Source of the DNA: Bifidobacterium breve
GTDB taxonomy: Bacteria > Cyanobacteriota > Cyanobacteriia > PCC-6307 > Cyanobiaceae
Assembly (NCBI GenBank): GCA_943325005.2
Contig: CALPNT020000002.1
Location: forward strand, 1-53,537
Direction: 5' to 3'
DNA: 53,537 nucleotides
Shown: one piece after another, positions 1 through 53,537 of the stretch
Layout of the letters: the number at the start of each line of letters is the position of its first letter
How positions within the stretch are numbered: position 1 is the first letter of the stretch
Notes under the pieces: generated by a model
The model's input: only the letters and a program-made list of their open reading frames with translations
What the model was told of the DNA's origin: nothing
Databases searched by the model: none
Translations under genes and position numbers: made by a program

Positions 1-192
1 ACGCGGCCGCCCAGCTTCACCCTGTTTGTCAATGATCCCAAGCTGTTCGGCGAAACCTACCGGCGCTATGTGGAGCGCCAGATCCGCGAGGGGCTCGGTT
101 TTGAAGGTTCACCCCTGCGTCTGTTCTGGCGTGGTAAGCAGCAGCGCGACGCCGAGAAGGAGCTGGCCCGTTCCCAGTCCCGCAGTCATTGA
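1..192 (+). CDS. der: GTPase Der (EngA), C-terminal fragment
   Basis: The window opens inside a gene whose last 63 codons match the C-terminal KH-like domain of the double-GTPase Der, a ribosome assembly factor that acts on the 50S subunit. Visible features are the segment [11 protein letters not shown], then a [11 protein letters not shown] helix and [13 protein letters not shown], followed by a basic tail. This is the standard end of the family. Both GTPase domains lie upstream, outside the window, so their integrity cannot be judged. The stop is 24 nt before the next start codon on the same strand, so the two genes are probably co-transcribed. Confidence 0.9.
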
Positions 193-216
193 GGCCATGG
201 CCTGGGAGCGCCGCTG

Positions 217-1164
217 ATGGACTGGCTGCGCCAGCTGCCGATCGGTCAGTACGTCGATACCAGTGACAGCGGGCCGGCCAGCTGGCTGCAGCGGCTCGAT
301 CCACGCCTCAAACTGGCCTGGACCCTGGCCTTCCTGGTGACGCCGATTCTGGCCGGTCCGATCTGGCGGGTCTCGCTGGTTGGCCTGCTGCTGTTGATCA
401 CCTGCTGCAGCGGGCTGCCGCTGCGCCTCTGGGGGCGGAGTGTGCTGGTGTGGCTGGCGCTGGCCTTGCTGGTGGGATCGCTGGCCACGATGTTGCCGGC
501 CGGTGAGGCCTCAGCCACCACGCTGCAGCGCCCGCCCACGGAGCTGCGTCTCGCCCCGGCGGAGCGCCCCGGCAGCCCGGCGCCCGAACGCCTCGGTCTC
601 ACCTGGGAGCTGGTGCATTGGGGCCCCCTGCAGCTGGGCCCCCTGCCCCTGGGCCCGATTGTCGTGACCCGGAAGTCGGCCCAGCTGGGCCTCAACAGCG
701 CCACGCTGCTGTTCACCCTGATTCACAGCGCCAACCTGCTGCTGCTCACCACTTCCCCCGAAGCCTTGGTATGGGCGATCGACTGGTGGCTGATCCCGCT
801 GGGGCGGCTGGGATTGCCGGTGGAGCGACTCGGCTTCATCCTGCTGCTGGCCCTGCGCTTTCTGCCGCTGGTGCAGGAAGAGTTTCAGAACCTGCTGCGC
901 TCGCTGGCCACCCGCGCCGTCAACCTCAAGTCGCTGGGCTGGAAGGCGGGCCTCGGCCTGGCGCTGGCCGTGGGGGAGCGCCTGCTGGCGAATGTGTTGC
1001 TGCGCGCTGAGCAGGGCGCTGAAGCGCTGATGGCCCGCGGCGGTCGTTGGTTGGCGCCCGAAAGCCTGCATCAGCCCGCTGCGAGCGCGGCACTTCCGAC
1101 CGTGCTGGCGGCTGCGGCGCTGCTGCTGCTGCTGGGGCTGCGGCTGCGCCTGGGTGCGGCCTGA
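217..1164 (+). CDS. EcfT/CbiQ-family energy-coupling factor transmembrane protein
   Basis: A 315-residue polytopic membrane protein of the CbiQ/EcfT family, the transmembrane component of ECF-type vitamin or metal importers. It opens with a short amphipathic stretch and DPRLKL, the usual entry to the first helix. Hydrophobic segments lie near residues 33-60, 70-90, 160-185 and 200-225, and there is a last one at the C-terminus. The coupling-helix signature appears as ALMARGG near residue 270, after LRFLPLVQEEFQNLL. A hydrophilic Pro-rich loop interrupts the middle (about 90-145). No ATPase or substrate-binding S component is nearby, so the substrate is unknown. It sits between der and pipX, as in other cyanobacteria. 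Confidence 0.85.
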   Translation: MDWLRQLPIGQYVDTSDSGPASWLQRLDPRLKLAWTLAFLVTPILAGPIWRVSLVGLLLLITCCSGLPLRLWGRSVLVWLALALLVGSLATMLPAGEASATTLQRPPTELRLAPAERPGSPAPERLGLTWELVHWGPLQLGPLPLGPIVVTRKSAQLGLNSATLLFTLIHSANLLLLTTSPEALVWAIDWWLIPLGRLGLPVERLGFILLLALRFLPLVQEEFQNLLRSLATRAVNLKSLGWKAGLGLALAVGERLLANVLLRAEQGAEALMARGGRWLAPESLHQPAASAALPTVLAAAALLLLLGLRLRLGAA

Positions 1165-1392
1165 CCGCCCCAGCTGGTGGATGGTCTTCACCATGGCATC
1201 GCCGGGCAGGAGCGGAGCCCTCCGGTTGGAGCCGGGAGCGGCCCGATCAGCGCCCAGCCCGAGGCCCTGACGTTCTGGCCGAAGGAGGCCTGAGCCGCTC
1301 TGGCTCCTCCAGGGTTGGCCGGGCTTCAGGCGACGGCGTGGCGGGCTCGCCTGAACGCCGTGGGGTTGAATAGGTTCAGTTCGTCTGGCGAT

Positions 1393-1659
1393 GTGAGTTC
1401 CGAGCGCTACCTGAATCACCCGACCTTCGGGATGCTCTATCGGGTTGCCCCCGTCGCGGAGAGCAAGGATCTTTTTGCCACCCTCTACGCCCAGCGGATC
1501 TTTTTCCTGGTGACGCTGCAAAGTCGTGGCGCGATGTTCGAGGTGATCCCCCTGATGGATGCCCGCCATTTCGCTGAGCAGAATCTTGCTCGCGCCCGCC
1601 GCGAAGGTCCGGATGTGCTGGCCCGCTGGCGCCAGCTGTTCGACCAGACCTTCATCTGA
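1393..1659 (+). CDS. pipX: PipX, PII-interacting protein and NtcA co-activator
   Basis: An 88-residue PipX. In the family it binds either 2-oxoglutarate-loaded NtcA, as a transcriptional co-activator, or PII, and so links nitrogen/carbon status to gene expression. The N-terminal Tudor-like part reads YLNHPTFGMLYRV and LFATLYAQRIFFLV, which is the family signature. The helical C-terminus ends in RWRQLFDQTFI. The frame is open upstream to 1315, but the GTG at 1393 gives the usual length and start. The stop overlaps the start of the next gene by one base, so pipX and pipY are translationally coupled. PII itself is encoded in this window at 12.1 kb. Confidence 0.93.
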   Translation: MSSERYLNHPTFGMLYRVAPVAESKDLFATLYAQRIFFLVTLQSRGAMFEVIPLMDARHFAEQNLARARREGPDVLARWRQLFDQTFI

Positions 1660-2351
1660 TGACCAGCGGCGCCCTGGCCGCTCGTCTGGCTGAGCTGCGC
1701 CGGCAGTTGCCTCCCGCCACCCATCTGCTGGCTGTCAGCAAAGGGCAGGACGCGACGGCCATCCGGGAGGCGGTGGCGCTGGGACAGCGCAGTTTTGGCG
1801 AGAGCCGACTGCAGGAGGCGCAGGCCAAACAGGAGCGGCTCGCCGATCTGGGCCCCCTCGACTGGCATTTCATCGGTCGGCTCCAGGCCAACAAAGCCCG
1901 GGGGGTGCTGCGCCATTTCGGCACCATCCACTCCGTCGACAGCCTCGAGCTGGCCCAGCGGCTGCAGCGGATTGCCGCCGAAGAGGGCCTGGCGCCGGCG
2001 GTGCTGTTTCAGGTGAAACTCAGGCCCGATCCTGCCAAAACCGGCTTCAGCGCCGACGAGTTCCGCCTGGCCTGGCCGCTGTTGCGTGCTCTGGCGCCCC
2101 TGCGGCCCGTGGGTCTGATGACCATCGCCCCCCTGGCCCTCACCCTGGCGGAGCGCCGCCAGCTCTTTCAGGAGTGTGCCGATCTGGCGGCGGAGCACGG
2201 CCTCGAGCAGCTGTCGATGGGCATGAGTGGTGACTGGCCGGAGGCGGCGGCAGCCGGCAGCACCTGGGTGCGGCTTGGTACCACGTTGTTTGGTGTGCGG
2301 CCAGGGGGGCAGCCAGCTCAGGGGCCAGAAACGCTGACGAACACCGGCTGA
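1659..2351 (+). CDS. pipY: PipY / YggS-type pyridoxal-phosphate homeostasis protein
   Basis: A 230-residue single-domain PLP-binding protein of the YggS/COG0325 family, called PipY in cyanobacteria where it is the partner gene of pipX. It has no known catalytic activity; the family buffers PLP and affects amino-acid and keto-acid balance. Visible motifs are LLAVSKGQ with the PLP-binding lysine, [38 protein letters not shown] and [23 protein letters not shown], the last two contacting the cofactor phosphate in homologues. It starts on the ATG that overlaps the pipX stop codon. Confidence 0.92.
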
Positions 2352-2413
2352 GAGGTTGCCACCGCTGGCATGGGACGCTATTCAGGTCTGAAGCATCCAT
2401 CCAGAGGCTATCC

Positions 2414-2983
2414 GTGTCGTTGTTTTCCCGTCTGCGTGCCGTCGTCTCCGGCGATGACTATCTCGATGGTGAATACGACGACGAGCTCGACTACGACCCG
2501 GGTGATGAGGGCGAGCCCGCCCCCACCAGTCGCAGTCTCGGCAGCAGCAGCAGCAGCGCCCTGGCTCTGAGTGAGCCCTTCGGCAGCGACGACCCCTTCG
2601 CCGGCACCAACGTGATCGGCATGCCAGGCCTCTCCACCGCGGCCGTGGAGGTCTGCCTGATGGAGCCCCGCAGCTTTGATGAGATGCCCCGGGCCATCCA
2701 GGCCCTGCGCGAGCGCAAAACGGTGATTCTTAATCTCACGATGATGGAGCCCGACCAAGCCCAGCGGGCCGTCGATTTCGTCGCCGGTGGCACCTTTGCC
2801 ATCGACGGCCATCAGGAGCGGGTGGGCGAAAGCATCTTCCTGTTCGCTCCCAGTTGTGTCACCGTCACCACCGCCGGTGGTGAAGACACCGCCTCCCCCA
2901 CGGTCACCGCCGGCCGCATCCCCCACGAGCCCCAGGATGCCGCCCCAAGTCCCGCCTGGGGCCGCAAGGATGATCTGGTCTGA
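2414..2983 (+). CDS. sepF: Cell division protein SepF
   Basis: A 189-residue SepF (Cdv2), a cytoplasmic FtsZ-binding protein that anchors and bundles the Z-ring in Gram-positives and cyanobacteria. It has an N-terminal amphipathic membrane-targeting helix ([11 protein letters not shown]), an acidic low-complexity linker rich in D, E and S to about residue 60, and the C-terminal SepF (DUF552) domain. That domain shows [35 protein letters not shown] and [12 protein letters not shown]. It starts at GTG, giving the expected N-terminal helix. The end overlaps the start of proC by 14 nt, an arrangement seen in other cyanobacteria. Confidence 0.92.
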
Positions 2984-3833
2984 CGACCGGAGCACCAGTT
3001 CGTCCGCTGATCTGGGTTCCGCCGATGTTGACGCTGCTGAAATCGGTGTGATCGGCTTGGGGCGGATGGCCCAGGCTCTGGTGTTGCCCCTGATCGAAGC
3101 CGGACTGATCGACCGTGAACGGCTGCGGGCCGTGGTGGCCAGCGAGGCTTCCGCCCAACGGCTGCGCCAGAGCCATCAGCTGGCGGTGAGCACCGATCCG
3201 CTGCAAGCCTGGCAGGCACCGGTGGTGCTGCTGGCGGTCAAGCCCCAGCAATTGGAAGCGGTGGCCACGGCTCTGGCTGCCGTCGCTGAGGGGCCCCGCC
3301 CCCGGCTGCTGATTTCGGTGCTCGCCGGTGTGACCCTGGCTCGGCTGCAGCGCCTGTTTCCCCGCTGCCACTGTGTGCGGGCTGTGCCCAACACTCCTTG
3401 CCTGGTGCGGGCGGGGCTCACCGGCCTGGCCTGGGGGGAGGGCGTGAGCGCCGAGCAGCAGGAGTGGGTGCGGCTGTTGTTTGCCCGGGTGGGGGAGGTG
3501 CTGGAGCTGCCCGAGCCCCAGCTTGATGCCTTCCTGGCCCTCACCTCCTCCGGTCCGGCCTTCGTGGCGCTGGTAGCGGAGGCCATGGCCGATGGCGCCG
3601 TGGCCGCCGGCCTGCCCCGGAGTCTGGCCCAGCACCTGGCGCATCGCACCCTGGCGGGCACCGCGGCCCTGCTGCAGGAGCGGGAACTCCATCCCGGTCA
3701 ACTCAAAGACATGGTGACCAGCCCGGCCGGCACCACGATCGCCGGGTTGCGGCACCTGGAGCGAGCCGGGTTGCGCTCGGCCCTGATCGAGGCGGTGCTG
3801 GCCGCCGCTGAGCGCAGCCGCGAGCTGGCCTAG
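2970..3833 (+). CDS. proC: Pyrroline-5-carboxylate reductase
   Basis: ProC catalyses the last step of proline synthesis, NAD(P)H reduction of pyrroline-5-carboxylate, in the cytoplasm. The 287-residue product has an N-terminal Rossmann motif ([13 protein letters not shown]), the [10 protein letters not shown] segment, [26 protein letters not shown] and the C-terminal family signature [15 protein letters not shown]. The frame is open further upstream, but the ATG at 2970 is chosen because it leaves only a short leader and a 14-nt overlap with sepF. The leader (about 24 residues, Ser/Asp-rich) is longer than in most ProC proteins. Confidence 0.93.
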
Positions 3834-3938
3834 GCAGCCGACCCTGCAGCCCAGCCGCCGGAAGCACTGCTACGCAGCAGCTGAGCGGCCAAGAGCAATT
3901 CCGCCCAACGGGCAGCGAAGCGGCGGTTCGGGGCTGTT

Positions 3939-4613
3939 TCAGCCTTTGTTGGTGTCAGCGATGGCAGCGGCAGCTTTGGCAGCAGCAGTCTTGGCGGCGC
4001 CCAGCCGGGGCTCCTGGCCGGCCAGCAGGCGTTGCAGGTTGCTGCGATGGCGCCATACCACCAGCACGGTGGTGAACACCGCCAGCAGCAGGTAGGCCGG
4101 CCGCAGGCCGCTGTCGCCGAACCAGGCCAGCATCAGCGCCGGCAGGGCCAGGGCCGCCACCACGCTCGAGAGCGAAACGATGCGGCTGAGCGTGAGCACC
4201 GCCAGGAAGATGCCGAAGCAGGCCAGGCCCACAGGCCAGGCGAGGCCCAGCAGCATGCCCAGGCCGGTGGCCACCGCCTTGCCGCCCTTCCAGCCCAGCC
4301 ACAGCGGCCAGATATGACCGGCCAGGGCCGCCAGGCCGGCTGCCACCACCCACCAGTCGCTGCCGGCGTCGTAGCCGATCGGTTGCAGCAGGGTCTTGGC
4401 CAGGAGCACCGCCAGGCTGCCTTTGAGCACATCCACCACGAACACCGCCAGGGCCGGCCCCTTGCCCAGCACTCGCAGCACGTTGGTGGCTCCGGTGGAG
4501 CCCGATCCCTCCTGGCGGAGATCGATGCCGGCCAGCCAGTGGCCCGCCAGCCAGCCGCTGGGGATCGAGCCGAGCAGATAGCCGGCCACCAGCACGAAGA
4601 GGTTCAGCAGCAT
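3939..4613 (-). CDS. plsY: Acyl-phosphate:glycerol-3-phosphate acyltransferase PlsY
   Basis: PlsY is an integral membrane enzyme that makes lysophosphatidic acid from acyl-phosphate and glycerol-3-phosphate, the first committed step of phospholipid synthesis. The 224-residue protein has the diagnostic loops: GSIPSGWLAGHW near the N-terminus, GSGSTGATNVLRVLGKGPA with the phosphate-binding Ser/Asn residues, and WPLWLGWKGGKAVATGLG. About five hydrophobic segments separate them. An Ala/Lys-rich tail (AAAKTAAAKAAA type) follows the last helix. It is convergent with proC. Confidence 0.95.
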   Translation of the reverse strand: MLLNLFVLVAGYLLGSIPSGWLAGHWLAGIDLRQEGSGSTGATNVLRVLGKGPALAVFVVDVLKGSLAVLLAKTLLQPIGYDAGSDWWVVAAGLAALAGHIWPLWLGWKGGKAVATGLGMLLGLAWPVGLACFGIFLAVLTLSRIVSLSSVVAALALPALMLAWFGDSGLRPAYLLLAVFTTVLVVWRHRSNLQRLLAGQEPRLGAAKTAAAKAAAAIADTNKG

Positions 4614-4977
4614 GGGGCTTGGTCGAAACGCAGAAGGAAGGAGTTAGGGCTGGGGCTTTCGCCTGGAGTCAGGGGTTTGGTCTTGGGTTGGGGCTTCGAC
4701 CAGGAGTCAGAGGTTTGACCCTGGCCTTTGACTGGCGCTGGTGCCTGGGCCTGATGGGCTTGGTCTGGGGCTTTGGCCAGGAGCTTGGCCTTGGGTTGGG
4801 GCTGGGGTTTTTGTTTTGGCCTGATGGGCTTGCCGCTGGTGTTCCCAGATCCAGCCAGGTCTTGGTCAGGGCTGATGGGGTTCTGCAGCTTGTCTCAGAG
4901 GCTGGTGTCAGAGGCGTCTCGGCCAGGGGTCCTTGCTGTTGCTTCAGCACTGGTGGCGTGCCGAGTGGAGGCCGGCC
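4614..4977. repeat. GT-rich degenerate repeats in plsY upstream spacer
   Basis: A gene-less 364-nt spacer between plsY and the DUF3086 gene. On the plus strand it is strikingly rich in G and T. It carries imperfect copies of a unit resembling GGGGCTTTGGCCAGGAG followed by TTTGGTCTTGGGTTGGGG, starting near 4647, 4690 and 4767. The 15-mer GGCCTGATGGGCTTG occurs twice, near 4749 and 4820. An open frame across it would encode Gly/Leu repeats (GLGLGLG) with no resemblance to a real protein. The plsY promoter and leader must lie here. Confidence 0.6.
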
Positions 4978-6063
4978 TCAGTAGAGATCCTCCTCAAGCA
5001 CCAGCTCGTCGGGGCCGGCGGCGAAGGCCAGCCAGAGGGGGAATTGCAGCAGGGGGATGTCCACCACCCGCTCGGCGGCATCGATGACGATGAACGGCAG
5101 CTCACCGCGTTCCTCCAGTCGATCGGCCCGCTCGATCGCCGCCTCCGAGCGCTCGAACAGCACGATGCCGCTGCTAGGACCGAAGTCGTCGCGGCTGAGG
5201 CCCAGGCAATCCTGCAGGCCGCGGCGCCATTCCCCCAACCGCTCCGGCTGGCCGGCCAGCACCAGGGTCTGGAAACGATCGCCATAGAGCTCGCCGAGGA
5301 TGGCGATCGCGGCGGCGGCGATCAGCACGTTGCGATTGCGGCTGCCGCTGCTGGGCTGGGCTCCCCGGCCCCCCTGGCTCAGAAACCAGTCGTCCAGCAG
5401 GGCGGCGCCGGCGGGCTCCAGGGTGCGTCGCAGTTTCCAGGGATCGGCATTGAAATCCGGCTGGCCGCCGTAGCGCTTCAGCAGCCTGCGGATCAGGGCT
5501 TCGTCCTGGCTGAACAGTCCGGCGGCGGCTGGCGGCGAGAGTTCAGGCACGCTGGCGGCCTCCTGTTTGTCGAGCGGCGAAGGCTGCACCAGCACCGGCT
5601 GGGCTACCAGCTCGATCTGTTCGGCCGCCATCGCCAGATCCTGAAGCGCCCCCACCAGGTACTCCTGGAAGCCTTTCATGCGACGGGCGATGCCATCGGA
5701 CTGGCCGCTGAAGCTGCTGGCGATCTGCTGCTGAATCTGGCTGCGGCGTTGCTCTAGGCCGGCGATCTCCTGCTCCAGGGCCTGGCGCCGCTGGCTCAGT
5801 TCGCGCAGGGCGAGCTCCAGCAACGCATCGCGGGCTGGGCCAGCGGCAACGTCCGGCCGGGTCGGGCCAGCTGGTGGAGCTGGGGGCGGCAGCACGGCGG
5901 CAGAAGGCGCCGGGGCTTCTGCTTCGCCCGAGGCTCGGGGCGAGTCCGGCCCTGGTGACTCGCTCCAGTCGGTTGACGCGTTCATCGCAGCTGGCATGGC
6001 CGGTGCGGCCGGTTCAGGCTGAGCGAGGGCCGCCAGATCGGGGCTGCTGGTCAGGTCGGTCAT
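4978..6063 (-). CDS. DUF3086 cyanobacterial conserved protein
   Basis: A 361-residue protein of the DUF3086 type, found only in cyanobacteria; function unknown. Residues 1-75 are a low-complexity Ala/Pro/Ser-rich leader. Residues 78-115 form a predicted coiled coil (LRELSQRRQALEQEIAGLEQRRSQIQQQI). Residues 185-361 form the conserved globular domain, with LIRRLLKRYGGQPDFNADPWKLRRTLEP and ending PLWLAFAAGPDELVLEEDLY. No membrane segment is apparent. Its ATG overlaps the stop of the upstream DUF3119 gene by 4 nt (ATGA), so the pair is translationally coupled. Confidence 0.82.
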   Translation of the reverse strand: MTDLTSSPDLAALAQPEPAAPAMPAAMNASTDWSESPGPDSPRASGEAEAPAPSAAVLPPPAPPAGPTRPDVAAGPARDALLELALRELSQRRQALEQEIAGLEQRRSQIQQQIASSFSGQSDGIARRMKGFQEYLVGALQDLAMAAEQIELVAQPVLVQPSPLDKQEAASVPELSPPAAAGLFSQDEALIRRLLKRYGGQPDFNADPWKLRRTLEPAGAALLDDWFLSQGGRGAQPSSGSRNRNVLIAAAAIAILGELYGDRFQTLVLAGQPERLGEWRRGLQDCLGLSRDDFGPSSGIVLFERSEAAIERADRLEERGELPFIVIDAAERVVDIPLLQFPLWLAFAAGPDELVLEEDLY

Positions 6064-6497
6064 GGCGTCGTCGCGGCGGCCAGATGGGCCAGGCGCAGCT
6101 CCAATTGTTGGCGCAGAACATGGGCGTCAAATAGGACCGGCAGGAAATGGATGCTGCGCTGTTCGCGGAAATAGAACAGCACCGGCAGCCGGGGCCAGAA
6201 GAGGGTCCAGCTGAGCCAGCTCTCATAGGGGAACCGGCGGATTTCCTTCTCGCCGCGCCACACCACCAGATCCGCAGCGGCGAATTCCAGTCGCAGCGTG
6301 CGGGCCTGCAGCAGCAGGAAGCCGCCGAACAGCACCAGGGCCAGAGTGAGCCAGCGCACGCCACTCCACAGGGGTGTGGCCAGCAGGCAGGCGGGCCCCA
6401 GCACGGTCACGCCCAGGGGTACCCAGTAGCGGGGCTCGAGGCTGACATCGGCACGGGTCGGAACGCTGGCTTGGGCTAGGGAATCGGTGCTGGACAT
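6060..6497 (-). CDS. DUF3119 small membrane protein
   Basis: A 145-residue cyanobacterial protein of the DUF3119 type, function unknown. Two adjacent hydrophobic segments (about residues 25-65) are followed by a cytoplasmic domain with LVVWRGEKEIRRFPYESWLSW and LPVLFYFREQRSIHFLPVLFD. That layout resembles small PH-like bacterial membrane proteins, but this is only an impression. The frame is open further upstream; the ATG at 6497 is chosen because the conserved part begins soon after it. It overlaps the DUF3086 start by 4 nt and lies downstream of the MlaE-type permease gene on the same strand. Confidence 0.8.
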   Translation of the reverse strand: MSSTDSLAQASVPTRADVSLEPRYWVPLGVTVLGPACLLATPLWSGVRWLTLALVLFGGFLLLQARTLRLEFAAADLVVWRGEKEIRRFPYESWLSWTLFWPRLPVLFYFREQRSIHFLPVLFDAHVLRQQLELRLAHLAAATTP

Positions 6498-6658
6498 GGG
6501 AAGCACCCAAGGCTCTCCATGCTGCCATCCCAGCCCCAAATTCCCAGGCTGACCATTCGAGCCTGGGCCAGGAGCTCTCTGGTTGCCTGAGCGTTGGCAG
6601 GAGTGCTGCGGCGGTTCGCGGCGTTCGGACCCAGTGCCGATCCGATCCAGGTAGGGCC

Positions 6659-7408
6659 TCAGGTTCCGAACAGCACCTGGGTGAGCACCACGTCCACCAA
6701 AGCCACCGTCACCAGGATCATCACCACGGCGCCGGTGGTGCTGGTGCCCACCTCCTTGGGACCGCCGCGGGTGGTGAGGCCCCAGCCGCAGGCCAGCACG
6801 GCAATCAGCAGGCCGAAGACCAGGGCCTTGAGCAGCATCGAGGGCAGGTCGTTGGGCTCCATCCAGGTGCGCACCGAGTTCCAGAACACCGCTGGCGGCA
6901 CGCTGTAGAGCATGGTGCTGCTCATCTGACCCGACCAGATCGCCACCCCGAAGAACAGCAAGCACTGCACCGGCGACATCACCACCATCGCCAGCACCCT
7001 GGGCACCACCAGGTATTCGACTGGGTCGGTGCGCAGCATGGTGATCGCATCGATCTGCTCGGTCACCTTCATGGTGCCGAGCTGGGCGGCATAGGCCGTG
7101 GCCACCTTGCCGGTGAGCAGCGTGGCGGTGAGCAGCGGCGCGATTTCGCGCGAGAGGCCAAGGGCCAGCAGGCCGCCGATCGCCGCATTGGCTCCCTGTT
7201 TAGACAACTCAGCCGCTACCTGGATGTTGAATACCGTGCCGGCGGCCAGACCGGTGATCAGCACGATCAGAAAGCTGCCGGGACCCGCCTCCAGCAGTTC
7301 CTGCACCAGGTCGGTCATGCTGATGCGGCCGCGGGCGATGGCGCTGACGGCCTGACCGCCGATCATCAGGCTGCTGCCAAGACGTACCAGCCAGCGGGGT
7401 GTCTTCAT
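6659..7408 (-). CDS. MlaE/YrbE-family ABC transporter permease
   Basis: A 249-residue permease of the MlaE (YrbE, DUF140) family. Relatives move phospholipids or other lipids between membranes with an MCE protein and an MlaF-type ATPase. Visible features are the interfacial N-terminal helix, FLIVLITGLAAGTVFNIQV, the cytoplasmic LGTMKVTEQIDAITMLRTDPVEYLVVPRVLA loop that is the strongest family signature, and GLTTRGGPKEVGTSTTGAVV near the C-terminus. No MCE or ATPase gene is adjacent. Its ATG overlaps the upstream transporter stop codon (ATGA), so the two are coupled even though their roles are not obviously related. Confidence 0.9.
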   Translation of the reverse strand: MKTPRWLVRLGSSLMIGGQAVSAIARGRISMTDLVQELLEAGPGSFLIVLITGLAAGTVFNIQVAAELSKQGANAAIGGLLALGLSREIAPLLTATLLTGKVATAYAAQLGTMKVTEQIDAITMLRTDPVEYLVVPRVLAMVVMSPVQCLLFFGVAIWSGQMSSTMLYSVPPAVFWNSVRTWMEPNDLPSMLLKALVFGLLIAVLACGWGLTTRGGPKEVGTSTTGAVVMILVTVALVDVVLTQVLFGT

Positions 7409-8814
7409 GACTGGACTCCAGCCTGCAGCCGATGCAGGCCCCGTTCCGGCCAGCGCCGCATCACCACCAGTCCCAGCACGATCAGCAGAGCGGGGATCAG
7501 GCCCATGCAGAGCCGGATCGCCACCAGGGCGCTGGTGGGTTGCAGGATCTCCAGCCTGGCCTGGTACCCACTCAGGCTCATCAGGTTGCCGAAGAAGAAG
7601 AGGGCGAAGCTAATGCAGATCTTCTGGGTGAACACCATCCAGGCGCTGTACTGGCCGGCCGGTCGCTCTGGATCGACATCAATCGCATCCGGTAGCAAGG
7701 ACCAAGGGATCAGGTAAGCAGTGGCGGCACCGACACCGGCGGTCATGATGGTGAGCAACAGCAGAGCCAGCCGCACCCCGTTGGCGAGCGAGCCAGTGGG
7801 ATGAACGGCCGCATCCAGGGGCGGCAGCATCATCGCGGCCAGACAGCCGACGATCCACAGGGTGGTGCCCCAATGCAGAGCGCGGATGCGGCCCAGGCGC
7901 TGCGACACCAGATTCCAGATCCACAGGCCGCCGAGGCTGCTGAGGATAAAGGGCATCAGGATCCAGTTGCTCCAGCTTTCCGGCAGGTGCATCACCACCG
8001 GTAGATAGATCAGCGCAGCGGTCTGCATCAGCTGCAGGGCGCACCACAGCAGCAGGTACAGGCCCAGCACCATCAGGAAGCGGCCGTTGCTGCGCACCCG
8101 CCTGAGCAGGCGGCGGGTGCTGCCCGGTTCACTGGTGGGTGTCTGACAGTTTTTGGCCTGGGGGGCCAGGCCCCAGCTGCAGATCAGGGTGGTCAGGGTG
8201 ATGATCACCCCCGAGAGCATCCCCACCCGCCAGTAGCTGGCCGCATCGGCGTGGTCGCGCAGCAGCAGGCCGCCCAGTAAGGCCCCCACCAGCGTGGCGA
8301 TGATCGACCCGGTGAATCGGGCCGTGTTCAACCTGGTGCGCAGGGAGACGCTGGTGGTGAGCTCTGCCGCCAGGGCCGAGTAGGGCAGGTTCACAGCCGT
8401 GTACAGGCTGTTGGCCACCATCGAGATCAGCACGAAGATCGCGAATTTCAGCCACAGACCACCGGGCGGCACCCACCACATCAACGCCATGGCAAAGCCC
8501 AGGGGCACGGCGCTACCGACGATCCAGGGCAAGCGGGGGCCCCAGGGGGTCTTGGTTTTGTCACTCAGCCAGCCGATCACCGGGTCATTGATGGCATCCC
8601 AGAGGCGGGCCAGCATCAGCACCAGGCCGGCCATCCAGGGCGGCATGCCTACGGCTGAGGTGTAAAAAATGAACAGATAAAACCCGATCAGGGAGGCGGC
8701 CATGCCGGTGCCGGCATCGCCCATGCCGTAGGCCCAGAGCATGCGGCCGCGGGGCCCGGGTCCCAGATCGGCCGGATCGATGTAGCCCGTGCTGCCGCCG
8801 TGATCACTGATCAC
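7405..8814 (-). CDS. MFS transporter, glycoside-pentoside-hexuronide (GPH) cation symporter type
   Basis: A 12-helix major facilitator of the GPH/MFS_2 family, which usually imports sugars or related solutes with a cation. The family signature is clear in RLWDAINDPVIGWLSDKTKTPWGPRLPW, between helices 2 and 3. The real substrate is not predictable from sequence. The frame is open to a TTG at 8877. I chose the GTG at 8814, but an ATG at 8742, immediately before the first helix (MLWAYGMGDAG), is also credible. A perfect 19-nt palindrome (8798-8816) lies at the GTG and would be an upstream operator if the ATG is used. Its stop overlaps the permease start by 4 nt. Confidence 0.8.
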   Translation of the reverse strand: MISDHGGSTGYIDPADLGPGPRGRMLWAYGMGDAGTGMAASLIGFYLFIFYTSAVGMPPWMAGLVLMLARLWDAINDPVIGWLSDKTKTPWGPRLPWIVGSAVPLGFAMALMWWVPPGGLWLKFAIFVLISMVANSLYTAVNLPYSALAAELTTSVSLRTRLNTARFTGSIIATLVGALLGGLLLRDHADAASYWRVGMLSGVIITLTTLICSWGLAPQAKNCQTPTSEPGSTRRLLRRVRSNGRFLMVLGLYLLLWCALQLMQTAALIYLPVVMHLPESWSNWILMPFILSSLGGLWIWNLVSQRLGRIRALHWGTTLWIVGCLAAMMLPPLDAAVHPTGSLANGVRLALLLLTIMTAGVGAATAYLIPWSLLPDAIDVDPERPAGQYSAWMVFTQKICISFALFFFGNLMSLSGYQARLEILQPTSALVAIRLCMGLIPALLIVLGLVVMRRWPERGLHRLQAGVQS

Positions 8815-8816
8815 GG
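8798..8816. promoter_or_regulatory. 19-nt perfect palindrome, possible operator
   Basis: CCGTGATCA, one central C, then TGATCACGG: two 9-nt arms with a single-base centre. It overlaps the candidate GTG start of the GPH transporter and lies 56 nt upstream of the alternative ATG start. The symmetry and length suit a dimeric regulator. It could also be a chance palindrome in coding sequence. Confidence 0.3.
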
Positions 8817-8979
8817 GAGTCTGGGGGGAGGTGGGGGGCAAGGCTGGGGCGGACCGGCGGAGGTCATAATGCTGCAACCCTTCCCCATGGCCAGGGGCCG
8901 GACCCAGGTTCGGCGGGCTCCACCTCAGGAGCCTTCACCAGCACAGCAGCCACCCCTCGGGGCGTACATCTGTATCAGT

Positions 8980-9050
<71 letters not shown>

Positions 9051-9301
9051 TGCTTTTCTCAATCCTGCAGTCGGCTTAAAGCCATTGGGGCAACAGGCTT
9101 TTGGTCTGCTGGTTGCTGGCGATCAGCTAGGCGCCCATCCACGTCTTGGGCATGGGGCAATCCTGAACAATCAGCACCAATGGGCTGAGCTGCCGGGCGC
9201 GGTGGCCACGGCGGTGCGCGTGCTCAGCTTGGGGCTGCCGATGCGGCGGTTCAGCCTCTGCGCTCAGGTGGCCGCCACCGGTGGCGGGCGCTCCTGGCGG
9301 C

Positions 9302-10597
9302 TCAGATCTCCAGCCGCTGCCAGATCACGTCCAGGTTGGCCCGGTGCAGGTCGGTGGCGAAGCATTCGGCCAGTTGCGCGGCCGGTAGCAGGCTGCTGAC
9401 CTCGGGATCGGCCTCAAGATTGGCGCGGAAGTCGCCACCTTCGCGGTTCCAGGCGCTGTGGGCATGGCGCTGCACGATCCGATAGGCCTCTTCGCGATTG
9501 ATTCCGGCGGCCACCAGGGCCAGCAGCACCCGCTGGCTGAACACCACACCGCCGTAGACGTTGAGGTTGCGGGTCATGTTTTCGGGGTAGACGCCCAGCC
9601 CCTTCACCACCTCAGTCATCTCGCGCAGCATGAAGTGCAAGGTGACCGAACAATCCGGCAGCATCATGCGCTCCACCGAGCTGTGGCTGATGTCGCGCTC
9701 ATGCCAGAGGGCGACGTTTTCCAGAGCCGCCACGGTGTAGCTGCGCAACACCCGCGCCAGGCCGGAGATGCGCTCGCTGCGGATCGGATTGCGCTTGTGG
9801 GGCATGGCCGAGCTGCCCTTCTGTCCCTTGGCGAAGTTCTCCTCCACCTCCAGCACATCGGTGCGTTGCAGATTGCGGATCTCGGTGGAGAAGCGCTCCA
9901 GGGAGGCGCCGATCAGGGCCAGGGTCTGCACATATTCAGCATGACGATCGCGGCCGATCACCTGGGTGCTGGCCGTATCGGGCACCAGGCCCAGCAGGCG
10001 GCAGGTGATCGCCTCCACCTCGGGATCGGTGTTGGCATAGGTGCCCATGGCGCCGCTGATCTGGCCGACGGACACCACGGTTTCCAGCCGCGCCAGTCGC
10101 TCGCGGTTGCGTTCGGTTTCGGCCAGCCAGCCCGCCACCTTGAAGCCGAAGGTGATCGGCTCGCCATGGATGGCGTGGGAGCGGCCGATCATCACGGTGT
10201 CCTTATGGGCCCGGGCCAGCAACCGCAGGGCTGCGGCCAGTTGATCGAGTTCGGTGCGGAGCACCGCCACCGAGCGCTTGAGCTGCAGGGCCAGGCCCGT
10301 GTCCAGCACATCGGAGCTGGTCATGCCGACGTGGATATAGCGCCCGGCATCCCCAACGTGTTCGTTGACGTTGGTGAGGAAGGCGATCACGTCGTGGCGC
10401 ACTTCGGCCTCGATCTCCAGGATGCGACTCACCTCGAAGGCAGCCTGCTCACGGATCGTGGCCAGCGCTTCGGGCGGCACCCGACCCAGTTCGCACTGGG
10501 CGGCGGTGGCAGCGATCTCCACATCCAGCCAGCTCTGGAATTTGGCTTCCTCACTCCAGAGGCCGCCCATCTCGGGCAGGGTGTAACGCTCGATCAA
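9302..10597 (-). CDS. purB: Adenylosuccinate lyase
   Basis: PurB acts twice in purine synthesis, cleaving SAICAR to AICAR and adenylosuccinate to AMP, each with release of fumarate. The 431-residue protein has the fumarase/aspartase superfamily signature as GSSAMPHKRNPIRSERI, the catalytic-histidine region MTSSDVLDTGLALQLK with RSHAIHGEPITFGFK, and HSSVERMMLPD. The start is a TTG at 10597. It is chosen because MIERYTLPEMGGLWSEEAKFQSW is exactly where the family begins. It lies 44 nt downstream of a small gene on the same strand. Confidence 0.95.
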   Translation of the reverse strand: MIERYTLPEMGGLWSEEAKFQSWLDVEIAATAAQCELGRVPPEALATIREQAAFEVSRILEIEAEVRHDVIAFLTNVNEHVGDAGRYIHVGMTSSDVLDTGLALQLKRSVAVLRTELDQLAAALRLLARAHKDTVMIGRSHAIHGEPITFGFKVAGWLAETERNRERLARLETVVSVGQISGAMGTYANTDPEVEAITCRLLGLVPDTASTQVIGRDRHAEYVQTLALIGASLERFSTEIRNLQRTDVLEVEENFAKGQKGSSAMPHKRNPIRSERISGLARVLRSYTVAALENVALWHERDISHSSVERMMLPDCSVTLHFMLREMTEVVKGLGVYPENMTRNLNVYGGVVFSQRVLLALVAAGINREEAYRIVQRHAHSAWNREGGDFRANLEADPEVSSLLPAAQLAECFATDLHRANLDVIWQRLEI

Positions 10598-10641
10598 GGG
10601 CCAGCGCGTGGCAACGTCGCCCCCAACCTATCGGGCGACCC

Positions 10642-10908
10642 TCAGGTCACCGTGGTCAGCTGGCGATGGGCTACCTCCCAGTGCACCAGGGTGCCCCAGC
10701 TTTGCTGCCGCACCCAGCAGCGCCCGCCGCGGCACTGGATCAGCTGGAAGGGAGGCAGGTCGTCGGGCTGGTTGCGGAGCCGCACGAAGCTGCCTGGCCT
10801 GAGCAGCTCCAGGACATTGCTGCCCCGATGCCCATGGGGATGGCCGAGGCTGCGACTGGTCGTCACCAGCTCCGGTGCGCTCAGGGTGCTGGATCGGGCT
10901 GGGCCCAT
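10642..10908 (-). CDS. Small conserved hypothetical protein
   Basis: An 88-residue protein I do not assign to a named family. The C-terminal 55 residues look like a compact beta-rich fold: LLRPGSFVRLRNQPDDLPPFQLIQCRGGRCWVRQQSWGTLVHWEV. This pattern is typical of short cyanobacterial proteins. The N-terminal 30 residues are Ser/His-rich and may not be translated. A GTG at 10866 is an alternative start to the ATG at 10908. It is immediately upstream of purB on the same strand, so the two may be co-transcribed. Confidence 0.6.
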   Translation of the reverse strand: MGPARSSTLSAPELVTTSRSLGHPHGHRGSNVLELLRPGSFVRLRNQPDDLPPFQLIQCRGGRCWVRQQSWGTLVHWEVAHRQLTTVT

Positions 10909-11048
10909 GGAAGGCTCTGACCTGCGGTTCGGGCCATCTTCTGTTGGTATCCACTTGAACAGGTGGGGCTTTGGCTTTATTTCCGTTTCCCGTGTGGTTC
11001 GATAACGGAACCAACACCCGGCTGCTCCGGCCGGACGGGACGTTCCCC

Positions 11049-12038
11049 ATGGCCCGCAGGCAGCGGCTCGATCTTGAACTGGTAGCCCGGGGGCTCGCTG
11101 TCAGTCGCCAGCAGGCCCAGCAACTGATCCGCGGTGGCCGGGTGCGCAGTGGTGATCGGGTGCTCGACAAGCCCGGCGTCGACGTGGCGGCCGAGCTCGA
11201 TCTGGAGGTGGAGCAGCCGCCTCGCTTTGTCTCCCGTGGTGGCGAAAAGCTGGTGGCGGCTCTGGAGCAGTTGCCGATCCAGGTGGCCGGGCGCGTTTGC
11301 CTCGACGGCGGCATCTCCACCGGCGGCTTCACCGATTGCCTGCTGCAGCATGGGGCGCGCCGTGTCTACGGCATTGATGTCGGCTACGGCCAGACCGCCT
11401 GGAGTCTGCGCACCGATCCGCGCGTGGTGCTGCGGGAGCGCACCAACCTGCGCCATCTCAGCCCGGACGATCTCTACGGGCCTGAGGATCCCTGGCCGGA
11501 TCTGGCTGTCGCCGATGTCTCCTTCATTTCGCTCACCCGGGTGCTACCGGCTCTGGGGGCGTTGCTGCGGCCCGCGCTCAGCGCGACTGAGGCCAGGGAG
11601 CTGGCCGGGTCCGCGGCGGGAGCTGTGGCTGGAGTGGAAGCTCTGCTGCTGGTTAAGCCCCAGTTCGAGGTGGGGCGTTCCCGGGTGGGTAAGGGGGGTG
11701 TGGTGCGCGATCCGGCCGCCCATGTGGATGCGATCGAAACGGTGCTGGCCGCGGCGGTGCAGCTGGGTTGGGAGGCGGCTGGCCTGGTGGCTTCACCGCT
11801 CACCGGTCCGGCAGGCAACCACGAATACCTGCTCTGGCTGCGCACGCTGATGGGCTCTCCCGGGGCAGCGGCAACCAGCCCAGCCGAAGCACCCTCCTCG
11901 CCGCAAGCAGAGGGAGGTCAGAACGTTGCAGGTGAAGGTCAATCCAGAGCGGAGGCTGCTCCAAGCGCTCCAGCCCAGGGACCGCTGGATCACCCCCAGA
12001 TTTGTGCCTTGGTGCAGCGCACGCTCAGGGGTGCTTGA
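11049..12038 (+). CDS. tlyA: TlyA-family rRNA 2'-O-methyltransferase
   Basis: A 329-residue protein of the TlyA/hemolysin A family, cytoplasmic enzymes that 2'-O-methylate rRNA. An N-terminal S4-like RNA-binding domain (residues 3-55, RLDLELVARGLAVSRQQAQQLIRGGRV) is followed by RFVSRGGEKL and an FtsJ-like methyltransferase fold. Its SAM motif is LDGGISTGGFTDCLLQHGA, followed by VYGIDVGYGQ, ADVSFISL and LVKPQFE. The frame is open to 10971; the ATG at 11049 gives the family start. Two oddities are a 20-residue Ala-rich insert near 175-195 and a C-terminal low-complexity tail of about 60 residues beyond the usual end (EYLLWLR). Confidence 0.92.
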   Translation: MARRQRLDLELVARGLAVSRQQAQQLIRGGRVRSGDRVLDKPGVDVAAELDLEVEQPPRFVSRGGEKLVAALEQLPIQVAGRVCLDGGISTGGFTDCLLQHGARRVYGIDVGYGQTAWSLRTDPRVVLRERTNLRHLSPDDLYGPEDPWPDLAVADVSFISLTRVLPALGALLRPALSATEARELAGSAAGAVAGVEALLLVKPQFEVGRSRVGKGGVVRDPAAHVDAIETVLAAAVQLGWEAAGLVASPLTGPAGNHEYLLWLRTLMGSPGAAATSPAEAPSSPQAEGGQNVAGEGQSRAEAAPSAPAQGPLDHPQICALVQRTLRGA

Positions 12039-12072
12039 GACGGTCGTCTCAAGGCCGGCGAGAGGCGCCGGC
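12034..12072. terminator. Double hairpin between convergent tlyA and glnB
   Basis: Two adjacent perfect hairpins fill the space between converging genes. The first, 12034-12053, has stem CTTGAGAC/GTCTCAAG with loop GGTC and includes the tlyA stop codon. The second, 12054-12072, has stem GCCGGCG/CGCCGGC with a 5-nt loop. No long T tract follows on either strand, so termination is inferred from symmetry and position. Confidence 0.5.
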
Positions 12073-12082
12073 AACACCAGGC

Positions 12083-12890
<808 letters not shown>

Positions 12891-13349
12891 ATGGCCATCC
12901 AAGCTGCCGCCATCAGTGCCGTCGCCGTGACTGAAGGGCTTTCAACCGATTCGGGCGAACGCACCCGTACTCCGAGCTACGGCGAACGGGCGATTGCCGA
13001 AGCTCAGCTCATCTGCTTCGACAATCCTCGGCCCGGTCGCCCCTATGAGGTGTCAATCGAGCTGCCGGAATTCACCTGCACGTGCCCATTCTCCGGCTAT
13101 CCCGATTTCGCGGTGCTGCGGCTGCTGTACCAGCCGGGCCCGCGGGTGCTGGAGCTCAAGGCTCTGAAGCTGTACGTGAATGGCTACCGGGACCGCAGCA
13201 TCTCCCATGAGGAGGTGGCCAACCTGATCCTCGACGACTTTGTGGCGGCCTGTGCGCCCACCTGGATGGAGTTGGTGGCCGACTTCAACCCCCGCGGCAA
13301 TGTGCACACGGTGGTGCGGGTCAGCCATGGGCAGCGCCAGCCCTGTTGA
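12891..13349 (+). CDS. queF: NADPH-dependent 7-cyano-7-deazaguanine (preQ0) reductase QueF
   Basis: QueF reduces the nitrile of preQ0 to preQ1 in queuosine tRNA modification. The 152-residue protein is a short, unimodular QueF. The nucleophile is Cys65 in FTCTCPFSGYPD, with the acid Asp72 seven residues later. The substrate-binding segment is LELKALKLYVNGYRDRSISHEE, and the NADPH part is near the C-terminus (FNPRGNVHTVVRV). The ATG at 12891 is chosen over upstream in-frame codons because it gives the usual length. No other queuosine gene is adjacent. Confidence 0.93.
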   Translation: MAIQAAAISAVAVTEGLSTDSGERTRTPSYGERAIAEAQLICFDNPRPGRPYEVSIELPEFTCTCPFSGYPDFAVLRLLYQPGPRVLELKALKLYVNGYRDRSISHEEVANLILDDFVAACAPTWMELVADFNPRGNVHTVVRVSHGQRQPC

Positions 13350-13380
13350 GCCTCGAGCCAGGTGTCTGCCCTTCTGAGCC

Positions 13381-15009
13381 TCAGCCCTGCTGGGCGGCAG
13401 CCCTGGACACCCGGCCCAGCAGCGCTGGCAGTTCGGCGGCGAAGGCTGTGAGGTTGCGATTGCAGAGGCCGGCCACGTGCAGGCGACCGGCCTCTGCTTC
13501 GCTGATCGCCCAGAGCTGGCGGGTGGCCACCAGGCTGAGTCCGCCTCCAAGCAGGGCGATGGCGAAGCCGCTGTACACCAGTGGAACGCCGGGATCACGC
13601 TTCAGCAGGATGCCGCTTGCCGGCAGGATCGAGTCCACCCGGATCGGCAGGCCGCGCACCTCAACTGCCTCGCCACCAGGTTGCAGTCGAGCCAGTTGCT
13701 GGCCATCGGGTCCAAACACCTCCACCGGTCCCTGTTCGCTGCGCAGGCTCAGAAACACCGGTTCGCTGCCATCGGGACGGGTCGGCAGCACCAGGCCCCA
13801 CACCTGCTCGCCCAATTCGGGATAGGTCTGAAGCGGCAGCTGCAGGACGGGGCTGCGCCCCAGTTGGATGTTGACCGCCGCCAGGGCCCAGTCGGCTTGA
13901 TAAAGGGTCATGCCCCGGTGGCGCAGGGGATGGTTGACGCTGATCATGGCCCGCAGCGGCGCCTCCGCAACCCGCTTGCGGCTGGGCTGGTCTGCGGCTC
14001 CAGCTGCACTGGCCTCGGCAGAGTCAAGGTCGTCGGCCGGCGTCCGCTCGAGGGTCGAGGCTTCGCTCCTGGGGCTGGTCTCAACGTCGTTGCTCAGGGC
14101 GGCCGGGGCGATCGATCGAGCTGCGACCGCGGGGGTGATCCCAGCCTGGGAGCCTGCAGCGGAAGGAGTTGTTGCCGAATTTGGGCTGCTCTGTGCAACT
14201 CCTGCTGCTGTTGCTGTTTCGGAGGAGCCTGCCGTACCGCTGAATGCTGTGGTGTCCACCTCCAGAGGAGGTGGAATTAGACGCAGGCTGGAGCTGAACT
14301 GCTCCGGCCGGCCGAGCGGATCGCGCTGGATCTGGAAGTCGTCGAGGGCCACGGTGAGCTGGGTGTGGCCGCGGCTATCCAGCAGTTCCAGTTCCCGACC
14401 AGGGGCAAGAAAGCGCTCCAGCCGCTGGCCCCCCAACGATCCCCAGGCAGCACCCACCATCAGCACCACCATGCCGGCATGGACGAGCAGCGGTCCCACC
14501 CGACCCAGCACGCCCCGCCGGGCGGCGAGCCGGTCCGGCTGGCGTTGCACCTGCCAGCCCCCGGACCGTAACTCCTGCTCCAGCCGGTCCAGACAGGGCC
14601 CGGGCTCGTCGCTGAGCATGGTTTCGGCCACACTCAGCTTGCTCAGCTGGCGCGGCGAGCGGTAATCGATCCAGCGCAGCGAGGCCTGCAGGGCTGGCCA
14701 CTGGCGACGCCAGCTGCACAGCACCAGAGACAGCCCCAGCCAGGCCAGCAAAGCCAGGAACCAGCCACTGGAATAGACGTGGTCGAGCTGCAGATGCAGC
14801 ACGCCGTTGCCATCGACCAGACCGAGCCAGGGAGCCGGGTCGTAGCGCTGGTGGTAGAAGAGCTCGCTTTCTTTCTGGGGAATGGCGGTGCCGACCCCAC
14901 TGGCGAGGGCGATCACCAGCAGCAGCGTGATCGCCAGGCGCAGGTCGGCCAGCCAGCCGATCCAACGCAGCAAGCGCCGCTTGCTGGTTGAGGAGGGGGC
15001 CGCCGTCAT
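13381..15009 (-). CDS. ccs1: Cytochrome c biogenesis protein Ccs1 (ResB/CcsB type) with lumenal insertion
   Basis: Ccs1 (ResB family) works with CcsA in the system II pathway that delivers haem to apocytochrome c in the thylakoid lumen. Membrane segments lie near residues 23-42, 83-100, 175-190 and 480-495. Family motifs include [31 protein letters not shown] and [15 protein letters not shown]. The protein is 542 residues; an Ala/Ser/Thr-rich, Cys-free insertion of about 100 residues (about 252-350) interrupts the soluble domain. The ATG at 15009 overlaps the ccdA stop codon (ATGA), so the genes are coupled. The insertion is in frame and has no stop codon. Confidence 0.92.
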
Positions 15010-15761
15010 GGCAGTTGGGAGAGCAGGGTGAGGCCACCGGTGGTCAGCAGCACCACGCCGCTGATCGGTGGGATCCATTGGCCGACTCGACGCAGGCGCA
15101 GCAGGTCGGGCAGGCTGGCGGCGGCAGTGCCAGCCAGCAGCAGGGGCAACACCTGGCCGGCGCCGAAACAGGTGAGCAACACCACGCCCTCCAGGGGCCG
15201 GCCGTTCTGGGCCATCCAGGTCAGTAACACGGCCAGCACCGGGGTGGTGCAGGGCGTGGCCGCCAGGCCGAAGGCCAAGCCAGCGGCCAAGGGAGCCAGG
15301 GGTGCCGGCACCCGGCGCCGCCAGATTTCGGGATCAGGGCCGGCCGGCAGGGGAAAGCGCAGCAGGCCGAGCAGATTCAGACCCATCACCACGGCCACCA
15401 CCGCCACCACCAAAGGAATCTGGCTGGGCAGGCTGCCGTAGAGCCGTCCCATCAGGCCACTGGCCAGACCCAGCAGCACCAGCGAGGAGACGATGCCGGC
15501 CGCGAAGCTGACGCTGCGCTGCCAGGGCAAGGAGCGAGGCACGGCCGCCAGCATCGGTGTCCTGCTGCCATCGGTGCCGAAGCCTGCCAGGTAGGCCAGG
15601 GTGACGGGCAACAGGGAGAGCGAACAGGGGCCGAGGCTGGTCAGAACGCCACCGCCGAACATCACCGCCAGGGTGATCGGTCCCGGATGGGCAAGGGAAC
15701 TCTGCAGCAGGTGTTCGCTGCTGCGGGCCCAATCGGCGAGCAGCAGGCCGGGGCTGGTCAT
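15006..15761 (-). CDS. ccdA: CcdA-type thiol-disulfide transporter for cytochrome c maturation
   Basis: A 251-residue, six-helix membrane protein of the CcdA/DsbD-beta family. It passes reducing equivalents across the membrane to keep apocytochrome haem-site cysteines reduced. The two redox cysteines are visible in [15 protein letters not shown] (first helix) and [13 protein letters not shown] (fourth helix), each with the usual following prolines. It lies 26 nt downstream of ftsW and overlaps ccs1 by 4 nt, forming the order ftsW-ccdA-ccs1. Confidence 0.94.
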
Positions 15762-15787
15762 GGCCGGGGGGAGAAAGGCCGATGCGG

Positions 15788-16933
15788 TCAGCCTATCGGG
15801 GCAGGTGGCTGGCGCCGTCGGCGCGGGCGCGCGGTTTCCAGTCCTGTGGTTTCCAGGGAGCAGCGAATCAGCAGGCCGCAGACGAACAGGCTGCTGAGCA
15901 GGGAGTTGCCGCCGTAGCTGATCATCGGTAACGGCAGGCCGGTGGTGGGCATGGCGCCGCTGGCCACTGCGATGTTGAGGATCGACTGGCCGACCAGCAG
16001 GGTGGTGCAGCCCATGGCCACCAGGCGGTGCTGGTTGCTGCGGCAGCTGAGGGCCACCCTCAGGCCGACGAAGCCGAAGATCAACAGAAACAGCAGCAGC
16101 ATCACCGAGCCGACGTAGCCGAACTCTTCGGCGAACACCGCGAAGATGAAATCGGTGGTCTGGATCGGCAGGTATTGCAACTTCTGGGTGGAGAGCCCGA
16201 GGCCCTCACCGAGAATGCCGCCTGAGCCGATCGCCAGCAGGCTCTGCACCAGTTGGTAGCCATCGCCCTGGGCATCCTTCCAGGGATTGAGGAAGGAGGT
16301 GACCCGCAGCCGCTGGTATTCGTTGATCATGATGCTGGCGCCACCGAGCAAACCTCCGGCCCCCGCCGCGCCGATCAACAGCGGCAGGGAGAGGCCACCA
16401 GCCAGGGCCATCAACCAGAGCAGCAGTCCCAGCAGGGCGGCGGTGCTGAGGTTGGGTTGCTTCAGGATCAGCAGGATCACACCGCCGAAAATCGCCAGCC
16501 AGAGCAGCTTCTGGTCATTGCCGATGCGGCGCCAGTGGGAGAAGAGCACGGCTCCTTGCAGCACCACAAAGGGTTTCACCAGTTCGGTGGGCTGGATCTG
16601 AATCGGTCCGAGCACCAGCCAGCGGCTGGCCCCGGTCACGGTGCTGCCGATCACCAGGGTGGCCGCAATCAGCACTGACGCGATCACCAGGGCCGTTCCG
16701 GCGATGTGCAGCCAGCGCCGCAGGCTGGTGCGGATGGCCAGCAGCAACAGCCCCCAGCTCGCCAGCAGCCACAGAGCCTGGCGTTTGAGGTAGTAGGCCG
16801 CGTCGCCCATCTCCCGGTCGGCGACGAACCAACTGGCGGAGGTGAGAATCAGCAGCCCGACCAGGCTCCAGATGGCCACCAGGCCCAGCAGCAGCCTGGC
16901 TTCGGCGGGCCAGAGGCCCCAGGGCAGGGGCAT
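15788..16933 (-). CDS. ftsW: Peptidoglycan glycosyltransferase / cell division protein FtsW
   Basis: FtsW is a SEDS-family, ten-helix membrane glycosyltransferase that polymerises septal peptidoglycan with its PBP2x/FtsI partner. Visible landmarks are GPIQIQPTELVKPFVVL, LKQPNLSTAALLGLL, GDGYQLVQSLLAIGSGGILGEGLGLSTQKLQYLPIQTTDFIFAVFAEEFGY and TTGLPLPMISYGGNSLLSSL near the end, all characteristic. The ATG at 16933 gives 381 residues. The frame stays open to 17284, and a TTG at 17029 is a possible start with a longer cytoplasmic leader. It is followed by ccdA and ccs1. Confidence 0.95.
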   Translation of the reverse strand: MPLPWGLWPAEARLLLGLVAIWSLVGLLILTSASWFVADREMGDAAYYLKRQALWLLASWGLLLLAIRTSLRRWLHIAGTALVIASVLIAATLVIGSTVTGASRWLVLGPIQIQPTELVKPFVVLQGAVLFSHWRRIGNDQKLLWLAIFGGVILLILKQPNLSTAALLGLLLWLMALAGGLSLPLLIGAAGAGGLLGGASIMINEYQRLRVTSFLNPWKDAQGDGYQLVQSLLAIGSGGILGEGLGLSTQKLQYLPIQTTDFIFAVFAEEFGYVGSVMLLLFLLIFGFVGLRVALSCRSNQHRLVAMGCTTLLVGQSILNIAVASGAMPTTGLPLPMISYGGNSLLSSLFVCGLLIRCSLETTGLETARPRRRRQPPAPIG

Positions 16934-17889
16934 CAGGCTCTGCCCTGCCGGGCTGGCCTGCTGGGTGTCGCTGCGGTCGGGCGATCGAGACGGGGTTCGG
17001 GTCAAGGCTGGGGCTACCGGGATCGCCAATGGACCATTCAGCCGTGAACAGCCGGGCCTTGTCGAGTCCTTTGAGCAAATCAAACGGCCCAGGCCACGCT
17101 TGCGCTGGCAGGTCAGGCGAGTGGATGGGTCCGGTAGGGGGGCTTTCGGTGCGGCTGGATCAAGCGGGCGTTGTCGGATTGGCGTGAATCGCTTGGGTGG
17201 CTCCTGCTGGGCGACAGCAAAGGCCATCAGCGGCGCCGGACCACGAATCAGGCCCGATGCCAGAGCCCTCGCTTGCGGATGCATCGCCGGGCGATTACGG
17301 CCGCCCTAGCCCTGCAGGGGGCTTGGTTTGGCGAGCCAAGCCCTGTGGTCAGAGTGCATCTGGTTGTTCCGTGCTGAATGGCGGCCCTCCCGTCCGCTGC
17401 CTCCTCCTCTGGGCCCGCGGGATCTCCCCCAGAGTCTTCAGTGAGCCAGCTCACGCCGCTAAACGCTCGGGATGCCCTCAGGCAGCCATGTCTCGGACGT
17501 GCCGTGTCGCAGTCGATCAGGCCGCCTGGCTAGATCACACCGCCTGGGCTCGCACGGGGCTCGCATCCTGCTGGGTCATCAACAAACCGAAACCCAGGTC
17601 TTCCTTCGGGAAGTCCTGGGTTAACCCGTCCATCCAGCTGGAGGCGAGTGGCAAGCGCTGGCTGGTTCTGGTCAACACGCGAATCGCACGGTGGTCAGAG
17701 TGTCCAGGCTTGGGTTGGGGAACTGACGATCAATCGGGGAAAAATCCTGATATCGAGCCAGATTCACCTCGCCGATCCCTTGAGTTTACTGGATTCGGAC
17801 CCAGAGCAAGGGATGGAGGCGAGATCAGGGTTAAGGACCAGATCAGGAATGGTGGACAGCTGCGCTCCGATAGTGCAGCTGATGGACCT
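16934..17889. other. 956-nt gene-poor region between ftsW and apcC
   Basis: No convincing gene is seen in either strand. It contains the ftsW upstream region, an imperfect hairpin near 17319-17343 (GGGCTTGG/CCAAGCCC), and a strong hairpin at 17591-17622 that probably ends the apc operon. Base composition is less GC-rich than in the flanking genes from about 17650 to 17850. A long 3' untranslated region of apcC, or a small RNA, could sit here. Confidence 0.5.
17591..17622 (-). terminator. Probable terminator of the apcEABC operon
   Basis: Two 14-nt arms, AACCCAGGTCTTCC and GGAAGTCCTGGGTT, pair with one mismatch around a TTCG tetraloop. Read on the minus strand, the hairpin is followed by a T-rich stretch (TTTCGGTTTGTTG). 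It lies about 270 nt downstream of the apcC stop codon, leaving a long untranslated tail if it is the true terminator. Confidence 0.6.
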
Positions 17890-18090
17890 TCAGTTGCCGC
17901 AGTTTTGCTGACGGCGTCCGGTGGCCAACTCCACCTTCAGGATCTTGCCACCCTGTTTCATGATGCGCTGCTGTTCCGCAAACCAGCTGGAATAGGGCAC
18001 CCACTTGGTGAAATAGGTGTTTTGCAATTCACGCTGGGTTCTCGCCTTTTCAGGGCAGGGAATGCAGGCTGTGATCTTGAACAGGCGCAT
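17890..18090 (-). CDS. apcC: Phycobilisome core small linker (LC7.8)
   Basis: A 66-residue core linker of the CpcD/ApcC fold, which caps allophycocyanin trimers at the ends of the phycobilisome core cylinders. It has the family opening MRLFKITACIPCPEKARTQRELQNTYFTKWVPY, the middle WFAEQQRIMKQGGKILKVELATG and a C-terminal Asn-Cys-rich end. The length is standard. It is the last gene of the apcE-apcA-apcB-apcC series, 33 nt after apcB. Confidence 0.97.
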   Translation of the reverse strand: MRLFKITACIPCPEKARTQRELQNTYFTKWVPYSSWFAEQQRIMKQGGKILKVELATGRRQQNCGN

Positions 18091-18123
18091 GGGGGGCTCC
18101 TTGTCGGGACGACTCTGCAGAGA

Positions 18124-18609
18124 TCAGGCGAGACCCGAGCTGATGTAGTCGAAGTAGACACCCATTTCACGACCGGCATCAGGACCCACAAGGGAAGCTG
18201 TGGATTCCTTCATGGCCTGGATCGACTGAACGGTGGCGCCGATGGGCACGCCCAGGGAGTTGTAGGTCTCCTTGAGGCCGTTCAGAACGCGCTCGTCGAG
18301 GATCGAAGTGTCACCTGCCAGCATGGCGTAGGTGGCATAGCGGAGGTAGTAATCCAGATCGCGGATGCAGGCCGCATAGCGGCGGGTGGTGTACATGTTG
18401 CCGCCCGGACGAGTGATGTCCGAATACAGCAGCGCTTTGGCGACGGCCTCTTTGATGATGGCCGAAGCGTTGGCGCTGATGGTGGCGGCAGCACGGACGC
18501 GCAGCTCACCGCTGGCGAAGTACTGCTCAAGCCTGCCGATGGAACCGCCGTCAAGGTAAAGACCCTGAACGTCGGACTGGTTGATGACGTTGGTGATGGC
18601 GTCTTGCAT
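18124..18609 (-). CDS. apcB: Allophycocyanin beta subunit
   Basis: A 161-residue globin-fold phycobiliprotein that pairs with ApcA to form the phycobilisome core discs. The chromophore Cys is in the segment [30 protein letters not shown] (about Cys81), and an Asn usually methylated in beta subunits precedes it. It opens [20 protein letters not shown] and ends [11 protein letters not shown], as in other ApcB. It lies 42 nt after apcA; the three genes are clearly one transcription unit. Confidence 0.98.
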
Positions 18610-18651
18610 GGATCCTGAGAGGAGTGGCGATGAACGGGGAGGGAAGAGACC

Positions 18652-19137
18652 TCAGGAGAGGGCGCCGACGACGTAGTCGAAGTAGAAACCAGCTTCCTCG
18701 GCATCGGCGCCGGTGAGGATGCCGGTGGCCACCGACTTCATTTCGCGCACGGCTTCCGCCATCGCTTCCAGGGGAGTGCCAAGGGCGCGGTACATCTCAC
18801 GAGCGCCAATGATGCCGATCTCTTCGATCGGTGTCACATCGCCGGCGACAACGCCGTATGTGACCAAGCGCAAGTAGTAATCCATGTCCCGCAGACAGCT
18901 CGCGGTCATCTCTTCACCGTAGGCATTGCCTCCGGGTGAGATGACATCGGGACGCTTCTGGAAAAGCTGGCCTCCGGCCTGCTTGACGATGCGCTCCCGG
19001 CTTTCGGCCAGGACCTGGGCGACGCGGAGGCGACGCTGACCACCAGCCACGAACGACTTGATCTGGTCGAGTTCGCCAGGGCTGAGGTAGCGGGCTTCGG
19101 CGTCCGCGTTGATGATCGAGTTGGAGACGATGCTCAT
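18652..19137 (-). CDS. apcA: Allophycocyanin alpha subunit
   Basis: A 161-residue phycobiliprotein that forms the core trimers with ApcB and carries one phycocyanobilin. The chromophore Cys is in [34 protein letters not shown]. The opening [27 protein letters not shown] and the ending [12 protein letters not shown] are characteristic. The frame is open upstream to 19353, but the ATG at 19137 is the conserved start. Confidence 0.98.
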
Positions 19138-19456
19138 GCAGTTCTGCCTCGAAACAAGCGGTCGCCGTTGAAGGAGACCGGTATCCAGTGGGTAAGGGTT
19201 GAGGCCGACAGCGTCGACCACCGAATCATTCTGCGGCAACGCTCCTCTGGGGGTCGGCCGCCGGTAACAGATCTTCACGGCCGAATTGCTGGGGAGATTC
19301 CTGCGGTTGCAAAGCATCTGGCTCCAGTTGCTGACAGCCGCCTGCTGCAGCAATTGTTGATCATTTACGGCCTTTTCCGGCGACTGGAGCCCGCCGCTTT
19401 CGGGACCATCTTTGGTGGTGATCTTTGGATCAAATTATGGCGCTAATTCATAAAGC
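19138..19456 (-). promoter_or_regulatory. apcA upstream region
   Basis: A 319-nt stretch between the apcE terminator and the apcA start, without a credible gene. The allophycocyanin genes are normally made in large excess over ApcE, so a separate strong promoter is expected here. A CATAAT hexamer on the minus strand near 19435 could be a -10 box, which would give an apcA leader of about 290 nt. This is inference from position only. Confidence 0.35.
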
Positions 19457-19485
19457 AACCTCCCGGAGTATGGCTCCGGGAGGTT
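19457..19485 (-). terminator. Hairpin terminator between apcE and apcA
   Basis: A perfect 12-bp stem (AACCTCCCGGAG/CTCCGGGAGGTT) closes a 5-nt loop and begins 57 nt after the apcE stop codon. On the minus strand it is followed by GCTTTATG, a short and imperfect T tract. It probably separates the low-abundance linker transcript from the abundant apcABC message, either as a partial terminator or as an RNA-stabilising hairpin. Confidence 0.7.
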
Positions 19486-19542
19486 GGGGTAATAGTTGTG
19501 TTTTTTAGGGCCGCAGACTCGCTCTGGTTTTGGTTGCCGGTC

Positions 19543-22500
19543 TCAGATCGCTCCGCCCAGGGGTGGATTGAGGGCGGCATTGCCACCGTAGAGATTGGCG
19601 GTGCGGTTCACCGTGCTCAAGGGCAGGCCATCGGCAGTGTTCAGACCTTTGAGGTAAGGCACGGTGTCGCGACCAAAGCTGCTGGCGTACTCCGAACCGG
19701 AGAGCACGGCGGTGATCGCCGCCCTCTGGCCCTGGTTCGCGCGGGTGGCGAGGAAGTGACTCACCTCCGCTGGCTGGGCGGCTCGACCCAGCAGCGCGAG
19801 ATAAACCGCCGAGGCGCCCCGCAATGGTGCCATCCGCTGGATCCGTTGTTGGAACAGGTCGCTGAGGGCGATCTGGCCGATGAAATCAGCCACCGTCAAC
19901 ACGCCGTTGCGCAACTGGGATTCGGCGTCGCCGAGCCGCTCCACCACAAGGACCGTGCGGTTAAGGAGTTGGCGATAGCTGGCTTCGATCGCCGCGCTCA
20001 ACTCGCCCTCGCTCGGAGCGCTGGGAAGCAGAACGGGTTGTCCCAGGCTCTGGCGCCGGCGGAAGCCCTGGGGCGAGCCGGGCTGCAGCGCTTTCGCCAT
20101 GGCGGCACCTGGTTGTACGGCGCTCGCGGACCCGTAGCCACTGCCCAGGGGAGCGCGCCAGGTGCCGGTGCCCGTCAGGGCTGTTGGTGTGAAAGGCGTC
20201 GGGGCCGCCGGTGTCGTGGAACGGCTCGGCAGCGGCGTGGCCACACCGGGTTTCCAGCGCGGCGCGCTCCAGCTGCGGCTGGGCAGGGGGGGCTGTTTGA
20301 GGCTCTGGGGCCCAGCATTACGGTCTGCGACCGGAGCACTGCTCTGGCCGCCACTGATGGCCGCCGTCCAGCTGCCGCGGATCACCCGGCTGCGATCGGG
20401 CAGATTGCGGGGCACGATGTCGGCGACCGTGCGCAGCTGCTGCGGTCGCGGCACATCCGGTCGCATGATTGGCATGAGATCGGCGACGGCCGCAGCATTG
20501 AAGGGCCGGCGCAGGCCAGGAACCTTGCGGGCGTTGCGGTCGTTGGCGGTGATGAAACGCTCGTAGGGGACGGTGTCCTCGCCGAAAGTTTCGTTGTACT
20601 CGCGACTGTTGATCATGGCGTCGACGACGCCATAGAAGCCGCTGCGGGCAGCGGTGTCGAAGTAGCTGTCGATCTCCCAGCGGCCGAAGGTGGGGCGACC
20701 CAGGATGCGGCGATGCATCACCTCGATCGCCTTGCAGATGTAGAGGCCACTCCAGTAGCGACGACGGAAAGCCTTGGAGCGAGCCACTTGGCGGATGAAC
20801 TCCCGCAGGCTGATGTCGCCGTTTTCGAGCTTGATCTCTTCAACGGTGTTGCGTTCGCCGGCATAGCCGGCGTTGCCTAGGATCTGGACATAGACGCCGC
20901 GGATTACCGCCTGGGTGGCCGCTTCAGTGCCACGGATGCTGGGCTGGCCGCCCCGTCTGGGTACGGAACTGCCGCCGGTGGCGATCTGCTGCAGGCGCAG
21001 CACCTTGGGACCAACCCGGCGTGGGGTGGACTTACGGAACTGGGCGCTGTCCATCTGGCCCGGCTGGCGCAGGCCATTGCCGATCAGGATGCGGCGGCTG
21101 TCGTAACTGAATGGCGCCGGACGCGTGGCCACTGAGGCGGTGCCAGACGGGAAGATCGCGCCATAATTGAGGCCAATCGGGTCGTTCCCACCGCCGTAGG
21201 GATGTTGGTCGGCGAAGGGTTGCCGGTAGGAGGCGTAGAGGGTGATGTATTGCGGGGCACCTTCAAAGGGGGCGCTATAGCGGAAGAGCTTGCGATTCGA
21301 TCCCCAGCCGGCGCTTTCCTGGGCCTCTTCGCCGAGGTCGCGCAAATAGGGAACGGTTTCTTCGCCGAAGACGCGGGCATATTCCATGCCGTTGACCAGG
21401 GCATCCACCAGACCGCCGAGCCCTTTGCTGCTGACGATGGCGAAATACTGGCGGAACTCCTCGATTGAACTCACCCCCCGACCGAGGAAGTGGCGGAAGG
21501 CCAGCTCCACAACGCGGCTGTTGGAGAAGCGGCCGTAAAATTGGCGTTGATATTCTTTGCTGCGCCCGAGGGCACGAATGAATTCTCGCATCGACAGCTG
21601 GCCCTGGCGCACCTGGGTGGCTTCGACCGGGCAGACCACCTGGGAGTAGGCCTTGGTGATGTCCCGCTCAAACACCTGGCGGTAAGAGGCCCGGATCACT
21701 TCGGCCTTTTCGCTGCCGGAGAGCCGGGGGCGCATCACGAAGCGCTGAGCTCCCTCGGCGGCAAGGGCGTAGATCGCCGGCAGTTGCAGGCCCTGGTTCA
21801 CGGGGCTGCCGAGCCGTGCGCGGCTGGAGGGGGTGGCAACCTCCAGTTCCTTGAGCAGCACGTTGAAGTAGTCGATCACGAGGTTGCGCGCCTGCGGTTC
21901 CCCCTTGAACAGGCCAGCGCCGGCAGCCCGCATCTCCTGCAGGGCCACGTTGGTGGCGGCCAGCGAGCAGGCTTTTTCGAGCACGTCCCGCAGGCCGCGG
22001 GTGTTGACGGACAGGATGCTGGGATCGCCGGCGACGATGGCGTAGCTGACGTAGCGCAGGAACCAGGCCAGATCGCGGATCGACTTCTTCATCCGCTCGG
22101 TGCCGTAGCGGCCGACGCTGATCGGAGCGAAGCCGGTGGGCAGGATCACACGCACATCGGCATCGCCGCCGGCGCCTTCAAGCAGCCGGCTCAGCAGGTT
22201 GCCGCGGTTGGCGGTGGCACCGGCGAAGGTCTGCACTGAGCGCTGGAAGGCGGCCTGGTCTGCTGCCAGGGGCGCACCCTCGCCAGCGGCGTCGCCGGGG
22301 AGGGGGGCATCGAGATAGGAGAGCGGCGTGCCGCCCGAAAAAATGCGGTTGGCGGCTTTGGCGACGATCGCAGCAGCATTGGCCGAGAGGCGCTGGGCCA
22401 CTGTCACCCTGATCTGGCCACTCTGGAAGAAGGTGGTCAGGGCGTCGAGTTCGCCGCCGTCGGGGAAGCGATCCTGCTGCTCCGCTTGACGGACGCTGGA

Positions 22501-22566
22501 GAGCGGCAGGGTGTCGTAGCGCTGGGGGGTGACCCTGGTGCTGCCGCTGCTGGCGGTCACGGTCAT
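19543..22566 (-). CDS. apcE: Phycobilisome core-membrane linker ApcE (LCM)
   Basis: A 1007-residue ApcE, the scaffold and terminal energy emitter that docks phycobilisomes to photosystem II. Residues 20-245 are the phycobiliprotein-like domain, with a chromophore Cys200 in EKACSLAATNVALQEM and a PB-loop insertion at about 79-160. Linker (REP) domains follow at about 280-415 and 550-675, each ending in (E/D)TVPY. A Pro/Ser/Thr-rich arm spans 700-855, and a third, more divergent REP lies at 855-975. Three REPs usually go with tricylindrical cores. The frame is open to 22743; the ATG at 22566 fits the family. It is divergent from a methyltransferase gene. Confidence 0.97.
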   Translation of the reverse strand: MTVTASSGSTRVTPQRYDTLPLSSVRQAEQQDRFPDGGELDALTTFFQSGQIRVTVAQRLSANAAAIVAKAANRIFSGGTPLSYLDAPLPGDAAGEGAPLAADQAAFQRSVQTFAGATANRGNLLSRLLEGAGGDADVRVILPTGFAPISVGRYGTERMKKSIRDLAWFLRYVSYAIVAGDPSILSVNTRGLRDVLEKACSLAATNVALQEMRAAGAGLFKGEPQARNLVIDYFNVLLKELEVATPSSRARLGSPVNQGLQLPAIYALAAEGAQRFVMRPRLSGSEKAEVIRASYRQVFERDITKAYSQVVCPVEATQVRQGQLSMREFIRALGRSKEYQRQFYGRFSNSRVVELAFRHFLGRGVSSIEEFRQYFAIVSSKGLGGLVDALVNGMEYARVFGEETVPYLRDLGEEAQESAGWGSNRKLFRYSAPFEGAPQYITLYASYRQPFADQHPYGGGNDPIGLNYGAIFPSGTASVATRPAPFSYDSRRILIGNGLRQPGQMDSAQFRKSTPRRVGPKVLRLQQIATGGSSVPRRGGQPSIRGTEAATQAVIRGVYVQILGNAGYAGERNTVEEIKLENGDISLREFIRQVARSKAFRRRYWSGLYICKAIEVMHRRILGRPTFGRWEIDSYFDTAARSGFYGVVDAMINSREYNETFGEDTVPYERFITANDRNARKVPGLRRPFNAAAVADLMPIMRPDVPRPQQLRTVADIVPRNLPDRSRVIRGSWTAAISGGQSSAPVADRNAGPQSLKQPPLPSRSWSAPRWKPGVATPLPSRSTTPAAPTPFTPTALTGTGTWRAPLGSGYGSASAVQPGAAMAKALQPGSPQGFRRRQSLGQPVLLPSAPSEGELSAAIEASYRQLLNRTVLVVERLGDAESQLRNGVLTVADFIGQIALSDLFQQRIQRMAPLRGASAVYLALLGRAAQPAEVSHFLATRANQGQRAAITAVLSGSEYASSFGRDTVPYLKGLNTADGLPLSTVNRTANLYGGNAALNPPLGGAI

Positions 22567-22714
22567 GAACGAGAGCGAGCCGGGCTCCGGAACGTTACGG
22601 CTGGCCCCGCTGCCCACCGGCCGGCGATGAACAAATGTTTGCAGCCCACTGCGTTTGTCTCGCCTTCGCCTTCGCCGCCATGAAATGCTCCCCCAGCGGC
22701 CCAGCTTCTTGCCG

Positions 22715-23923
22715 ATGAGCTCCAGTCCCAGGGATGCCGCCACGCCGGTGGTCAGTGCTTTTTACGATCGTTTCCCTTACCCCGGGGATCCTCTCCAAGA
22801 CGGTCCGCCGCCGGGATACAACTGGCGTTGGTGCGTCGACAGCGCCATGGCGGCGGCCCTTGGGGTCTTGTCAGCCGCCCCGCCCTCCGGTACCCGAACC
22901 TGGCGGATCCTCGACGCCGGCTGCGGCACGGGGGTGAGCACCGATTACCTCTGCCATCTCAATCCCGGTTCCACGGTGTTAGCCGTGGACATCAGCGCCG
23001 GCACGCTCGAGGTGGCCCGCGAGCGCACCCGCCGTTCCGGGGCCGCCCAGCAGGTGCAGGAGCTGCGGATCGAACAGCGCAGCCTGCTCGATCTGGAGCA
23101 GGAGGATGCGTTCGATTACATCAACTCCGTGGGGGTGCTCCATCACCTGCGTGAGCCCGAGCAGGGTCTGCGGGCTCTGGCCCGGCAGCTGCGCCCCGGT
23201 GGGGTGCTGCATCTGTTTCTGTACGCCGATGGCGGCCGTTGGGAGATCCACCGCAGTCAGCGCGCGCTGTCGCTGCTGGAGGTGGGTACGGGGGGCGAGG
23301 GCCTGAGCCTGGGGCGCCAGTTGCTGCGCGAACTGCCGGAGGCCAATCGTCTGCGGCGCCATCACGAACAGCGCTGGGCCCTCGATACGGCCGCCGATGC
23401 CAACTTCGCCGACATGTACCTGCATCCGCAGGAAACCAGCTACGACCTTGATCGGCTGCTGCGCTTCGTCGAGCAGGCAGACCTCCGTTTCGCCGGCTTT
23501 TCCAATCCCCAGGTGTGGGATCCGGCGCGGCTGTTGCAGGGGGAACTGCTGGAGCGGGCCCGGGCCCTGCCCCAACGGCAGCAGTGGGCGCTGGTGGAGG
23601 CCCTCGATCCCGACATCAGTCACTTTGAGTTCTTCCTCAGCAAGGGGGATGTGGAGCCGCTGGAGTGGACCGATGCCGCGCTTCTGGCCCATAGCGGCCA
23701 ACGCAACCGCTGCCTCTGGGGCTGGCCGTCCACCAGTCTGATGGGGCCGGATCTCGAGCCCCTCACGATCGCTGCGGCGCAGCTGGAGCTGTTGCAGGCC
23801 TTCGAGGCTGCCCCCGCCGGCACCCCCCTCGGCAAGCTCAGCCTCGCCATGGCCATCGACGAGCGATTGCTCCTGGCCCGGCAGCTGATCGCCGAGCGCT
23901 TGCTGCTGCCGGTGAGGCCCTGA
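22715..23923 (+). CDS. Class I SAM-dependent methyltransferase
   Basis: A 402-residue protein with an N-terminal class I methyltransferase fold. The SAM motif is ILDAGCGTGVSTDYL (about residues 70-84), followed by VLAVDISAGTLEVAR, the acidic motif LLDLEQEDAFDYINSVGVLHHLREPEQGLRALARQLRPGG, and a C-terminal half without a recognised domain. The target is unknown; such proteins beside apcE are common in picocyanobacteria. The frame is open to 22655, with ATGs at 22685 and 22715; the latter is chosen because it is just upstream of the conserved part. It faces apcE across a short shared promoter region. Confidence 0.82.
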   Translation: MSSSPRDAATPVVSAFYDRFPYPGDPLQDGPPPGYNWRWCVDSAMAAALGVLSAAPPSGTRTWRILDAGCGTGVSTDYLCHLNPGSTVLAVDISAGTLEVARERTRRSGAAQQVQELRIEQRSLLDLEQEDAFDYINSVGVLHHLREPEQGLRALARQLRPGGVLHLFLYADGGRWEIHRSQRALSLLEVGTGGEGLSLGRQLLRELPEANRLRRHHEQRWALDTAADANFADMYLHPQETSYDLDRLLRFVEQADLRFAGFSNPQVWDPARLLQGELLERARALPQRQQWALVEALDPDISHFEFFLSKGDVEPLEWTDAALLAHSGQRNRCLWGWPSTSLMGPDLEPLTIAAAQLELLQAFEAAPAGTPLGKLSLAMAIDERLLLARQLIAERLLLPVRP

Positions 23924-24167
23924 CTGCCAGTGATCCGGGGAGTCGGCAACGCTGCCGTAACCCTGCGTGATAACCTCCGTGCGCCCAGTCGGAACCCCGT
24001 CGGTTGCAGGCTGCCCCCACTACTCCGGTACCCCCTTCCCCTAGCGGGGAGTCGATACCCGAGACGAGGGAAGCACCCGTAGCCAGCGCCTTCCCAAGCG
24101 ATGCCACCACCGGTGATCTCCTCACCGACCGTGATTGTTTGGAACCCTCCTCAACCGCTGCCCCGGA

Positions 24168-24252
24168 ACCCGCCAACGGTTCTGATCACGGCCCAGGACC
24201 CGGAAACGGGCCTGATCAAGGCCCAGGACCTGCTAACGGGTCCGATAACGGT
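24168..24252 (+). repeat. Three 30-nt tandem repeats before atpI
   Basis: In the atpI frame these read NGSDHGPGP, GNGPDQGPGP, ANGSDNG, a decapeptide-like unit repeated almost three times, with third-base changes between copies. The repeats lie directly before the ATG of atpI. They may encode an N-terminal extension or be an untranslated repeat. Confidence 0.55.
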
Positions 24253-24588
24253 ATGGACGGGTATCACCGATTGCAGCGCCGCCTGATCTTGGCGACGCTG
24301 GTGGCCACCGCCTTGGCGGTGCCCCTCACGGCTCTCTGCTTCGACATCCCGACCGCCGTCAGTCTTCTGATCGGAGCCCTTGCCGGTCTCCTCTACATCA
24401 GGCTTCTGGCCCGCAGCGTTTCCCGCCTCGGCGGCGAGCGCCGATCGGTAGGGAAAGTGCAGCTCGTGGTTCCCGTTGTCCTGGTGCTCGCGGCCGCCAG
24501 GATTCCCCAGCTTGAGATCGTTCCCGCCCTGGTGGGATTCCTTCTCTATAAGCCCGCCCTGATCGTTCAGGCCGTCCTCGACTCCTGA
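24253..24588 (+). CDS. atpI: ATP synthase subunit I (Atp1)
   Basis: A 111-residue small membrane protein at the head of the ATP synthase operon. AtpI/UncI-type proteins assist assembly of the c-ring. It has four hydrophobic stretches: LATLVATALAVPLTAL, VSLLIGALAGLLYIRLL, QLVVPVVLVLAAARIP and LVGFLLYKPALIVQAVL. The ATG at 24253 matches the usual start (MDGYHRLQRR). The same frame is open upstream to a TTG at 24004 and would add an 83-residue low-complexity leader with decapeptide repeats, listed separately. It is followed 123 nt later by atpB. Confidence 0.85.
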   Translation: MDGYHRLQRRLILATLVATALAVPLTALCFDIPTAVSLLIGALAGLLYIRLLARSVSRLGGERRSVGKVQLVVPVVLVLAAARIPQLEIVPALVGFLLYKPALIVQAVLDS

Positions 24589-24614
24589 GCCACAAACCCT
24601 GGGCCAGCGGGCCG

Positions 24615-24633
24615 CCGGCCCCGTTGGGGCCGG
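24615..24633 (+). terminator. Perfect hairpin between atpI and atpB
   Basis: The stem CCGGCCCC/GGGGCCGG closes a GTT loop 26 nt after the atpI stop. It is followed by a pyrimidine-rich run and short CCAGGACCTTC repeats before atpB. It lacks a T tract, so it is more likely a processing or stability element than a full terminator. Confidence 0.4.
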
Positions 24634-24711
24634 GTCTCCTCTGCCCCCAGGGCGCCCCTGGTTCCACCAGGACCTTCTCCCCCAGGACCTTCCTCCAGGA
24701 CAGTCATTCCG

Positions 24712-25440
24712 ATGGTTCCGTTGCCCTTCGCCCTTCCCCTTGCCGAACTGGAGGTGGGTCAGCACCTCTATTGGCAACTCGGCAATCTCAAGATTCACGG
24801 TCAGGTCTTCATCAGTTCCTGGATCGTCATCGGCGCTCTGCTCGCTGTCGTGGTGATCGGCACGCGCAAGCTGGAGCGCGATCCGGGCGGTGTGCAGAAC
24901 CTGCTGGAGTTTCTCTGGGATTACATTCGTGATCTCTCCCGCGAGCAGATCGGAGAGAAGGCCTATCGCGACTGGCTGCCGTTCATCGGCACGCTTTTCC
25001 TGTTCATCTTCGTCAGCAACTGGGGTGGGGCTCTGATTCCCTGGAAGCTGATCCATCTTCCCAGTGGCGAACTCGGTGCTCCCACTGCCGACATCAACAC
25101 CACCATCGCCTTGGCTCTGCTGGTGTCTCTGGCTTACTTCTATGCGGGTCTGAGTCGTAAAGGCTTCCGGTACTTCGAGTACTACGTCGAGCCAACTCCG
25201 ATCATGCTCCCCTTCAAGATCGTCGAAGATTTTACCAAGCCCCTGTCCCTGTCCTTCCGTCTTTTCGGCAACATCCTTGCCGACGAGCTGGTGGTGGCAG
25301 TGCTGGCCTTCCTTGTGCCCCTGGTGGTGCCGCTGCCAGCCATGTTCCTGGGGCTGTTCACCAGTGCCATCCAGGCGCTGATCTTCGCCACCCTCGCCGC
25401 TTATTACATCGGTGAGGCTGTCCACGAGGAGCACCACTAG
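24712..25440 (+). CDS. atpB: ATP synthase F0 subunit a
   Basis: Subunit a (242 residues) forms the proton half-channels against the c-ring in the thylakoid membrane. The essential arginine is in [25 protein letters not shown], and the C-terminal helix [23 protein letters not shown] is conserved. The rest of the protein has the usual helices, including [24 protein letters not shown]. The length is standard. In the cyanobacterial nomenclature this gene is also called atpI. It is followed by atpE after a 162-nt spacer. Confidence 0.97.
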
Positions 25441-25521
25441 GTCTCCTCGCCAGGCTGGTTCACCGTCTGGCAAACTTCTGTCGCGCAGGTCCGGCTTGTT
25501 CCGGGCCCATCCTCCGGCTAG

Positions 25522-25848
<327 letters not shown>

Positions 25849-25868
25849 GGTTTGCCCGGGGAGCAGGG

Positions 25869-25896
25869 GCCGGTACCGGATTTGAAGCGGTCCGGC
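25869..25896 (+). promoter_or_regulatory. Hairpin in the atpE-atpF2 spacer
   Basis: GCCGG, a bulged T, ACCG pairs with CGGTCCGGC around a 9-nt loop, 20 nt after the atpE stop codon. No T tract follows. The position suits an RNA element that stabilises or partly terminates atpE messages and so favours c over the peripheral-stalk subunits. Confidence 0.4.
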
Positions 25897-26024
25897 TCCT
25901 TCGCCTCACTTGGCATCACGTTCCTGGCTTGAACTCAAGCCTGTCCTGGACGTTAAAACCTGCGCGGCCCAGCCGTTTTTGATCGCCTCATTCACTCCCG
26001 CACCACCGCACGCCAACCCGTCCC

Positions 26025-26495
26025 ATGACCAGCTGGCTTCTGCTTGCCGAGGCAGGCGCTAAGGAGGGAGGTCTCTTCGACCTCGACGCCACCCTGCCGC
26101 TGATGGCGTTGCAGGTGGTGATTCTCACCTTCGTTCTCAACGCCCTGTTCTTCCGTCCCGTCGGTAAAGCCGTCGAGGATCGTGAGGGTTACATCGCCAC
26201 CAGTCGCGCCGAGGCCAAGGCCAAGCTGGCCCAGGCTGAACGCCTTGAAGCTGATCTGCGTGAGCAGCTCAAGGAGGCTCGTTTGCAGTCCCAGAAGCTG
26301 ATCGTTGAGGCTGAACAGGAGTCTGAGCGTCTCTACCGCGAAGCCATGGGTCTGGCCCAGGCAGATTCCAACGGCAGCCGCGAGCAGGCCCGCCGTGAGA
26401 TTGATTCCCAGCGCACCGCCGCCCTTGATCAGCTCAGGGGTGATGCCGACCAACTCGCCGATCTGATCGTCGATCGCCTCCTTGCCGCCTCTTGA
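26025..26495 (+). CDS. atpF2: ATP synthase F0 subunit b'
   Basis: The b' subunit (156 residues, also called atpG in cyanobacteria), one of two different peripheral-stalk subunits in phototrophs. It has one N-terminal membrane helix ([34 protein letters not shown]) and a long amphipathic coiled coil rich in Ala, Glu, Arg and Lys through to residue 150. A short leader ([20 protein letters not shown]) precedes the helix. It ends 2 nt before the atpF ATG. Confidence 0.95.
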
Positions 26496-26497
26496 TC

Positions 26498-27019
26498 ATG
26501 GCCATCCCCTTGCTTCTGGGCTCCCACGGTGGTGGGTTCGGCCTCAATCTCGATCTCTTCGACACCAACATCATCAACCTGGCGATTGTGATCGCTGGAC
26601 TGGTGTGGTTCCTCAGAGGCTTTCTTGGCGGCATTCTTGAACGCCGTCGCGCCACCATCCTGGCTGATCTCAAGGACGCGGAGGATCGTCTCGCCGCCGC
26701 CGCTGCTGCTCTGGCCGATGTTCAGCAGGGGTTGAGCCAGTCGCAGGCCAAGGCCGAGAAGATCCGCGCCGATGGCGTGGTTCGTGCCCAGGCGATTCGA
26801 CTCGACAGCGAGCGGCGCACCGTCGAAGAGATGGCGCGCATCAAGCTTGATTCGGCTTCCAATCTGGATGCAGAGGCTGCCAGGGTCACAGCCCAGCTGC
26901 GCCGCGAAGCCGCACGTCTGGCGATTGAAAAGGCCCTGGAGGTCTTGCCAGGCCGGCTCGACAAGGCAGCCCAGGCCCGGTTGATCGATCAGTCCATTCA
27001 ATCCCTGGGTAACGCCTGA
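26498..27019 (+). CDS. atpF: ATP synthase F0 subunit b
   Basis: The second peripheral-stalk subunit (173 residues). It has the conserved opening [44 protein letters not shown], with the membrane helix near residues 25-45, then a coiled coil to the end. An in-frame TTG lies 6 nt upstream (26492), inside the b' stop region; the ATG at 26498 is preferred. The stop codon overlaps the atpH start by one base (TGATG). Confidence 0.95.
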
Positions 27020-27567
27020 TGCCGCTGCTCAACACCATTACTAATCCCTGGGCAGAAGCCTTTCTCCAGGTAAGCGATGCCAAGGGCGACACCGATCAGG
27101 TGATCGACCAGGCCAAGGAAGTGCTGGCCCTCTGGGACCAATCTCCGGAACTGCGGGCGGCGATGGCCTCCCCCGTGCTGGAAGTGTCGGCCAAGAAGGC
27201 TGCTTTGGTGAGTCTGTTCGGCGAGCAGGTGACACCTTCCTTTCTGAATTTGCTCAAGCTGCTGGCTGATCGCCAGCGGATTGGCTATCTCGATGCGGTG
27301 CTGGGAAGGGTTCTTGAGCTCTACCGCCAGCAGAACGGCATCGCCCTCGCCACCGTCACCTCGGCCACGGCCCTCAGTGAGGACCAGCAGGCCCTGCTCA
27401 CCGAAAAGGTCAAGCGTGTCGCTGGTACGGACAAGGTGGAGGTCAACCTGCTGGTTGATCCGTCTCTCATTGGCGGATTTGTGCTCAGCGTCGGCTCCCA
27501 GGTGATCGATGCCAGCCTGGCCGGTCAGGTGCGTCGACTTGGCCTTGAGCTGGCCAAGGTGAGTTAG
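27019..27567 (+). CDS. atpH: ATP synthase F1 subunit delta
   Basis: The delta (OSCP) subunit, 182 residues, that joins the peripheral stalk to the top of the alpha3beta3 head. It shows the N-terminal six-helix domain (NPWAEAFLQVSDAKGDTDQVIDQAKEVLALWD) and the C-terminal beta part with DKVEVNLLVDPSLIGGFVLSVGSQVIDASLAGQVRRLGLEL, the family signature. The start overlaps the atpF stop. This gene is atpD in one cyanobacterial naming scheme. Confidence 0.96.
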   Translation: MPLLNTITNPWAEAFLQVSDAKGDTDQVIDQAKEVLALWDQSPELRAAMASPVLEVSAKKAALVSLFGEQVTPSFLNLLKLLADRQRIGYLDAVLGRVLELYRQQNGIALATVTSATALSEDQQALLTEKVKRVAGTDKVEVNLLVDPSLIGGFVLSVGSQVIDASLAGQVRRLGLELAKVS

Positions 27568-29184
<1,617 letters not shown>

Positions 29185-29196
29185 GGAACCTGATCC

Positions 29197-30147
29197 ATGG
29201 CCAATCTCAAGGATATCCGCGACCGCATCAGTTCGGTCAAGAACACTCGCAAGATCACCGAGGCCATGCGCCTGGTGGCTGCCGCCAAGGTGCGGCGTGC
29301 TCAGGAGCAGGTGCTGCGCAGCCGCCCCTTCGCTGATCGTCTTGCCCGTGTGCTGCAGAATCTGCAGACCCGCATGGGTTTTGAGGGCGCAGACGCTCCC
29401 CTGCTGACGCAGCGGGAGGTGGGCATGATCACCTTGTTGTCGGTGACTGGCGATCGGGGCCTGTGTGGTGGTTACAACGCCAACATCATCAAGCTCACCG
29501 AGCAGCGCTTTGCCGAACTCAAGTCCCAGGGCTATGAGGTGGATCTGGTGTTGATGGGACGCAAGGCCATCACCTATTTCCAGAATCGTGCTTCCCAGTA
29601 CAAGATTCGTGCCACCTTCACCGGACTGGAGCAGGTGCCTACCGCCGATGAGGCCAATGGCATCGCCAATGAGGTGTTAGCTCAGTTCCTCTCCGGCAGC
29701 ACCGATCGGGTGGAGATCATCTTCACCAAGTTCATCAACCTGGTGAGCTCCAAGCCCGTGCTGCAAACCCTATTGCCGCTCGATCCCCAGGGCATCGCCG
29801 TCGCCGACGACGAAATCTTCCGGCTGATCACCCGTGAAGGTCGTCTGGGTGTTGAGGTGGCCAAGGTGGATAACAGCCAGGCACCTCTGCAGTCTGACTT
29901 CCTGTTTGAACAGGAACCGGAGCTGTTGCTCAATGCCCTGTTGCCGTTGTATCTGTCTAATCAGTTGTTGCGCTCCCTGCAGGAAGCTGCCGCCAGCGAA
30001 CTGGCCAGCCGGATGACGGCGATGAATAATGCCAGTGACAATGCCAAGGCCCTCGCCAAGTCGTTGACCCTGGATTACAACAAGGCGCGCCAGGCTGCAA
30101 TCACCCAGGAAATCCTGGAAGTGGTTGGTGGCTCTTCGGCGATGTGA
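29197..30147 (+). CDS. atpG: ATP synthase F1 subunit gamma
   Basis: The central rotor shaft (316 residues, atpC in cyanobacterial naming). The N-terminal helix [36 protein letters not shown] and the C-terminal helix with [43 protein letters not shown] form the coiled-coil shaft. The middle carries the phototroph-specific insertion (about residues 195-230, [26 protein letters not shown]). It lacks the paired cysteines that make the plant enzyme thiol-regulated. It is the last gene of the operon. Confidence 0.97.
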
Positions 30148-30569
30148 ATCAACGCCCGGCTCTCCATGCCGGGACGACGCCATCCAGTTCGGTGCTTCCC
30201 TTGCCGTCTTCTGGTTATCCGCGGCTTTCATGCTCCTTCAGGTTTGTTGTTGCGGTTTTTGCCGCAGCACCGAAACTTGCGGGGGCTTTTGCTTTGAGGC
30301 CGCTCTGATGGCGTCAGCGATCCGTCGCGGCTGAGCAGACCCTGAGCTGGCCGGCCAGCTCGGATTGAGCTGCAACTTGAGTGGCGAGATTGCCCGAGTC
30401 CAGCTCGCTTTGGTCCTGGAGGCCTTTGGCGCTGGAGGTAGGGATACCGCGTCTGCCACGTTCTCTGCCTGGCGTCGATCGGTGCTGGTAGGCAGCCGCC
30501 CGACCGCCCAGGATGATCAAGGACCTTTGCCGCGCGCCCCCGCTCGGGCGGCCCGTTCTTCCGCTGATC
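30148..30569. other. Spacer downstream of the atp operon
   Basis: A 422-nt stretch without a credible gene. It holds three hairpins: CCCGGC/GCCGGG just after the gamma gene (near 30154-30172), GTTGCGG/CCGCAGC with a T5 loop (30249-30268), and a perfect 18-nt palindrome GAGCTGGCCGGCCAGCTC at 30344-30361. The first or second probably ends the atp transcript. Upstream in-frame codons of the next gene extend into the right part. Confidence 0.5.
30249..30268 (+). terminator. Possible atp operon terminator
   Basis: A seven-pair stem (one G-T pair) GTTGCGG/CCGCAGC around TTTTTG, about 100 nt after the gamma stop codon. It is followed by a stretch with short T runs (GGCTTTTGCTTT). It is moderately convincing. 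Confidence 0.35.
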
Positions 30570-31304
30570 ATGGTTCCTTCCGTTCCCCTTGTGCCCAGCC
30601 TGACCCTGCAGCCCCTCTTCCCTCTTGCCCTGGGAATGGTGCAGCTGGCGAGCGATCCCCTCGACACGGCCCTGCAGATGCAGGCGATTCGCCAGCTGCA
30701 GGGGGACGCGGATTCCAATCCGGACCCTGGCTGCGCCTGGACCGGTGATCTCAATGGCGTCTGGCAGCTGCAGCGCCATCCGACTTTTGTGTCCTTGATC
30801 AACGTCCTGACCGGCCATGCCGGCGCCTACCTGGAGGGGCTGGGTTTCGAGCGCAGCCGGGTGGCTCTGCATCTCCAGCGTTGCTGGCCGGTGGTGAGCG
30901 AAGCGGGCCAGGTGGTGGGCCGCCATCACCATCCCAATGCCCATCTCAGCGCCGTTTACTACTTGAACGGCGATGGCAGCGGCCGCAGTGGTTGCCTGCG
31001 TTTTTTCCCATCGCGTCAGAGCAATGAGCTGGTGCCGGGTCTGGCGGTGGGCCACGAGGGTCCACTCCGGTCTGAGGCTGTAGCCACCACCCAGTGGAAT
31101 GCCCCTTGGTTTGACGTGGCGCCGCGGGCGGGGCTGCTGCTGCTGTTTCCGGCCAGCGTCGAGCACGCCGTGCTCGAGAACGACGACCCGGACGACAGCC
31201 GCTTTTCGATCAGTCTGGATCTGGTGCTCACGGCTCCGAAGGCCGGCGAGGGGGCCCCGCCGGAGTACCTGGCGCCCCATCCGGGGGATTGGCAGGCGCT
31301 TTGA
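30570..31304 (+). CDS. Putative 2OG-Fe(II) oxygenase family protein
   Basis: A 244-residue protein resembling the bacterial and phage family of putative 2-oxoglutarate/Fe(II) oxygenases defined by TIGR02466. The signature region reads HLQRCWPVVSEAGQVVGRHHHPNAHLSAVYYLNGDG (residues 101-136), with likely metal ligands His119-121. The distal ligand is His199 in LLLLFPASVEHAV, and the 2OG-binding Arg is Arg211 in DDSRFSISLDLVL. The frame is open to 30513; the ATG at 30570 avoids a proline/arginine-rich leader. The substrate is unknown; relatives are often prolyl-hydroxylase-like. It is alone on its strand. Confidence 0.75.
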   Translation: MVPSVPLVPSLTLQPLFPLALGMVQLASDPLDTALQMQAIRQLQGDADSNPDPGCAWTGDLNGVWQLQRHPTFVSLINVLTGHAGAYLEGLGFERSRVALHLQRCWPVVSEAGQVVGRHHHPNAHLSAVYYLNGDGSGRSGCLRFFPSRQSNELVPGLAVGHEGPLRSEAVATTQWNAPWFDVAPRAGLLLLFPASVEHAVLENDDPDDSRFSISLDLVLTAPKAGEGAPPEYLAPHPGDWQAL

Positions 31305-31517
31305 TTGATGCTCTGCTTGAGGCTGATTGGAGATCGCTGGTAAACCTTGGGCGCTTTGCTGCAGTTGGATTGGCCTCGGTGGCGTCGATCAGGCCATGAC
31401 CGATGCCTCAGGACATTCGACATCGGTTATATCGGCTCCGAGGTGGCAAGTAGCGCCAATAGCGTTAGGACCTTCCTGCTCGTGGACAGGGATGTTGATG
31501 TCAGCGAGAACGTTCAT
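31305..31517. other. Spacer between convergent oxygenase and regulator genes
   Basis: A 213-nt intergenic stretch with markedly lower GC than the flanks. An open frame on the plus strand (31347-31559) runs through it into the antisense of the LuxR gene, but it shows no family resemblance and I do not call it a gene. Confidence 0.4.
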
Positions 31518-32231
31518 TCAGCGGAATCTCTGCAGCGGCTCAAGTCCGATTTGGATTAACTGCAGTACCAATTGACTGCGATTAGTTACGCCGAATTTCT
31601 GCCGCATTGAGCGGCCGTGGGTACGGACTGTTGTGTAGGCCATCCCCAAACGATCGGCGATCTGCCGGTCGTTGCAACCCTCCATCAACAGGGTGGCCAC
31701 CTCATGCTCGCGTCCAGTCAGGGTTGGAGGGTGGCCAGGGCGGCTTATAGAGTCTTGCCTCTTGTCGGCGATGAGTGCTTTTAGAGCCGGCGAACGATAG
31801 CTTTTTCCCTGGGCCAGGGAGATGATCAGCTGATCCTGTGGTTCGCCTGGCGTGAAGATCTCTTCTTCGCAGATCACTGCCTTGGCTTTCGACTGGAAGG
31901 CAAGATTGGGATCGTGCCGACTTGAATTTACAATCAAGATGCTGCATAAATTCCCCGCTAACTGATGAGCTTGTTCTACCACTTCTATCCCTGAATCGGC
32001 TTTATCTAGATCTGGAGTGATAATCAAGATGCCTGGCTGGTGTCTCTGTATCCCCTCCAACGCTGCAAGCTTGCTTGAAGCCATGAAGGCGAAGCACCGC
32101 TTTCGCGAAACAAGATGATAAAGGCTAAACAGCATGAGCCGCTGACTGGATACAACGCCCACCTTGAGCGGAATCTCACTTGTTAACAGCCAATTGATCG
32201 CAGCTGAGAAATTTGGCTTTGTTTGCTTCAT
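31518..32231 (-). CDS. LuxR-family response regulator with degenerate receiver
   Basis: A 237-residue DNA-binding regulator. The C-terminal LuxR-type HTH is complete: LTGREHEVATLLMEGCNDRQIADRLGMAYTTVRTHGRSMRQKFGVTNRSQLVLQLIQIGL (residues 171-230). The N-terminal domain looks like a receiver (KVGVVSSQRLMLFSLYHLV, GILIITPDLDKADSGIEVVEQ) with Asp74 at the phosphoacceptor position. The acidic pair normally present at the end of strand 1 is replaced by Ser-Ser, so it may not be phosphorylated conventionally. An ATG at 32249 is an alternative start. Codon use is more AT-rich than in the flanking housekeeping genes. It is divergent from a small cluster of exported proteins. Confidence 0.8.
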   Translation of the reverse strand: MKQTKPNFSAAINWLLTSEIPLKVGVVSSQRLMLFSLYHLVSRKRCFAFMASSKLAALEGIQRHQPGILIITPDLDKADSGIEVVEQAHQLAGNLCSILIVNSSRHDPNLAFQSKAKAVICEEEIFTPGEPQDQLIISLAQGKSYRSPALKALIADKRQDSISRPGHPPTLTGREHEVATLLMEGCNDRQIADRLGMAYTTVRTHGRSMRQKFGVTNRSQLVLQLIQIGLEPLQRFR

Positions 32232-32957
32232 GCGTGGTAAATGTTCCACTAAGCGGCGGGCGTGATTTTGGTCACGACACTACTGGGGGGGCGCCGGGAT
32301 TTGGTGGTCACCTTTTCAGGCTTGACAAGGTGATCCTTGTGCCAACTTGAAAATTGACTTAAATTTGTCCGTAAGCTTGGGGTCTGTCTCTGCTCAGGCG
32401 CTGCAGCTGTTTTCGCTGATGGTTGTGCTTGCTGGCGACAGTGATGACCTGGAATTGGCGAATGGGCTGTTGCATTTAGAGGTGGTCTTGGCCTGTGGGT
32501 TGCATCGGATCTTCTGCGGTCTGATCGAGGATTGGCGACAAATGGAGATCATGCTGTGCGGCAAAATAGATGGTGTCTCGCTGTTGATTAGTCCACGCCA
32601 GGCGCTGCGCCTGGTATCCAGCTCATCCGCAGTGGAGGCTGGTCATTTGCGCTTTGGCATCGCATCCGGGGCGAGGGGCAGATCCGAGGGGCTCCAATCC
32701 GGCGATCGCCGACTTCAGGGCTCAAAGACTGCTCGGTTGGGGCTGGATCTGATGGTCGGTGCAGGGCTGATCAGACTCTCCAGCAGCCCGGGGCTCCTCC
32801 TTTGCGTGACAGGTTCTGGTCCCGCTTTGTATTAATCACTACCAAAACACCTGCTCGTCTCGTCCAACTGAGGGAGATGGGGGCTGTTGGACCCTTTACG
32901 CCTCCAGGGGGGTGAATGAAAGTGAGTTCGGCCTCACCTTTTCTCGGCTCACCACTC
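32232..32957. promoter_or_regulatory. Long regulator-to-exported-protein spacer
   Basis: A 726-nt region of relatively low GC. It contains small hairpins near the regulator start: CGTGA/TCACG around TTTTGG near 32260, and CAAGG/CCTTG around TGAT near 32324-32337. It also holds a doubtful open frame, listed separately. Its length and divergent position suggest a shared control region for the LuxR gene and the exported-protein genes. Confidence 0.45.
32347..32835 (+). CDS. Doubtful hypothetical protein (TTG start)
   Basis: An open frame of 162 codons starting at TTG. Its product has a hydrophobic, leucine-rich first half (AQALQLFSLMVVLAGDSDDLELANGLLHLEVVLACGLHRIF) and a Gly/Ser/Arg-rich second half. 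No family is recognised and no ATG or GTG start is available. Codon use is not clearly that of a host gene. It could be a real small gene, a decayed gene, or chance. It is recorded because it is the only candidate in the 726-nt spacer. Confidence 0.2.
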   Translation: MKIDLNLSVSLGSVSAQALQLFSLMVVLAGDSDDLELANGLLHLEVVLACGLHRIFCGLIEDWRQMEIMLCGKIDGVSLLISPRQALRLVSSSSAVEAGHLRFGIASGARGRSEGLQSGDRRLQGSKTARLGLDLMVGAGLIRLSSSPGLLLCVTGSGPALY

Positions 32958-33428
32958 ATGAAACGCTTTCTGCTTCTATCGATTGGCTGTAGTGCTTGTT
33001 TGATCGCTGGAGCGACAACAGGTGCCAATGCGGCTGATTCCAAGGCGACCATCAATGCAAAGGGCGAAGTGCCTAGTGCCTGTTTTGTGACTGGCGCCTC
33101 CCTGCCCCTGGGTCTTTCAGGTCGCAATGACTTGAGTGCCAGCGGTGCTACGGATATGCAGTCCAGTGGTCCAGCTACTTTTGCTTTGGACACGGTTTCA
33201 ATCACAGCCCCAGAGTTTGCAATGAAGGGCGGTTTGTCGGCAAAAGTGCTGCTCGCCTCTTCTCAGGGTGAGTTAACGGCAACCGCTTTATCTGGTGGCA
33301 AGTTGGACCTCAAAGAGCCCCTGGTTGACGAGAAAGTTAAGACAATCGTTAGCATCGCATCCAATACGGGTGTCCTTGCAGCCGGCAATTACGAATTGCA
33401 AACAACCCTTACTTGTGTTAGCTACTAA
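32958..33428 (+). CDS. Exported pilin-like protein (spore-coat-U/fimbrial-like)
   Basis: A 156-residue secreted protein with a clear Sec signal peptide: MKRFLLLSIGCSACLIAGATTGANAADS, with probable cleavage after ANA. The mature part is beta-rich, small-residue-rich, and has only two cysteines: VPSACFVTGASLPLGLSG near its start and the terminal TLTCVSY. One cysteine early and one in the last strand resembles fimbrial subunits and spore-coat-U (SCPU/Csu) proteins, but sequence similarity is weak. The ATG at 32958 is preferred to one at 32916 because it starts the signal peptide. A chaperone-like gene follows 52 nt later. Confidence 0.6.
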   Translation: MKRFLLLSIGCSACLIAGATTGANAADSKATINAKGEVPSACFVTGASLPLGLSGRNDLSASGATDMQSSGPATFALDTVSITAPEFAMKGGLSAKVLLASSQGELTATALSGGKLDLKEPLVDEKVKTIVSIASNTGVLAAGNYELQTTLTCVSY

Positions 33429-33480
33429 TAGTCAACACTGATCAGTTCTGACTCCAGCATGGGGCTCGACCTCTTCCCTG

Positions 33481-33837
33481 ATGTTTGTCCTTCCTTCTCT
33501 GCTGGCGGTGGCGGTTTGGTTCGCCAAGCCGCCCCTGGGCTCCCAAGCTCGAATTACGGTGAACAACCCTGATGCCAATACCATCTTCCAGATCGTTGGC
33601 ATCAACAAAAATGGGGTTGAGCTCGGTCCAAGCAGTTTTACCGCCAACCCTGAGCAGCTCACCGTGGGCCGCAACCGCCCCCGCCAAGCTTTCATCCGCT
33701 TCGACCCCGATTCGCTCTGGGCCGTGTGCGCCGTTTCGATCACCAAAAGTGAGGCCAAAGCCTTGAACACCACCGGCGCCATCGGCCAGCTTTCTATGCG
33801 GGTGCGGGCCTGCAAGCGCTATTCCGTTGTCCCCTGA
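33481..33837 (+). CDS. Exported PapD-like single-domain protein (possible pilus chaperone)
   Basis: A 118-residue protein with an N-terminal hydrophobic signal-like segment (MFVLPSLLAVAVWFAKP). The body resembles the first immunoglobulin-like domain of periplasmic pilus chaperones: RITVNNPDANTIFQIVGINKNG, then FTANPEQLTVGRNRPRQAFIRF and LWAVCAVSITKSE. These match the usual N-P, F-x-L-x-P-G and R-x-x-x-R/F strand patterns in outline. It lacks the second domain of true PapD proteins, so the assignment is tentative. It lies between the pilin-like gene and a third exported protein. Confidence 0.5.
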   Translation: MFVLPSLLAVAVWFAKPPLGSQARITVNNPDANTIFQIVGINKNGVELGPSSFTANPEQLTVGRNRPRQAFIRFDPDSLWAVCAVSITKSEAKALNTTGAIGQLSMRVRACKRYSVVP

Positions 33838-33844
33838 TTCGGCC

Positions 33845-34555
33845 ATGGCCATCCGCTCGGGCCTGCGCCTGCGTTGCTGTGAAGGACTGTTCGTGGCCTG
33901 CCTGGTTCCAACCCTTGGTCTGACCCTGGCGGCCGATCCTGCCTCTGCTCAGCAGCTTCAGGTGTGGCCCGGCTTTCGGGATACCAACGGCCCCACCATT
34001 GAGATTGAAACCGAAGATAATGTGCGTTGTCGCTACAGCCAGGGGGCCCGGCCCAGCTTCAGTCTGGCTGGTCTCAGCGCCAATCCCAGCACCAGCGCGC
34101 AGGCCAGCAGTGGCGATGCCAGTAGCAGTGCCACGACCTCCCAGCTCGGCGGTGGTTTGATGCTCACGATCCCCTTCGGCGGAAGCCCGGTGAATGGCTG
34201 TGGCCGTCTTTCGGCCCTGCAGGAGCGTCGTAGCCAACTCGCCCTCGGTGCCGCCCTGCTGGAGCAGGGTCTGATCACCCAGGAGCAGTTTCAGCAGCTC
34301 GGCGCTTCCATTGCCCGCGACCTGGGCATCCCAGCCGTCCGTCCTGCCACCAGATCCTTGGACCAGGCGCCAAAGCCGGTCTATGACCCGCCGGCGCCCG
34401 TGAAGACCGGCGCGGCCAGCGGGGGCCAGCCTGGCAGTGGCCCAGCCACCAGCACCACTCTCTTCAAACCTCGGTTTTCCCCCGTGGACACCGGCAGCGG
34501 GGCCGCTTCTCCTCCAGAGGCTTCTGGAGGACGCTCTGGAGGCGCCATGAAATGA
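33845..34555 (+). CDS. Exported low-complexity hypothetical protein
   Basis: A 236-residue protein with a signal peptide-like start (RCCEGLFVACLVPTLGLTLAADPASAQQ). It has a Cys-containing beta-type region (IEIETEDNVRCRYSQGARPSFSLAG and GGGLMLTIPFGGSPVNGCGRL), a short helical hairpin (LALGAALLEQGLITQEQFQQLGASIARDLG) that resembles SHOCT-like oligomerisation motifs, and a Pro/Ser/Gly-rich tail of 70 residues. I do not recognise a named family. It begins 7 nt after the chaperone-like gene, so it is probably co-transcribed with it. Confidence 0.6.
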   Translation: MAIRSGLRLRCCEGLFVACLVPTLGLTLAADPASAQQLQVWPGFRDTNGPTIEIETEDNVRCRYSQGARPSFSLAGLSANPSTSAQASSGDASSSATTSQLGGGLMLTIPFGGSPVNGCGRLSALQERRSQLALGAALLEQGLITQEQFQQLGASIARDLGIPAVRPATRSLDQAPKPVYDPPAPVKTGAASGGQPGSGPATSTTLFKPRFSPVDTGSGAASPPEASGGRSGGAMK

Positions 34556-34622
34556 GCCTTGGGCTGATGGCACGCCCTGGCGAAGCGCCTAGGTCAGCAA
34601 GGGTTCGCTGCGTTCGGAGAGG

Positions 34623-34976
34623 ATGGAGCCCAACCAAGGCAACCCGGTGACTGAAATCCCCACTTTTTTGATCAGGGCCAGCCTCAAGGGCACCAGCCAT
34701 TCCTTCCCCTGCCGCGCCGATCAGACCCTGCTGGCAGCGGCCGAGGCGGCTTCAGTGCCCCTGCCCAGCTCCTGCTGTTCGGGCGTGTGCACCACCTGCG
34801 CGGCCAAATTGATCAGCGGCATGGTGCATCAGCCGGATGCCATGGGCGTGAAGAAGGAGCTGCAGGAGCAGGGTTACACCTTGCTGTGCGTGGCCTATCC
34901 CCGCAGTGATCTTGAACTCCTAGCCGGCCAGGAAGATGCCCTCTATGAAGCCCAGTTCGGCCAATACCAGAAGTGA
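34623..34976 (+). CDS. 2Fe-2S ferredoxin
   Basis: A 117-residue plant-type [2Fe-2S] ferredoxin, a soluble electron carrier. Cluster ligands are Cys51, Cys56 and Cys59 in SSCCSGVCTTCAAKL (C-x4-C-x2-C) and Cys89 in GYTLLCVAYPRSD. The C-terminus (LEDLLAGQEDALYEAQFGQYQK type) is that of the cyanobacterial small-ferredoxin group. It carries an extra Cys52 beside the first ligand. The GTG start of the next gene overlaps its stop codon, so the two are translationally coupled. A specific partner enzyme cannot be named. Confidence 0.92.
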   Translation: MEPNQGNPVTEIPTFLIRASLKGTSHSFPCRADQTLLAAAEAASVPLPSSCCSGVCTTCAAKLISGMVHQPDAMGVKKELQEQGYTLLCVAYPRSDLELLAGQEDALYEAQFGQYQK

Positions 34977-35350
34977 GGCTGGAGCCGCTGCAAACCTGGT
35001 TTCAGCCGCAGCCGGGGCCGCTGTTGGCCCAGCTGAAGCCCGCTCTGCTGGCCAGGGCCCAGGCGCAGGTGGGGCCTGGGGTCCAGCTATTGCGCTGGGC
35101 GATCACCGCCGCTGAAGCGGAGCGGGGCCTGCGAATTGAGGCGGTGTTGCTGGTGGGGGATCTGGTGGGCCAGCCGGCCGTCCAGCGGCTGGGGCAGTTG
35201 GCGCTCGGCGCCCAGGCCAAGGGCCTGCCCGAGTGCGGTGTCGACGGACTTCAGGCCCCTGGGGTGCTCGTACCAGGGAACGGTGCCACCAGGCCGGTGG
35301 CACCAGGGCCCACTTTCGATCGGGCCGTCACGGCATCGCCGGGAACGTGA
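34973..35350 (+). CDS. Conserved hypothetical protein coupled to ferredoxin and DUF3326 genes
   Basis: A 125-residue protein. The first 75 residues look like a compact alpha/beta unit (RLEPLQTWFQPQPGPLLAQLKPALLARAQAQVGPGVQLLRWAITAAEAERGLRIEAVLLV); the rest is Pro/Gly-rich. No family is recognised. Coding status is supported by GTGA-type overlaps at both ends: the GTG at 34973 overlaps the ferredoxin stop, and its own stop overlaps the GTG of the next gene. The same arrangement is expected of a translationally coupled trio. Confidence 0.7.
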   Translation: MRLEPLQTWFQPQPGPLLAQLKPALLARAQAQVGPGVQLLRWAITAAEAERGLRIEAVLLVGDLVGQPAVQRLGQLALGAQAKGLPECGVDGLQAPGVLVPGNGATRPVAPGPTFDRAVTASPGT

Positions 35351-36468
35351 GCCCTTGCCCGCCACCCCTACCCACCCTGCTGGTGATTCCCACCGGTGTG
35401 GGCTGCGCCCTGGGCGGTTACGCCGGCGATGGTCTGCCGGCGGCCCGGTTGCTGGCGGCGGCCAGCGGCTGCCTGATCACCCATCCCAATGTGATGAATG
35501 GCGCCGCTCTGTACTGGAGCGATCGCCGCATCCACTACGTGGAGGGCTGGGCCCTCGATCGCTTTGCGGCGGGAGACCTGGCCCTGGCAGTGGTGGTCGG
35601 CCGGCGCGTCGGCCTGCTGCTGGATGCGGGTATTGAACCGGAGCTGCGCCAGCGCCAGATTCAGGCCGCCGAGGCCTGCCGCGCCACGCTCGGCCTGGCG
35701 ATCGGCCCGGTGATCACCACCGACAAGCCGCTCGGGGTGGGCCTGAGTCTGGGGCCGAGCGGCGCCAGCTGGGGCACTCTGGAGCGCCCGGATGCCTTGC
35801 TGCGTGCCGGTGAGCAGCTGGTGGCGGCCGGTGCCACCGCCATCGCTGTGGTGGCTCGTTTCCCCGAAGACCCAGGCAGTGAGGCCCTGGCTGCCTATCG
35901 CCATGGCGACGGCGTCGATGCCCTGGCGGGAGCCGAGGCGGTGATTAGCCATCTGCTTGTGCAGCACCTGGGCATCCCCTGTGCCCATGCGCCGGCCCTG
36001 GCGCCCTTGCCGCTGGATCCCGATCTCGATCCCAGGGCCGCCGCCGAAGAACTGGGCCATACCTTTTTGCCCTGCGTGCTGGTGGGATTGAGCCGGGCAC
36101 CGGATCTGGTGCCGCTGGCTGGTGGCACGCCCCCTGGCGTCAGGAGGACCGACGGCCCATGCCCCCCTCAGTCCGGTTGGTCTGGAGCTGCCGTGCCGGC
36201 GCGCGGGACTCTGCTGACGGCGTCTGCGCTCGGCGCCGTGGTGGCCCCGGCCGGCGCCCTTGGCGGCGAAGCCGTGCTGGCCTGCGCCGAACGGGGCCTC
36301 CCGGTGATCGCGGTGCACAACCCTTCCGTGCTCCAGGTGTCGGCGCAGGCCCTGGGCCTGGAGGTGCTGCCTGCTGCCAGCTATGCCGAAGCCGCCGGCC
36401 TGGTGCTGGCCCTGCGGGAGGGGATCGATCCGGCGGCCCTGCGGCGGCCGCTGCGGCCTTTGATCTGA
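35347..36468 (+). CDS. DUF3326 family protein
   Basis: A 373-residue protein of the DUF3326 type, common in cyanobacteria and plastid-bearing lineages; biochemical role unknown. Notable segments are LLVIPTGVGCALGGYAGDGLPAARLLA near the start, CLITHPNVMNGAALYWSDRRIHYVEGWALDRF, then GPVITTDKPLGVGLSLGPSGASWGTLERPD, and the C-terminal ASALGAVVAPAGALGGEAVLACAERGLPVIAVHNPS. Together these look like a nucleotide-binding or sugar-phosphate-like alpha/beta fold, but this is an impression. The start is GTG at 35347; the longer ATG-started reading frame would overlap the preceding gene by 117 nt. Confidence 0.8.
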   Translation: MSPCPPPLPTLLVIPTGVGCALGGYAGDGLPAARLLAAASGCLITHPNVMNGAALYWSDRRIHYVEGWALDRFAAGDLALAVVVGRRVGLLLDAGIEPELRQRQIQAAEACRATLGLAIGPVITTDKPLGVGLSLGPSGASWGTLERPDALLRAGEQLVAAGATAIAVVARFPEDPGSEALAAYRHGDGVDALAGAEAVISHLLVQHLGIPCAHAPALAPLPLDPDLDPRAAAEELGHTFLPCVLVGLSRAPDLVPLAGGTPPGVRRTDGPCPPQSGWSGAAVPARGTLLTASALGAVVAPAGALGGEAVLACAERGLPVIAVHNPSVLQVSAQALGLEVLPAASYAEAAGLVLALREGIDPAALRRPLRPLI

Positions 36469-36629
36469 GCGCTCAGGGTCGGCTGTCGCGGCGGCGCTCC
36501 GGGCCAGGCCTCCCGCAGCAGTTTCCTGCAGGCGAGCGAGCGGGTGGCGATGATCGATCGGCTGGTGGTGCTGGGGCGCCTGTTGGCCTTCGCCACGGCG
36601 TTGCGCGGTGAGCCACAGGGCCTTAGGGC

Positions 36630-37742
36630 TCAGCGCAGGCAAGCCATCGGATGCCTGGGTGCCACCCCCAGCGCCTTGGCCACCCCCGGATGGCAGACGG
36701 AGCCATCCACCGTGTTGAGGCCGGAGAGCAGCTCGGGCCGGTCGGTGACGGCTTCGATCAGGCCGCGGCCGGCCATGCCGACGATGTACGGCAGGGTGAC
36801 ACTCACCAGGGCTTCGGTCGAGGTGAAGGGCACGGCGCCGGGCATGTTGCCCACGGCGTAGTGCTGGACGCCGTGAATGGTCACGACCGGATCGGTGTGG
36901 GTGGTTTCACGGCTGGTGGCGATGCAGCCGCCTTGGTCGATCGCCACATCGACAATCACCGAGCCCGGCCGCATGCGCTGCACCAGTGCTTCGCTCACCA
37001 GGGTGGGAGCGCGGCCACCGGGCAGCAGCACGGCGCCGATCAGCAGATCGGCTCCCGGCACCAGTCGCTCGATCAGGCCGCGGCTGCTCACCAGGCTCAC
37101 CATGCGGCCGCGCCGGTCTGATTCCAGGGCTCGCAGGCGCTGGGGCGAGCGATCCAGCAGGAACACCTCCGCATCCATGGCGGCGGCGATGCGCGCCGCA
37201 TGCCAGCCGACGGTGCCGGCGCCGAGCACCACCACCCGGGCGGGCCGCACACCAGTGCAGCCTCCCATCAGCACGCCACGGCCGCCGTGCGGCTTCTCCA
37301 GCAGATGGGCCCCCACTTGGGCGGCCAGGCGGCCCGCCACCTCGCTCATCGGTGCCAGCAGCGGCAGGCTGCCGTCCTCCAGCTGCACCGTTTCGTAGGC
37401 CAGGGCGGTGGTGCCCGCCTCCAGCAGCGCCCTGCCCACGTCGGGATAGGCGGCCAGGTGCAGGTAGGTGAACAGCACCAGATCGGGCCGCAGGAAGGCG
37501 AACTCCTCCGGCTGGGGCTCCTTCACCTTCACCACCAGATGGGCGGCCCAGGCCTGCTCGCGGTTCACCAGGCGGGCGCCACTCTCGTCATAGTCGGCGT
37601 CGCTGATGCCGGCCCCGAGGCCAGCTCCCGCCTGAATCCGCACCTCCATGCCTTGGGAGACGAGTTCACGCACCCCATCGGGGGTGAGAGCCACCCGCTG
37701 CTCGTCGCGCTTGATCTCGGTGGGGACGCCGATCGTGGCCAT
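36630..37742 (-). CDS. ald: Alanine dehydrogenase
   Basis: Ald interconverts alanine with pyruvate and ammonia using NAD, linking nitrogen and carbon metabolism. It is 370 residues, the standard length. The N-terminal signature is IGVPTEIKRDEQRVALTPDGVRELV, with the catalytic Lys and His in HLVVKVKEPQPEE and LFTYLHLAAYP. The NAD fold is RVVVLGAGTVGWHAARIA, and DVAIDQGGCIATSRETTH is the family motif near the active site. The frame is open to 37847; the ATG at 37742 (MATIGVPTEIK) fits the family. It is downstream of nadE on the same strand. Confidence 0.95.
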   Translation of the reverse strand: MATIGVPTEIKRDEQRVALTPDGVRELVSQGMEVRIQAGAGLGAGISDADYDESGARLVNREQAWAAHLVVKVKEPQPEEFAFLRPDLVLFTYLHLAAYPDVGRALLEAGTTALAYETVQLEDGSLPLLAPMSEVAGRLAAQVGAHLLEKPHGGRGVLMGGCTGVRPARVVVLGAGTVGWHAARIAAAMDAEVFLLDRSPQRLRALESDRRGRMVSLVSSRGLIERLVPGADLLIGAVLLPGGRAPTLVSEALVQRMRPGSVIVDVAIDQGGCIATSRETTHTDPVVTIHGVQHYAVGNMPGAVPFTSTEALVSVTLPYIVGMAGRGLIEAVTDRPELLSGLNTVDGSVCHPGVAKALGVAPRHPMACLR

Positions 37743-37833
37743 CGGCGATGCCAGGGGTGTGCTCTGGCCCATAACTGCGATGACCGAAAGGGGGGCTGGA
37801 GCGTCGGCGCCAACCCTAGGCGCAGCCAGGGAT

Positions 37834-39522
37834 TCAGGCCGCCGCAATCGGCATCCGCCACCCCCCCCCGAACGCCCTGCCGCTCACCTTCAACGTTGGT
37901 GCCGCCTGGCGCCGCTTGAATTCCGCCCGCCGCAGCAGTTGATGCACCCGCAGAGCCTGATCTGGCTCGCTGCCCGCCGCGATCAGCTGCTCCGGACTGG
38001 CCAGTCCTTCGATGTAGGCCTTCAGCAGCGGATCGAGCACGGCGTAGTCGGGCAGGGAGTCGCTGTCGCGCTGATCGGGCCGCAGCTCGGCGCTGGGTGG
38101 TTTGTGGCGGATCGCCTCCCCGATCAGCTCCCCGCTGGCTGGTAATCCCAGGGCGGCGCGGCAGGGGGCCGCCGCCGGGCTGTCGATCCAGTCGCAGAGG
38201 CCAAACACGGTGGTTTTGTAGAGATCGCCGATCACGGCCAGCCCGCCGTTCATGTCGCCGTAGAGGGTGCAGTAGCCCACGGCCAGCTCCGACTTGTTGC
38301 CGGTGGCCAGCAGCAGCTGGCCCTGCTGGTTGGCCACGGCCATCAGCAGGGTGCCGCGGATCCGCGATTGCAGGTTTTCGGCCGTCAGCCCGCGGGGGGG
38401 GCCAGCCAGGGGGGCGCTGAGGGCGTCGTCGTAGGCGGTCATCAGCTTGGCGATCGCCACGGTGTCGGTGGCCAGGCCGAGACGGCCGGCCAGGGCCTTG
38501 GCATCGCTGAGCGAGCCGGCCGAGCTCCAGGGGGAGGGCATCAGCAGGGCGCTGACCCGCTCGGCCCCAAGCGCGGCGCTGGCGATCAGGGCCACCAGGG
38601 CTGAATCGATGCCGCCACTGAGCCCCAGCAGGGCGCTGCTGAAGCCGCATTTGCGGGCGTAGTCGCGCACTCCCAGCACCAGAATCCGCAACAGTTGTTC
38701 CTCGGCTGAGGGTTGGCTGGGGGGCAGCGGCTCCGCGGGCCCTGGGATCGCATCCCAGATCCCCAGTTGCGCTTGCGAGCAGGGCAGTTGGCAGAGGGCT
38801 CTGCCGGTGGCATCGACGACGAAACTGGCTCCGTCGAAGACCAGATCGTCGTTGCCGCCCACCTGGTTGACATAAACCACCGGACAGCCCAGCCGCAGTG
38901 CGGCCCGCGCCGCCAGTTGATGCCGCAGGTTGAGCTTGCCCTGGCCGAAGGGGGAGGCCGAGAGGTTCAGCAGCAGATCGAGGTTCTGGTTCAGCAGCGC
39001 GCCGATCGGATCGGCCCCCGCCAGTCGCTGAGCCTGCAATGCCTCCTCCACCCAGAGGTCTTCACAGATGCTCAGCCCCAGCCGCCAGCGGCGGCCACGG
39101 CGCTCCAGTTCGAGCACGGCCGCCTGGTCTCCCGGCAGGAAGTAGCGGCGTTCATCGAAGACGTCGTAGCTGGGCAGCAGTTGTTTGCGCGCCACGACCC
39201 GCCAGCGGCCCCCTTCCACCAAGGTCAGGGCGTTGTACAGGCTTGGACTGGCAGCGGCGGCGATCGGCTCCGCCATCCCGATCAGCACGGCCAGATCACT
39301 CGGCAGGCAGGCGGCTAGACGGTCCAGTTCCAGCTGTTGACGCTCCAACAGCGCCGGCCGCAGCAGCAGGTCCCGCGGCGGATAGCCCCAGAGCGATAGC
39401 TCGGGGGTGAGCAGCAGATCAGCACCGCCGGCCGCCGCCTCCAGGCCGGCCTGCTCGATCAGGCGGCCGTTGCCCTCCAGATCTCCCACCAGGGGATTGA
39501 GCTGGGCCAGGGCGAGACGCAT
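37834..39522 (-). CDS. nadE: NAD synthase, glutamine-hydrolysing
   Basis: A 562-residue NadE that makes NAD from deamido-NAD and glutamine. The N-terminal nitrilase-like amidase has the catalytic triad in TPELSLWGYPPRDLL (Glu), KQLLPSYDVFDERRYF (Lys) and LGLSICEDLWVEE (Cys). The C-terminal synthase domain shows the PP-loop SGGIDSALVALIASA, TGNKSELAVGYCTLYGD, and the end RAEFKRRQAAPTLKV. It includes a run of nine G bases near codons 552-554 (GGG), just before the C-terminal WRMPIAAA. Its ATG overlaps the nadD stop by one base. Confidence 0.96.
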   Translation of the reverse strand: MRLALAQLNPLVGDLEGNGRLIEQAGLEAAAGGADLLLTPELSLWGYPPRDLLLRPALLERQQLELDRLAACLPSDLAVLIGMAEPIAAAASPSLYNALTLVEGGRWRVVARKQLLPSYDVFDERRYFLPGDQAAVLELERRGRRWRLGLSICEDLWVEEALQAQRLAGADPIGALLNQNLDLLLNLSASPFGQGKLNLRHQLAARAALRLGCPVVYVNQVGGNDDLVFDGASFVVDATGRALCQLPCSQAQLGIWDAIPGPAEPLPPSQPSAEEQLLRILVLGVRDYARKCGFSSALLGLSGGIDSALVALIASAALGAERVSALLMPSPWSSAGSLSDAKALAGRLGLATDTVAIAKLMTAYDDALSAPLAGPPRGLTAENLQSRIRGTLLMAVANQQGQLLLATGNKSELAVGYCTLYGDMNGGLAVIGDLYKTTVFGLCDWIDSPAAAPCRAALGLPASGELIGEAIRHKPPSAELRPDQRDSDSLPDYAVLDPLLKAYIEGLASPEQLIAAGSEPDQALRVHQLLRRAEFKRRQAAPTLKVSGRAFGGGWRMPIAAA

Positions 39523-40103
39523 CAGGGCTTGGGGAGACCGTAGGGATTGTGCTGCAGCAGTACCGGCCAGAGTTCCGCCGGTACCTCGCCGCGTTCGGGT
39601 CGCTCGCGGATGCTGGAGCTGGCACTGGCCGCAATCGTGAGCGGCAACAGCTCCACGCTGGCGCCCAGGCCTCGCAGCGCCGCCAGGCTCGCTTCGCTCA
39701 GGGGCCAGCCCTGGCGTGGGGCGATCGCCAGCACGCAGCTGGACAGCACCTGGCTGGCATCTTTCCAGCGGGGGATCTGGGCCGCCAGATCACTGCCCAC
39801 CACGAACACCAGGGGCTGCCCGGGCCAGCGTCGGTGGGCCCGGGCCAGGGTTTCGATCGTCCAGGGGCTGCTGAGCTCCTGCTCCAGGCTCAACCGGGGA
39901 TTCTCGATCGCCTCCACCAGCGCGTTCAACAGGGCGGTGCGCACCGCCAGGGAAGCCTTGTGCTGCTTGAGCGGGTTGTCGCTGGCCCAGGTGACCACTT
40001 GGGGATAGAGGGTCAGCAGCCCTTCCAGCAGGGCTCGATGGCCGTGGGTCGGGGGGTCGGCGCTGGTGCCGAACAGGGCGATGGCGGCTGGGTTGCGGTT
40101 CAA
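39522..40103 (-). CDS. nadD: Nicotinate-nucleotide adenylyltransferase
   Basis: NadD makes deamido-NAD from nicotinate mononucleotide and ATP, the step before NadE. The 193-residue protein has the nucleotidyltransferase motif IALFGTSADPPTHGHRALL, VTWASDNPLKQHK, FVVGSDLAAQIPRWKDA and a C-terminal SASSSIRERP motif (the ISSTxIR box). No ATG is available at the right place. The TTG at 40103 gives the family length, placing it 7 nt after the GTPase stop. The longer open frame beyond it overlaps the GTPase gene and is not used. Confidence 0.92.
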   Translation of the reverse strand: MNRNPAAIALFGTSADPPTHGHRALLEGLLTLYPQVVTWASDNPLKQHKASLAVRTALLNALVEAIENPRLSLEQELSSPWTIETLARAHRRWPGQPLVFVVGSDLAAQIPRWKDASQVLSSCVLAIAPRQGWPLSEASLAALRGLGASVELLPLTIAASASSSIRERPERGEVPAELWPVLLQHNPYGLPKP

Positions 40104-40110
40104 GGGCGGC

Positions 40111-41475
40111 TCAGGGCAGCAGGCCAGGGCCCAGGGAGCCGGGCCCCAGGGGCCCTGACCCCAAGGGGCCGTTGGTCCCACCTGGCTGCGCCAGCGGCCG
40201 CCACTCGCCCAGCCAGCGCCGTGTTTCCGGATCCTGCTCGGCCAGGCGGCGCAGCAGGGCCCCCGGCTGACCGGCCGCCAGCGTGCTGCGCAGCAGCTCG
40301 GCCGCCGCCAGCCGACCGGTGCGACGGGTGGTGGCCACCGCCAGGGCCGCCTGGGCCAGGGCCACCGGCGCCGCCGGCGCCAGGCTGAGGCCACCGCTGA
40401 ACGGGGCGGCCAGCAGCAGCAGCTGGCGCAGGCCGCTCAGCAGGGCCTGCAGTCCCAGTTGGGTCCCCCCGAGCAGGGCGTTATGGCCGGAGAGTCGTCC
40501 CAGCAGCTGGCGGGCGCTGCTGCGGGTCATCGGCAGGCCGTAGAGCTGGCAGAGCTGCAGCACCAGGGCGCTGTCGCAGGCGATGCCGCCGGCCAGATCG
40601 AGCAGCAGCAGCGGGTTGGCGGCCACGCCGGTGGCCTTGAGCGCCGCAAAGCGGCCGATCAGGCTCTGGGCCTGGCGGCGGCCCTGGCGCAGGCGCTGTT
40701 GATGCAGGCCCTGGCTGAAGCGATCGGCGGCCCGCAGGGCATTGAGCGCCAGCAGTCGCTCGCCGTGCTGATTCAGCACCGCCGTCAGTTGCTCTTGCAG
40801 GGGCTCAATGCGGGCTGCTTCGAGGCGGCTGCGAACGCGGCCGTCGGCCAGCAGTTCGGCCCGTCGCGGCGCCGCCGCCACGGCGATCGGTTCGAGATGG
40901 CGGGCCGCCGGCGGCAGGCGCCGGCGGATGCTGGACGCCAGGTCTGCGAGCTCGGCGGCGGGCCAGCAGTCGCAGCGGTTGAGCACCAGCAACAGCGGTT
41001 TGCCGCTGGCCAGCAGGATCTCCAGGGCTTCGAGTTCGCCCTGGGTGAGATCGCTGTCGATCACCAGCAGCACCAGATCGGCACCGAGCGCCACCCGGCT
41101 GGCCAGGCGGGCGCGGGCCGCGGCGGCGATTTCATCGATGCCGGGGGTGTCGACCAGATCGACTGAGCTCAGGCCCTGGATCGGCTGCGGCCAGGTGCGC
41201 TCCTGCTGGCGTCGGGTGCAGCCGTGGGCCACATCGGTGGCGAAATGCGCTTCACCCAGCAGCGCATTGAGCAGGCTCGACTTACCCACCCCGACGCGGC
41301 CGAAGACCGCCACCCGCAGCCGTTGCTGCTCCAGGCGCTGCAGCTGGCGATCGAGGCCCTGGAGTTCCGGCCCCAGCAGGCTGCTTTCGCGGGGGCTGAG
41401 CTGCAGCTCACGGCGCCATCTGCGCAGCAGCAGCCGGCAGCGTTCGGGAATGGCCGGCGCGGTGGCGCTGCTCAT
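40111..41475 (-). CDS. GTP-binding protein of the DUF697-associated, Era-like type
   Basis: A 454-residue GTPase. G1 is FGRVGVGKSSLLNALLG, and G2 lies near FATDVAHGCTRRQQ. G3 is VDLVDTPGID, and G4 is LLLVLNRCDCW (NRCD in place of NKxD). The C-terminal half (about 270-420) resembles the membrane-associated DUF697 domain, with QLCQLYGLPMTRSSARQLLGRLSG and hydrophobic segments. A 19-residue Gly/Pro/Leu tail (GPLGSGPLGPGSLGPG) ends it. The function of this class is unknown in cyanobacteria. Its ATG overlaps the stop of the upstream CNNM/CBS gene (ATGA). Confidence 0.82.
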   Translation of the reverse strand: MSSATAPAIPERCRLLLRRWRRELQLSPRESSLLGPELQGLDRQLQRLEQQRLRVAVFGRVGVGKSSLLNALLGEAHFATDVAHGCTRRQQERTWPQPIQGLSSVDLVDTPGIDEIAAAARARLASRVALGADLVLLVIDSDLTQGELEALEILLASGKPLLLVLNRCDCWPAAELADLASSIRRRLPPAARHLEPIAVAAAPRRAELLADGRVRSRLEAARIEPLQEQLTAVLNQHGERLLALNALRAADRFSQGLHQQRLRQGRRQAQSLIGRFAALKATGVAANPLLLLDLAGGIACDSALVLQLCQLYGLPMTRSSARQLLGRLSGHNALLGGTQLGLQALLSGLRQLLLLAAPFSGGLSLAPAAPVALAQAALAVATTRRTGRLAAAELLRSTLAAGQPGALLRRLAEQDPETRRWLGEWRPLAQPGGTNGPLGSGPLGPGSLGPGLLP

Positions 41476-42488
41476 GGCGCCGGGGCTTCGCCCGCCCCCA
41501 GGGGTTTGCGCCACCAGCCCGCCAGCACCGCCAGTACCGCTTCCGGGCCGACCACGCCGACAAAGCCGCCGAACTCATCCACCACCACCCGCACTCCGGA
41601 ACCATGGCGGCGGAAGCTGGTGAGCAGGCGGTCGGCGTGGATCATCTCCGGCACGAACTCCACCGGCTCGCACAGGGCGACGCCATCGGTGTGTCCTTCG
41701 CCCTGCAGCAGGGCCGTGAGCAGCCGTTCGCGGCTGGCGACCCCGAGCACCTCATCCACCTCTTCGCCCAGCACCACCCACCAGGGAGCGTGGTTGCGCA
41801 GCAGGATGGCCCGCTGGCTCTCGAGGCTTTCGTTGCCATCGATCGTGGGTGCCGACACCCGCGGCACCATCAGATCGCGGGCGGTGAGATCGTTGAGCTG
41901 GAACACCTTGGCGATCATCGCCGCCTCATCCGCTTCGATCTGGCCCTTCTGGGAGCCCAGCCGCGCCAGCAGGCGGATCTCCTCTTCGTCGGTGCTGATT
42001 TCGTTTTCGGCGGTGATCGCCGGCATCAACTGCTCCAGCAGCAACACCAAGGGCAGCAGCAGCTTCTGGAACAGCCCCACCGCCGGTGCGGTGGCCAGCG
42101 ACACCGGCAGGGCCAACTTGCTGCCGATCGCCTTGGGCAGAATCTCGCCCAGCAGGATCACCAGCACCGTGAGGCCGACCGAGAACAGCGGCAGGGCCGG
42201 ACCCTCGATGCCCCGTTTGTTGAACACCTCGGCGGCGAAGCCACCCACCATCAGGCTGCCGAAAATGTTGAAAATGTTATTGGCGATCACCAGCACCGCC
42301 AGGGTGCGGCCCAGCTTCTGGCGCAGTTGTTCCAGCCGCCTGGCCCCCCGCACCGGCCGCTCGCGGCTGGCCAGCTCGTGGACCTTCACCGGGTTGACGG
42401 TGAGCAGGGCCGCCTCGATGCCCGAACAGACAAAGGAGCCCGCCAGCATCAGGGCCACAATCACGGCCAGCAGCACGTAGTCGCTCAC
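41472..42488 (-). CDS. CNNM (DUF21) and CBS-domain protein, CorC/HlyC-like
   Basis: A 338-residue membrane protein with an N-terminal CNNM (DUF21) domain of about four helices: LLAVIVALMLAGSFVCSGIEAALLTVNPVKVHELA, and NIFNIFGSLMVGGFAAEVF. A paired CBS domain follows (DLTARDLMVPRVSAPTIDGNESLESQRAILL and MIHADRLLTSFRRHGSGVRVVVDEFGGFVGVV). Members take part in Mg2+/Co2+ homeostasis or membrane integrity. The frame is open upstream to a TTG at 42590, but the GTG at 42488 gives the usual start next to the first helix. It is divergent from pepP. Confidence 0.85.
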   Translation of the reverse strand: MSDYVLLAVIVALMLAGSFVCSGIEAALLTVNPVKVHELASRERPVRGARRLEQLRQKLGRTLAVLVIANNIFNIFGSLMVGGFAAEVFNKRGIEGPALPLFSVGLTVLVILLGEILPKAIGSKLALPVSLATAPAVGLFQKLLLPLVLLLEQLMPAITAENEISTDEEEIRLLARLGSQKGQIEADEAAMIAKVFQLNDLTARDLMVPRVSAPTIDGNESLESQRAILLRNHAPWWVVLGEEVDEVLGVASRERLLTALLQGEGHTDGVALCEPVEFVPEMIHADRLLTSFRRHGSGVRVVVDEFGGFVGVVGPEAVLAVLAGWWRKPLGAGEAPAP

Positions 42489-42632
42489 GGCTGCGGCCAG
42501 CGGTGGCGCAAGGTTGGGTTCAGGGGTGGAGGATTGCCGATGGAGGTGATGGCTTGAAGGCTGATGCTGCCCATGATCCACCGCATTCAAGCGGCTGTGC
42601 CATCTTCGCGCTGTACATCCCCCGTCTCAGAG

Positions 42633-43961
42633 ATGCCTGAGCCCCTGATCGATCCGCTGCTGCTGGCTGAACGGCGGGGGCGTTTCCTGCGCCAGCTCGG
42701 CGGTGCGGCGGCGGTGATCCCGGCGGCCCCGCTGGTGACCCATCACGCCGATGTGGAACACGCCTTTCGCCAGAACAGCGACTTCTGGTATCTCACCGGC
42801 TTCGATGAGCCCGGGGCCGTGGCCCTGTTTCTGCCGCACCGCAGCGAAAATCCCTTCGTGCTGTTCGTGGAGCCGAAGGATCCCGGCGCCGAGGTCTGGA
42901 ATGGCTTCCGCTGGGGCTGTGAAGGAGCCGTTGCCGGCTTCGGTGCCGACCTGGCCCACCCCCGCAGCGAGCTGGCCGAGCGGCTCGGCGGTTATCTGGA
43001 GGGGGCCGAAGGCATCGCCTTCCGGGTGGGACGCCATCCGGAGGTGGAACCGCTGGTACTGAAGGCCTGGGCCCGCCAGCTGGATCGGGCGCCCCGCAGT
43101 GGCCATGCCGCCCTGGGCCTGGTGGCCCCCTGCCCGTTGCTGCATGAGCTGAGGCTGCGCAAGAGTCCCGAAGAGCTGCTGCGGCTGCGGGAGGCGGCCC
43201 GCATTTCCGCCGAGGCCCACGAGCTGGCCCGGCAGGTGGTGCGTCCCGGCCTGAACGAGCGTCAGATCCAGGCGGTGATCGAGCACCATTTCCTCGAACA
43301 GGGGGCCCGCGGGCCGGCCTATGGCTCGATCGTGGCCGGCGGCGATAACGCCTGCGTGCTGCATTACACCGCCAACAACGCGGCGCTGCGCCCGGGTGAT
43401 CTGGTGCTGATCGATGCCGGTTGTTCGCTGGGCGACTACTACAACGGCGACATCACCCGCACCTTTCCGATCAACGGGCGCTTCAGCGGTGAACAGCGGG
43501 CCCTCTATGAGCTGGTGCTGGCGGCCCAGGAGGCGGCGGTGGCCGCAGTGGCGCCTGGGCAGACCGCCGAAGGCGTGCATGACACGGCCGTGCGGGTGCT
43601 GGTGGCGGGCCTGCTGGAGCTCGGCCTGCTGGTGGGCACGGTCGATGGCGTGATCGAACAGGGGGCCTTCCGCCATCTGTACATGCACCGCACCGGTCAC
43701 TGGCTGGGCCTCGATGTGCACGATGTCGGCGCCTACCGGCTGGGGGAGCATCACGTCGAGCTTGAGCCCGGCATGGTGCTCACGGTGGAGCCTGGCCTCT
43801 ATGTGAGCGACCGCTTGGCGGTCCCGGAGGGCCAGCCAGCGATCGACGATCGCTGGAAAGGGATCGGCATCCGCATCGAAGACGACGTGGCCGTCAGCGA
43901 GCACGGCCACGAGAACCTCACGGCCGCCGCGCTCAAGGCACCGGTGGCGATGGAGCGCTGA
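42633..43961 (+). CDS. pepP: Xaa-Pro aminopeptidase (M24B)
   Basis: A 442-residue cytoplasmic metalloprotease that removes N-terminal residues preceding proline. The metal ligands of the pita-bread fold are all visible: VLIDAGCSLGDYYNGDITRTFP (two Asp), HRTGHWLGLDVHDVG (His), MVLTVEPGLYV (Glu) and GIGIRIEDDVAV (Glu). An N-terminal creatinase-like domain (residues 1-170) contains FRQNSDFWYLTGFDEPGAVALFLP. The ATG at 42633 (MPEPLIDPLLLAERRGRFL) is chosen; an upstream ATG at 42564 would add a poorly conserved leader. Confidence 0.95.
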   Translation: MPEPLIDPLLLAERRGRFLRQLGGAAAVIPAAPLVTHHADVEHAFRQNSDFWYLTGFDEPGAVALFLPHRSENPFVLFVEPKDPGAEVWNGFRWGCEGAVAGFGADLAHPRSELAERLGGYLEGAEGIAFRVGRHPEVEPLVLKAWARQLDRAPRSGHAALGLVAPCPLLHELRLRKSPEELLRLREAARISAEAHELARQVVRPGLNERQIQAVIEHHFLEQGARGPAYGSIVAGGDNACVLHYTANNAALRPGDLVLIDAGCSLGDYYNGDITRTFPINGRFSGEQRALYELVLAAQEAAVAAVAPGQTAEGVHDTAVRVLVAGLLELGLLVGTVDGVIEQGAFRHLYMHRTGHWLGLDVHDVGAYRLGEHHVELEPGMVLTVEPGLYVSDRLAVPEGQPAIDDRWKGIGIRIEDDVAVSEHGHENLTAAALKAPVAMER

Positions 43962-45503
<1,542 letters not shown>

Positions 45504-45537
45504 TTGGCAGGTCGCCTGCAGTCTGGGCCGAGGTGCT

Positions 45538-45554
45538 GCGGAGTGTGGCTCCGC
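45538..45554. terminator. Hairpin between convergent PSRP-3 and PP2C genes
   Basis: The perfect stem GCGGAG/CTCCGC closes a 5-nt loop, 35 nt after the PSRP-3 stop codon. A second small hairpin, GCAGG/CCTGC around TCG, lies at 45507-45519. They could serve as a bidirectional terminator between the two convergent genes; no long T tract is present. Confidence 0.4.
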
Positions 45555-45594
45555 GGGTCCTGACAGGTGCTTCAGGTTCAGGCCAGATCAGGGT

Positions 45595-47232
45595 TCATGA
45601 GTCCTCAGGCGCCCATTTAGGGCGCTTTTTGCTGGTCTGCTGCGGCGACGGGGCCACCGGCAAGGCTTCGATCAGGGCCGGGCAGGCCCCCAGCAGCTCA
45701 AGGCTTTGGCGGCGTCTGGCTGCGGACAGGGCCGGATCGAGGCTGATGGCGATCCAGGCCGCCAGGGGGTCACGCCGGGCTTGTGCCTGAAGCCAGCCCG
45801 GCTTGGGCCGCTGTTGGTGTAACTGTTGGCGCAACTGGTCGATCAGGGCGCGGCGGCGATTCAGCTGACGGCTGATGGTCTCCGGAGCGCTGCAGAGCTG
45901 CAGGGCCGTCTGCTGCAGGGCCTGCTGCGCAGCGGCTGTGGCCAGCTTCGGCGCATCCGGGCGGGGCCACGGCAGCAGCAGTGCCGTGGTTCCCGCTCCA
46001 ACCCCGGCCAGCACCAGGGTCAGGCCGATCACGGCCAGGGCGCGGGGCTTCCTGGCCGGCGAAGGCCCGGGGGCGCGGGGCTGCGGTTGGTTGGCGGCGG
46101 TACCCGGTGGGTCGGCGCCGAGCATCGATAGACTTGTCCAGTTTTTGGATTCAGCTGTCTCAGTTGATCTGGCTGGCTTGGTGGCGGCAGGTGTCTCACT
46201 TGAGACAGCTGAATCCGTTGAGCGGTTTAAGTCAGCTGAGGGGGCTGGCAGCGTTGGGGCGGCGCTGTCAGCACTGGTTGCGGCCCGTTCAGGAGCGTGC
46301 CGATGGCGAGCTGGTTCCAGTCGGCCGATCGCCACGCTCACATCGTCGCCGCTGCCCTCGCGGCTGATTCGATCGAGGCTGGCCGCCAGTTCGGCTCCCC
46401 GGGGAGCCTCGGTCGGGTCGGGCATTCCCGCCAGCCAGCGCGCCAGCAACAGAAAATCCGGGTCGCTGGCGCAGGATTTGCGCAGGCCATCGGTGCTCAA
46501 CAGCAGGGCGAAGGGGGCCGACGGCGCGCCGATCGGCCACAGGCCGCTGCGGCTGGTAAACAGGCTGGCGGCCTCGCTCTGGCAGAGGCTGCAGGTGGCT
46601 TCACCGGCGGCGATCTCCTGCCGTTCTTCGCTCAGCAGGCTGGCCTCGCCGTCGCAGTCGATCCGCACCAGATCCCAGTCGCCCAAGCCGGTCTGGCCCC
46701 ACCAGTGGGGGGTCATCAGCACCAGGCCGAGGGTGCTGCCATACAGCAGCGGCTGGAAAGGTTGGCCGGCAGCGGCACGGCTGCCGGCCGTTGGGCTGCT
46801 GCCGGTTGGTGTGGCAGGTTCGCAAGGTGCCGCCGCCGGGCCTGCGGGCTCGGCGGCCCCGGGCTGGCTGGCGTTCCAGTCGGCGGCGATCGCCTCCAGC
46901 CAGGCGCTCGTGATCGCCGCCGGCAGGTCCCGGCTCAGCCAGGCGGCCCATTGCGCCCGGCTGCCGTTGTCGTCCGGGCTGCCCAGGCGGCGCTGGGACA
47001 CCGCCGTCAGCACCAGGGCCAGCGCCCGCTCGCAGGCCAGGCGGCTGCCCCGGTCGCTCAGTCGGTAGCGGGAGCCGCCATGGCCATCGGCCACGGCCAT
47101 CACCCACACGGGCAGTCCATCCAGGCTGAGACCGTGGCCGCTGGCCGAGGCGTCCTGGCAGGGCTGGTGGCGGCGCCAATGGGAGGCGCCGCGGCGGCTG
47201 CAGTGGATCGGCTCCGCCCAGCTGTTCACCAC
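45595..47232 (-). CDS. PP2C-type protein phosphatase with C-terminal membrane helix
   Basis: A 545-residue PPM-family Ser/Thr phosphatase. Metal-binding residues are visible in HQPCQDASASG (Asp27), VMAVADGHGGS (Asp49), LLLSTDGLRKS and EGSGDDVSVAIG. The catalytic domain spans about residues 10-310. A Ser/Thr/Ala-rich linker of about 85 residues follows, then a membrane helix near 400-423 (ALAVIGLTLVLAGVGAGTTALLLPWP) and a 120-residue helical C-terminal part on the far side of the membrane. Start is GTG at 47232. It overlaps the vWA gene by 7 nt, so the two are translationally coupled. Confidence 0.9.
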   Translation of the reverse strand: MVNSWAEPIHCSRRGASHWRRHQPCQDASASGHGLSLDGLPVWVMAVADGHGGSRYRLSDRGSRLACERALALVLTAVSQRRLGSPDDNGSRAQWAAWLSRDLPAAITSAWLEAIAADWNASQPGAAEPAGPAAAPCEPATPTGSSPTAGSRAAAGQPFQPLLYGSTLGLVLMTPHWWGQTGLGDWDLVRIDCDGEASLLSEERQEIAAGEATCSLCQSEAASLFTSRSGLWPIGAPSAPFALLLSTDGLRKSCASDPDFLLLARWLAGMPDPTEAPRGAELAASLDRISREGSGDDVSVAIGRLEPARHRHAPERAATSADSAAPTLPAPSADLNRSTDSAVSSETPAATKPARSTETAESKNWTSLSMLGADPPGTAANQPQPRAPGPSPARKPRALAVIGLTLVLAGVGAGTTALLLPWPRPDAPKLATAAAQQALQQTALQLCSAPETISRQLNRRRALIDQLRQQLHQQRPKPGWLQAQARRDPLAAWIAISLDPALSAARRRQSLELLGACPALIEALPVAPSPQQTSKKRPKWAPEDS

Positions 47233-48014
47233 ACCAACGGCCCAACGTCGTCGCTGGGATCAAGCACGGTGGGCGGCAGGTCCGGCAGGGGAATGTTGCT
47301 GCCATCAGCGGCCTGAACCGTGCGGCTCGCCGGCATGGAGGCGGCGTTCACCACCGCGGTGGAGGCCCATTGGATGTACTGGGCCAGGGAGGTGGCATTG
47401 CTGGCCTGCAGCGGTCGTCGCGGTGAGCGGCTGCTGGGGGCGGAGCGGGGTGCCTGGCCGCTGGCTCCAGGAATCTCGCCAGCCGGCAGCGGCGTGGCCT
47501 GTGGCTCGTTGCCGATGAACTGCTGCAGCACCTCCAGATCGGCATCGTGGCCCATGGCAATCGCCAGCCGCACCGCTTTCTGAGCCCAGGGACAGCGCAT
47601 CAGGGTCGTCAGGCCGGCTTGGAAATCATCGGTGGGCTGGCCATCGGAGATCAGTACCAACACCGGTGGCAGGGCGCGCTCCTCCATTGGCGGTGTGCTC
47701 AGTTGGGCGGCCACCAGCTCCAGGGCTTCGCCCATCGCCGTGATGCCCCCTGCCTGTAGGTCCTGCCACTGCAGCTGGTCCACCGGTGTCGGGGTGGCGA
47801 CGTGCCAGAGGGCCCGATCGGCGAAGCTCACCGCCCGTACCAGCACCCGGGCTTCCGGGTTGTCGCGGGCCACGGCCGCCATGCCCGGCAGCGATTGGCG
47901 GATCGCCTGGTTGAGTGCCTGCATCTTGCCCTGGGCAGCCATCGAGCCGGAGCAGTCGCAGAGGTAGAGGAAATGCAGGGGGCGGTTGGCCAGCCGGACG
48001 TTGGGAAAGGGCAT
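47226..48014 (-). CDS. TerY-like von Willebrand factor A domain protein
   Basis: A 262-residue cytoplasmic vWA protein resembling TerY. The metal-ion-dependent adhesion site (MIDAS) is complete: DCSGSM (Asp20, Ser22, Ser24), Thr92 in QAGGITAMGEALELV, and Asp124 in VLVLISDGQPTDDFQ. The vWA fold takes residues 8-180. The rest is a Pro/Ser-rich tail with NATSLAQYIQWASTAVV near the end. The ATG at 48014 starts just before the first strand. TerY-type proteins, paired with a PP2C phosphatase and a kinase, make the TerY-P triad; here the phosphatase gene overlaps it and the kinase gene lies upstream. Confidence 0.88.
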   Translation of the reverse strand: MPFPNVRLANRPLHFLYLCDCSGSMAAQGKMQALNQAIRQSLPGMAAVARDNPEARVLVRAVSFADRALWHVATPTPVDQLQWQDLQAGGITAMGEALELVAAQLSTPPMEERALPPVLVLISDGQPTDDFQAGLTTLMRCPWAQKAVRLAIAMGHDADLEVLQQFIGNEPQATPLPAGEIPGASGQAPRSAPSSRSPRRPLQASNATSLAQYIQWASTAVVNAASMPASRTVQAADGSNIPLPDLPPTVLDPSDDVGPLVW

Positions 48015-48493
48015 CAGCAGGAGAGAACTGGGGCGAAAGGCTGGGGCTGGAGGGGCGATCGCGACTCGGTGGCTTCGAGAGCGGCAGTTAGTACCACGCG
48101 AGCCCAAGTCTGGATCAAGGATGGTCCGGCATCAGGGAGCCGCGGCGGCACTGGCTGCTCCAGCTGGCTCGATGGCCAGCCCTTGGAGATTTTGATGACC
48201 CAGCGAGATCCGCGCAGCCGGCAGGTCTGCCGCTTCGCTCCGCCAGATCGTCAGGCCCCGTGGAGGCAGAGCGCTGAGCGGGGAACAGGACAGAGCTTCC
48301 TGGGTCAATCTCAGGCCTGTGCTTTGCCCTAATCGGGCTGTGCTGAACAAGCTCCGCGACGCACAAGTGAACATCGCGAAGCTTGAGGGGTCATCCCGTT
48401 AACAAAAGCTTGAGGCGAAAGGCTCGCGAAGACTCGGCGCCATCGGCGGTGCGGGTCGGAGCCCTGGGGAGCGAGCCGTGAGCGGCTTTGAGC
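48015..48493. other. 479-nt spacer between kinase and vWA genes
   Basis: No gene is apparent. The vWA/PP2C promoter must be here unless transcription reads through from the kinase gene. The 9-mer AGCTTGAGG is repeated at 48380-48388 and 48407-48415, 27 nt apart. A GTGGCTTCGAGAGCGGC-type stretch near 48070 has no clear dyad. Region 48290-48490 has a slightly different composition from the genes around it. Confidence 0.45.
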
Positions 48494-49882
48494 TCAGCGG
48501 TTTGCAGCGCGGCCGTTTGTATCGAGACCGTTTGCATCGAGGTCGTGGCTGGTCACCCGTTCGATCACGCCAGCGCGGCTGTTGACCCGCCGCAGGGCCG
48601 CGAGGCTGCAGCTCCTGCTGGGCTCCACCACCATCCGGCGGCCATGCTCCAGCTCCACCTCCCAGGGCGAGTCCGTGAGGTTGCACAACCCCAGCAGGCT
48701 GGGATCACTGGGATGGGCCGTGATCCGGGCCAGGGGCTGGTCCAGGGCCACCGGCAGCAGGCGGTCGAGATGGTGAGCCTGAATCTCGTTGCCAGCAGCG
48801 ATCGCCACCAGGCCCCGGGGCAGCCGCAGCCAGGGGCCCTGGGGCAGTGGATTGCCACAGCTCCAGCAGCCGGCGGCCGTACTGCCGGCCGCCGGAAAGG
48901 CCTCCTGGCCGCAGGACGGGCAGAGCAGGCGCCGATCGAGGCTGGCGGCCAGCGCTGCGGTCCACTGGCCGGTGAGGGCACGCCGCTGCGGTTGTTTCAG
49001 GCCTGGACCGAAGGTCTGCAGGAATAGCTGTTGCAGGGGCTCGGGATAGATCGGCCAGGTGATCAGGGCCGCGGCGTGCTCGATCGGATCGGGTCGGTTG
49101 CGCGTGTCGATCGGATCGAAGATGAACACCGGATCTTCGCCGTAGAGGCGGCGCCGGGCCGGTTCATCGAGGCAGCGGATCGCCTGCTCCAGGGCCCCTT
49201 TGAGCGGGTCATGGCGGGTGAGCAGCCGGAAGATCAGCACCGCCAGCGAGAACAGATCGCTGCTGGCTCCGGGCCGGGCCTGGCCCAGCAGGATTTCCGG
49301 CGCCATGAAGCCCGGTGTGCCCAGCACGCTGCCCGGATCGCGGCCATCCACCGCCACGTTGTCGTTGTCGCAGATCAGGATGCGACCGCTGCCGGGTTCC
49401 AGGAACAGGTTCCCCAGCGAGATGTCCTTGTAACAGAGGCCGCGCAGGTGCAGGGCGTGGAAGGCGTCGGCCAGAAAGAAGGCGGCCCGCAGCACGTTCT
49501 GCAGGCTGATCTCCATCTGGCCACCGGCATGGGCGTTAGCACCGAGGAAGGAGGGTGGTCGCAGGGGCATCAGGTAGCCGAAGCTCGGCTCCCGCAGGCG
49601 GATCTGCTCGCGACTGGCGGCATGGGTTCCCACCAGGGCAATCGGCCAGAGGAAGGCGTTGTTGGGGCTGGAGGCCTGGATGCTCTCCTCGAGGCGCCGC
49701 CGCAGATTCGGATCGCGGGCGATGCAGGCCGGCCAGTACCACTTCAGGGCCAGGCGCTCGCCGCCCAGTTCCACCGCATACACCTGGCCCTGACTGCCAC
49801 CCCCGACGCCCTCAAGAATGCGGAGCTCCCGGGAGAGCCCCTCGAGCTGGAGCACGGCGCCGATCGGCAGGATCCAGTTCAA
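48494..49882 (-). CDS. Kinase-fold protein with atypical catalytic motifs and zinc ribbon
   Basis: A 462-residue Ser/Thr kinase-like protein. The Gly-rich loop is GVGGGSQGQVYAVELGGERLALKWY, with the ATP-binding Lys47. The catalytic loop is YKDISLGNLFL: Asp153 and Asn158 are kept, but Tyr151 replaces the usual His. The Mg-binding motif is DND (172-174) instead of DFG. APE survives as TPGFMAPEIL. After the kinase domain (to about 310) come a zinc ribbon with Cys321, 324, 339 and 342, and a C-terminal beta-rich region with a low-complexity end. Start is TTG at 49882, or GTG at 49855. It lies 24 nt after the membrane FHA gene. Confidence 0.85.
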   Translation of the reverse strand: MNWILPIGAVLQLEGLSRELRILEGVGGGSQGQVYAVELGGERLALKWYWPACIARDPNLRRRLEESIQASSPNNAFLWPIALVGTHAASREQIRLREPSFGYLMPLRPPSFLGANAHAGGQMEISLQNVLRAAFFLADAFHALHLRGLCYKDISLGNLFLEPGSGRILICDNDNVAVDGRDPGSVLGTPGFMAPEILLGQARPGASSDLFSLAVLIFRLLTRHDPLKGALEQAIRCLDEPARRRLYGEDPVFIFDPIDTRNRPDPIEHAAALITWPIYPEPLQQLFLQTFGPGLKQPQRRALTGQWTAALAASLDRRLLCPSCGQEAFPAAGSTAAGCWSCGNPLPQGPWLRLPRGLVAIAAGNEIQAHHLDRLLPVALDQPLARITAHPSDPSLLGLCNLTDSPWEVELEHGRRMVVEPSRSCSLAALRRVNSRAGVIERVTSHDLDANGLDTNGRAANR

Positions 49883-49906
49883 GGGATGGGGACGCGCCGG
49901 GTCGAA

Positions 49907-50569
49907 TCAGGGCCTTTGACTCTGGCCGATCGCCCGGCGGATGCCGTTACGGTGCGCCAGGGCGGTGAGCCGGTTGCGGAAGCGGTGTCGATGGGCCAGG
50001 CCGTCGTTGGTCACCACCTCCAGCAGGTGCTCCTTGCGGGCACCCAGCAGAATCCAGCCCGCCAGGGCCAGCAGCTCCAGGGGCCAGAACAGCAGCGGCA
50101 GGGGCAGCAGCAGCAGGCCGCCCAGGCAGAGCAGCAGCCACCAGCTGAAGATGTGGGGATAGAGGGCGCGGCTTTCCACCCGCACGGAGCGAATCGCCGC
50201 GGCGCTCAGGCGCTGGTCGCCCACGTCGATGCTGAGGGGATCGGGCCGTGCTCCCTGGGCGGCGCCGCAGCGGAACACCAGCACCGGTCCGCTGCTGCCG
50301 AGGCGGATCTCATCGCCGTCATCGAGGCTGCTGCACTGGCGCAGCCGCACCCCTTCCAGCCAGGTGCCGTTGGCGCTGCCCAGATCACACACCAGCCACT
50401 GGTTACCGGTACGGGAGCGACGCACCTGGGCATGCTGGCGCGACAATCCCGCCGCCTCCGGCAGGCAGAGGCCGTTGTCCGGGGCACGCCCGATGGTCAG
50501 CCCCTTGGTGGGGTCCAGGTTGACCCGCCGCCGCGGATTGTCCCGCAGTTCGAGGCTGGCGCTCTCCAT
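49907..50569 (-). CDS. FHA-domain membrane protein
   Basis: A 220-residue protein with an N-terminal FHA phosphothreonine-binding domain (about 22-100): GLTIGRAPDNGLCLPEAAGLSRQHAQVR, and LVCDLGSANGTWLEGVRL. The key residues Arg28, Ser43-Arg44-Gln45-His46 and Asn67-Gly68 are present. Two adjacent hydrophobic helices (about 142-160 and 162-177) follow, then a basic C-terminal cytoplasmic tail (HRHRFRNRLTALAHRNGIRRA). It should hold FHA and tail on the same face. The start overlaps the stop codon of the small membrane gene upstream by one base (TGATG). Confidence 0.88.
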   Translation of the reverse strand: MESASLELRDNPRRRVNLDPTKGLTIGRAPDNGLCLPEAAGLSRQHAQVRRSRTGNQWLVCDLGSANGTWLEGVRLRQCSSLDDGDEIRLGSSGPVLVFRCGAAQGARPDPLSIDVGDQRLSAAAIRSVRVESRALYPHIFSWWLLLCLGGLLLLPLPLLFWPLELLALAGWILLGARKEHLLEVVTNDGLAHRHRFRNRLTALAHRNGIRRAIGQSQRP

Positions 50570-50904
50570 CAGCCCCCATCCCCACGACCACCGCCACTAC
50601 GGCGCGGCAACCCGTGGCGCGGCAATCCGTGGCGCGGCAATCCGTGGCACTGCCACCAGTGATGCCAGTCGGCCGCAATCTCGGCGCGCAGGCCCGGTTC
50701 CCCCTCCCGCCAGGGTCTCACCCGGCCGGGGAACAGCAGGGCGATGGTCGCCAGCAGCAGGCCGATTAGCAGCAGCAGCAGCAGCACCCAGCCCGGTAGG
50801 GCCCCGACCCAGGTGGCCGCAAAGCTGGCCCGGATCGCGTAGACGGCCACCGTCAGGGCAATCCAGATGCGGAAAGGGGCCCAGGGATCCCGGCGACGCT
50901 CCAC
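50569..50904 (-). CDS. Small two-helix membrane protein with HGLPR repeats
   Basis: A 111-residue protein with two hydrophobic segments (IWIALTVAVYAIRASFAATWVG and GWVLLLLLLIGLLLATIALLF). The last third is cytoplasmic and basic, with WHHWWQC and three tandem HGLPR units, then a Gly/Arg-rich end. I do not recognise a family. The start is GTG at 50904, only 17 nt from the oppositely directed penicillin-binding protein gene. It is translationally coupled to the FHA gene that follows. Confidence 0.75.
   Translation of the reverse strand: MERRRDPWAPFRIWIALTVAVYAIRASFAATWVGALPGWVLLLLLLIGLLLATIALLFPGRVRPWREGEPGLRAEIAADWHHWWQCHGLPRHGLPRHGLPRRSGGGRGDGG
50601..50645. repeat. Three tandem 15-bp repeats
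   Basis: Units GGCGCGGCAACCCGT, GGCGCGGCAATCCGT and GGCGCGGCAATCCGT follow each other without gaps, the last two identical. On the minus strand they encode the HGLPR repeats of the small membrane protein. The near-identity suggests recent expansion or slippage. Confidence 0.85.
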
Positions 50905-50921
50905 CCAGGGGCTCGTGATCG

Positions 50922-53195
50922 ATGCAGCTAGCGTATCGGCTCCTCCAGATCCCAGGGATGCCCGAGCCGGTCGCGCCCGGTGCCGCCTGGTCCGCCCTTG
51001 GGCGCGCCTTGCTCACCGGCCCTGTGGCCAGAAGGCCGGAGGCGTTGGCCACAGCCCTGCGGATCCTGCGCCAGCGCCGCGCCTGGTTGGAGCTCTGGCA
51101 GGGCGACGTGTGCCGCCAGCGCCTGCCGCTGGGGGATGGGCGCTATCGCATCGGCCGGGATCCCCAGCTGGAGCTGCCGGTCGATGGCAGCGGCATCAGC
51201 CGGGTGCATGGAATCGTGGAGAAGCAGCGGCCCCAGGCACGGGACTATCGCCTCGAGGACTTCGGCTCCGCCAATGGGATTTTCTGGCAGGACCGACGCA
51301 TCCGCAGCATCGATCTGCGCCATGGCGATCAGCTGCAACTCGGCTCACCCTTGCGGGCCGAAGCTCCCACCCTGCGCTACTGCCAGCCGCGCAGCCCACT
51401 GGAGCAGGCCATCCACTGGGGCGGTGTGGGCCTGCTGGGGGGCTCGGCGATCGCTCTCTCGCTGCTGTTGGCGGCCACCACGATCGCTGGTGGTTCCAGC
51501 ATCCGCGCCATCGGGGGTCCGGTGCGCATCGTCGCCGACAACGGCCGCCAGATCGATGCGGCCGAGGGGGCGCCGGTGGCCCTGCCATCCCTGGACGCCT
51601 ACCCCTTGCAGTTGCGGCAGGCCTTGATGGCGTCGGAGGAGGCGCGCTTTGGCTGGAACAGCGGCATCGATCTGTTCGGCACCCTGCGATCAGCCCTGCG
51701 CGGCACCGGTGGCGGCAGTGGTCTCACCCAGCAGGTGGCCCGGATGTACTACCCCGCCGTCGGCAACGACGTGAGTGTGGCTCGCAAGCTGCGGGAGCTG
51801 GGGGTGGCCTGGCAGCTGGAGGCGGGCTTCAGCAAGAACCGCATCCTCAAGATGTATCTCGATCGGGCTTATCTCGGATTGGGGACGGAGGGTTTCGAGC
51901 AGGCGGCCCAGCTGTATTTCCGTAAGTCAGCCCGCAAGCTCGATGTCTCGGAAGCGGCTTTTCTGGTCGGTCTGTTGCCCAATCCCAATGGCTACAGCCC
52001 CTGCAACAGCAAGGATCCAACGGCCGGACGGGAGCGCCGCAATCTGGTGTTACGGCTGATGCAGCAGGAGGGCTACCTCTCCGATCAGCAGCTGATCGAT
52101 GCCCTGCGCCGCCCGCTGAACATCGACCCCTCCGCCTGCCGGGAGTCGACGCTGATCAGTTATCCCTACTTCAGCGACTACGTGGTCGGTGAGCTGGAGG
52201 GGCGGCGCTTCGGCCTCAACCTCAGGGACGAGCAGCTGGGCGGCAACTACCAGGTGGTGAGCACGATTGATCCCCGCATGCAGGCGATTGCCCAGAAGCA
52301 GCTGGGCCGCTTCCTGCAGGGACCGGCCGCCGGCGTGGGGCTCACCCAGGGAGCCCTGATCTCGCTGGATGTGGCCACCGGCGAAATCCTGGCCTATGTG
52401 GGCGGTGGCGACTATGCCCGCTCCAGCTTTGATCGGGTGCAGGCTCTGCGGCAGCCAGGTTCCACCTTCAAGCTGTTCACCTATCTGGCGGCGCTCACGG
52501 CCGATCTCGATCTCAATGCCACCGTCTCCTGTGCGCCTCTGGGTTATGTGGCCGGCTGCCAGCACGGACCGGTGGGCCCGACTGGAACGATCAGCTACGC
52601 CGATGGTTTTGCCTTTTCCGAGAATGTGGTAGCCCTGCGGCTGGCTGAACGGGTGGGGCTGAACCGGGTGATCGAACAGGCACGGCGGCTGGGCATCAGC
52701 ACCCCCCTCGATTCCACCTACACCATGGTGTTGGGCGGCAAGGAGACCTACCTCTACGAGCTGGCCAGGGCCTATGCCGTGGTGGCCAACGGTGGTGGCT
52801 CGGTGCCGATGCACGGTGTCCGCCGCATCTACGACCTGGGCATCTGTCCTTCGATCGACACGCTGGCCCAGTGCCCGGCCAGCGGGGTCACCACCCCGAT
52901 CGGCGAGCGTTCGCGGCAGCTGTTGGAGCCGGCGGTGGCCGCCGCCATGGACCGGCAACTGCGCCGGGTTGTGAGCGAGGGCACCGGGCGGGCCGCGGCC
53001 GGTGTCGCCGATGCCCGCGGCAAGACCGGCACCACCAACGATGGCGTCGATGTGCTGTTCATCGGCTATTCGCCGGCGATGGGGATCCTCACCGGCATCT
53101 GGATGGGCAACGACGACAACACCCCGGCCGAGGCGGCTTCCGGCGCCCTGGTGGCCGATCTCTGGGGGCGCTACATGCGGGCTGTGGCCAGCTGA
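50922..53195 (+). CDS. Class A penicillin-binding protein with N-terminal FHA domain
   Basis: A 757-residue bifunctional peptidoglycan synthase. An FHA domain lies at about 65-150 (YRIGRDPQLELPVDGSGISRVHGIVEKQ, DFGSANGIF), then a membrane helix (166-190). The glycosyltransferase (GT51) domain has Glu239-Glu240 in MASEEARFGWNSGIDLFG and GGGSGLTQQVARMYY. The transpeptidase has its nucleophile Ser514 (STFK), SEN at 566-568 and KTGTT at 701-705. The expected GT51 pair is Glu-Asp, here Glu-Glu. The FHA would sit in the cytoplasm, so it could read protein phosphorylation by the neighbouring kinase. Start ATG at 50922; an ATG at 50958 is an alternative. Confidence 0.93.
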   Translation: MQLAYRLLQIPGMPEPVAPGAAWSALGRALLTGPVARRPEALATALRILRQRRAWLELWQGDVCRQRLPLGDGRYRIGRDPQLELPVDGSGISRVHGIVEKQRPQARDYRLEDFGSANGIFWQDRRIRSIDLRHGDQLQLGSPLRAEAPTLRYCQPRSPLEQAIHWGGVGLLGGSAIALSLLLAATTIAGGSSIRAIGGPVRIVADNGRQIDAAEGAPVALPSLDAYPLQLRQALMASEEARFGWNSGIDLFGTLRSALRGTGGGSGLTQQVARMYYPAVGNDVSVARKLRELGVAWQLEAGFSKNRILKMYLDRAYLGLGTEGFEQAAQLYFRKSARKLDVSEAAFLVGLLPNPNGYSPCNSKDPTAGRERRNLVLRLMQQEGYLSDQQLIDALRRPLNIDPSACRESTLISYPYFSDYVVGELEGRRFGLNLRDEQLGGNYQVVSTIDPRMQAIAQKQLGRFLQGPAAGVGLTQGALISLDVATGEILAYVGGGDYARSSFDRVQALRQPGSTFKLFTYLAALTADLDLNATVSCAPLGYVAGCQHGPVGPTGTISYADGFAFSENVVALRLAERVGLNRVIEQARRLGISTPLDSTYTMVLGGKETYLYELARAYAVVANGGGSVPMHGVRRIYDLGICPSIDTLAQCPASGVTTPIGERSRQLLEPAVAAAMDRQLRRVVSEGTGRAAAGVADARGKTGTTNDGVDVLFIGYSPAMGILTGIWMGNDDNTPAEAASGALVADLWGRYMRAVAS

Positions 53196-53243
53196 GCGCT
53201 GGGGGCTCAGGTCAGGCGTCCGGCCTGCTGCCGCTCAGCCGAT

Positions 53244-53537
53244 TCAGGCTCCCGGCCTGGCCTTGAGCAGGGTCTGGGCCAGATCCGAACCCCAGGTCGC
53301 CAGCCCCCAACCGAGGCCCAGCAAGCTGCCCCACCACCAGGTGCTGCACCAGAGCCGCTCGATCGGCCGGCTGTGGTCCGTCGGAGTCGAGCGGGGCAAC
53401 TGCCAGCCGAGCTGCAGCGCCCCGTAGACCACCAGCAACACCCAGGCGGGGATCGATTCGGAGCCGACGCGGAAGCCCAGTTCCTGCCAACGCAGCAGGC
53501 TGAGCATCGCCGCCAGGCTGATCAGGGCCGCAATCGC
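53244..53537 (-). CDS. Membrane protein, partial (C-terminal end)
   Basis: The frame is open to the right edge, so the N-terminus is outside the window. The visible 97 residues contain three hydrophobic segments: AIAALISLAAMLSLL, VLLVVYGALQLGWQL and WWWGSLLGLGWGLATWG. They are separated by RWQELGFRVGSESIPAW and PTDHSRPIERLWCST. I do not assign a family. It is convergent with the FHA-PBP gene and its stop codon is 48 nt from that gene's stop codon. Confidence 0.65.
   Translation of the reverse strand, partial: AIAALISLAAMLSLLRWQELGFRVGSESIPAWVLLVVYGALQLGWQLPRSTPTDHSRPIERLWCSTWWWGSLLGLGWGLATWGSDLAQTLLKARPGA

Follow-up and report, generated by a model that had tools for sequence, protein, structure and literature searches.

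As set out in PMC11090510, which follows Anantharaman et al. 2012, TerY-P triads are defined by a TerY-like vWA protein, a PP2C phosphatase and a Ser/Thr kinase with a C-terminal zinc ribbon fusion. They usually occur in the context of ter genes, DNA-processing genes or restriction genes, although this context is not strictly defining. Though the triads are widespread, our literature search found no substrate or effector named for them. In mycobacteria, the PknB/FhaA/PstP system controls peptidoglycan synthesis with a Ser/Thr kinase, a phosphatase and FHA proteins, and phosphorylated CwlM binds FhaA through T382 (PMC6180346). In Escherichia coli, a kinase, a PP2C and a vWA gene share one neighbourhood (YegI-PphC-YegL). 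Class A PBPs with an FHA domain (FHA-PBPs), for which we found no description in the literature searched, are present across cyanobacteria without a triad.

Here, we analysed a window of 53,537 nucleotides (the whole stretch of DNA under study) from a freshwater picocyanobacterium. Its kinase-vWA-PP2C set resembles TerY-P triads in the three components, their catalytic motifs and a gene order as on the Prevotella plasmid pE2-28, but differs in being coupled to an FHA-class A PBP, an FHA membrane protein and a small transmembrane (TM) protein. Likewise, the cluster shares a Ser/Thr kinase, a phosphatase, FHA proteins and, as we infer, a role in wall synthesis with the mycobacterial system. However, PknB is a membrane-bound PASTA kinase whereas the kinase found here is soluble and carries a zinc ribbon, and FhaA is a separate adaptor whereas an FHA domain of the cluster is fused to the synthase. 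Close kinship with the E. coli triad was rejected, since its proteins are only distantly related (16-26 bits to the module profiles) and the C-terminus of YegI is different. The conserved cluster suggests that protein phosphorylation may switch wall synthesis directly at the FHA-PBP. Its likely output, a wall synthase with an intact phosphothreonine pocket, would make an effector of a TerY-P triad directly testable.

Composition of the cluster

The cluster comprises six genes, the families of which were assigned by Pfam (Table 1). A preliminary description had placed partly overlapping genes on one strand next to a divergent FHA-PBP; coordinates and Pfam matches confirmed this reading, and all six genes lie where it had put them. 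In order of transcription, the minus strand encodes the small membrane protein (SMP), the FHA membrane protein, the kinase, the vWA protein and the PP2C, while the PBP gene on the plus strand stands head to head with SMP. The PBP is composed of an N-terminal FHA domain (51144-51344), which is presumably cytoplasmic, followed by a TM segment, the transglycosylase and the transpeptidase. SMP and the FHA gene overlap by 1 base and vWA and PP2C by 7 bases, and 24 bp lie between the FHA gene and the kinase gene. The kinase-vWA gap (48015-48493) spans about 479 bp in the window and is similar in the closest relatives, with a median of 3 bp over all loci. For the vWA protein, ATG 48014 is a more probable start than TTG 48107, since sequence conservation sets in at this ATG (M32 of the long reading). 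SMP has no family match in the Pfam search and is kept beside the FHA gene in relatives with 51-90% identity. A search for a sigma-70 consensus between SMP and PBP gave no match. Elsewhere in the window, an Rfam ATPC RNA motif was found at 25455-25545 on the plus strand.

Table 1 Features of the cluster in window coordinates.
Feature	Position	Strand	Remarks
PP2C phosphatase, C-terminal tail	45595..47232	-	Pfam PP2C_2, E 3e-23
TerY-like vWA protein	47226..48014	-	Pfam VWA, E 7e-6; longer TTG reading to 48107
vWA C-terminal tail LPDLPPTVLDPSDDVGPLVW	47229..47288	-	candidate phospho-Thr is T280 of the long reading
Ser/Thr kinase, zinc ribbon and beta-rich domain at C-terminus	48494..49882	-	Pfam Pkinase, E 6e-13
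Zinc ribbon of kinase (CPSC...CWSC)	48857..48922	-	four invariant Cys
Beta-rich C-terminal domain of kinase	48554..48832	-	nine strands at high pLDDT
FHA membrane protein	49907..50569	-	Pfam FHA, E 2e-16; N-terminal FHA 50297-50497, TM hairpin ~50045-50152
SMP, small membrane protein, 111 aa	50569..50904	-	two predicted TM (hydrophobic) segments
Putative shared divergent promoter region, SMP/PBP	50905..50957	.	17 or 53 bp long, according to which PBP start is used
Class A PBP	50922..53195	+	Pfam FHA, E 1e-13; Transgly, E 1e-41; Transpeptidase, E 2e-22

Judged by its sequence features, the kinase-vWA-PP2C set is a TerY-P triad with all three defining parts. The identity claimed in the preliminary description thus agrees with the published definition, with invariant active-site and zinc residues and with homologues that share the same neighbours. 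In all 51 kinases compared, K47, YKD153..N158, D172 and APE are invariant. The zinc ribbon gave no significant Pfam match, yet its presence, likewise noted before, is borne out by four cysteines (321, 324, 339 and 342) that are invariant in 51/51 kinases and recur in 45 sequences across phyla. The AF2 model of the kinase (pLDDT 92.7) reaches Z-scores of 21-23 to solved kinases including PknB, and neither a TM segment nor a PASTA domain was found by Pfam or in the model. The PP2C retains its metal motifs QD, DGHG, DG and GxxDD (49/49) and has one TM segment predicted from sequence at approximately residues 401-420. The MIDAS residues of the vWA protein (D-x-S-x-S, T, D) are invariant in 50/50 sequences; the PADLOC TerY model matches it weakly (E 0.009).

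Full-length homologues of the kinase, about 40% identical to it, were found in Chloroflexota, Verrucomicrobia, Acidobacteria, Firmicutes, Gammaproteobacteria and other cyanobacteria. Many of these homologues from outside the family adjoin vWA and PP2C genes, and the vWA neighbours in other phyla match the same module vWA profile. On plasmid pE2-28, a TerY-C protein is encoded ahead of kinase, vWA and PP2C. No ter, DNA-processing or restriction gene lies within the conserved six-gene cluster. At two loci (L217:8324-9961 and L219:8046-9677), the vWA protein carries an additional N-terminal part that weakly resembles a kinase and may be a pseudokinase.

The beta-rich domain at the C-terminus of the kinase is conserved across phyla with invariant P, G, W and G, and has neither a Pfam match nor a significant sequence match in the PDB. 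The Foldseek and VIA match lists for the kinase were filled by its kinase domain and not by the beta-rich domain. Its sequence was suggestive of a degenerate FHA domain, but we rejected this assignment at the sequence level, since hhalign against the module FHA profiles was negative and the Pfam and PDB sequence searches gave nothing significant.

Conservation in Cyanobiaceae

The preliminary description had linked the triad to an FHA-bearing class A PBP and had proposed a search of cyanobacterial genomes for the arrangement. We found it conserved in orientation, spacing and co-occurrence at the kinase loci of the picocyanobacterial family that includes the window genome, here called Cyanobiaceae (relatives named Synechococcus, Cyanobium, Vulcanococcus and Prochlorococcus). 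Counting full-length orthologues, the module kinase is present in 47 of 251 sampled family genomes. Gene orientation is identical in 50/50 kinase-holding Cyanobiaceae loci, the PBP being divergent wherever it is present. Median gene spacings at these loci are -4, -4, +3 and -7 bp; we read the negative values, which are start-stop overlaps, as translational coupling. The start codons of PBP and SMP are a median of 56 bp apart (46 loci).

Among the 251 genomes, 45 hold both the kinase and the module-linked FHA-PBP (type 2), two the kinase only, one the PBP only, and 203 lack both. Both genomes with the kinase alone belong to Prochlorococcus, and the contig of the single PBP-only genome ends just past the FHA gene. 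Together with the uniform orientation, this co-occurrence rules out chance adjacency. In a second collection, the FHA gene adjoins the kinase in 56 of 58 family loci, the exceptions being Prochlorococcus strains MIT 0701 and AG-412-I05, which keep the triad without the type-2 FHA-PBP. In MIT 0701, a tandem-FHA ABC transporter is encoded about 5 kb from the triad on the opposite strand (L170:855-3209).

Proposed phosphothreonine reading and circuit

What, then, would a TerY-P triad do at a class A PBP? FHA domains bind phosphothreonine, and some of them prefer pTxxD. The preliminary description had assumed two phosphothreonine readers. Sequence conservation supports this for the PBP, in which G-R, S-R-x-H and N-G of the FHA pocket are invariant (48/48), but not for the stand-alone FHA protein: its AF2 model and Foldseek give FHA matches including EmbR and its binding residues are canonical in the window, but they are not conserved among relatives (of 49 rows, 37 keep Arg, 36 keep Ser and just 19 keep Asn). 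Since its pocket is invariant whereas that of the neighbouring FHA protein drifts, the PBP is a strong candidate reader; the FHA membrane protein may often be a scaffold. The enzymatic residues of the PBP, namely the transglycosylase Glu and the transpeptidase SxxK, SxN and KTG, show full or almost full conservation among 48 sequences, with conservative Glu/Asp changes.

A candidate ligand is found in the C-terminal tail of the vWA protein, which in Cyanobiaceae mostly reads LPDLPPTxxDPxDDVGPLVW. Its Thr is invariant (50/50) and followed by Asp at +3 in 46/50 sequences, and we take it as a phospho-site by way of hypothesis only. Because the tail is acidic, TxxD could arise without function, and MIT 0701 retains the Thr although its type-2 PBP is absent. 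Across phyla, the tails of the triad vWA proteins close with a motif resembling D-V-W, which might serve in docking (window 47229-47288; L189-L211).

We propose, with a probability of roughly 0.55, that the TerY-P triad regulates a dedicated FHA-PBP via phosphothreonine docking, and we infer every phosphorylation, binding and regulatory step as follows: (i) the soluble kinase would phosphorylate a Thr on a module component, the best candidates being the TxxD Thr of the vWA tail or the kinase itself; (ii) the PBP would bind this phosphothreonine with its presumably cytoplasmic FHA domain, which would bring the triad to the PBP; (iii) the docked triad would change placement or activity of the PBP; and (iv) the membrane-tethered PP2C would erase the mark, while the FHA membrane protein and the small TM protein would serve as membrane scaffold. 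FHA membrane proteins near the triad of another cyanobacterial family were counted in favour of this mechanism, and the MIT 0701 triad without type-2 PBP as well as FHA-PBPs without triad were counted against it. More tentative, and in our view on the doubtful side, is the narrower version of a closed circuit in which a single kinase, phosphatase and reader would act directly on the bifunctional peptidoglycan synthase, with the FHA domain of the PBP binding the pThr-x-x-Asp tail of the vWA protein; if true, the TerY-P triad would gain a defined effector.

The best evidence for the proposed wiring of the module to the PBP comes from exclusion in two single-contig complete genomes (G049 and G152). 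At the Pfam cut-offs, their only Pkinase, their only two FHA domains and their only PP2C_2 are those of the module. In the stand-alone FHA protein of both genomes (rows L085 and L086), Arg is replaced by Lys and Asn by Asp. The FHA domain of the PBP, by contrast, has the canonical residues and is therefore the only canonical FHA reader. The cluster thus appears to be the whole recognised phosphothreonine system of these genomes, so mutants should be clean. More broadly, presence of FHA domains and of Hanks kinases agrees in 240 of the 251 family genomes, which in part reflects the already known general FHA/kinase correlation (PMC2176072). Gene linkage and kinase/FHA correlation are, however, confounded by shared ancestry and genome reduction.

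Alternative explanations and FHA-PBPs beyond the cluster

The triad might instead have a stress or metal-signalling job of its own, as TerY-P has been hypothesised to be a metal-sensing switch (PMC11090510), and the PBP might merely be co-regulated via the divergent promoter and not phospho-regulated. Retention of the triad without the PBP in MIT 0701 and AG-412-I05 fits this explanation, as does the finding that no FHA-PBP was detected near triads of other phyla. The module profiles found no FHA protein near non-cyanobacterial triads, several of these loci being short, so that this is a weak negative. However, the phosphothreonine pocket of the PBP is invariant, and G049 and G152 contain no other recognised FHA domain or Hanks kinase for the PBP to serve. 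We thus consider an independent job of the triad rather unlikely.

A PBP matching the FHA-TM-transglycosylase stretch of the window was found in 314 of 380 sampled cyanobacterial genomes, the listed matches starting inside the FHA domain. Within the family, this architecture typically occurs in genomes with a different Hanks kinase, and the source genome itself has another Hanks kinase besides that of the module, as well as another FHA-class A PBP (L094, 2287-4578). Following this argumentation, the FHA domain could be a general cyanobacterial partner-recruitment domain for other kinases, with the triad as one input of several. In contrast, the module-linked PBP is found almost only with the module and, in a tree that took in only five type-1 rows, groups as a fully supported clade of its own on a long stem. 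Hence, we judge general recruitment to be quite unlikely. From the 314/380 genomes and the separate clade of the module copy it follows that the fusion of FHA and PBP is old. The pan-cyanobacterial type 1 has the same FHA-TM-transglycosylase-transpeptidase architecture, is about 42% identical to type 2 and is not tied to the triad. As far as these genomes tell, particular to Cyanobiaceae is the linkage of the triad to a second FHA-PBP copy.

A role in anti-phage defence or conflict, with wall growth stopped on infection, is highly improbable. CoCoNuT restriction systems do come with TerY-P modules, and modules like TerY-P can provide defence on their own (PMC11090510). However, the weak PADLOC matches of the kinase are generic and span the kinase fold only, for which we rejected this identity; moreover, the six-gene cluster is stable among related species and contains neither a nuclease nor another killing effector.

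Beyond the proposed regulation of the PBP by the triad, the cluster makes FHA-PBPs noteworthy as an architecture found across the cyanobacteria. In another cyanobacterial family, the neighbourhood of a triad encodes an FHA protein together with an intramembrane protease of the FHA-PrsW type (L216:13177-15693); this neighbourhood suggests that the FHA membrane effector to which a triad connects may differ from case to case.
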